A stretch of 26,905 nt of DNA. Source: a virus. The position numbers and the translations under genes are program-made. Under the pieces are notes generated by a model, which was not told the origin of the DNA, searched no databases, and saw only the letters and a program-made list of their open reading frames with translations. Positions 1-26,905 of this stretch are shown here, piece by piece. The number at the start of each line of letters is the position of its first letter. Positions within the stretch are counted from its first letter, which is position 1. The stretch lies in IMG/VR virus record IMGVR_UViG_3300031857_001139, positions 1 through 26,905 of that record; one strand, 5' to 3'.

Positions 1-1
1 G

Positions 2-61
2 ATTTGCCATGCGGCTCTGCGCCTACAGACTGTCTTGATGGATCATTATCAGCCTGATTGA
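2..61 (+). CDS. possible 3' end of an upstream gene (partial)
   Basis: An open frame runs in from the left edge and stops with TGA at 59-61, just before the first promoter. Frame 1 also stays open to a TGA at 55-57, so the true frame cannot be decided from so short a piece. Only the position, upstream of a promoter and on the strand of its neighbours, supports it. Confidence 0.25.
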   Translation: MCHAALRLQTVLMDHYQPD

Positions 62-80
62 AGTTTACCAAAAATAACAC

Positions 81-110
81 TTGACAAGCCTTGTAGTACT
101 TAAGTATAAT
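81..110 (+). promoter_or_regulatory. sigma70-type promoter
   Basis: TTGACA at 81-86 and TATAAT at 105-110 are both perfect consensus hexamers, 18 nt apart. The expected start is near 117. A second promoter follows about 75 nt downstream, so this is the upstream member of a tandem pair driving the 192 gene group. Confidence 0.75.
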
Positions 111-157
111 GGGGCTGTGGGGCTTTCAGATACTTGATTATTTTAATCTGGTATTAC

Positions 158-185
158 TTGACATTAGTACCAGTCCTGTTATACT
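158..185 (+). promoter_or_regulatory. promoter giving a leaderless mRNA
   Basis: TTGACA at 158-163 and TATACT at 180-185 are 16 nt apart. Only six bases separate the -10 box from the ATG at 192, so the predicted start coincides with the A of the start codon. Confidence 0.8.
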
Positions 186-191
186 GTATAC

Positions 192-413
192 ATGTTGAAA
201 GTTATTGAGTTTATCGGAGTGTTCTGTGGCATACTAGGGTCGTTCCTAGTTGCAAGAGGATTCCTAGCAGTAGGGTTTTGTCTTTTTCTCGTTTCCTCTA
301 TAGCATTGTGCTATTCAGCCGTGAAACAAAGAAATTGGAACTTGACCCTCCTACAAAGTGCATTTTTGTTTTCAAACGTGCTTGGAGTTAGTAATTATGT
401 TTTCGGAGTATAA
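192..413 (+). CDS. small integral membrane protein
   Basis: Encodes 73 aa. Hydrophobic stretches at about residues 4-21, 23-43 and 53-72 predict three membrane segments, with a short polar loop (KQRNWN) between the second and third. The arrangement loosely recalls short half-transporter-like proteins, but I do not recognise the family. The ATG lies six bases after a -10 box, so translation is probably leaderless from this promoter; no Shine-Dalgarno site is visible. The next tiny gene starts one base after the stop, suggesting co-transcription. Confidence 0.75.
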   Translation: MLKVIEFIGVFCGILGSFLVARGFLAVGFCLFLVSSIALCYSAVKQRNWNLTLLQSAFLFSNVLGVSNYVFGV

Positions 414-414
414 T

Positions 415-510
415 ATGTCCTCAGAAGTGAAACCTTTCGTTTTCGGATTTGTTTATGCACTAGCCCTGGCTGTGCTTGTCCTTGATTTGCTTGTTTGGAG
501 AGCCCTATGA
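415..510 (+). CDS. 31-aa single-pass membrane peptide
   Basis: A 31-codon frame starts at ATG 415, one base after the preceding stop, behind a GGAG-containing sequence that overlaps the upstream coding end. After a polar start (MSSEVK) nearly all of it is one hydrophobic helix ending in RAL. Its stop overlaps the next start as ATGA. The tight coupling on both sides is the main reason to believe it. Function unknown. Confidence 0.6.
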   Translation: MSSEVKPFVFGFVYALALAVLVLDLLVWRAL

Positions 511-668
511 GCCGTTTGTCCGATATTGCTATTGATATCCAGTGTGCCCTGGAAGATGGTGAACTTTCGTTTGCAGAAATTGCCGCGATTTATGAAGTAC
601 CCATTACTTGGGTCATTGAAGTGGCCGAGTGGATTCACAATGATGAATTGAAAAAACTGCAAATGTAA
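507..668 (+). CDS. small acidic protein with HTH-like pattern
   Basis: Encodes 53 aa, starting at the ATG of an ATGA overlap with the preceding gene. The segment from about residue 20 to 44 (FAEIAAIYEVPITWVIEVAEWI) has the spacing of a short helix-turn-helix, as in small phage proteins that carry a MarR/Xre-like recognition helix. It is too short to assign. DNA binding is an inference from the pattern only. Confidence 0.65.
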   Translation: MSRLSDIAIDIQCALEDGELSFAEIAAIYEVPITWVIEVAEWIHNDELKKLQM

Positions 669-682
669 TACTTTTTCTGTAC

Positions 683-711
683 TTGACATATACCGAGTTT
701 TCTGGTATAAT
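683..711 (+). promoter_or_regulatory. promoter giving a leaderless mRNA
   Basis: TTGACA at 683-688 and TATAAT at 706-711 are separated by 17 nt. The ATG of the downstream gene (719) follows after seven bases, so little or no 5' leader is expected. Confidence 0.8.
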
Positions 712-718
712 AGAATAC

Positions 719-1036
719 ATGAAAAGCAGAAAACCAAGATCCGATAGAAATCATGTCCTGTACCGTGTCACCTGTGTGGATACCGGTGATTCATACATTG
801 GTGTTACAGTAGCCAAAGGGCATGCGTTTGTAAGATCCGTCAAAGTCCGCTGGCAAAAGCATGTCAGCCGTGCTAAGTGTGAAGACAAGGCTTGGGCGTT
901 TTGTGAGGCTCTCCGTAATCTGGCCGAATGTGAATGGCGTTATGAAGTGCTGGATGTGGTTCGTGGGCGTAAACCAGCGCACCAAAGTGAGCGAGCACTA
1001 ATTGACCTGTTTGAACCAACTTTGAATACTTTTTAA
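719..1036 (+). CDS. GIY-YIG-like nuclease domain protein
   Basis: Encodes 105 aa from ATG 719; an in-frame TTG at 683 is the -35 box and is not a credible start. The segment VLYRVTCVDTGDSYIGVT (about 13-30) matches the GIY...YIG strand pair of GIY-YIG nucleases. Later come RWQKH (about 44-48), corresponding to the conserved Arg region, and SERALIDLFEPTLN near the C-terminus, corresponding to the catalytic Glu and the terminal P.LN of that fold. It is a bare domain without a DNA-binding module. It could be a free-standing homing endonuclease or a repurposed domain. Confidence 0.75.
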   Translation: MKSRKPRSDRNHVLYRVTCVDTGDSYIGVTVAKGHAFVRSVKVRWQKHVSRAKCEDKAWAFCEALRNLAECEWRYEVLDVVRGRKPAHQSERALIDLFEPTLNTF

Positions 1037-1061
1037 CTACAGCAAAAAAGTCAAGTATTCA

Positions 1062-1089
1062 TTGACAAAGGTTGAAATCCTGGTATAAT
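1062..1089 (+). promoter_or_regulatory. promoter with conserved ATAGATTGA leader
   Basis: TTGACA at 1062-1067 and TATAAT at 1084-1089 are 16 nt apart. The segment 1078-1112, from before the -10 box into the leader, is repeated identically at 2671-2705. The leader holds CATAGATTGA about 6 nt after the -10 box. Confidence 0.85.
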
Positions 1090-1114
1090 TAACCCATAGA
1101 TTGAGAGAAAAGAA

Positions 1115-1216
1115 ATGCCCGAAGTAGTAGAAACCGAAGAAGTTGCAGAAGTAGTCCCAGAAAATGAAATGTCGGACTACCAGTACATGATGAGTTGTCT
1201 TTACGATAACGATTGA
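1115..1216 (+). CDS. 33-aa highly acidic peptide
   Basis: A short frame beginning at the first ATG after the promoter and conserved leader. About a third of its residues are Glu or Asp (MPEVVETEEVAEVVPENEM...). A strongly negative small early phage protein could be a DNA mimic or a binding inhibitor, but nothing shows this directly. The start is fixed by the promoter position; only a weak AGAAA precedes the ATG. Confidence 0.6.
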   Translation: MPEVVETEEVAEVVPENEMSDYQYMMSCLYDND

Positions 1217-1230
1217 AAAAGGAACAGAAA

Positions 1231-1470
1231 ATGACAAACCTCCAGATTACTCTAGCCAACTTGCAAAGCGAGTACCAGCGGAATGCAGAAATTAACAAGT
1301 CCCTGCGAGTGCAGATCCAAGACTTGAAATTTCAGGTCGTAAAGGAAAAAGCGTTTGCTAAGGTCTTGCGTCAAAGCGCCAAGTCCCAAAAGATAGCGGC
1401 CCGTGAAGCTAAAAAAGCGGCTCGGATTGAAGCCTTGGAAAAGAAATTAATGGCGCTTAGAATGCGCTGA
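1231..1470 (+). CDS. basic coiled-coil protein
   Basis: Encodes 79 aa from ATG 1231, preceded by GGAAC at good spacing; a TTG at 1213 in the same frame is less likely. Nearly the whole sequence is helical and heptad-like, with a very Lys/Arg/Ala-rich second half (KSQKIAAREAKKAARIEALEKK). It is probably a dimeric coiled coil, possibly binding nucleic acid through its basic face. It shares the 1062 promoter with the acidic 33-aa peptide directly upstream. No family recognised. Confidence 0.7.
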   Translation: MTNLQITLANLQSEYQRNAEINKSLRVQIQDLKFQVVKEKAFAKVLRQSAKSQKIAAREAKKAARIEALEKKLMALRMR

Positions 1471-1481
1471 AGGAGTTTATT

Positions 1482-1709
1482 GTGAATGATTTTGTTTTTA
1501 GAGATTTTGTAACCGTTGCAGATATGATGGCCGCACTGTCCGCATTGCCGCCTGATGCAAAACTGGTGATGACCCATTCTGGTTATTACTGTTACAACGA
1601 GTTGGCCGAAGTGTGTCTGCCGGAAGCATACACCATGGATGACGCCGAAGGCGGTCTTTCCGAAGGCGAAGTAGTGTATCGGCTGGGCCATTCGCACCAG
1701 TCTTATTGA
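1482..1709 (+). CDS. hypothetical phage protein, GTG start
   Basis: Encodes 75 aa. The start is GTG 1482, chosen because AAGGAG lies six bases upstream. The order FVTVADMMAALSALPPDAKLVM near the N-terminus, followed by a YCYNELAEVCLPEAY segment, looks like a small alpha/beta fold, but I recognise no family. It ends just before a 190-nt noncoding structured stretch. Confidence 0.7.
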   Translation: MNDFVFRDFVTVADMMAALSALPPDAKLVMTHSGYYCYNELAEVCLPEAYTMDDAEGGLSEGEVVYRLGHSHQSY

Positions 1710-1901
1710 TTGATTTCCTGATGCTAGGCAGGTCAAGGCCTAGCAGTCCTATCCCAAGGATCACCGATACTAGAATATCGGGCCGATGAGCATTGCAAGC
1801 CTTACCACGGGTGCCAATGGACGAGAATTTGGGAAGCAGTAGTTAGCAGTGGGAGACTTTGGTCGGCCCAGGTAAAACTGGGATTTCCTCTAATCCTTTT
1901 A
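1710..1901 (+). ncRNA. structured noncoding stretch upstream of HNH gene
   Basis: No gene fits this 190-nt gap, but it folds readily. Perfect stems are 1722-1729 with 1738-1745 (8 bp), 1764-1769 with 1776-1781 (6 bp), 1780-1786 with 1863-1869 (7 bp, long range) and 1791-1795 with 1815-1819. An alternative 5-bp hairpin at 1867-1882 competes with the long-range stem. Its place directly before a homing-endonuclease gene suggests an intron remnant or an endonuclease-associated RNA element. It could also be an mRNA leader. Confidence 0.45.
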
Positions 1902-2360
1902 ATGAGTATTGAAATGAGTAAAGTTAAAAAAATTCCCGGTTTTGAGAATTATTCCGTGTCCTCCGAGGGTACGGTATCCTCTAGATTCCGAGAATTGAAA
2001 CCTTCCACGTCCACTGGATATGCTAGTGTAACGATATCTAATGGTAAAGAAAAACGAAACTTGCAAATCCATCGTTTGGTGGCTAAACTTTTTATTCGGA
2101 ATCCAAAAAATCTGGAGATTGTGAACCACATTGATGGCAATAAACTGAACAATGATGTATCCAATCTGGAATGGGTTGACCGCAAGGGTAATGCTCGGCA
2201 CTATGAAAAAGAGTTAGCCCCAAAACTCCGAGCCGAGCGTAAAGCGAAAAAAGAAAATGATATGAAAGCTAGGTTGTCAATTGTGAATTTTTCGCATTCC
2301 GCTTGTACTAGCAATCCTGAGTTGTTTCACTCAATTTACAAGACGGTGATGGAGATTTAA
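1902..2360 (+). CDS. NUMOD4/HNH homing endonuclease
   Basis: Encodes 152 aa. The N-terminal IPGFENYSVSSEGTV (about 11-25) is the typical NUMOD4 opening. VNHIDGNKLNNDVSNLEWV (about 79-97) is the HNH_3 core, with the metal- and catalysis-related His followed by the conserved Asn residues. The C-terminal third is Lys/Ala-rich and helical. Free-standing HNH endonucleases of this type spread by cutting phage alleles that lack them. The start may instead be ATG 1914; neither ATG has a strong ribosome site. The preceding structured stretch may belong to the same mobile unit. Confidence 0.85.
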   Translation: MSIEMSKVKKIPGFENYSVSSEGTVSSRFRELKPSTSTGYASVTISNGKEKRNLQIHRLVAKLFIRNPKNLEIVNHIDGNKLNNDVSNLEWVDRKGNARHYEKELAPKLRAERKAKKENDMKARLSIVNFSHSACTSNPELFHSIYKTVMEI

Positions 2361-2373
2361 TAAGGAGAACAAA

Positions 2374-2625
2374 ATGGAACGATATAAACAAGTGCTCCGT
2401 ATCCAGCGGTTGCTCTTGGGCGAAGTAGACCACGAAGTCACGGTTAGGAATATCAATGGCAGATACCACTGCCGAGTTTTTACTAATGGTGAATTGAACC
2501 AAGAAGCCGTTTGCTATAGTAAGCGAAACATTGGTTACACTTGCCGCAGCCTTTTGCGTTGGGAAGATAAGTGTGGAAACCTGAGTGCTTTTGCTGGAGC
2601 CGCACGTAAACGGCTGAATACTTGA
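2374..2625 (+). CDS. hypothetical protein
   Basis: Encodes 83 aa with an excellent AAGGAG site (AAGGAGAACAAA before ATG 2374). It is rich in Arg and beta-prone, with three Cys residues spread through the second half. It follows the HNH gene by 13 bp, so it is probably read from upstream transcripts. No family recognised. Confidence 0.7.
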   Translation: MERYKQVLRIQRLLLGEVDHEVTVRNINGRYHCRVFTNGELNQEAVCYSKRNIGYTCRSLLRWEDKCGNLSAFAGAARKRLNT

Positions 2626-2654
2626 CTGGAAAAACTGAGAACTTTTGTAATATA

Positions 2655-2682
2655 TTGACAAATCTTGGATTCCTGGTATAAT
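2655..2682 (+). promoter_or_regulatory. promoter with conserved ATAGATTGA leader
   Basis: TTGACA at 2655-2660 and TATAAT at 2677-2682, 16-nt spacer. The segment 2671-2705 is identical to 1078-1112, so this is a duplicated promoter-leader cassette. Confidence 0.85.
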
Positions 2683-2713
2683 TAACCCATAGATTGAGAG
2701 AAAAGGAAAAAAG

Positions 2714-2935
2714 ATGAATTACGGAATGTTCTCGGATGAAGGAAACCTTGCTGTTCATGGTATCGTGTTGTACCATAAAGCGGTTAAAAGCCCTTGGCTA
2801 GTTGTCTATCAAAACCTGTGTGACTTGGCTGCAAGCAACCGGGACATGTTTGGTGAAGCTACCGACACCGAAGTGCGTGATTGTGTGTATGGCGCTATTG
2901 GTGCTGATAAGCGCGGCGAGTGCTTCTATGTGTGA
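2714..2935 (+). CDS. hypothetical protein
   Basis: Encodes 73 aa, first gene after the duplicated promoter cassette, with AAGGAAAAAAG before ATG 2714. The sequence is mixed alpha/beta with two Cys residues and looks soluble. The last codons overlap the next gene by 8 bp, so the two are translationally coupled. No family recognised. Confidence 0.7.
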   Translation: MNYGMFSDEGNLAVHGIVLYHKAVKSPWLVVYQNLCDLAASNRDMFGEATDTEVRDCVYGAIGADKRGECFYV

Positions 2936-3113
2936 AGCCTTTAGAGGATATAAAGATATTCCTAGCCAGGTCGTGGCTAGTGACTTGAAATCCAAGGGTA
3001 TCACTCAGTATAGTTGGTATCCTGCAAATGGATGCATTGGTGTTACATACGGAAATGTTAGTTGTTACTATTATGTCCGTGACGGTAAAATTGTGGATAT
3101 TATTTTTGATTGA
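2928..3113 (+). CDS. hypothetical protein
   Basis: Encodes 61 aa from ATG 2928, overlapping the preceding gene by 8 bp. A longer in-frame extension to 2802 would overlap that gene almost completely and is rejected. It contains a YPANGCIGVTYGNVSCYYYVRDGKIVDI-type run that reads as a small beta-sheet protein with two Cys. Function unknown. Confidence 0.65.
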   Translation: MCEAFRGYKDIPSQVVASDLKSKGITQYSWYPANGCIGVTYGNVSCYYYVRDGKIVDIIFD

Positions 3114-3121
3114 GGTTCTCC

Positions 3122-3415
3122 ATGTCTAAATTGTACATTTTCACTCAGAATTACGAGAATTACGGCTCGGAGAATGATCCTTACTGGAAACCGAAGGGTG
3201 GTTCGGATTACTTTGTGTATGATTTTGATGGCGATGAGGCTACAACCATCATGCTGGTCCGTGACCAAATTGAGTGCGATAACCCGTTTTATCGGTCACA
3301 AATCGCTGGCTGGGAAGTAGTACCTAATAACTACCTTACAGAATTTGAGCAGAATCAACTGGACTACGAAGGAAGTATTCGTTTTCCAGCCCGTGTCATT
3401 TCCGCAACAAAGTAA
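3122..3415 (+). CDS. hypothetical phage protein
   Basis: Encodes 97 aa from ATG 3122, preceded by TGAGG at useful spacing; an upstream in-frame start at 3110 lies inside the previous gene. The opening KLYIFTQNYENYG, followed by WKPKGGSDY, is a pattern seen in uncharacterised small phage proteins. It is acidic and soluble. I cannot assign a function. Confidence 0.75.
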   Translation: MSKLYIFTQNYENYGSENDPYWKPKGGSDYFVYDFDGDEATTIMLVRDQIECDNPFYRSQIAGWEVVPNNYLTEFEQNQLDYEGSIRFPARVISATK

Positions 3416-3423
3416 AAAACCGC

Positions 3424-3451
3424 TTGACATTCTTACCAGGCCTGTTATACT
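3424..3451 (+). promoter_or_regulatory. promoter with conserved ATAGATTGA leader
   Basis: TTGACA at 3424-3429 and TATACT at 3446-3451, 16-nt spacer, followed by TCATAGATTGATAG and a GAAGGAAAG ribosome site before the ATG at 3488. Confidence 0.85.
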
Positions 3452-3487
3452 ATATTCATAGATTGATAGAAAAGTGAAGGAAAGAAA

Positions 3488-3571
3488 ATGTTGTTAGTCC
3501 TCTTAGGTGTTTTTGTTGCTCTGGTTCTTACCGGAGTTGTTGTTGGTTCTTCCGTAACTTCTTTGGGATAA
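3488..3571 (+). CDS. 27-aa hydrophobic membrane peptide
   Basis: The first ATG after a strong promoter and good ribosome site opens a 27-codon frame that is one hydrophobic helix (MLLVLLGVFVALVLTGVVVG) with a short polar tail. It is likely a single-pass inner-membrane peptide. The next gene starts three bases after its stop. Confidence 0.6.
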   Translation: MLLVLLGVFVALVLTGVVVGSSVTSLG

Positions 3572-3574
3572 ATC

Positions 3575-3847
3575 ATGCGTACCAAGACAATCATAGAAGG
3601 TTTTAAGAATTCTCAGAAATTCCGTGTTATCTTCAAAGGTGACGGGTCTGAGAATGACATTGGTTTTTATATGACGGTCCAGCAAATGACGGAACAATTC
3701 GCCACTGTGATGGCGCGGTGCATTTGCTGGGAAGCGTTGATTCAGTTATCATACGAACGCCGTATGGCCGATGCTACACGGAAACCCATTCCTACGGGTC
3801 TTGGCACTACAATTCGTGGCAAGCAAGTGCAAGTAGATTTGGTCTAA
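3575..3847 (+). CDS. hypothetical protein
   Basis: Encodes 90 aa, immediately downstream of the membrane peptide. It has an N-terminal basic part, a central helical segment (VQQMTEQFATVMARCICWEALIQLSYERRM) and a C-terminal beta-like tail. No motif recognised. It is probably co-transcribed from the 3424 promoter. Confidence 0.7.
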   Translation: MRTKTIIEGFKNSQKFRVIFKGDGSENDIGFYMTVQQMTEQFATVMARCICWEALIQLSYERRMADATRKPIPTGLGTTIRGKQVQVDLV

Positions 3848-3856
3848 GGAAATATC

Positions 3857-4036
3857 ATGGACAAAGCGATACAGGAATTCTTAGCATCTGGCGGTAAAAT
3901 TGTGAAGTGTAAACCACGTGCTCCGCGCAAGGGTGAAAAAACTTGGACGGCCAGTAAATACTCTATTGCCAACATTGGCGCTAAAGCTATGGCGACTGGA
4001 TCACGTGGAATTAAAGCAACGAGGGATTATGTTTAA
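3857..4036 (+). CDS. 59-aa basic protein
   Basis: Encodes 59 aa from ATG 3857, with AAGGAAAT just upstream. The protein is rich in Lys/Arg (KCKPRAPRKGEKTW) and Ala, so nucleic-acid binding is possible. It overlaps the next gene by 8 bp. Confidence 0.6.
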   Translation: MDKAIQEFLASGGKIVKCKPRAPRKGEKTWTASKYSIANIGAKAMATGSRGIKATRDYV

Positions 4037-4553
4037 TATTGAATACATTGAAGTGGATCAACCCGTGAAACATGCTCGGGAGATTGTGTCGGATTTGCTG
4101 GATTCTCGCTGGCTTGATTGTGGTGCCTTTGCTAATGTGTACCGCTTTGAAGATGAAATTCTCAAGGTTTTTGAGGATGACAAAGGCTACCTAGCGTACC
4201 TGGAAGCATTGTCTAAGCTGGAGAAGCCGAATTCCTATGCGCCCGTGATTAACTATGTCAAGGTGTTTACAAGCGGTAAAAAGTCGGTTGGACTTGTGTC
4301 CATGGAGCCGTTGATAGCCTGCAGTAAATTACGAGGCGACAAATACAAGGATTTTCGGAAGACTGTGGGTCAGATTAGCAATTATTTTGATGGTAGCAAA
4401 AAGTATGAAATTCCTGAGGAACTTGTAACATTGCGTAACCTTATCAAGGATGCGAAAAAAGTGACACGGCGGATTTGCTATGATATCCATACCGGTAATG
4501 TCATGTTGCGGGCGAACAACACTTTGGTCGTTACTGACCCTCTAGCATATTGA
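4029..4553 (+). CDS. kinase-fold protein (short, degenerate)
   Basis: Encodes 174 aa from ATG 4029; an in-frame extension to 3918 would overlap the preceding gene. CGAFANVYRFEDEILKVF (about 31-48) resembles the Gly-rich loop and ATP-binding Lys (K46) of protein or aminoglycoside kinases. YDIHTGNVMLR (151-161) resembles the catalytic Asp (D152) and Asn (N157), and VVTDP places D170 at the metal-binding Asp position. The activation segment and most of the C-lobe are missing, because the protein ends right after that Asp. Similar short D-x4-N proteins occur in many phages without known function. Activity is uncertain. Confidence 0.7.
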   Translation: MFNIEYIEVDQPVKHAREIVSDLLDSRWLDCGAFANVYRFEDEILKVFEDDKGYLAYLEALSKLEKPNSYAPVINYVKVFTSGKKSVGLVSMEPLIACSKLRGDKYKDFRKTVGQISNYFDGSKKYEIPEELVTLRNLIKDAKKVTRRICYDIHTGNVMLRANNTLVVTDPLAY

Positions 4554-4578
4554 CATGGTACTGGTTTTATCGTATAAT
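4550..4578 (+). promoter_or_regulatory. promoter giving a leaderless mRNA
   Basis: TTGACA at 4550-4555 overlaps the stop codon of the upstream gene. TATAAT is at 4573-4578 (17-nt spacer) and the ATG follows seven bases later at 4586. Confidence 0.8.
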
Positions 4579-4585
4579 TAAAGAT

Positions 4586-4837
4586 ATGAACAAGATTTTT
4601 ATTTCCCGTAAGACGGAATTGCGACACGGTTATTTTGTGATTCCTTTTGTATGTTCCGACTTAGCCAATGTTGATACTGATTTATCGCATTTGGATAGGT
4701 CTGATTTAGATAATAGAAAACTTGCGGATGCATCGGTTAGGATCCGTGCAAAAATGCTAACCCTTGGTTATGAAGTTGAGGCTGTAAACTTCCGCAATAT
4801 GAGTATTTCCGCTCGGTACCAAAGTTTTGTAGTATAA
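4586..4837 (+). CDS. hypothetical protein, leaderless start
   Basis: Encodes 83 aa from ATG 4586. An in-frame TTG at 4550 is the promoter's own -35 box and is rejected. It has two beta-like ends around a polar middle (LSHLDRSDLDNRKLADASVRIRAKM). Its TAA overlaps the next ATG, so it heads a run of coupled small genes. No family recognised. Confidence 0.7.
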   Translation: MNKIFISRKTELRHGYFVIPFVCSDLANVDTDLSHLDRSDLDNRKLADASVRIRAKMLTLGYEVEAVNFRNMSISARYQSFVV

Positions 4838-5058
4838 TGATGAATGAACAAATAAAACAATTTATTGAACAGTCTCAAAAAGTTGTCGGATATACTGATG
4901 GCGGGTATACTGAAATCAAAGCATTAGACCCAGAAAAATTCGCCCTGTTGCTTGTTCGGGAATGTATTTGGGAAGTGGTCAAAGACAATGAAGTTCCACA
5001 TAACATTCAAGTATTGATTGGTGAGAGATTTAAACAACATTTCGGAGTTGAAGAATGA
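4837..5058 (+). CDS. small paralogous family protein, copy 1
   Basis: Encodes 73 aa. It has the layout shared by six genes here: an N-terminal MNE.I..[FL].EQ helix, a middle ..KFA.L.VRE[CX].. helix (here EKFALLLVRECIWEVV) and a C-terminal ..K.HFGVEE. Such proteins are frequent, often multi-copy, hypotheticals in large phages; no function is known to me. It overlaps both neighbours by 1-4 bp. Confidence 0.75.
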   Translation: MMNEQIKQFIEQSQKVVGYTDGGYTEIKALDPEKFALLLVRECIWEVVKDNEVPHNIQVLIGERFKQHFGVEE

Positions 5059-5270
5059 TGCACGGAATGAACAAACCGATTAAGAAACTTTGGAAAAAAG
5101 CTGGCGGATACTATGATAAGACCAATAAACAATACATCATTGATGATCCAGGAAAATTTGCAGATTTTATTATTTTAAAATGTTATGACATATGTGATGA
5201 ATATCGTGAATTGGGTAGCGGTGAAACTTGTGCTGGTGAAATTATAATGTATTTTGGAGCAGAAGAATGA
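5055..5270 (+). CDS. small paralogous family protein, copy 2
   Basis: Encodes 71 aa, starting in the stop of copy 1. It keeps the N-terminal helix, the GKFADFIILKCYDIC equivalent of the central helix and the terminal YFGAEE. It is more diverged than the other copies. Either of two close ATGs could be the start. Confidence 0.7.
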   Translation: MMHGMNKPIKKLWKKAGGYYDKTNKQYIIDDPGKFADFIILKCYDICDEYRELGSGETCAGEIIMYFGAEE

Positions 5271-5473
5271 ATGGCCGAATTCAAGAATTGGTCAAACAGG
5301 TCTATGGTTCACAAGCAACCGAACAAGAAATGAAGTTAGCCTATTTGATTATTCGGGAATGTAGAGATATTGTAGGTAAGACAAGGGACCAAGCGATTGA
5401 AGAAGAATGGAATGTGGATGAAGCCATGTCTACAGCAATGTTTGATATTGAAGATTATTTTGGAGTTAAATAA
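5267..5473 (+). CDS. small paralogous family protein, copy 3
   Basis: Encodes 68 aa, starting in the ATGA overlap with copy 2. MNGRIQELVKQVYG, LAYLIIRECRDIV and the terminal DYFGVK match the family plan. This tail lacks the final EE. Its TAA shares a base with the next ATG. Confidence 0.7.
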   Translation: MNGRIQELVKQVYGSQATEQEMKLAYLIIRECRDIVGKTRDQAIEEEWNVDEAMSTAMFDIEDYFGVK

Positions 5474-5694
5474 TGGAAAACATTAAGGTATTTGTTGTCG
5501 TAAGAGATGAAGAATCAGAATCTTCTTCCGAAATTCTTGGTGTCTTTTCTAATAGAGTGGATGCACAAATGTATGTGTATGATGCTATTCATACCGAATT
5601 TGATATTGATGATGATATTCCTGATGAGGAATTGTTTGATGAAATCGCTGGGTCTGGTATTAACTTCACAATTGAAAGTCATTACTTGAGGTAA
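5473..5694 (+). CDS. acidic hypothetical protein
   Basis: Encodes 73 aa. The first strand KVFVVVRDEE, then EILGVFSNRVDAQMYVYDAI, resembles the small beta-alpha proteins that phages use as sequence-divergent accessory factors. The second half is very acidic (DIDDDIPDEELFDEI). It overlaps the preceding gene by one base. Function unknown. Confidence 0.7.
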   Translation: MENIKVFVVVRDEESESSSEILGVFSNRVDAQMYVYDAIHTEFDIDDDIPDEELFDEIAGSGINFTIESHYLR

Positions 5695-5697
5695 AAT

Positions 5698-5874
5698 ATG
5701 ATTAGAATAATCCTAGCTTTTGTTATTGTTTTTGTATTGTTCTTTTTCGGTATTCAGTACCTACGGAATATGTCCGGGAAAGAATCGTGGAGTTTGATAA
5801 AACTCTTGACATATAGTGCGGTCTGTGCTATACTTACTTTCGGTAGTTTAGTTGCTCTTGTGGTACTTTTTTAA
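5698..5874 (+). CDS. 58-aa two-helix membrane protein
   Basis: A complete frame from ATG 5698, three bases after the previous stop, with GAGG just upstream. Hydrophobic helices span about residues 2-20 and 41-58, joined by a polar loop (NMSGKESWSL). Its coding region contains the promoter for the lipoprotein gene that follows. Confidence 0.65.
   Translation: MIRIILAFVIVFVLFFFGIQYLRNMSGKESWSLIKLLTYSAVCAILTFGSLVALVVLF
5806..5834 (+). promoter_or_regulatory. promoter inside a coding region
   Basis: TTGACA at 5806-5811 and TATACT at 5829-5834 (17-nt spacer), with an upstream TG giving an extended -10 box. It sits within the two-helix membrane gene and would transcribe the SPFH lipoprotein. Confidence 0.75.
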
Positions 5875-5880
5875 GGATAT

Positions 5881-6678
5881 ATGATGAAAAAATTTGCTCT
5901 TACTGGTTTGGTTGTTGCTTCAATTCTCGCAACGGGTTGTACCCGAATTGAGACTGGTGAAGTTGGTGTTCGTGTTGGCTTTGACAAACAAGTCCAGCAA
6001 GGTGAATTATTGCCCGGTTCTTTTAATCAAACCATGGTCGGTGATGTTCTTACATTCCCCATTAAAGATGTGAATGTTAAACTTGAGGACATGACACCTG
6101 TTGCTAAAGATAACAGTACCATGAAAGACTTGGATGCAGTGGTTATCTATAACATCAACCAGGCACAGGTTGCTGAATTGTACAGCCAAAAGAGTCAGGC
6201 ATTCCATGCTCGACACAACGGCGACATTTATTTGATGTATAACTACATTGTCCAAACTACCCGTAACGCTATCTACAAGGAAGCACGAAAGTATGAGGCT
6301 CTAGATATGGCTGATAATCGCCAAGCGATGGAACAAGCTATCAAAGAACAAATTCAAAAGAGTTTGGCTGATGAAAAACTTGATGGTAGTTTGATTATTG
6401 GTCAAGTGTTGATTCGGAATATTTTACCTGCTGATTCGGTTGTTGCAAGTGCAAATGAGTTGGTTCGTGCTAAGAATGAATTGAAACAAAAAGAAGTTGA
6501 AGTTAAGACTGCTAAGATGGAAGCAGAACGTATGCAAGCATTGAGTAATCAAGGTGCTCAAAGTATCGCTTACATGCAAGCGCAGGCTATGATGAATATC
6601 TCAGAAGGTATCAAGAACGGCAAGGTGCAAACGATTGTTGTGCCAGCAAACTTCAATGCGCTGATGATGCAAAAATGA
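5881..6678 (+). CDS. SPFH/band-7 (prohibitin-like) lipoprotein
   Basis: Encodes 265 aa. Residues 1-20 form a lipoprotein signal peptide ending at the lipobox ATGC, with C20 the predicted lipidated Cys. TRIETGEVGVRVGFDKQVQQGELLPGSF follows the standard start of band-7 domains. Residues about 45-180 carry the SPFH body, including the QVLIRNILPADSV strand. About 190-235 are an Ala/Glu/Lys-rich coiled coil (ELKQKEVEVKTAKMEAERMQA), the usual oligomerisation helix. SPFH proteins form large rings on membranes and can control proteases. Here it would face the periplasm. Its role in the phage is unknown; superinfection exclusion or envelope protection are possibilities. AAGGATATAT precedes the start. 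Confidence 0.85.
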   Translation: MMKKFALTGLVVASILATGCTRIETGEVGVRVGFDKQVQQGELLPGSFNQTMVGDVLTFPIKDVNVKLEDMTPVAKDNSTMKDLDAVVIYNINQAQVAELYSQKSQAFHARHNGDIYLMYNYIVQTTRNAIYKEARKYEALDMADNRQAMEQAIKEQIQKSLADEKLDGSLIIGQVLIRNILPADSVVASANELVRAKNELKQKEVEVKTAKMEAERMQALSNQGAQSIAYMQAQAMMNISEGIKNGKVQTIVVPANFNALMMQK

Positions 6679-6917
6679 ACGAACGAATTCAACAACTTGC
6701 TGAACAGGCTGGCTTTAAAAGCAATCCCGATATCTATGACCGCAATCAATCATTTGATATATCTAAGTTCGCCGAGTTGATTGTGCGGGAATGTGCTGAA
6801 CAGATTATAGCAAAGGGAACAGATTGGGTTGATTTTGCTCCAAGTCAAACAGGCGTGAGACCGGAATATTGGGATATGGCTCAACAGATTAAACAACATT
6901 TCGGAGTTGAAGAATGA
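6675..6917 (+). CDS. small paralogous family protein, copy 4
   Basis: Encodes 80 aa and is the clearest family member: MNERIQQLAEQAGF, then ISKFAELIVRECAEQI, then QQIKQHFGVEE at the end. It starts inside the stop of the SPFH gene, so it is in the same transcript. The central region between the helices is variable between copies. Confidence 0.8.
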   Translation: MNERIQQLAEQAGFKSNPDIYDRNQSFDISKFAELIVRECAEQIIAKGTDWVDFAPSQTGVRPEYWDMAQQIKQHFGVEE

Positions 6918-7123
6918 ATGAACGAATTAAACTACTTGCTGAACAGGCTGGCTTTATTGATATAGGTAATAATCATACTGCTTATATGAATTTTGACCAC
7001 GAAAAGTTTGCCGAGTTGATTGTTAAGGAATGTGGTGTGGCATTAAGTCCTATGTTGCGTGATATGGTTAGTAGAGGACAGGCTTTTGATTTGATTAAAC
7101 GACATTTTGGAGTTGAAGAATGA
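6914..7123 (+). CDS. small paralogous family protein, copy 5
   Basis: Encodes 69 aa, overlapping copy 4 by 4 bp. MNERIKLLAEQAGF, EKFAELIVKECGVAL and LIKRHFGVEE are close matches to copy 4, pointing to a recent tandem duplication. Confidence 0.8.
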   Translation: MNERIKLLAEQAGFIDIGNNHTAYMNFDHEKFAELIVKECGVALSPMLRDMVSRGQAFDLIKRHFGVEE

Positions 7124-7476
7124 AAGTTGTAATAAACGCTTGTCACGGTGGCTTCGGCTTGTCTGATGCAGCCTTTGAGAAATTCCTTGACCGTAAAGGT
7201 ATAGCATGGGAAAAACAACCTCGTGGAGGTTATGGTTGGCATGAATATTATCATGCTGGGCACTTGGGTAAAGACGAACACTATTTGTATTCACGTACAA
7301 TGACTGAGGATCGGTCTGATCCTGATTTGATTGCCGTGGTGGAAGAAATGGGTCAAGAGGCCAATGGTTTCTGTGCTGAATTGAAAGTGATAGAAATACC
7401 CGATGATGTGGAATGGGAAGTTGAAGAATATGATGGTCTTGAATGGATTGCTGAAAAACATAGAACCTGGAATTAA
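7120..7476 (+). CDS. conserved phage hypothetical protein
   Basis: Encodes 118 aa. The start VVINACHGGFGLSDAAFEKFLDRKG and the C-terminal half RSDPDLIAVVEEMGQEANGFCAELKVIEIPDDVEWEVEEYDGLEWIAEKHRTW form a pattern I recognise from many unrelated phages, where it stays annotated only as hypothetical. It overlaps copy 5 by 4 bp. The protein is acidic and soluble. Confidence 0.8.
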   Translation: MKVVINACHGGFGLSDAAFEKFLDRKGIAWEKQPRGGYGWHEYYHAGHLGKDEHYLYSRTMTEDRSDPDLIAVVEEMGQEANGFCAELKVIEIPDDVEWEVEEYDGLEWIAEKHRTWN

Positions 7477-7491
7477 TTAAAGGAGAACGAT

Positions 7492-7968
7492 ATGCCGAAT
7501 TGGTGCGCTAATACACTTACACTTGAACATGAAGATCCTGCTATGATTGAGCGGGCGAAGACTGCATTTGCTGAAGGTAAATTTCTTAAGGAACTTGTAC
7601 CCCCGCCAAGCAGAGAATGGGACTATAATTGGTGCGTAGAGAATTGGGGCACTAAATGGGACGTTGGTAGTGATGACGGTATCAATGAGTTTACTGATAC
7701 CACTTTGGTACTTTATTTTGATAGTGCATGGGCACCTCCTTTAGCCGCTTATAAAGCTATGGAAGAATTAGGTTTTACTGTCCGTGGTATGTACTATGAG
7801 CCTGGCTTGTGTTTTGCTGGTATCTACGAGGACGGCTTTGATGATTACTATGAATATTCCAATTTGTCAAGTGAAGAAGTTGCGGCTATGATTCCAGATG
7901 AATTGGATGAAACTTTTAACATTAGCGAACAATTGGCTGACTGGGAAGAGGAGAATGAGGATGAGTGA
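7492..7968 (+). CDS. Api92/DUF1281-like ferredoxin-fold protein
   Basis: Encodes 158 aa. The opening MPNWCANTLTLEH and the later NWCVENWGTKWDVG are diagnostic of the DUF1281/YubB (Api92-like) family found in phages and plasmids. Its C-terminal part is a small ferredoxin-like domain (about 95-120: AYKAMEELGFTVRGMYYEPG). The last 25 residues are very acidic. Function unknown. AAGGAGAACGAT before ATG 7492 is an excellent ribosome site. The end overlaps the next gene by 8 bp. Confidence 0.85.
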   Translation: MPNWCANTLTLEHEDPAMIERAKTAFAEGKFLKELVPPPSREWDYNWCVENWGTKWDVGSDDGINEFTDTTLVLYFDSAWAPPLAAYKAMEELGFTVRGMYYEPGLCFAGIYEDGFDDYYEYSNLSSEEVAAMIPDELDETFNISEQLADWEEENEDE

Positions 7969-8146
7969 AGGTTGGTTTGGTTTTATTTTCGGTATAATTA
8001 CTGGTATTGTTTTGGTCGGAGCAATTCAACAATTCAATCCAGGGGCTGCGGTAAATGTTGTTGCAAAAGAGATGAATGAGTGTGAAAAGTCATTGCCACG
8101 GGACCAGAAGTGTGTTATAGTTGCTGTTCCTCCTTCTAAAGACTAA
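7961..8146 (+). CDS. single-pass membrane protein with Cys pair
   Basis: Encodes 61 aa from ATG 7961, chosen for GAGGAG-type spacing; longer in-frame starts lie inside the upstream gene. One membrane helix (about 6-24) is followed by a domain with two Cys (ECEKSLPRDQKC). It might be periplasmic and disulphide-bonded. No family recognised. Confidence 0.7.
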   Translation: MSEGWFGFIFGIITGIVLVGAIQQFNPGAAVNVVAKEMNECEKSLPRDQKCVIVAVPPSKD

Positions 8147-8149
8147 ACT

Positions 8150-8494
8150 ATGAGCCTTGATGTTGATTTGATTGTGACACAACCCGTATCAGTATTTGAT
8201 GCGAATATCACACATAACCTTGGACTCATGGCTTCGGAAGTGAAATTATCCAATGGCATGACATTGTATGATGTGCTGTGGCGCCCTGATGAACAATACG
8301 GTTTGCTTTTTGCAAGAGATATTGCCGAATTGTTGGATGAAGGTTGGAATATTCTTCTATCTGATCCAGAACGTTTTCGTAAATTTAATCCTGCTAATGG
8401 TTGGGGTTCATATGATGGGCTGTGTAATTTTGTATATAAGTACAGGAATGCATGTTGGGATAATCCTGATGCTGAGTTGAGAATTTCAAGATGA
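8150..8494 (+). CDS. conserved phage hypothetical protein
   Basis: Encodes 114 aa. SLDVDLIV, FDANITHNLGLMA, LYDVLWRPDE, then ERFRKFNPANGWGSYDGLCNFVYKYRNACWDNPDAELRISR is a pattern recurring in phages of many hosts without assigned function. The invariant-looking THNL and NGWG.Y motifs suggest a ligand site. It overlaps the next gene by 4 bp. Confidence 0.8.
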   Translation: MSLDVDLIVTQPVSVFDANITHNLGLMASEVKLSNGMTLYDVLWRPDEQYGLLFARDIAELLDEGWNILLSDPERFRKFNPANGWGSYDGLCNFVYKYRNACWDNPDAELRISR

Positions 8495-8697
8495 TTAAAG
8501 AAATAATCCATTGCGACAAGTGTAATTCGGATAATGTTATTCACGAACCTAAGCGCGGACCTGTGCAAGAGAATCGCCGCACAATGACAGAGGTGATTGA
8601 ACAAAAAAAATACAATATGGTTAATGCTGTTTATAATTATCAACACTGGATTCTTCTGTGCAAAGATTGCGGGCACCGTTTGGAGTATTACGTATGA
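8491..8697 (+). CDS. zinc-ribbon protein
   Basis: Encodes 68 aa. Cys pairs at the two ends (HCDKC at about 7-11 and CKDCGH at about 57-62) make a four-Cys zinc ribbon. The central part is Arg/Glu-rich. Such mini-ribbons often bind RNA polymerase or nucleic acid, but the target cannot be inferred. It starts in the previous stop and ends in the next start. Confidence 0.75.
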   Translation: MIKEIIHCDKCNSDNVIHEPKRGPVQENRRTMTEVIEQKKYNMVNAVYNYQHWILLCKDCGHRLEYYV

Positions 8698-8966
8698 ATG
8701 AGCGAAGTAAGAAACTGGCTGACCAAGCCCAGTATTATGCTGAGTATACTACACCACAAGGCTTGGAGTGGTTGCCTGCGTTTAAAGAAAGATTCTTCAA
8801 GGTGATGACAAAAGAATTCATTGGCTTACTTGAATATGAGATTGCTATGTTGGAGAAATATAAATCCACATCATGCAATGAATCTGACCGCAGATGGCAT
8901 GAAGGTAAGATTGTGCATTTTCGCCGAATGATAGATAAGACTAAAGACCACTTCGGAGTTGAATGA
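8694..8966 (+). CDS. small paralogous family protein, copy 6
   Basis: Encodes 90 aa from ATG 8694, in the ATGA overlap with the zinc-ribbon gene. MNERSKKLADQAQYY and the terminal KDHFGVE match the family ends. The centre is longer than in other copies and the VREC helix is replaced by FFKVMTKEFIGLLEYEI. It is therefore the most diverged member. Confidence 0.7.
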   Translation: MNERSKKLADQAQYYAEYTTPQGLEWLPAFKERFFKVMTKEFIGLLEYEIAMLEKYKSTSCNESDRRWHEGKIVHFRRMIDKTKDHFGVE

Positions 8967-9160
8967 TGTACCAACTAATTTTAATATCATTGTTAGTCAC
9001 CAATGGTAAGTTGGAAATGCATCAAACCAAACTGGATACATTCTACACCGCAAAAGAATGTGAACAATTTAAGATTGTGCTGGAGAATAAAACTCTGTTG
9101 AAATTAAACTCCAATACAACCAATGCAATTATTGTTTTTGAATGTCGGAGAGAAGTATGA
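8963..9160 (+). CDS. small secreted or membrane protein
   Basis: Encodes 65 aa, starting in the stop of copy 6. A hydrophobic N-terminus (MMYQLILISLLV) may be a short signal or anchor. The rest has two Cys (KECEQF, FECRREV). ATG 8963 or 8966 could be used. Unknown function. Confidence 0.65.
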   Translation: MMYQLILISLLVTNGKLEMHQTKLDTFYTAKECEQFKIVLENKTLLKLNSNTTNAIIVFECRREV

Positions 9161-9363
9161 GTACTGTTGGAAATTTTAAGATGTTCAAGTGGGTACCTGA
9201 TGGCACTTATGACTACAGTGGATATCTTGTGAGGTATGTTATTGTTAATTGTAATCCTGTGACTACGATTGCAAAAGAATGGTTAGATAGAGGCGGACCA
9301 GATGATGTATCGGTTGAATTGAAACGACCGTGGGGATCCTTTCCTGATTTTCCACCCAAGTGA
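9157..9363 (+). CDS. hypothetical protein
   Basis: Encodes 68 aa from ATG 9157, overlapping the previous stop. It is aromatic-rich, with a Pro-rich end (RPWGSFPDFPPK). A slightly longer in-frame start at 9142 is less likely. No family recognised. Confidence 0.65.
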   Translation: MSTVGNFKMFKWVPDGTYDYSGYLVRYVIVNCNPVTTIAKEWLDRGGPDDVSVELKRPWGSFPDFPPK

Positions 9364-9370
9364 GGTTTAT

Positions 9371-9769
9371 ATGAAAGAAGAATTAGATAAATTGCTCTGC
9401 GAGAGATATCCAAAGATGTTTGTTAATCGTGACAAGTCAATGCAAGAAACGGCTATGTGTTGGGGCTTTGAATGTGGTAGTGGTTGGTTTGAATTGATTA
9501 ATGCGCTTTGTGCTACCATTCAAAACTACATTGACAACAATTCACGACCGGGGAAAGAAATTCCTCAAGTGACTGTGGATCAAGTAAAAGAGAAATATGG
9601 TACTTTGCGTTTCTATGCTTCTGGCGGGGATAGATTGACAGATGGCATGATTTGGTTTGCTGAGAGTATGAGTGCCCACACTTGCGAAACTTGCGGGCAT
9701 CCTGGCAAATGGCGAGGTGTCGGTTGGTTCTATACATCGTGTGATGAACATGCCAAGGATGGCGAATAA
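9371..9769 (+). CDS. conserved phage protein with C-terminal Cys cluster
   Basis: Encodes 132 aa. The pattern LLCERYPKMF...MCWGFECGSGWFELINALC (1-46), QVKEKYGTLRFY (about 72-83) and HTCETCGHPGKWRGVGWFYTSCDEHA (about 103-128) is widely shared among phage and prophage hypotheticals. The C-terminal Cys and His residues probably bind one zinc. Function unknown. GAGG lies upstream of ATG 9371. Confidence 0.8.
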   Translation: MKEELDKLLCERYPKMFVNRDKSMQETAMCWGFECGSGWFELINALCATIQNYIDNNSRPGKEIPQVTVDQVKEKYGTLRFYASGGDRLTDGMIWFAESMSAHTCETCGHPGKWRGVGWFYTSCDEHAKDGE

Positions 9770-9788
9770 TTTTTTTAATGGAGTTTTT

Positions 9789-9986
9789 ATGACTTATGAA
9801 GATGTAATTGAGACCCTTGCTTTGCGGGCTGCTAATCGGTTCATTCACCGTATGCCTGCGCCGTGGTTGATGAATGATGAAGATGTGATTTATGCGAAAG
9901 CATTTGGGCATGATGTTGATGCGGTTCATTTCGGCGTGACTTCATTGTTCCAAGATGCGGTAAGATATCTCGGCAGTAATAAATGA
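9789..9986 (+). CDS. hypothetical protein
   Basis: Encodes 65 aa from ATG 9789, with AATGGAG upstream. An in-frame extension to 9672 lies inside the previous gene and is rejected. Helical, with MTYEDVIETLALRAANRFIHRMPAPWLM at the start. Its stop overlaps the next ATG. Confidence 0.65.
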   Translation: MTYEDVIETLALRAANRFIHRMPAPWLMNDEDVIYAKAFGHDVDAVHFGVTSLFQDAVRYLGSNK

Positions 9987-10135
9987 GTTTGATTTTTCCT
10001 TTTATTTTTGTAGCGTGGTCTGGCTGGCGATTGATTCATCTAGATTACACTAAACATCCGAAATGGTATTATTTGCTAGATGGCTTGGTTTTCTCATTTA
10101 ATCTAAGTGTAATACTTTTGAATCTATTTCCTTGA
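9983..10135 (+). CDS. 50-aa two-helix membrane protein
   Basis: A complete frame in the ATGA overlap with the previous gene. Hydrophobic segments at about 2-14 and 30-49 flank a polar loop (HLDYTKHPKWYY). Probably an inner-membrane peptide. It closes the transcription unit before the next promoter. Confidence 0.6.
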   Translation: MSLIFPFIFVAWSGWRLIHLDYTKHPKWYYLLDGLVFSFNLSVILLNLFP

Positions 10136-10159
10136 TGTTGTAATTCTGCAACAAAGCAC

Positions 10160-10187
10160 TTGACATGGTACCTAATCCTGCTATACT
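10160..10187 (+). promoter_or_regulatory. promoter with conserved ATAGATTGA leader
   Basis: TTGACA at 10160-10165 and TATACT at 10182-10187, 16-nt spacer, followed by CCTATAGATTGATAAAGGAA, in which AAGGA is the ribosome site for the 10215 gene. Confidence 0.85.
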
Positions 10188-10214
10188 ATACCTATAGATT
10201 GATAAAGGAACGAA

Positions 10215-10469
10215 ATGTCTACAGCGATTCAAATCTCCCGTGAAGTCCAGATGTACGGCTCACCAAAAGCCCAAATCATGGAATCAATTGAGCGGTCAAT
10301 TACTTTTAAATTCTCAGGTATGGGAATGATTATCTGTGGTTACATGTCCGACATTCAGGAAATGAATGAACGAAATCAAAACGGCATCTACACTGAGCAA
10401 ATTCGGCAAACCTTGAATATTTGCAAAATGCTTATGATGGACACCGAATTGGGTTTCAAAAATATTTAA
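10215..10469 (+). CDS. hypothetical helical protein
   Basis: Encodes 84 aa behind a strong promoter and AAGGAACG. It is mainly helical and Met-rich (12 Met). Being first in a strongly expressed unit it is probably abundant early, but no family is recognised. Confidence 0.7.
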   Translation: MSTAIQISREVQMYGSPKAQIMESIERSITFKFSGMGMIICGYMSDIQEMNERNQNGIYTEQIRQTLNICKMLMMDTELGFKNI

Positions 10470-10482
10470 TTGGAGTAAAAAA

Positions 10483-10860
10483 ATGGGAACACGTTGTTTG
10501 ACTTATGTTTATGAGGTTAATGAGCCTATCGTTTGTTTGTATCGCCAGTTTGATGGTTATCCATCTGGTCATGGTGCAGAGTTAGGCGATTTTCTAAAAG
10601 GTATTCAGTTAGGAAATGGTATTGCCGGCAAACCTGAAATGGGTACATTTGCAAACGGCATGGGTTGCCTAGCCGCACAATTAATTGCACACTTCAAAAA
10701 ATCCGTCGGTGGTTTTTATATCCATGCGATAACGGATTCTGGTGGTGTGGATTATGAGTACCATGTTTATGCCAATAAAGTTGTGGTAAAAGATTCCGAT
10801 GAAGAAGTTGTTTTTTCAGGGTCACAGAATGACTTTGTTGAATATTGCAAAGCGGAATAA
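10483..10860 (+). CDS. conserved phage protein (MGTRCLTYVY type)
   Basis: Encodes 125 aa. MGTRCLTYVYEV, CLYRQFDGYPSGHGAELGDFLKG, ANGMGCLAAQLIAHFKKSVGGFYIH and a DYEYHVY segment make a well-defined pattern found in many phages and some bacteria. No biochemical role is known to me. TTGGAGTAAAAAA precedes the start. The stop overlaps the next ATG by one base. Confidence 0.8.
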   Translation: MGTRCLTYVYEVNEPIVCLYRQFDGYPSGHGAELGDFLKGIQLGNGIAGKPEMGTFANGMGCLAAQLIAHFKKSVGGFYIHAITDSGGVDYEYHVYANKVVVKDSDEEVVFSGSQNDFVEYCKAE

Positions 10861-11054
10861 TGCGTAAACGTGACATTGCCTACCTTGTGAATAATCATAT
10901 AATGAATGATATGTTATTTGCTATGCTGGGTAGTGATGAATTGGTCCAGCTTTGGTGGGAAACGCCAAATAAAGCGTTTGATATGAAGTGCCCAAAAGAT
11001 GTTGAAGAACAAAAGGTTTACCAATACTTGGGCGCACATTGTTTTGGTTTTTAA
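10860..11054 (+). CDS. hypothetical protein
   Basis: Encodes 64 aa from ATG 10860, sharing a base with the previous TAA. RKRDIAYLVNNHIMNDMLFAMLGSDELVQLWWETPNKAFD suggests a compact helical protein. Unknown function; probably translationally coupled to the upstream gene. Confidence 0.7.
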   Translation: MRKRDIAYLVNNHIMNDMLFAMLGSDELVQLWWETPNKAFDMKCPKDVEEQKVYQYLGAHCFGF

Positions 11055-11063
11055 GGAAATAAA

Positions 11064-11267
11064 ATGGCTTACGTAGAAGTTGAAGTGGACTTGAGTGATT
11101 TTGATACCGATGAATTGTTAGAAGAATTGGAATTGCGAGGAACAGAAAGTGCTGGTTTTGCTTATGCTGAATTGGTGCGTAAAATTTACGAAAAGCGTAG
11201 GCTAAATAAAGACTACCAAAAAGAATTGGATGAATTGATTTATCTTGCAGTTGGAAAAATAGTATGA
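11064..11267 (+). CDS. acidic hypothetical protein
   Basis: Encodes 67 aa, with AAGGAAAT upstream. VEVEVDLSDFDTDELLEELELRG is a pattern seen in small phage proteins whose N-terminal strand is followed by an acidic helix. The second half is basic and helical (KIYEKRRLNKDYQKELDELI). It overlaps the next gene by 4 bp. Confidence 0.7.
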   Translation: MAYVEVEVDLSDFDTDELLEELELRGTESAGFAYAELVRKIYEKRRLNKDYQKELDELIYLAVGKIV

Positions 11268-11464
11268 AAGCAATTTTAGAATTTAATTTGCCTGAAGAAA
11301 AACAGGAACACAATTATGCAGTAAATGCCTTGGAAGCATTTGGTGCATTGTCTGACATACAACAGGAATTGCGCCGTGTTCGGAAGTATGATGCTGATCC
11401 GAAAGAGGTTTTGGAAGCGATTGAAAACATTGTAATGGAAATCAATTGGAAATATGAACAATAA
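11264..11464 (+). CDS. small phage protein (ILEFNLPEE type)
   Basis: Encodes 66 aa. KAILEFNLPEEKQEHNYAVNALEAFGALSDIQQELRRVRKYD resembles a common uncharacterised phage family with this strand-helix-helix layout. It overlaps both neighbours, so the 11064-11585 genes form one coupled unit. Confidence 0.75.
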   Translation: MKAILEFNLPEEKQEHNYAVNALEAFGALSDIQQELRRVRKYDADPKEVLEAIENIVMEINWKYEQ

Positions 11465-11585
11465 AATAAATAACTTGAAACAAAGCCTTTCTGACCTTTG
11501 GTACAGAATGTCATTGCAATTCACATTAGTGGAATGGATTGTTTTACTTGGAGTTGGAACATGGATACTAAGCCGCGCAATTTGA
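11454..11585 (+). CDS. 43-aa membrane peptide
   Basis: A 43-codon frame from ATG 11454, overlapping the previous gene by 11 bp. An amphipathic N-terminal helix is followed by a membrane helix (LVEWIVLLGVGTWILSRAI). Its end overlaps the next gene by 25 bp. Confidence 0.55.
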   Translation: MNNKINNLKQSLSDLWYRMSLQFTLVEWIVLLGVGTWILSRAI

Positions 11586-11704
11586 TAGCAAAAGACTTAC
11601 GCACACCTAAGTATAGGATGCGTGTGGTCAAGTGCGTCAAATTGTATGACCGCAAAAAAGAGCAAGTGAAATTTCACAAAGAGGTAAGAAATGTCTCAGT
11701 ATAA
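11561..11704 (+). CDS. 47-aa basic protein
   Basis: Encodes 47 aa from ATG 11561, supported by GGAGTTGGAAC upstream; an earlier in-frame start at 11498 has no site. It is Lys/Arg-rich throughout (RTPKYRMRVVKCVKLYDRKKEQVK) and could bind nucleic acid. It overlaps the next gene by 14 bp. Confidence 0.6.
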   Translation: MDTKPRNLIAKDLRTPKYRMRVVKCVKLYDRKKEQVKFHKEVRNVSV

Positions 11705-12050
11705 ATCCGAGATGGATGGATACGATGGATTCATTTTCTTGCCGCATGATGATGAAGATTCACAAGAATTCCGATTCATAAAATACAAAGAAGATTTTGG
11801 CGCACCGATTGAAGGTAGTGAAGCTGGACACAAGTACCATGTTGCACTTTTTAGGCGGGATGATGAAGGCGATTTTGATTTTGATGAATCATTTGAAGCC
11901 ATCTTTTCCGATCCTATGGTTTATGCTAAAGGATTGTGTGGTACCAATACATTTGGTACAATTATCAGGAAACAGGAAAAAACAACGGAATGGTTCAAAG
12001 AGTACTTGACTGACCTGATTTTTTCTGTTAAAATATTGAAAAAGCCCTAA
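11691..12050 (+). CDS. acidic hypothetical protein
   Basis: Encodes 119 aa behind AAGAGGTAAGAA. It is Asp/Glu-rich (HDDEDSQEF, RRDDEGDFDFDESFEAIF) with aromatic residues evenly spread, typical of a small soluble acidic phage protein. No family recognised. Confidence 0.7.
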   Translation: MSQYKSEMDGYDGFIFLPHDDEDSQEFRFIKYKEDFGAPIEGSEAGHKYHVALFRRDDEGDFDFDESFEAIFSDPMVYAKGLCGTNTFGTIIRKQEKTTEWFKEYLTDLIFSVKILKKP

Positions 12051-12062
12051 AGGAAATTTATT

Positions 12063-12353
12063 ATGATTGAAGCAAATTTTAATGTCGCATTCACCAACGA
12101 TGAGGTGAATCGCAAATGGTTGTGCCAGCTTTTGGCTGATGGTGTTGTTGCTGTTAAATTCACCAAGAAAGATGGCACAGACCGCACCTTGATGTGTACT
12201 CTCAGCCAAAAAGTTATTCCCGATGAATACGCCCCAAAGGGCGAAGATACCCGCAAAAAATCAAGTGATGCACTAGCCGTCTTTGATGTTGAGAATGAAG
12301 GCTGGCGTTCATTCCGTTGGGACTCTGTTAAATCTGTTTCTATGGAGGCTTGA
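12063..12353 (+). CDS. SH3-barrel protein, WYL_2/DUF2693-like
   Basis: Encodes 96 aa. VVAVKFTKKDGTDRTLMCTLSQKVIP (about 29-54), then LAVFDVENEGWRSFRWDSVKSV (about 72-93), match the DUF2693/WYL_2 SH3-like barrel common in T4-superfamily phages, where residues around GWRSFR are conserved. Ligand binding or nucleic-acid binding is suspected for this group but not shown. AAGGAAATTTATT precedes the ATG. The next gene starts one base after the stop. Confidence 0.8.
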   Translation: MIEANFNVAFTNDEVNRKWLCQLLADGVVAVKFTKKDGTDRTLMCTLSQKVIPDEYAPKGEDTRKKSSDALAVFDVENEGWRSFRWDSVKSVSMEA

Positions 12354-12354
12354 A

Positions 12355-12642
12355 ATGAAATATATTGTTGAAACTGTTGGAATGTTTCGGATGGTTCATG
12401 TTGTTGAATGTGAAAACGAAGCCGATGCATTGTTGATTGCCGAACATGCTGATGACAATTGGCAAGAACACCTTGGTGTTTTGAAATTTGATATTGCTGA
12501 ATACAGCGAAGAAAAAGTAAAACGGTTCCGAGAGAAAGATTATTTCTGGGAAGGTACCGCATATATCAATGAAGATGGGCGTATTTCATACCTTCATCCA
12601 AATGGTGAAGTGCGGGACATTGATGGACCTAAAGTAAAATAA
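12355..12642 (+). CDS. hypothetical protein
   Basis: Encodes 95 aa from ATG 12355, with TGGAGG upstream; a longer in-frame start lies inside the previous gene. The N-terminal YIVETVGMFRMVHVVECENEADALLIAEH reads as strand-strand-helix. The end is rich in Gly and Asp. It abuts the oxygenase gene with no gap. Confidence 0.7.
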   Translation: MKYIVETVGMFRMVHVVECENEADALLIAEHADDNWQEHLGVLKFDIAEYSEEKVKRFREKDYFWEGTAYINEDGRISYLHPNGEVRDIDGPKVK

Positions 12643-13188
12643 ATGCCACGCAGAGATACCAATTTTCGGTTCATTGCTAAGAATCTGGATGTAAGTAAAA
12701 TACTAAAACAAGTATTGGACAATCCACAAGATTGGAAAGCCGTTAGTAAATTTGAGAATACATTGGGAGATAAAGATCCGTATGGATTCCTTCCACTTCA
12801 AATGGCGGTAGTACGTGATGCATCCGAAAATGTCAAAGATTCCGAATTGTTGCGTCGGACGGTTCTATATGATAAGTACACCGAAATTCATAAATTTTGG
12901 AAATCTTACGGCATAAAGAAACCAGCAAGATGCGCCTTCTTTAAATTACCTGTTGGTGGTGCTGTTGGCAGCCACATTGATGATGGAACATACTACCTAA
13001 AGAAGGATCGCTATCATTTGTCACTTCAAGGAAAATACAAGTATGAATGCAATGGCGAGGAACACATCATTGAACCGGGAACATTCTTTTGGTTCAGTAA
13101 CAAGCTGACACACAGCGCACTAAACGTTGGTGATGTTGACCGAATCACTTTTGTATTTGATGTGCCGCACAATAAAAATAATCCATAA
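12643..13188 (+). CDS. 2OG-Fe(II) oxygenase, Asp/Asn-hydroxylase-like
   Basis: Encodes 181 aa. H111-I-D113 in GSHIDDGTYY supplies the first two iron ligands, and H157 in LTHSALNVGD the distal one. The following DRITFVFDVPH provides the Arg that binds 2-oxoglutarate. The strand KDRYHLSLQGKYKY and GTFFWFSNK are typical of the aspartyl/asparaginyl beta-hydroxylase double-stranded beta-helix. Such enzymes hydroxylate side chains of proteins or small molecules. In phages the substrate is unknown. Its ATG directly follows the upstream stop. Confidence 0.8.
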   Translation: MPRRDTNFRFIAKNLDVSKILKQVLDNPQDWKAVSKFENTLGDKDPYGFLPLQMAVVRDASENVKDSELLRRTVLYDKYTEIHKFWKSYGIKKPARCAFFKLPVGGAVGSHIDDGTYYLKKDRYHLSLQGKYKYECNGEEHIIEPGTFFWFSNKLTHSALNVGDVDRITFVFDVPHNKNNP

Positions 13189-13205
13189 ATTTATCAAAAA
13201 ACCAC

Positions 13206-13234
13206 TTGACAACAAGAAAAAAAGCATATATAAT
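13206..13234 (+). promoter_or_regulatory. promoter giving a leaderless mRNA or small RNA
   Basis: TTGACA at 13206-13211 and TATAAT at 13229-13234 (17-nt spacer). The predicted start is the A of ATG 13241, and a terminator lies at 13392-13423, so the transcript would be about 180 nt. Confidence 0.8.
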
Positions 13235-13240
13235 TATACT

Positions 13241-13360
13241 ATGATGAAAATAACGCACTCCTTTAAACAGTCAACACGACCAATGTCGTGGTTACCCGGT
13301 TATTGCCTAGAGATTAATGTAAGCGATAGAGCCGGAAGACTTGAGGGGGTTTGTGGATGA
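13241..13360 (+). CDS. 39-aa leaderless ORF
   Basis: Two adjacent ATGs at 13241 and 13244 open a 39-codon frame (MMKITHSFKQSTRPMSWLPG... ending GVCG). The start coincides with the predicted transcription start, and the unit has its own terminator. The peptide has no recognised motif, so the transcript might act as a small RNA instead. The last part (13330-13360) is G-rich. Confidence 0.45.
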   Translation: MMKITHSFKQSTRPMSWLPGYCLEINVSDRAGRLEGVCG

Positions 13361-13391
13361 CCACAGCGTAATTTAGAAAACTAAAATACAC

Positions 13392-13423
13392 AAACCCCTA
13401 GATTAAAAACCTAGGGGTTTTTT
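13392..13423 (+). terminator. Rho-independent terminator
   Basis: A perfect 10-bp stem (13392-13401 with 13411-13420), a 9-nt A-rich loop and a run of T. It insulates the small 13241 unit from the tRNA promoter that begins 24 nt downstream. Confidence 0.9.
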
Positions 13424-13446
13424 GTTGCTTAAATGCAACACAAGTA

Positions 13447-13475
13447 TTGACTAACGGGATCGTCCGTGTTACAAT
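13447..13475 (+). promoter_or_regulatory. first promoter of the tRNA array
   Basis: TTGACT at 13447-13452 and TACAAT at 13470-13475, 17-nt spacer. The region between is GC-rich near the -10 box, as in stable-RNA promoters. A boxA-like leader follows within 10 nt. Confidence 0.8.
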
Positions 13476-13481
13476 ACTGAT

Positions 13482-13507
13482 TGTTCTTTAAAAATTTGTA
13501 GAGTTTA
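13482..13507 (+). promoter_or_regulatory. boxA-like antitermination leader, copy 1
   Basis: TGTTCTTTAAAAATTTG matches the boxA of bacterial rRNA leaders, where NusB and NusE bind to prevent Rho termination of untranslated RNA. The 26 nt 13482-13507 recur exactly at 14304-14329, again between a promoter and a tRNA. Confidence 0.7.
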
Positions 13508-13511
13508 TTAT

Positions 13512-13585
13512 TCCCGAATGGTGTAGTGGTAGCACAGGAGCCTTTGAAGTTCTTAGTATAAGTTCGATTCTTATTTCGGGTGCCA
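13512..13585 (+). tRNA. tRNA-Gln (UUG)
   Basis: A 74-nt cloverleaf with anticodon TTG in loop CTTTGAA, normal D and T arms, G73 and encoded CCA. Positions 1 and 72 are T and T, an unpaired end that suits Gln-type acceptors. Its CCA end is part of the long stem of the next element. Confidence 0.9.
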
Positions 13586-13667
13586 TATTGGAATGCATTT
13601 CAGCGGCATAAGCCGTGGTGGATAGTTTCTGTTTAGTACAGTATCCGAAGTGTATTTCAATATGGTA
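13581..13667 (+). ncRNA. stem-closed RNA element 1
   Basis: A 20-bp stem (13581-13600 with 13648-13667, three or more G-U pairs, no mismatch) closes two inner hairpins: CGGC-ATAA-GCCG at about 13603-13614, and GGATA...TATCC around a CTG...CAG helix. The closing stem includes the 3' end of tRNA-Gln. No reading frame. Probably a structured RNA or processing signal. Confidence 0.6.
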
Positions 13668-13744
13668 CATTATTAGTAACGCATGAGCAGGTTATTAACT
13701 TCCGCTGGTTACGGCAACACCGTAAGTGAGTGAAGGATAATGTA
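13666..13744 (+). ncRNA. stem-closed RNA element 2
   Basis: An 8-bp stem (13666-13673 with 13737-13744) encloses an AGTAAC...GTTATT helix and a 6-bp hairpin (13709-13714 with 13720-13725). It repeats the plan of element 1, one closing stem and two inner hairpins, and directly abuts it. Confidence 0.45.
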
Positions 13745-13756
13745 TCAACAATTAAT

Positions 13757-13846
13757 GGAAGTGTGGCAGAGTCCGGTTTATTGCACCTGTCTTGAAAACA
13801 GACGGTCCGAAAGGGCCCGTGAGTTCAAATCTCACCGCTTCCACCA
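13757..13846 (+). tRNA. tRNA-Ser (UGA)
   Basis: Class-II tRNA of 90 nt, anticodon TGA, long variable arm (ACGGTCCGAAAGGGCCCGT region), fully paired acceptor and encoded CCA. Confidence 0.92.
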
Positions 13847-13855
13847 ATAATAAAC

Positions 13856-13945
13856 GGAGAGCGGGCAGGATGGTAATGCACCGGTTTGCTAAACCGCAGA
13901 TTGTAGAAATACGGTCACAGGGTTCGACTCCCTGGCTCTCCACCA
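13856..13945 (+). tRNA. tRNA-Ser (GCU)
   Basis: Class-II tRNA of 90 nt, anticodon GCT, perfect 7-bp acceptor stem, standard T arm (GGGTTCGACTCCC) and encoded CCA. Confidence 0.92.
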
Positions 13946-13951
13946 AATTTT

Positions 13952-14041
13952 GGAAGATGCAGTAAGATGGTTCTTACTCTTGCCTGGAAAGCAAGCGATT
14001 GGCGTAAGTTGGTCGGGGTTCAATTCCTCCTTCTTCCTCCA
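13952..14041 (+). tRNA. tRNA-Ser (GGA)
   Basis: Class-II tRNA of 90 nt, anticodon GGA in loop CTGGAAA, encoded CCA, T73. The acceptor stem is 6 of 7 bp, with a mismatch next to the T arm. Confidence 0.9.
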
Positions 14042-14042
14042 T

Positions 14043-14134
14043 GCCAGCGAGACTTGGTAGTCAGAGAGGTCTTATACACCTTTTAGCGCCAGATTAGCGT
14101 TCTTGAGTGAGTTCAATTCTCACCGCTGGTACCA
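14043..14134 (+). tRNA. class-II tRNA with UAU anticodon
   Basis: A 92-nt gene with a good acceptor (G1-U72), a T arm, encoded CCA and a 24-nt variable region holding a small hairpin, like Leu or Ser tRNAs. The 5-bp anticodon stem closes loop CTTATAC, so the anticodon reads TAT (Ile AUA). Long variable arm and Ile anticodon do not normally go together, so its charging identity is unclear. Confidence 0.75.
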
Positions 14135-14142
14135 GAATTTAT

Positions 14143-14218
14143 GTCGGTGTGACCCGAAAGGCTAGGGAGCAGATTGCAAATCTGTTTTATGCAGGTTCAA
14201 ATCCTGTCACCGACTCCA
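14143..14218 (+). tRNA. tRNA-Cys (GCA)
   Basis: A 76-nt cloverleaf with perfect acceptor, anticodon GCA in loop TTGCAAA, encoded CCA. Confidence 0.93.
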
Positions 14219-14250
14219 GTTGTAAAAAAACAACAACACTAAAAAAGTTG

Positions 14251-14278
14251 TTGACAAAAAGTGTGGTTGTGTTATACT
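14251..14278 (+). promoter_or_regulatory. second promoter of the tRNA array
   Basis: TTGACA at 14251-14256 and TATACT at 14273-14278, 16-nt spacer. The -35 box overlaps the 3' arm of a 7-bp hairpin (14231-14237 with 14247-14253). Confidence 0.85.
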
Positions 14279-14303
14279 ACATGCATGAGTTGAGAAATCA
14301 ACA

Positions 14304-14329
14304 TGTTCTTTAAAAATTTGTAGAGTTTA
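14304..14329 (+). promoter_or_regulatory. boxA-like antitermination leader, copy 2
   Basis: Exact repeat of the leader at 13482-13507, again placed just before a tRNA (Glu). Its 3' 16 nt (14314-14329) are perfectly complementary to 20081-20096 near the array's end. Confidence 0.7.
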
Positions 14330-14333
14330 ATTT

Positions 14334-14408
14334 GCACCTATCGTCTATCGGTTAGGACGCTGCCCTTTCAAGGCGGAAAGAGGAGTTCGATTCTCCTTAG
14401 GTGTACCA
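14334..14408 (+). tRNA. tRNA-Glu (UUC)
   Basis: A 75-nt cloverleaf, anticodon TTC in loop CTTTCAA, G1-U72 end pair, encoded CCA. Its last bases are part of the 21-bp stem that follows. Confidence 0.92.
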
Positions 14409-14556
14409 TTTGTTTAGTGTTATCAAGGTATCGTGTATGGACGCATACACTATCCGGGTCAAAGCTGCCGGCGACTGATCCTGACATAACTGCATCGGCC
14501 TTGAGTATGTTTAGCGGCTATCTCAGAATTTGCACGATAACACTAAACAAATGGTA
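14404..14556 (+). ncRNA. stem-closed RNA element 3 (21-bp perfect stem)
   Basis: 14404-14424 is perfectly complementary to 14536-14556. The 111-nt interior holds a 7-bp hairpin with loop GACG (14433-14439 with 14444-14450) and GCCG...CGGC and TGAG...CTCA helices. The 5' arm starts in the ACCA end of tRNA-Glu. No reading frame or SD site. Comparable in setting to the stable RNAs C and D of the T4 tRNA cluster. Confidence 0.65.
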
Positions 14557-14560
14557 AAAT

Positions 14561-14635
14561 GCCTTGGTAGCTTAATGGTAAAGCAGGCGACTCATAATCG
14601 CTTGAGTGGGAGTTCAATTCTCTCTCAAGGCACCA
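14561..14635 (+). tRNA. tRNA-Ile2 (CAU, lysidine type)
   Basis: A 75-nt cloverleaf with anticodon CAT. The anticodon arm and flanks (GCAGGCGACTCATAATCGCT) match those of bacterial tRNA-Ile2, whose C34 is changed to lysidine by TilS so that it reads AUA. G1-C72 excludes an initiator role. Confidence 0.85.
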
Positions 14636-14641
14636 AATCTT

Positions 14642-14716
14642 GGGGGTATAACTTAACGGCGAAAGTAGCTGGCTTTTAACCAGTAAATCAGAGTTCGATT
14701 CTCTGTGCCCCTACCA
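14642..14716 (+). tRNA. tRNA-Lys (UUU)
   Basis: A 75-nt cloverleaf, anticodon TTT in loop CTTTTAA, all stems paired, encoded CCA. Confidence 0.93.
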
Positions 14717-14791
14717 TATAAAAACATATTTGACTAAATTCGGGTTCATCCGTGTGAGAGTAATCTCCTATATCAAGTATGTTCCTATATG
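14715..14791 (+). ncRNA. stem-closed RNA element 4
   Basis: 14715-14733 pairs with 14773-14791 (19 positions, two A-C mismatches, one G-U). Inside are CGG...CCG and GAGA-GTAA-TCTC hairpins. It fills the whole gap between tRNA-Lys and tRNA-Tyr. Confidence 0.5.
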
Positions 14792-14799
14792 ATAGTTTC

Positions 14800-14892
14800 G
14801 GAGTAATTGATGCTATGGCGTGTGCATCGGCGGACTGTAAATCCGTCCCCTTGTGGTAAACATTCTTGGTTCGACTCCAAGTTACTCCACCA
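14800..14892 (+). tRNA. tRNA-Tyr (GUA)
   Basis: Class-II tRNA of 93 nt, anticodon GTA in loop CTGTAAA, perfect acceptor, long variable arm, encoded CCA. Confidence 0.92.
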
Positions 14893-14896
14893 AATT

Positions 14897-14971
14897 GGTC
14901 TCAAAGTGTTCATGGACGCACACTAGCCTGTCACGCTAGAAGAAGGGGATCGTTACCCCTTGGGACCGCCA
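14897..14971 (+). tRNA. tRNA-Asp (GUC)
   Basis: A 75-nt cloverleaf, anticodon GTC in loop CTGTCAC, G73 as expected for Asp, encoded CCA. The T loop is ATCGTTA rather than the usual TTCGANT. Confidence 0.9.
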
Positions 14972-15126
14972 AGTTTTTTAATTTCTGTTAGAACAAAATC
15001 TTTTTTTTGTTCTGATAGTGTTTTATCAAGAATGAATTCTTTTTCCGTTGTCCAGTATAACGGTAGACTTGTAGAATCTTCAGGAAGATTGTATAGATAT
15101 CTATAGTTGTTTTTAGAATCATTCAT
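14953..15126 (-). CDS. possible small antisense ORF
   Basis: A 57-codon frame (MNDSKNNYRYLYNLPEDSTSL...) runs opposite to the array in the gap between tRNA-Asp and the HNH gene and ends inside tRNA-Asp. Its composition is protein-like, but there is no clear promoter or ribosome site. It may be a remnant or chance. Apart from this I see nothing in 14972-15147. Confidence 0.22.
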   Translation of the reverse strand: MNDSKNNYRYLYNLPEDSTSLPLYWTTEKEFILDKTLSEQKKDFVLTEIKKLGGPKG

Positions 15127-15147
15127 TTTAGTATTTATTCCACAGTT

Positions 15148-15690
15148 ATGAAAGTATGTCCTAGATGTAATGTTGAGCATAAAAAGAATGGAACATTTTG
15201 TTCCAGAAGTTGTGCTAACTCCAGATCCTGGTCTGATGAAGATAAGAAGAAAAAATCAGAAGCGGCAAAAACATTTCTAAAAGATAATGTTCATCCATTG
15301 AAAGGAAAACTTGGTTGGAAACATTCTGATGAAATGAAAGAATTGAAAAGACAAAAATCATTAGATGCTTGGGATAAAATTGGTAGAAAATCCAAACAAC
15401 ATTATGTGATTAAAAATAGAATACAAGTTTCAAAGTATAGAGCAACAAAAAAGAAAGCTATAACAGAAGATTCTGATTTAGAATTGATAAAAGAAATTTA
15501 TAAAATGTGTCCTGATGGTTATGAAGTTGACCACATGATACCTTTAGTTGAAGGTGGTTTACATCACCAAGATAATTTACAATATCTTCCAGCAATGGAA
15601 AATAGAAAGAAAAATAGAACACAAAATTATGATAAGAATCTTGCCATTCGTTGGCAAGACAAAAGAATTATTCCGGAAAACCCGAGCTAG
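15148..15690 (+). CDS. HNH homing endonuclease inside the tRNA array
   Basis: Encodes 180 aa. The N-terminal CPRC...CSRSC (residues 4-22) is a zinc knuckle. Its middle is Lys-rich and helical, with a GWKHSDEMKELKRQKS segment like NUMOD3 DNA-binding modules. YEVDHMIPLVEGGLHHQDNLQYLPAMENRKKN is the HNH core, with the DH metal/catalytic pair and distal Asn. No Shine-Dalgarno site precedes ATG 15148. The last 19 bases, including the TAG stop, lie inside the acceptor and D arm of tRNA-Asn, so the gene has grown into or been inserted exactly at a tRNA. A mobile endonuclease is the best reading. Confidence 0.88.
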   Translation: MKVCPRCNVEHKKNGTFCSRSCANSRSWSDEDKKKKSEAAKTFLKDNVHPLKGKLGWKHSDEMKELKRQKSLDAWDKIGRKSKQHYVIKNRIQVSKYRATKKKAITEDSDLELIKEIYKMCPDGYEVDHMIPLVEGGLHHQDNLQYLPAMENRKKNRTQNYDKNLAIRWQDKRIIPENPS

Positions 15691-15750
15691 GTGCATGGGC
15701 GTGACTGTTAATCACTGGTTAGGTGGGTTCGAACCCCACATCCGGAGCCA
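15672..15750 (+). tRNA. tRNA-Asn (GUU)
   Basis: A 79-nt cloverleaf, anticodon GTT in loop CTGTTAA, 6 of 7 acceptor pairs (U1-A72), large D loop, G73, encoded CCA. The 5' quarter is also the 3' end of the HNH gene. Confidence 0.88.
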
Positions 15751-15764
15751 AAGATAAAAGAATT

Positions 15765-15841
15765 GCCCTGGTGACGGAATTGGTATACGTACTGGTCTTA
15801 GAAACCAGGTCTTGTGGGTTCGAGTCCCACCTAGGGCACCA
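15765..15841 (+). tRNA. tRNA-Leu (UAG), short variable arm
   Basis: A 77-nt cloverleaf with anticodon TAG in loop CTTAGAA. D arm and acceptor look Leu-like, but the variable region is only about 5 nt (GTCTT), where bacterial tRNA-Leu normally has a long arm. Encoded CCA. Confidence 0.88.
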
Positions 15842-15905
15842 AAGTTTTTTATTCTCGCTCTGATATGACGGCGTACAGTAGGATAAGTAGTCTATCACAA
15901 ATTTC

Positions 15906-15980
15906 GGGCTGATAGTGATAATGGGAGCACAGGGGCTTTGCAAGCCTTTAGTCGGGGTTCGATCCCCCGTCGGTCCACCA
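15906..15980 (+). tRNA. tRNA-Ala (UGC)
   Basis: A 75-nt cloverleaf, anticodon TGC in loop TTTGCAA, with a G3-U70 pair, the hallmark of Ala identity. Encoded CCA. Confidence 0.93.
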
Positions 15981-15994
15981 TATAAGGATATATT

Positions 15995-16657
15995 ATGCAA
16001 GTTGAGTTACATAAGTTATTTTATACACCAGTTTGGCGATTCAATTATCCTGATTGGGATAAAGATGAAGAAGAATTGGTAAGACATTTCGCACAAGATG
16101 AAATTTATATTTCTGACCGTGAAAAGAATGGATTACAAATAACTAGAGCAACCATGCATAAAGATCCGAAAGCGAAAAAGATAGCAGACTTTATACAATC
16201 ATGTGCAGAGTTTGCTATGACTGAGATGGGATACAAAAAAGATTGCGGTATCACAAGTATGTGGTCAACAAGGCAAAGAGCATTTGGTCATCATCATTCA
16301 CACAGTCATGCGAATAGTTTTTTAGGTTGTGCGTTTCACTTGTTTGATGTTGATGGTAATGCAAGTGGCACAGTATTTTCAAATTTAGGAATAGAAAAAT
16401 ATGTTATTCAGCCAGCAATATCTGGTGAAAAACAATTGATGTTGAAGCCAGCAGAAATGTTGCCTTTCATACCAGGAACATTAGTTATGTTTCCTGCTTG
16501 GGCAACACACTTCACGGCTCCAACTGAGTGTAAGTATAGAATCATTGTCGGTGCTAATATCATGCCAATCGGTATGACAAACAAAGACCACTTTGATAGG
16601 TATAATTATCCAGACCCAAGTGGTTTGGTGTTGAAAGAGTATAGCCCTATTAGTTAA
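15995..16657 (+). CDS. 2OG-Fe(II) oxygenase (TIGR02466-like)
   Basis: Encodes 220 aa. LHKLFYTPVWRFNYPD is the usual N-terminal strand of this putative oxygenase family. A His-rich segment HHHSHSHANSFLGCAFHLF (about 99-117) provides iron ligands. LVMFPAWATHFTAPTECKYRIIVGANI (about 162-190) holds the distal His and the 2-oxoglutarate-binding Arg. Members are common in marine and freshwater myoviruses; the substrate is unknown. AAGGATAT precedes ATG 15995. The final 14 bases with the stop overlap tRNA-Thr. Confidence 0.85.
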   Translation: MQVELHKLFYTPVWRFNYPDWDKDEEELVRHFAQDEIYISDREKNGLQITRATMHKDPKAKKIADFIQSCAEFAMTEMGYKKDCGITSMWSTRQRAFGHHHSHSHANSFLGCAFHLFDVDGNASGTVFSNLGIEKYVIQPAISGEKQLMLKPAEMLPFIPGTLVMFPAWATHFTAPTECKYRIIVGANIMPIGMTNKDHFDRYNYPDPSGLVLKEYSPIS

Positions 16658-16717
16658 ATGGTAGAACACCTGTTTTGTAATCAGGGGATGGCAGTTCGAT
16701 TCTGTCATGGGGCACCA
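16644..16717 (+). tRNA. tRNA-Thr (UGU)
   Basis: A 74-nt cloverleaf, anticodon TGT, perfect acceptor including one G-U, encoded CCA. The first 14 nt double as the end of the oxygenase gene. The pair at 31-39 is a U-U mismatch. Confidence 0.88.
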
Positions 16718-16723
16718 AGTTAA

Positions 16724-16797
16724 CTCCGATTGGTGAAATGGTATCATCCGTGCTTTGGGAGCATGTGGCGCAAGTTCGATTCTTGCATCGGAGACCA
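16724..16797 (+). tRNA. tRNA-Pro (UGG)
   Basis: A 74-nt cloverleaf, anticodon TGG in loop TTTGGGA, C1-G72 as is typical for Pro, encoded CCA. Confidence 0.92.
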
Positions 16798-16802
16798 GTT
16801 AT

Positions 16803-16876
16803 AGCGGGTAGGGCGGTCACCACACCGGTCTCATAAGCCAGGTGCATCGGCAGTTCAAATCTGTCACCCGCATCCA
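16803..16876 (+). tRNA. tRNA-Met (CAU), initiator-like
   Basis: A 74-nt gene with anticodon CAT in loop CTCATAA. Positions 1 and 72 are A and A and cannot pair, the main feature that marks initiator tRNA for formylation. The T-arm region (TCGGCAGTTCAAATC) also resembles tRNA-fMet. The anticodon stem carries a C-A mismatch rather than three GC pairs in a row, so the initiator role is likely but not certain. Confidence 0.8.
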
Positions 16877-16881
16877 ATTTC

Positions 16882-16956
16882 GGTGATATAGCATAGACGG
16901 ATATGCGGGGCTCTCATAAGGCTCAAAGGAAGGATCGTTACCTTCTATCACCACCA
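16882..16956 (+). tRNA. tRNA-Met (CAU), elongator-like
   Basis: A 75-nt cloverleaf, anticodon CAT, perfect acceptor with G1-C72, encoded CCA. T loop ATCGTTA, as in the tRNA-Asp here. It is the third CAU tRNA and fits elongator Met best. Confidence 0.85.
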
Positions 16957-16962
16957 AAAAAT

Positions 16963-17037
16963 GGGCCCTTAGTAAAATGAATATTGCGCTAGGCTACGAA
17001 CCTGGAGGTGGGAGTTTGATTCTCTCAGGGCCCTCCA
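16963..17037 (+). tRNA. tRNA-Arg (ACG)
   Basis: A 75-nt cloverleaf, anticodon ACG in loop CTACGAA, perfect acceptor, encoded CCA. It would need host TadA to form inosine at position 34. The T loop begins TTTGATT instead of TTCGATT. Confidence 0.9.
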
Positions 17038-17042
17038 AATTT

Positions 17043-17116
17043 ACCCGGATAGTTAAATGGTATAACGTAGGCTTGATAAGCCTTTATCACAAGTTCGATT
17101 CTTGTTCCGGGTACCA
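17043..17116 (+). tRNA. tRNA-Ile (GAU)
   Basis: A 74-nt cloverleaf, anticodon GAT in loop TTGATAA, perfect acceptor starting A1-U72, encoded CCA. Confidence 0.92.
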
Positions 17117-17118
17117 GA

Positions 17119-17192
17119 ATCTCGTTGGTGTAATGGTAGCACAAGAAACTCCAAATCTCTTGGCGGGAGTTCGATTCTCTCACGGGATACCA
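17119..17192 (+). tRNA. tRNA-Trp (CCA)
   Basis: A 74-nt cloverleaf, anticodon CCA in loop CTCCAAA, acceptor fully paired with one G-U, one A-C mismatch in the anticodon stem, encoded CCA end. Confidence 0.9.
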
Positions 17193-17209
17193 TTTTTAAA
17201 AGGATTGAT

Positions 17210-17680
17210 ATGTACAATAAAAAAATTGACTTAGATGAAGTTAAAGCATACATTGATAATTGCGGACCAGATACAAAAGTTTATTTGGGATGTGATTCAG
17301 AAAAAGTTAAAATCAATGGTGAATGGCATGCTGATTACATAATTGCTATTGTTGTACATGTTAATGGTAACAACGGTTGCAAAATCTTTGGTGAAATTAC
17401 CAGAGAAAAAGATTATGAAAAAGCAAGAAACAAACCTCGTTTGCGTTTAATGAATGAAGTTTATAAGGTAGCAGATATGTACCTACAATTAGCGGAAATA
17501 ATTGACAATGACATTGAGGTTCATCTTGACATTAATCCTGACATGATGTATAATTCAAGCATTGTTGTTAACGAAGCTATTGGCTATATAAAAGGAATGT
17601 GTAATGTTATTCCTCTTGTTAAGCCAAATGCGTTTGCAGCCTCATATGCGGCTGATAGATTTAAAAGTCTAGCGGCTTAA
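17210..17680 (+). CDS. YkuK-like RNase H-fold protein
   Basis: Encodes 156 aa from ATG 17210, with AAAAGGATTGAT upstream; an in-frame start at 17102 would lie in tRNAs. VYLGCDSEKVK (about 24-34), YIIAIVVHVN, a KIFGEITREKDY strand, RLMNEVYKVADMYLQL helix, VHLDINPDMMYNSSIVVNEAIGYIKGM and a closing LVKPNAFAASYAADRF match the YkuK/DUF458 family of predicted RNase H-fold proteins. The Asp residues in GCDSE and LDINPD are the likely metal ligands. Inside an RNA-gene array a role in RNA processing is tempting but unproven. Confidence 0.82.
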   Translation: MYNKKIDLDEVKAYIDNCGPDTKVYLGCDSEKVKINGEWHADYIIAIVVHVNGNNGCKIFGEITREKDYEKARNKPRLRLMNEVYKVADMYLQLAEIIDNDIEVHLDINPDMMYNSSIVVNEAIGYIKGMCNVIPLVKPNAFAASYAADRFKSLAA

Positions 17681-17694
17681 AGAACAGACCCCGA

Positions 17695-17766
17695 TGCCCA
17701 TATCGTTAAATGGGCACCTAATTTACTTCGGAATGTGTCGGTAAAAATGATTACATTCCAAAGTAA
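17695..17766 (+). other. two hairpins before the large-RNA promoter
   Basis: A perfect 7-bp hairpin (17695-17701 with 17710-17716) and a 13-bp hairpin with one mismatch (17723-17736 with 17753-17766). Neither has a T run, so they are not classical terminators. They may be processing sites ending the upstream transcript. Confidence 0.5.
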
Positions 17767-17771
17767 GTTGC

Positions 17772-17800
17772 TTGACAAGATGTTGTGACTATGTTACAAT
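17772..17800 (+). promoter_or_regulatory. promoter of the large structured RNA
   Basis: TTGACA at 17772-17777 and TACAAT at 17795-17800, 17-nt spacer. The -10 matches that of the first array promoter. Predicted start about 17807. Confidence 0.85.
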
Positions 17801-17806
17801 GTCAAA

Positions 17807-18697
17807 ATCAAGAAATTGAATATGGTGGTTTAGCATCATTAAGATAAGGCAAGTGATTGTCCCAAAGGAGGTATGCCTACATAACTCCGCTAGAAATAGT
17901 CTATCTAAACAAGCCTGCTCACTACCGTGAGGTAGCGTTCATTGATAAGACCGATGGATGTAACAATGACGCTGGATGTTGTGGAAAGAATTAGTGGCTC
18001 AAGCGCCTGCAAGGGTAACGCAAGTCATTAGAGAGTAACAGGTGGTGCTGACCTCACAACAAAACCAGTCCAGTTAATTGGTATGAGAAAGGGTAGCGTA
18101 TTTGTCCGAGAGGTTGCACTTAAGGGCTCGTATGCAGTTTGAATGGTTTATGGAGGTATGCGAAAGCCGAGACCCGACATGAATCGTGAAAAACGACTGA
18201 TTAGTCCGCAAGACAAAAGGTACGTGGCGTGTTGTATTTTGTAGTCCAAAAGATTATGAAACAACTGAGACAGCACATCACAGTAGGTTCAGTTATAGCA
18301 CAATGGTAGTGCATCTCCCTGTTAAGGAGACGGCTGAGGGTTCAACTCCTTCTAACGTTTAAAAAGCAAAGTCTGTCTCGGTTGTATGTGAAAATCATCT
18401 AATACTTGAGTGGTAACACAATCAAGTCTGACGTAACTCGCAAGGTGAAATCAGTTTATGCAGAAAGTTTCGTAACAGTTTAGCGACTGTGAATGGCTCT
18501 AAAGGTCAACGGGATAGATAGTGTAGAATAGCATACAGCGCCAAGTCTAATGCCTGACTTTAAACGGCGATGTTGATAACATACTAGAATACATAGTAAT
18601 ATGGTTTTAGTGGAAATCAGAAGAAAGCAGTCTCGCAAGGATTGTAATAATGTCTGAAGTGTTATTCGGTAAGCATGTATTCTCAGTGCTCCAATAT
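17807..18697 (+). ncRNA. giant structured noncoding RNA (GOLLD-like candidate)
   Basis: About 890 nt with no credible gene on either strand, its own promoter, and its 3' end set by tRNA-Gly. Visible helices: 17828-17833 with 17905-17910; GGAG-GTA-tgcc-TAC-CTCC at 17867-17888; CTACC-GTGA-GGTAG at 17922-17935; 17935-17944 with 17964-17972; 17978-17983 with 18055-18060 enclosing 17995-17999 with 18023-18027 and a GCAA tetraloop hairpin (18003-18021); 18084-type small hairpins near 18184-18206; 18261-18273 with 18373-18385 enclosing a tRNA-Asn-like domain; ACTTGA-GTG-GTAA-CAC-TCAAGT at 18404-18427; 18539-18569; and 18586-18594 with 18675-18683. Several GNRA loops and an asymmetric internal loop are hallmarks of large ornate RNAs. 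Length, phage origin, nearby tRNAs and the embedded tRNA recall GOLLD RNA; ROOL or a new class are alternatives. Confidence 0.75.
18289..18360 (+). tRNA. embedded tRNA-Asn-like domain (GUU), defective acceptor
   Basis: D arm (GCAC...GTGC), anticodon arm with loop CTGTTAA and T arm (GAGGG TTCAACT CCTTC) are canonical for tRNA-Asn. Only four acceptor pairs form (GTTA with TAAC, positions 4-7); positions 1-3 cannot pair and no CCA follows. A 13-bp helix (18261-18273 with 18373-18385) closes around it. It is therefore more likely a domain of the large RNA than a free tRNA. Confidence 0.7.
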
Positions 18698-18772
18698 GCG
18701 GGTATGGTGCTAGTGGTAACACAAGACCTTGCCAAGGTTTAGTTGTGGGTTCGATTCCCACTACCCGCTCCA
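18698..18772 (+). tRNA. tRNA-Gly (GCC)
   Basis: A 75-nt cloverleaf, anticodon GCC in loop TTGCCAA, perfect acceptor, encoded CCA. RNase P cleavage at its 5' end would release the large RNA. Confidence 0.93.
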
Positions 18773-18890
18773 TATAAAAACATTTTTGACGAACATTGGA
18801 CGCCATGTTGCGGAAAATGTTCGGTCACCTGGCAGTGGCGAAAGATTCTTTGTGCCAGCATTGAATTGATATTGAAAGTGTTTCTATATG
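18771..18890 (+). ncRNA. stem-closed RNA element 5
   Basis: 18771-18787 pairs with 18874-18890 (17 positions, one A-C mismatch, two G-U). Inside are a 7-bp stem (18791-18797 with 18816-18822) and a 6-bp stem (18829-18834 with 18853-18858). It begins in the CCA of tRNA-Gly and ends 5 nt before the next tRNA. The 5' arm is similar in sequence to that of element 4 (CATATAAAAACAT in both). Confidence 0.58.
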
Positions 18891-18895
18891 TTTTT

Positions 18896-18969
18896 GCGGG
18901 ATTAGTTTAATGGTAAAACTGTAGATTTCCAATCTTCCGTCATCGGTTCGATTCCGATATTCCGCTCCA
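18896..18969 (+). tRNA. tRNA-Gly (UCC)
   Basis: A 74-nt cloverleaf, anticodon TCC in loop TTTCCAA, acceptor paired with one G-U, encoded CCA. Confidence 0.92.
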
Positions 18970-18977
18970 GATTTTAT

Positions 18978-19052
18978 GCAGGTGTTAGTTTAGTGGTAAA
19001 ACCTCGGGTTGTGATTCCGATATCAAGAGTTCAATTCTCTTACGCCTGCCCA
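18978..19052 (+). tRNA. tRNA-His (GUG)
   Basis: A 75-nt gene, anticodon GTG in loop TTGTGAT. The extra G at -1 opposite C73 is present in the gene, the hallmark of tRNA-His. Encoded CCA. Confidence 0.93.
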
Positions 19053-19058
19053 GTATAT

Positions 19059-19133
19059 GCCTCGTTAACTCAGCGGTAGAGTAACTCCTTTACACGGAGA
19101 AGGTCGGCAGTTCAATCCTGTCACGAGGTACCA
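19059..19133 (+). tRNA. tRNA-Val (UAC)
   Basis: A 75-nt cloverleaf, anticodon TAC in loop TTTACAC, acceptor fully paired (G1-U72), encoded CCA. Confidence 0.92.
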
Positions 19134-19140
19134 AGTTTAT

Positions 19141-19221
19141 GGACTTCATGTATTAGCTGGGAAGTACGCCGTGGGATATAATCCTTCGGAGGCGTTGGTT
19201 CGATTCCAACGAAGTCCACCA
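19141..19221 (+). tRNA. aberrant tRNA, 7-bp anticodon stem
   Basis: An 81-nt gene with a perfect acceptor (GGACTTC with GAAGTCC), D arm, T arm and encoded CCA, so the body is intact. The anticodon stem fits best as 7 bp (CCGTGGG with CCTTCGG, one U-U mismatch) closing loop ATATAAT. Read literally the anticodon is ATA, which is not used for Tyr in bacteria. Decoding ability is doubtful. Confidence 0.6.
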
Positions 19222-19227
19222 AGTTTT

Positions 19228-19298
19228 GTCCCAGACTGTTGTTGCGAGTCGGATTTGAAGCCGAACGTAGACAGGTTCGATTCCTGTTAGGGGCGCCA
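19228..19298 (+). tRNA. aberrant short tRNA, ambiguous anticodon
   Basis: A 71-nt gene with CCA, T arm and a mostly paired acceptor. Only 13 nt lie between acceptor and anticodon stem, too few for a normal D arm. The anticodon stem has 4 bp around an 8-nt loop (ATTTGAAG), readable as GAA (Phe) or TTG (Gln). A normal tRNA-Phe exists at 19840, so this copy may be degenerate. Confidence 0.55.
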
Positions 19299-19303
19299 AG
19301 TTT

Positions 19304-19402
19304 TGCGTTATAGTATAGTGGTTAGTACGCAAGGGCCCACACGATTAAAATTGTATGGTGGGAGTTGCCAGTGAAACGATGGTTCGATTCCATCTAACGC
19401 AA
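19304..19402 (+). tRNA. tRNA-like gene with enlarged anticodon arm
   Basis: Acceptor (7 of 7), D arm and T arm are well formed, but a long compound hairpin (GCAA...TTGC, then CCCAC...GTGGG, then ACGAT-TAAA-ATTGT) replaces the normal 17-nt anticodon arm. No CCA is encoded. It could be a pseudogene, an intron-bearing tRNA or a decoy. Confidence 0.5.
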
Positions 19403-19415
19403 TTAAGTTTTGTAA

Positions 19416-19509
19416 GTGTCAGCAAGAGAAGTCACGCTATACAACAATATTCTAGAGTATTGGTGATTGTATAGTAAAAGGAGATGGGTTCAACTCCCAC
19501 CTGGGCACG
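19416..19509 (+). tRNA. tRNA-like gene with enlarged anticodon arm
   Basis: A T arm (GGG TTCAACT CCC) and a mostly paired acceptor flank an unusual arm with a perfect 8-bp stem (19437-19444 with 19467-19474) and inside it a 6-bp stem (19445-19450 with 19457-19462). No standard D arm or anticodon loop and no CCA. It is adjacent to, and built like, the previous aberrant gene. Confidence 0.42.
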
Positions 19510-19627
19510 TAGTGTCCAAGGGCAGAAGGTTGCTATCTGGATGAATCCCAAGTGACGTACCAAAATCCCAGCCGGCTTTAGCGTATAGGGTGAATGGTTG
19601 CTATAATATAGGGAGCAACTACTTACA

Positions 19628-19759
19628 AATTCATATTGAAACACATTCATCATTGGTTGTTAGGAATACAGGATTGATAATCTTGACCTACACAACGAAG
19701 TAGCTTAATCAGCACGATGAAAAAACCCCTGACGTTGAGAATGTGTTTCAATATGAATT
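19628..19759 (+). ncRNA. stem-closed RNA element 6 (21-bp perfect stem)
   Basis: 19628-19648 is perfectly complementary to 19739-19759. The 90-nt interior contains an anticodon-arm-like hairpin (CAGGA-TTGATAA-TCTTG, which would read GAU), a CTAC...GTAG helix and a D-arm-like TAGCTTAATCAGC. No reading frame. Upstream, 19510-19627 holds only a 6-bp hairpin (GTTGCT...AGCAAC) and no gene. Confidence 0.62.
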
Positions 19760-19764
19760 ATTAT

Positions 19765-19838
19765 GCTCTTATAGTTAAGTGGTATAACACGTCCTTGGTA
19801 AGGACGAATTCTGAGTTCAATTCTCGGTGAGAGCACCA
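19765..19838 (+). tRNA. tRNA-Thr (GGU)
   Basis: A 74-nt cloverleaf, anticodon GGT in loop TTGGTAA, all stems paired, encoded CCA. Confidence 0.93.
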
Positions 19839-19839
19839 T

Positions 19840-19915
19840 GCCTCTTAAGCTAATCTGGTGAAAGCACTGGACTGAAAATCCAGGGAGTCTGGTTCGAAAC
19901 CAGAAAGAGGCACCA
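19840..19915 (+). tRNA. tRNA-Phe (GAA)
   Basis: A 76-nt cloverleaf, anticodon GAA in loop CTGAAAA, perfect acceptor and anticodon stems, encoded CCA. Confidence 0.93.
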
Positions 19916-19920
19916 AACAT

Positions 19921-19997
19921 GCGGATGTAGCCGAATAGGTATAGGCAATGGACTTAAAATCCATAATCTGTGGGTTCAAGTCCCACCATCCGTACCA
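19921..19997 (+). tRNA. tRNA-Leu (UAA), short variable arm
   Basis: A 77-nt gene, anticodon TAA in loop CTTAAAA, perfect stems (G1-U72), encoded CCA. The variable region is about 5 nt (AATCT) instead of a long arm. Confidence 0.88.
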
Positions 19998-19999
19998 AT

Positions 20000-20076
20000 G
20001 CCCCGGTGACGAAATTGGTAAACGTGTCTCTCTCAAAAGGAGAATTCTGAGGGTTCAAGTCCCTCCTGGGGTACCA
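20000..20076 (+). tRNA. tRNA-Leu (CAA), short variable arm
   Basis: A 77-nt gene, anticodon CAA in loop CTCAAAA, acceptor fully paired with wobble, encoded CCA, variable region about 5 nt (ATTCT). Confidence 0.88.
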
Positions 20077-20080
20077 AATA

Positions 20081-20096
20081 TAAACTCTACAAATTT
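20081..20096 (+). repeat. inverted copy of the boxA-leader tail
   Basis: These 16 nt are the exact reverse complement of 13492-13507 and 14314-14329, which follow the boxA cores. They lie between tRNA-Leu(CAA) and tRNA-Arg(UCU) and could pair with the leader across the whole array. Confidence 0.7.
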
Positions 20097-20098
20097 AT

Positions 20099-20173
20099 CT
20101 GGCGTTAGTATAATGGATAATACAGTAGGCTTCTACCCTTCTGATGGGAGTTCGATTCTCTCACGCCGGACCA
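20099..20173 (+). tRNA. tRNA-Arg (UCU)
   Basis: A 75-nt cloverleaf, anticodon TCT in loop CTTCTAC, acceptor fully paired, encoded CCA. Its last 13 nt are antisense to the 3' end of the peptidase gene. Confidence 0.92.
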
Positions 20174-20886
20174 TATCTTTTAACAAGAAACTCAGCCTCG
20201 GGTATTCTTGTTTTTGTGTTCTTACTGCCAAGAACAACAACAATCCTTTTACCAATATTCGTATTCATCAACATCACAATACATCCGCCTGATGCTCTGA
20301 TGTATCCTGTTTTACTTACAATCGTATTGTGTTCTCTGCCAATGATTGGATTGGTATTGTGAAACACCAACCACTTCTTCTTCACTTTTATTTTAACTTC
20401 ACTAAGACCGCTTGCCTCAACTATCTCTGGGTACTTCTTAGCCTCAGATACAAGAGTAATTAATTCTTCCGCGGTGCTTACATTGAATACACTTAAACCA
20501 GTTGGCTCAATGAATTTGGTTTGTGTAAGTCCTAATGATTTTGCTTTTTGATTCATAGCGTACACACACGCATGTGCGCCTGCGGGATAATAACGACATA
20601 AATCTTTAGCCGCTTGATTGTCCGATTTGACCAATGCAAGCTGAATCAATTCTTTTCTTGTGTATGGTTTTAATTCATTCAAATTTTGTTTAGCATCTAA
20701 TACGACCATTGCAGTCATAAGTTTAGTGATGCTTGCTATTGAACGAATCTCTTTGGTATTTTCACCCGATAGTATCTTACCATCTTCATTTGCTATTAAC
20801 CAACTCTGTGCGGTAACTGTACTTGCCCAACAATTAATGGTAAGTGCAGTAAACAAAAAAGTAAAAAACTTTTGTATGTGTGTCAT
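20161..20886 (-). CDS. S11 D-Ala-D-Ala peptidase (PBP7-like), secreted
   Basis: Encodes 241 aa. Residues 1-26 are a signal peptide (basic start, hydrophobic core, ASTVTA/Q-like cleavage region). The three penicillin-binding-protein motifs are intact: S52-I-T-K55 with nucleophile Ser and Lys, S88-D-N90, and K192-T-G194. Length and spacing fit low-molecular-mass PBPs of peptidase family S11 such as PbpG, which cut D-Ala-D-Ala termini or cross-links of peptidoglycan in the periplasm. It could trim the wall during lysis or protect the infected cell. AAAGG lies upstream of the start. It is last in the minus-strand cluster. Confidence 0.9.
   Translation of the reverse strand: MTHIQKFFTFLFTALTINCWASTVTAQSWLIANEDGKILSGENTKEIRSIASITKLMTAMVVLDAKQNLNELKPYTRKELIQLALVKSDNQAAKDLCRYYPAGAHACVYAMNQKAKSLGLTQTKFIEPTGLSVFNVSTAEELITLVSEAKKYPEIVEASGLSEVKIKVKKKWLVFHNTNPIIGREHNTIVSKTGYIRASGGCIVMLMNTNIGKRIVVVLGSKNTKTRIPEAEFLVKRYGPA
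20182..20225 (+). terminator. terminator of the tRNA array
   Basis: An 8-bp stem (20182-20189 with 20215-20222) with a 25-nt loop and a run of five T follows the last tRNA by 9 nt. It lies inside the 3' end of the convergent peptidase gene. Confidence 0.65.
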
Positions 20887-20907
20887 AGTAGCCTTTGTGT
20901 GTGTTCA

Positions 20908-21219
20908 TTATTTATTCTCTTTTATCTGTTCTGTTATCATCTTAGAACAGGTTGCACCTTTATAAAAGTGTGTGTGGAAAACTCTTTGTTTGCTTGGGCT
21001 GTCACAAGTGTATTCGCAAACCTTTAAGTCATTTTGAATTTTTTCATTTGTCAAATTACATTTAGCCGTTATCACTTGATACGGCTTTTCTTTTTTGGCC
21101 ATTTGCGCTTGAATTGTTATCGGCACATTCAAGTTAATGTTTACAGTATCTGGTACCATAGGCGCAAGTATGGTGACGGCTGTACCGACACCAATTAAGA
21201 CTTTTTGGTATTTGTTCAT
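20908..21219 (-). CDS. small exported or membrane-anchored Cys-rich protein
   Basis: Encodes 103 aa. A hydrophobic stretch (about 8-24, VLIGVGTAVTILAPMV) after a short basic start is a signal or anchor. The mature part has four Cys (AKCNLTN, VCEYTC, GATC), likely disulphide-bonded in the periplasm. It starts within the stop of the 48-aa gene. No family recognised; co-location with a periplasmic peptidase suggests an envelope role. Confidence 0.72.
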   Translation of the reverse strand: MNKYQKVLIGVGTAVTILAPMVPDTVNINLNVPITIQAQMAKKEKPYQVITAKCNLTNEKIQNDLKVCEYTCDSPSKQRVFHTHFYKGATCSKMITEQIKENK

Positions 21220-21362
21220 CTATAGTCTTTGGTATACCACCAGACAAAACTCATTAGTCCTATTGCAATCAATAAAAGGAATACGTAAAAAAAGAGAATG
21301 AATTTACCGAAGCCAACCCTATCAAATACCCATTCTAAAAATGTGTACTTATTTTTCTTCAT
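21216..21362 (-). CDS. 48-aa membrane protein
   Basis: A complete minus-strand frame with ATG at 21362, overlapping the end of the upstream coiled-coil gene by 14 bp and the start of the next by 4 bp. One long hydrophobic helix (GKFILFFYVFLLLIAIGLMSFVWW) lies between charged ends. It could be a holin-like or adaptor peptide, but nothing proves this. Confidence 0.65.
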   Translation of the reverse strand: MKKNKYTFLEWVFDRVGFGKFILFFYVFLLLIAIGLMSFVWWYTKDYR

Positions 21363-22176
21363 TTGGTGTTATTAGTTTTTTGTTCTGTTCTAAGTTTTTT
21401 TCATCAAGATATCGGATTGCTTCTATTATTTTTTCGTTCCGCAACTTTCTTTCTTTTTCCAATTCTTTCTGATATGTTTTTTGTTCTAATTCTGGCCATC
21501 TCTTTTTCTTGTCGTGATATAACCATGTCCAAAATCCTGCCATTAATATTATGATAAGAATTATACCACCAATCAATGAGATTTCCATTGAAAGATTTTC
21601 CATTCTTCTCTTTCGTTTAGCGGCTCGGATCGCATCTTCTTTTTCTTTTACTTTTCTGGCTACCTTTTGTTCTTCAATAATTTGTCCACGCATTTCTTGG
21701 AATCGTGTCCACAAATCTTTCAGGTCTGCTGGTACATGGTAAATCATTTGCTCACGCAATTCAACTTCCATCTGCTCAAGTCTGGAACGAATAAGAACCC
21801 GTTGCAATGCTCTGCGACTTAGAGACACATCGCCAGTGTAAACCTCTTTGGCTTTCTTTTCTTCTTCATAAAACAATTCTTCAATCTTGTCCATAGCATC
21901 AAAGAATGTTCCCAACTGGTCTCCGATGGTTGACATGATATCATTTGGATCCTTTGATAGGTTTTCCTTTATTTCTTTTTTCTTTTGCTCAAACTGTTGC
22001 TTCTGCTCTTTTGTTGGTGCCTTGCCTTCATGCTGTTTGGAAAACTGTTTGTCCAAATCATCCAAAACGCCCTTTACGTCACCAGCGGCGCTTTTGATAT
22101 CTTTATAGAGTTGGCATCCTTTTTTTACCGCGGCTACGGCGCCATTAGCGAGGGCAAGGAGTGTTAGGGGATCCAT
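21349..22176 (-). CDS. coiled-coil protein with C-terminal membrane helix
   Basis: Encodes 275 aa. The opening MDPLTLLALANGAVAAVKKGCQLYKDI, followed by Lys/Gln-rich coiled coils (about 40-190), resembles a group of uncharacterised proteins in T4-like marine and freshwater phages. A membrane helix occupies about 201-219 (LIGGIILIIILMAGFWTWLY), and the C-terminus is a second charged coiled coil. It may span the inner membrane and organise an envelope complex. First gene of the minus cluster; no clear Shine-Dalgarno site is visible. Confidence 0.75.
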   Translation of the reverse strand: MDPLTLLALANGAVAAVKKGCQLYKDIKSAAGDVKGVLDDLDKQFSKQHEGKAPTKEQKQQFEQKKKEIKENLSKDPNDIMSTIGDQLGTFFDAMDKIEELFYEEEKKAKEVYTGDVSLSRRALQRVLIRSRLEQMEVELREQMIYHVPADLKDLWTRFQEMRGQIIEEQKVARKVKEKEDAIRAAKRKRRMENLSMEISLIGGIILIIILMAGFWTWLYHDKKKRWPELEQKTYQKELEKERKLRNEKIIEAIRYLDEKNLEQNKKLITPNEEK

Positions 22177-22218
22177 TTTTTGTTATTGTTGTTTTTTTAC
22201 TACATAACAAAAAAAGAC

Positions 22219-22247
22219 TTGACATTATTACCTATTTATCGTATACT
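22219..22247 (+). promoter_or_regulatory. promoter with conserved ATAGATTGA leader
   Basis: TTGACA at 22219-22224 and TATACT at 22242-22247, 17-nt spacer, followed by CCATAGATTGAAAAAGGAAC with the ribosome site for 22276. It is divergent from the minus-strand cluster. Confidence 0.85.
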
Positions 22248-22275
22248 CTATCCATAGATTGAAAAAGGAACGAAA

Positions 22276-22473
22276 ATGTCTTGGATTCTAGAAGGTCAAA
22301 AAGTTGCTGGTGAGTACCTTGGTACTCATTCCTTTACCGGTGTCGTTGTTGAGAGCCGTGTTAAATACGGTGGTAAAGTTAGTAATACTATTGTGTTAGA
22401 TACGCCCATTGTGGTGTTTGGTGATATCCGTGAGCGAGTCCTCATGGACACCGAGGAATTAGTACTTTTGTGA
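22276..22473 (+). CDS. small beta-rich protein
   Basis: Encodes 65 aa. Five alternating strands (KVAGEYLGTHSFTGVVVESRVKYGG...NTIVLDTPIVVFGDIRERVLMD) look like a small SH3-type barrel. It stands alone behind a strong promoter and is followed at once by another promoter. Function unknown. Confidence 0.75.
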   Translation: MSWILEGQKVAGEYLGTHSFTGVVVESRVKYGGKVSNTIVLDTPIVVFGDIRERVLMDTEELVLL

Positions 22474-22476
22474 TAC

Positions 22477-22504
22477 TTGACATTTCTACCATTCCTGTTA
22501 TACT
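22477..22504 (+). promoter_or_regulatory. promoter with conserved ATAGATTGA leader
   Basis: TTGACA at 22477-22482 and TATACT at 22499-22504, 16-nt spacer; the leader holds CCTATAGATTGATTGAAAG. Confidence 0.85.
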
Positions 22505-22533
22505 ATACCTATAGATTGATTGAAAGAGCCAAA

Positions 22534-22806
22534 ATGTCCAAGATGATTGAATACACCCTTGAAATTTATAAAGCCGACAAGCGTACCAAAGAAGGTCGCC
22601 GTTTGTGTGCCAAACAAGATTTTGCTCCAGTCACCAAAGATTATATCCAAGAGGTTGCTGAAGGTAAACGTAAACTGGGTTTCATTGTTGAAGTTTTTGA
22701 GACCTATGTCACCCACAAAAACCTGGTGACTGGCAAAGAATTCCAAGAGCGATACGATACACCGTATTTCTGCTTACCCTCCAGTGAATCTTACTGGACA
22801 ATGTAA
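22534..22806 (+). CDS. hypothetical protein
   Basis: Encodes 90 aa from ATG 22534, after the promoter leader; the in-frame start at 22477 is the -35 box. IEYTLEIYKADKRTKEGRRL and KLGFIVEVFETYVTHKNLVTGKEFQERYDTPYFCLPSSESYWTM are a mixed alpha/beta pattern. No family recognised. Confidence 0.72.
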   Translation: MSKMIEYTLEIYKADKRTKEGRRLCAKQDFAPVTKDYIQEVAEGKRKLGFIVEVFETYVTHKNLVTGKEFQERYDTPYFCLPSSESYWTM

Positions 22807-22830
22807 AAATTTTATTAAAGGAGTTTTCAA

Positions 22831-23241
22831 ATGGCTTATATGAACCAAGAGCGTAAAGCAAAAATCAAAGCAAACCTTGATACGGCTTTGAAAGGCACTG
22901 GCGTTAAATTTTCGTTGCGTTGCGATAGTCTTTCCATTACTTGCACAATCAAGTCCGCTCCGATTGACTTTATCGCAAATTCCAACGAGACTTGCGGCAA
23001 AGATTTTTATCAAGTCCAACGCGGCTTCAAACCCAACGTGACTGGTTACGAACAGGTTAATCCTTATTGGTACCAGGATCATTACTCCGGCAAAGCCAAA
23101 GAGTTGATGACCAAAATCGTAAAGGCCATGTACTCTGCCGATTACTATGACCGTTCGGATGCCCAAACCGATTACTTTGATACCGCATATTATGCACATA
23201 TTAACATCGGTAGCTGGAACAAGCCCTTCATTGTAAAATGA
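22831..23241 (+). CDS. LPD29-like domain protein
   Basis: Encodes 136 aa. MAYMNQERKAKIKANLDTALKGTGVKFSLRCDSLSITCTIKSAPIDFI resembles the large polyvalent protein-associated domain 29 found in phage and plasmid proteins, where a helix precedes a four-stranded sheet. The rest (YWYQDHYSGKAKELMTKIVKAMYSADYYDRSDAQTDYFDTAYYAHINIG) continues the same known phage hypothetical. AAAGGAGTTTTCAA precedes the ATG. Function unknown. Confidence 0.75.
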   Translation: MAYMNQERKAKIKANLDTALKGTGVKFSLRCDSLSITCTIKSAPIDFIANSNETCGKDFYQVQRGFKPNVTGYEQVNPYWYQDHYSGKAKELMTKIVKAMYSADYYDRSDAQTDYFDTAYYAHINIGSWNKPFIVK

Positions 23242-23360
23242 AAAAATACGCAGTAATTTACAACGGCAAGATTATTGGAATTTTCAACATTCTTGCCTGT
23301 GCAAAAATTTATGCATCCGGGTTAAAAAATGCTTGCATTCAGCCGATGGATCTGTTATAA
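23238..23360 (+). CDS. 40-aa hypothetical peptide
   Basis: A short frame in the ATGA overlap with the preceding gene (MKKYAVIYNGKIIGIFNILACAK...). Its last 28 bases contain a complete promoter. Coupled translation is the main support. Confidence 0.5.
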   Translation: MKKYAVIYNGKIIGIFNILACAKIYASGLKNACIQPMDLL

Positions 23361-23361
23361 T
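23333..23361 (+). promoter_or_regulatory. sigma70-type promoter inside a coding end
   Basis: TTGCAT at 23333-23338 and TATAAT at 23356-23361, 17-nt spacer, lying across the end of the 40-aa frame. It would transcribe 23382 and the genes after it. Confidence 0.65.
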
Positions 23362-23381
23362 TGTTTTTTTAGGAATTTATT

Positions 23382-23477
23382 ATGTTTGAAAAAAATGAAT
23401 CAATGACCGATAAAGAAGTTTTGCAATTGGCAGAATATTATGGTTATGATGTAGATATAGGAAGTGAGTTTGATTAA
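23382..23477 (+). CDS. 31-aa acidic peptide
   Basis: A frame with AGGAATTTATT upstream of ATG 23382, first after the internal promoter (MFEKNESMTDKEVLQLAEYYGYD...). Very acidic. Its stop lies just before the next ATG. Confidence 0.5.
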   Translation: MFEKNESMTDKEVLQLAEYYGYDVDIGSEFD

Positions 23478-23478
23478 A

Positions 23479-23784
23479 ATGCCACAAGGTACTTATATTC
23501 TAATAACAAGCGATGGTTACCGTGTTACTCCTTTGAATGACTATGATAGTATATTTGACGGCTATATGCATCCAGATATGTCTAGATATTTAAATGCGGA
23601 AAAAGTCTTTGAAGCCTTCGGTGAATGTCATGTGTTTAAAACACAATCCGAAGCCATAGAAGTTGCCCGAGCAATATCAAAAGCATACCAAGAAACCGAA
23701 GATGGTATTGTTGTTATGACCGATTATAGAAAATATTCTTTTCAGGAGTTAAAAGATGGCAAAGCCAGCAAGAGTTCGGATTGA
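23479..23784 (+). CDS. hypothetical protein
   Basis: Encodes 101 aa from ATG 23479 (an in-frame GTG at 23464 is possible). GTYILITSDGYRVTPL, a ..HVFKTQSEAIEVARAISKAYQETEDGIVVMTDYRKYSF segment and a Lys/Ser tail form a compact alpha/beta protein. It overlaps the next gene by 29 bp. Confidence 0.7.
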   Translation: MPQGTYILITSDGYRVTPLNDYDSIFDGYMHPDMSRYLNAEKVFEAFGECHVFKTQSEAIEVARAISKAYQETEDGIVVMTDYRKYSFQELKDGKASKSSD

Positions 23785-24799
23785 TGATGAACCTCGGTTC
23801 TCTGAACCAATGACTAAATTGGAATTGGTTCATACACTAAATTGGTATCATCAAAATAAAGAGTCCAAGGACGCATTAAATTATATAAATCTATACACTA
23901 AGAAAAATAAAATTCCTGGCAAGATTGATACATCCAATGGTATTTTGACCGTTGGATGGTTGTGTCGTTTGGTGCTGAACGGAAATGATATTGGCGATAC
24001 AGGTCGTGCGTATATCAAAAAGAATTTATTTTTTGTTGATGATACACCAGCACCAGTTGTTATCGTTGATAGAGGTCCATCTATTCAGGACCGATTGAAT
24101 GAAAAGATATCGGAAATTGCAGGTGACCTTGAGGGTGCAATTGATGAAGTTGTTACCAGCAAATTTAATACCATGCCATCGCCGTTTGCAATTATGCAAG
24201 ACCGAGCAAAAGGAATGCATGCCAATAAATTGATTGATATATTCAAAAAACGCCGAAGTGAATTTGATGATGTTCTAAACACAAAAGATGCGGATGTGCG
24301 TGAGGGTTATTCCAACTTTACAAAACCGCAGTTGAAGAAGTTGGTTGCATACTGTGATACAATTATTACCGATGCGATGAAAATTGTTGGTGAGGCTAAA
24401 GTAAATCGTAAGCCTAAAAAGCGCAAAGTTAAAACGCCAGACCAACTTGTCACTAAAGTCCAGTACTGTGAAAAGTATGATGAATTGAAATTGGTATCAA
24501 TAAAGCCAAAAGATATCATCGGCGCTATGCAGTTGTGGGTATTCAATACCAAGAATAAAAAACTTGGTGTTTATCATGCGGATGATGCTGGCGGTTTTAG
24601 CGTCAAAGGCACTACGATTACAAATTATACGGAATCAAAGTCTGTAAGTAAAACAATAAGGAAACCAGACCAAATGTTGCCAGATGTATTGAAGGCTGGT
24701 AAAATAGCTTTGCGAAATATCTTGTCTGGTGTTGCAACAAAAGAAACCTTGATGAATGGTAGAATTAATAAAGACATTGTTTTGTTGCGTGTTCTATGA
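23756..24799 (+). CDS. conserved 347-aa phage protein of unknown function
   Basis: A strong AGGAG site precedes ATG 23756 inside the previous gene. The N-terminal third (ELVHTLNWYHQNKESKDALNYI...GWLCRLVLNGNDI) and C-terminal third (QYCEKYDELKLVSIKPKDIIGAMQLWVFNTKNKKLGVYHADDAGGFSVKGTTI...KTIRKPDQMLPDVL) match a conserved hypothetical of aquatic T4-like phages as I remember it. The middle is helical and the segment around 219-226 is very basic (RKPKKRK). It precedes the nuclease gene, as in other genomes. Role unknown, possibly replication-associated. Confidence 0.75.
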   Translation: MAKPARVRIDDEPRFSEPMTKLELVHTLNWYHQNKESKDALNYINLYTKKNKIPGKIDTSNGILTVGWLCRLVLNGNDIGDTGRAYIKKNLFFVDDTPAPVVIVDRGPSIQDRLNEKISEIAGDLEGAIDEVVTSKFNTMPSPFAIMQDRAKGMHANKLIDIFKKRRSEFDDVLNTKDADVREGYSNFTKPQLKKLVAYCDTIITDAMKIVGEAKVNRKPKKRKVKTPDQLVTKVQYCEKYDELKLVSIKPKDIIGAMQLWVFNTKNKKLGVYHADDAGGFSVKGTTITNYTESKSVSKTIRKPDQMLPDVLKAGKIALRNILSGVATKETLMNGRINKDIVLLRVL

Positions 24800-24826
24800 T
24801 TACCTACATTCTACAAAAAACTATGC

Positions 24827-24832
24827 TATAAT
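24827..24832 (+). promoter_or_regulatory. extended -10 promoter giving a leaderless mRNA
   Basis: TATAAT at 24827-24832 preceded by TGC (extended -10), with no convincing -35 box. The ATG at 24839 follows six bases later, so transcription should begin at the start codon. Confidence 0.65.
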
Positions 24833-24838
24833 GGACCT

Positions 24839-25678
24839 ATGATTATATTTGACTATAACCAAGTTGTCATTGCCAACTTGATGGAACAAATTGGTTCCTC
24901 AAAAACACCTGTTGAAGAATCTTTGGTTCGGCACATGGTGCTCAATACTATCCGTGCTAACGTGAAGAAATTCCGTGAATACGGTGAAGTGATTATTGCT
25001 TGCGATAATCGCCACTATTGGCGCAGAGAAATCTTCCCGCCATACAAAGGTCACCGCAAGAAAAATCGTGAGGCTTCTGGGCATGACTGGACTGCAATTT
25101 TTGATTGTATGTCCAAGATTCGCCAAGAGTTGAAAGACCATTCGCCATACAAGGTGATTGATATCCATGGCGCTGAGGCTGATGACATTATTGGCGTATT
25201 GACGCAAGCATATTCCAAGAATGAGCGTGTATTGATTTTGTCTTCCGACAAAGATTTTGTGCAATTACAAATCTATCCGAATGTTAAACAGTACTCACCA
25301 ACAATGAAGAAATTCATTAATACGGATGATCCAATCAAACAGTTGAATGAATTGATTGTTACTGGTGACAGCGGTGATGGCATTCCAAATATCTTGTCTC
25401 CAGATAATTCTATCATTGATGGTATTCGCCAAAAGCCTGTTACCAAAAAGTTCTTAGCCGAAGTTGCGGAAACTGGTACGAGTAAATTCAATGAAACGCA
25501 AATGCGAAACTGGTCACGCAACAAGCAGTTGATTGACCTGACAATGATTCCTGGAACAATCAGTAAAAATATTATAGATACATACATAGATACGAAGCCA
25601 GCAACACGGCAACAATTTATGAATTATATGATTGCCAATCGTTTAAAGAATTTGCTGGAAGCGATTGATGAATTTTAA
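24839..25678 (+). CDS. rnh: T4 Rnh-like RNase H / 5'-3' exonuclease
   Basis: Encodes 279 aa. FDYNQVVIANL (4-14), ACDNRHYWRREIFPPYKGHRKK (about 54-75), HGAEADDIIGVL (about 109-120) and LSSDKDFVQLQ (about 132-142) are the ordered metal-binding motifs of the FEN-1/T4 RNase H family, including the ADD and SDKD acidic pairs. TGDSGDGIPN supplies the helix-hairpin-helix-type acidic site. In T4 this enzyme removes RNA primers from lagging-strand fragments. It is probably translated leaderlessly. The order with the DUF6433-like gene resembles T4-like aquatic phages. Confidence 0.9.
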   Translation: MIIFDYNQVVIANLMEQIGSSKTPVEESLVRHMVLNTIRANVKKFREYGEVIIACDNRHYWRREIFPPYKGHRKKNREASGHDWTAIFDCMSKIRQELKDHSPYKVIDIHGAEADDIIGVLTQAYSKNERVLILSSDKDFVQLQIYPNVKQYSPTMKKFINTDDPIKQLNELIVTGDSGDGIPNILSPDNSIIDGIRQKPVTKKFLAEVAETGTSKFNETQMRNWSRNKQLIDLTMIPGTISKNIIDTYIDTKPATRQQFMNYMIANRLKNLLEAIDEF

Positions 25679-25687
25679 GGAAAATAA

Positions 25688-26119
25688 ATGAACGATTTGA
25701 TGTACCATGAAATCTTTGAGTTGTTTGAGAAAACAGAAAAAAGAGCGGAAAAAATTAATGTGTTGCGGCAACATAGTGATAGGAACTTAAAAGAGTTTTT
25801 GGTTGCTGTATTTAATCCTAAGGTTGTTTTTGATGTTGAGATTCCAGAATACAAGCCATCAAAAGAACCAGCTGGTTTGAATATTCTTTATCTTCACAAT
25901 GAAGTACCGCGACTGTATCGCTTTGTCGCTGGTCATCCTCGCAGGGCGCAAGGATTGACACCAGAAAAACAAAAAAGATTGTTGATTCCGTTATTGGAAG
26001 CACTTCACAAAGATGAGGCTGATTTGCTTGTTAGAGCCATGAAGAAGGATCTACGAATTCCTTTTCTCACACCAAAACTTGTCAAAGAGGCTTTTCCTGA
26101 TATTGATTTGGGAGATTGA
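25688..26119 (+). CDS. DUF6433-like conserved phage protein
   Basis: Encodes 143 aa. MYHEIFELFEKTEKRAEKINVLRQHSDRNLKEFLVAVFNPKVVFDVEIPEYKPS, NILYLHNEVPRLYRFVAGHP, then KQKRLLIPLLEALHKDEADLLVRAMKKDL and LTPKLVKEAFPDI match a T4-like phage family annotated as DUF6433. It lies 9 bp after the nuclease. Function unknown, but it recurs with replication genes. AAGGAAAATAA precedes the start. Confidence 0.82.
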   Translation: MNDLMYHEIFELFEKTEKRAEKINVLRQHSDRNLKEFLVAVFNPKVVFDVEIPEYKPSKEPAGLNILYLHNEVPRLYRFVAGHPRRAQGLTPEKQKRLLIPLLEALHKDEADLLVRAMKKDLRIPFLTPKLVKEAFPDIDLGD

Positions 26120-26120
26120 A

Positions 26121-26333
26121 ATGTCTGATGGTGGTAAAGGCAGTAAGCCAAGACCATTTAGCGTTACCCAACAAGAATATGATACAAGATGGGATGCAAT
26201 TTTTGGTCGTGACTTGAAAGAAGAATTGATATTGAATATGCCAGGCACTACAGGTAGTGCTAAATTGGTTTTTAAGGATGAAAATGAAAGTAGCGGTAAT
26301 AACACCGACAATCGGAACCAAGTATCTCAGTAA
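26121..26333 (+). CDS. small conserved phage protein
   Basis: Encodes 70 aa from ATG 26121, with GGGAGATTGAA upstream; an in-frame start at 26079 is inside the previous gene. MSDGGKGSKPRPFSVTQQEYDTRWDAIFGRD is a frequent N-terminus of tiny phage proteins. The second half is disordered and polar. It overlaps the glycosyltransferase by 50 bp. Confidence 0.75.
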   Translation: MSDGGKGSKPRPFSVTQQEYDTRWDAIFGRDLKEELILNMPGTTGSAKLVFKDENESSGNNTDNRNQVSQ

Positions 26334-26905
26334 ATGTATTGAATCTGTTGATAAACAAAATTATCAAGATTTGACGCATTACATTTTCATGGATGGAATC
26401 CAATACTGGAAAGAAGTTGATGAAATTATTGAAGGTTCAGAAAAAATTCGTGTAATCAAGTTTGAAGAAAATGTCGGCAAAGGCTGGTATGGTCATCGTG
26501 TTTATGCCGCATGTTCATTCTTGGTGAATGCTGATGTAATAATTTACCTTGATGAAGATAATTGGATTGATCCGTGCCATGTTGAAAAACTTGTTGCTGT
26601 GATACAACAAGGAAATGATTGGGCATATAGCCTTAGAAAAATTTACGATAAAGATGAAAAATTACTCTGCGAAGACAATTGCGAAAGCCTTGGAAAGTGG
26701 CCTGTATTCTTTGACCCGAATGTGCACCACATTGATACTTCCAGTTTTGCTATTAGGCGTGATATTGCTGTTCGCATTGGTCATGCATGGTATGGGCAGT
26801 GGGGTGCTGATAGACAATTTTATCAAGCACTATCAACCCATTTTCCCAATTACGATTGCACCAATGCACACACTCTTTGCTATCGCTTAGATGGTAATCC
26901 AAATT
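26284..26905 (+). CDS. GT-A glycosyltransferase (partial, runs off the window)
   Basis: At least 207 codons open to the window end. VAVITPTIGTKYLSKCIESVDKQNYQDLTHYIFMDG is the nucleotide-binding start of family-2 glycosyltransferases. VIIYLDEDNWIDPCHVEKLV carries the DxD-like metal site. SFAIRRDIAVRIGHAWYGQWGADRQFYQAL is the acceptor-side region with the catalytic Asp. It may modify phage DNA, a virion protein or the host surface. ATG 26284 sits in AAGGATGAAA, inside the previous gene. Confidence 0.82.
   Translation, partial: MKVAVITPTIGTKYLSKCIESVDKQNYQDLTHYIFMDGIQYWKEVDEIIEGSEKIRVIKFEENVGKGWYGHRVYAACSFLVNADVIIYLDEDNWIDPCHVEKLVAVIQQGNDWAYSLRKIYDKDEKLLCEDNCESLGKWPVFFDPNVHHIDTSSFAIRRDIAVRIGHAWYGQWGADRQFYQALSTHFPNYDCTNAHTLCYRLDGNPN

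Follow-up and report, generated by a model that had tools for sequence, protein, structure and literature searches.

A GOLLD RNA in a phage tRNA array with an exchangeable, tRNA-shaped linker module that probably lacks a chargeable end

The window analyzed here is the whole of a 26.9-kb IMG/VR virus record (IMGVR_UViG_3300031857_001139; 26,905 nt), in which a noncoding unit of about 890 nt lies between an RNase H-like gene (17102-17680, + strand; PF04308, phrog_11311) and a tRNA-Gly(GCC) gene with an encoded CCA end (18698-18772, + strand; ARAGORN). ARAGORN identifies 29 tRNAs around the unit, from 13.5 to 20.2 kb. At the 5′ end of the unit a sigma-70-type promoter can be read on the + strand (17772-17800), with TTGACA at 17772-17777 and TACAAT at 17795-17800 separated by a 17-nt spacer. 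The coordinates given for the unit in an earlier note on this DNA, with a promoter at the 5′ end and a tRNA at the 3′ end, are borne out by these features. The same note saw no credible gene, and this too holds, with the sole ORF of at least 60 amino acids inside the unit (18480-18806, minus strand) rejected as a gene on account of the stops and frameshifts it meets in close relatives, and with no conserved reading frame present among the relatives.

The RNA encoded by the unit is almost certainly a GOLLD RNA, judged by its match to Rfam model RF02032, which covers the 3′ domain plus linker at 18224-18689 (+ strand) from end to end (model positions 1-416 of 416) with 205.9 bits and an E value of 4e-57, the gathering score used as cut-off being 150 bits. 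Other hallmarks of GOLLD are also present, namely a structured 5′ domain, a total length of about 890 nt (GOLLD RNAs exceeding about 800 nt), a virus record, a location in a tRNA array and a variable internal linker with a tRNA-shaped module. Rfam searches for ROOL, OLE and raiA, proposed as a check alongside GOLLD, found nothing at E 0.1 between 17700 and 19420. The suggestion of a GOLLD relative was therefore correct, while that of a new class, and of the strongest candidate for an undescribed system in this DNA, finds no support, since GOLLD is an already described RNA with a solved cage structure (PMC12286853); as a member of a known family, the RNA that headed the earlier note is not new. 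A new class of giant RNA has next to no likelihood, as the 5′ domain, missing from Rfam and with matches in the other sampled GOLLD branches that are only short and weak in their 5′ region, would speak for it, but the GOLLD model is matched end to end well above its cut-off and a divergent 5′ domain is a published GOLLD trait (PMC12286853).

The RNase H-like gene upstream is widespread in IMG/VR and rarely shares a record with GOLLD. Of 50 IMG/VR records carrying the gene just two had a GOLLD, and of 12 others none did, such that the gene and the RNA are not tightly linked. The cellular relatives of the gene are mostly from freshwater Betaproteobacteria, which hints, and no more, at a host of this kind for the window virus.

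A DNA similarity search with the window GOLLD against 50,697 phage records returned the neighboring tRNA-Gly only, a megablast of the tRNA array against phage records gave almost nothing and no named phage record with the window GOLLD was found. Because similarity to phage records had yielded only the tRNA-Gly, relatives were drawn from IMG/VR, first by scanning it with three patterns and one protein and then by searching whole records with the GOLLD covariance model. Beyond the window about 100 GOLLD places above the cut-off were found in IMG/VR, and the working set comprised 79 GOLLD loci with the window included. In one 424-kb record (G057) a full GOLLD is accompanied by a further GOLLD-like match at 167864-168218 that stays below threshold at 40 bits.

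The 5′ domain (17809-18223, + strand) lies outside the Rfam model and was delimited by blastn similarity and a 39-sequence alignment, in which it has about 21 helices. By blastn it is similar over its full 415 nt to dozens of IMG/VR loci with GOLLD, while the 5′ regions of the other GOLLD branches sampled have only short, weak matches to it, in agreement with the published divergence of the GOLLD 5′ domain (PMC12286853). RNAalifold analysis of the 39 aligned sequences revealed 102 consensus pairs, and in 69 of these both sides change. With the structure fixed, 98.6% of cells were paired compared to 79.9% in shuffled and at most 40.5% in slid controls, and the covariation score was 0.575 compared to 0.206 (shuffled) and at most 0.090 (slid), with the slid control somewhat flattering since the structure was taken from the same alignment; the number of compensatory pairs is decisive over this caveat. 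Covariation, which the earlier note had named as one of the checks to be made, is thus present far above chance, and the GNRA loops it listed (GTGA at 17927, GCAA at 18009 and GTAA at 18413) are all there and closed by helices. The folding energy (z = -1.7) is unremarkable by itself.

The distance from the end of the -10 box to the start of the GOLLD model is 423 nt in the window and 423, 423 and 422 nt in the close relatives L312, L298 and L296. A promoter of comparable quality lies about 400-440 nt upstream of the model start in a number of relatives, with merely weak promoter matches in others. The identity and structure of 17809-18697 indicate that it encodes a GOLLD RNA, which would be transcribed from its own promoter. 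At the other end, the 8-nt gap between the end of the GOLLD model and tRNA-Gly is identical in L296, L298 and L312, though not in most relatives, and RNase P cleavage of tRNA-Gly may define the 3′ end of the RNA.

While the tRNA-Gly of the array was correctly placed at the 3′ end of the unit, a tRNA-like element inside the RNA itself had been missed. This element is a tRNA-Asn(GUU)-shaped module in the linker (18289-18359, + strand; anticodon GTT at 18321-18323) that scores 54.8 bits with the Rfam tRNA model. Linker alignments place it between two conserved anchors on the + strand, GTAGGTT on the left (18283-18289) and AAAAAGCAAAGTCT on the right (18361-18374), part of the latter having served as a search pattern for the relatives, with the cassette as a whole sitting between GTAGGTT and AAAAAGCAAAG as fixed anchors. 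In many relatives the last bases of the left anchor occupy outer acceptor positions. The tRNA model covers only positions 4-67 of 71 in the window module, and ARAGORN reports no tRNA at 18289-18359. The acceptor consists of 4 bp only (18292-18295 with 18353-18356) in place of a seven-bp stem, and there is no CCA, the next letters being TAAA.

To compare linkers across loci, a parser was used that scored the D, anticodon and T arms and ignored the acceptor stem. A tRNA-shaped module was found in 66 of the 79 loci, representing 53 distinct sequences, a frequency that describes the branch of the window rather than GOLLD at large since the search patterns favor that branch, and part of the intactness of these modules comes from case selection since the parser demands T33, the D-loop GG and mostly intact stems. 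The remaining 13 loci have no confident module, with tRNA-free linkers occurring in other GOLLD branches. Among the 53 modules the inner acceptor pairs, 4:69 to 7:66, are formed in 94-96%, a level equaled in none of 5000 shuffles. The outer pairs 1:72, 2:71 and 3:70 are formed in 53, 38 and 57%, where column composition predicts 51, 42 and 49%, and are no better than the 5000 shuffles. By comparison, 886 standalone tRNAs from the same loci, passed through the same parser, have all seven acceptor pairs at 87-94%. A CCA end, which could in principle be added after processing, is encoded in 98.5% of the standalone tRNAs compared to two of the 53 modules (L310 and L314).

This open acceptor does not look like decay. 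Between close module pairs the differences are largely matched stem changes, such as 27 with 43 or 28 and 31 with 39 and 42, with the T-loop core (T54, T55, C56 and A58) invariant, which argues that the module is under purifying selection on its fold. With the outer three acceptor pairs and CCA missing, the module is probably neither excised by tRNA-processing enzymes nor charged, and on the sequence evidence we consider it very likely to be locked into the GOLLD RNA in a non-chargeable form, against which stand the modules of L310 and L314 that end in CCA.

The anticodons of the 53 modules are mostly GUU (18) and UUU (14), followed by CUU (3) and AUU (2), with Thr, Arg, Glu, Leu, Ile, Gly, Pro, Ser and Gln types being rarer. 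NUU (Asn/Lys) anticodons are thus carried by 37 of 53 modules (70%) compared to 87 of 886 standalone tRNAs (10%), a bias that could stem from shared ancestry or from an AU-rich linker, and the anticodon loops are strongly biased to U35 U36 A37 A38. The unusual AUU anticodon belongs to the modules of L314 and L323, and the anticodon loop is 8 nt long in the linker modules of L328, L326 and L336 (e.g., ATTTTCAA). A tree of 57 GOLLD cores, built with the linker left out, requires at least 28 anticodon changes, and NUU status changes 11 times on it.

The origin of the modules was addressed by comparison with the standalone tRNAs. When the anticodon was masked, only three of 50 modules had a best standalone match with an identical anticodon, whereas in standalone controls treated likewise the anticodon agrees in 68-119 of 150, the figure varying with the similarity cap. 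Modules are usually closer to other modules than to any standalone tRNA, and recent capture of array tRNAs into the linker was rejected by this comparison. In the loci L300 and L303 the cores are 99.7% identical over 775 nt and the modules 66%, with the break falling at the anchors. The flanking contigs of this pair are about 82-86% identical while the roughly 1.2 kb around GOLLD are 96.5% identical, suggesting that the GOLLD unit passed recently from one phage to another. More widely, core pairs that are 90-97% identical have a mean module identity of 75%, equal to that of pairs at 80-90%. Taken with the L300/L303 break, this flat 75% indicates that the module is a cassette that is exchanged as well as one that mutates.

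The cage structure of the env-38 GOLLD provides a frame for these observations. Cryo-EM revealed a 14-mer that is hollow and encloses the linker; according to the same study GOLLD expression goes up during lysis and the linker sometimes includes tRNAs, which one of its figures imagines exposed on opening of the cage (PMC12286853). Like the window RNA, env-38 GOLLD has a full 3′ domain, a separate 5′ domain, a length of about 890 nt and an internal linker, and GOLLD is likewise found in phage genomes inside tRNA arrays (PMC12286853). The two differ in that the env-38 linker was unresolved (nucleotides 497-538) (PMC12286853), while that of the window holds a tRNA-shaped module that is conserved, open at the acceptor end and exchanged between phages; the window 5′ domain is in turn unlike those of the other GOLLD branches sampled. 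A GOLLD from Mycobacterium also lies in a tRNA cluster with an internal tRNA, which was termed a pseudo-tRNA and was not detected as a separate RNA (PMC6582537). The passages compared contain no analysis of the acceptor end or of exchange across phages (PMC6582537), for which 53 distinct modules are compared here. No description of the locked acceptor, the anticodon bias or the exchange was found in the literature compared, which excludes the original 2009 account and a 2020 Mycobacterium study, and the priority of these three features as new is therefore not firm.

Other systems offer partial parallels. ROOL cages resemble GOLLD in being RNA-only, in coming from phages near tRNA islands and in having a disordered linker inside, but ROOL differs from the window RNA in sequence and fold and has no match in the window. 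Both tmRNA and the bacterial Y RNAs are noncoding RNAs with a built-in tRNA-like part. In tmRNA the chargeable acceptor is kept and the anticodon arm is absent, of which the GOLLD module, with its anticodon arm kept and its chargeable acceptor gone, is the mirror image.

Given homology with env-38, the window GOLLD would probably form a hollow RNA cage by self-assembly of about 14 copies, its linker turned inward. In this branch the linker is an exchangeable cassette holding a tRNA-shaped module between fixed anchors, in which selection keeps the elbow, the anticodon arm and the inner four acceptor pairs, with the outer three and CCA lost. Elbow and anticodon arm would remain readable to a partner, and up to fourteen locked baits per cage could bind a host factor whose target is the body and anticodon arm of tRNAs, the likeliest being anticodon-cutting defense enzymes, with the cassette being swapped to follow different host enzymes. 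Taken as a whole, the explanation of a GOLLD shell with an exchangeable tRNA-shaped cassette serving as locked bait for host factors is plausible, if not quite probable. Its functional core, the module as a decoy for tRNA-attacking host enzymes, is tentative, and the wider reading of this GOLLD branch as a specificity-swapping counter-defense device, with interchangeable non-chargeable baits (mostly Asn/Lys) in a conserved shell, is more doubtful still.

Among the known weapons of phage defense are host enzymes that target anticodons. Phages have also been shown to be rescued by phage tRNA-Lys from one such anticodon nuclease, PrrC (PMC11555353), and it is on these two grounds that a decoy is preferred. 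The GOLLD modules, often Lys or Asn, recall the phage tRNAs that evade anticodon nucleases, with the difference that the latter are ordinary, separate tRNAs (PMC11555353) while the modules are tethered and apparently non-chargeable. Against a decoy, phage tRNA-Asn gave no rescue from PrrC in the one published test (PMC11555353), yet GUU is the commonest module anticodon, and a closed cage would hide the module from host enzymes unless it opens.

The main rival to a decoy is a structural role, in which the module would be a compact plug, folding by itself, that would fill the inside of the cage, act as a spacer there or guide assembly, its anticodon having no partner. We regard this as rather unlikely, though it would account for a fold that is kept while anticodon and sequence are free to vary, for a linker that points into the cage (PMC12286853) and for a tRNA that other GOLLDs dispense with, as in the 13 of 79 loci without a confident module and the tRNA-free linkers of other branches. 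A plug would, however, have no need of the strong U35 U36 A37 A38 bias in the anticodon loop or of an obvious exchange of cassettes.

Two further readings fit less well than either a decoy or a plug. It is improbable that the linker tRNA is a working nested gene that is excised, has its ends repaired and decodes Asn (window) or Lys codons. The cloverleaf body is well formed and CCA is encoded in L310 and L314, but the outer acceptor pairs form at chance, CCA is absent in 51 of 53 modules compared to 98.5% encoded in the neighbors, the body is unlike standalone tRNAs of the same anticodon and the Mycobacterium pseudo-tRNA was without detected separate expression (PMC6582537). The window array has no other tRNA-Asn(GUU) among its 29 tRNAs, which favors a working tRNA and counts against a reading outside translation here, though the record is a fragment. 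Filling of an array gap by the linker tRNA holds for the window and fails for large arrays; in those of at least 25 tRNAs a normal tRNA with the anticodon of the module is also there in five of six cases (GTT) and seven of seven (TTT), such that large arrays already have the same isotype. Equally improbable is a neutral or selfish passenger, with array tRNA genes recombining into the linker as the one insertion-tolerant place in GOLLD; the cassette is indeed exchanged between fixed anchors and GOLLD is located in tRNA arrays, but modules usually resemble other modules and not array tRNAs, their stems covary as would be unexpected for passive insertions and their loss is confined to the acceptor end.

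The pattern of the modules points to a partner by which the body or the anticodon loop of tRNAs is read. A selected tRNA fold without a charging end, biased to NUU and swapped between near-identical cages, gives a testable handle on GOLLD.

Other elements were noted in the window. At 19299-19403 (+ strand) there is a tRNA-shaped element that Rfam scores with the tRNA model at 46.6 bits and ARAGORN does not call, with normal acceptor, D and T arms and, in the predicted fold, a long hairpin instead of the anticodon arm. It is preceded at 19222-19299 (+ strand) by a degenerate tRNA-like remnant, which ends in ...GGGGCGCCA, lacks a full 5′ acceptor to match and is called by neither ARAGORN nor Rfam. 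Directly after the tRNA array and on the opposite strand lies a D-alanyl-D-alanine carboxypeptidase-like gene (20161-20886, minus strand; PF00768), and elsewhere in the phage genome a gene at 5881-6678 (+ strand) encodes a protein with an SPFH/Band 7 domain and a start resembling that of a lipoprotein.
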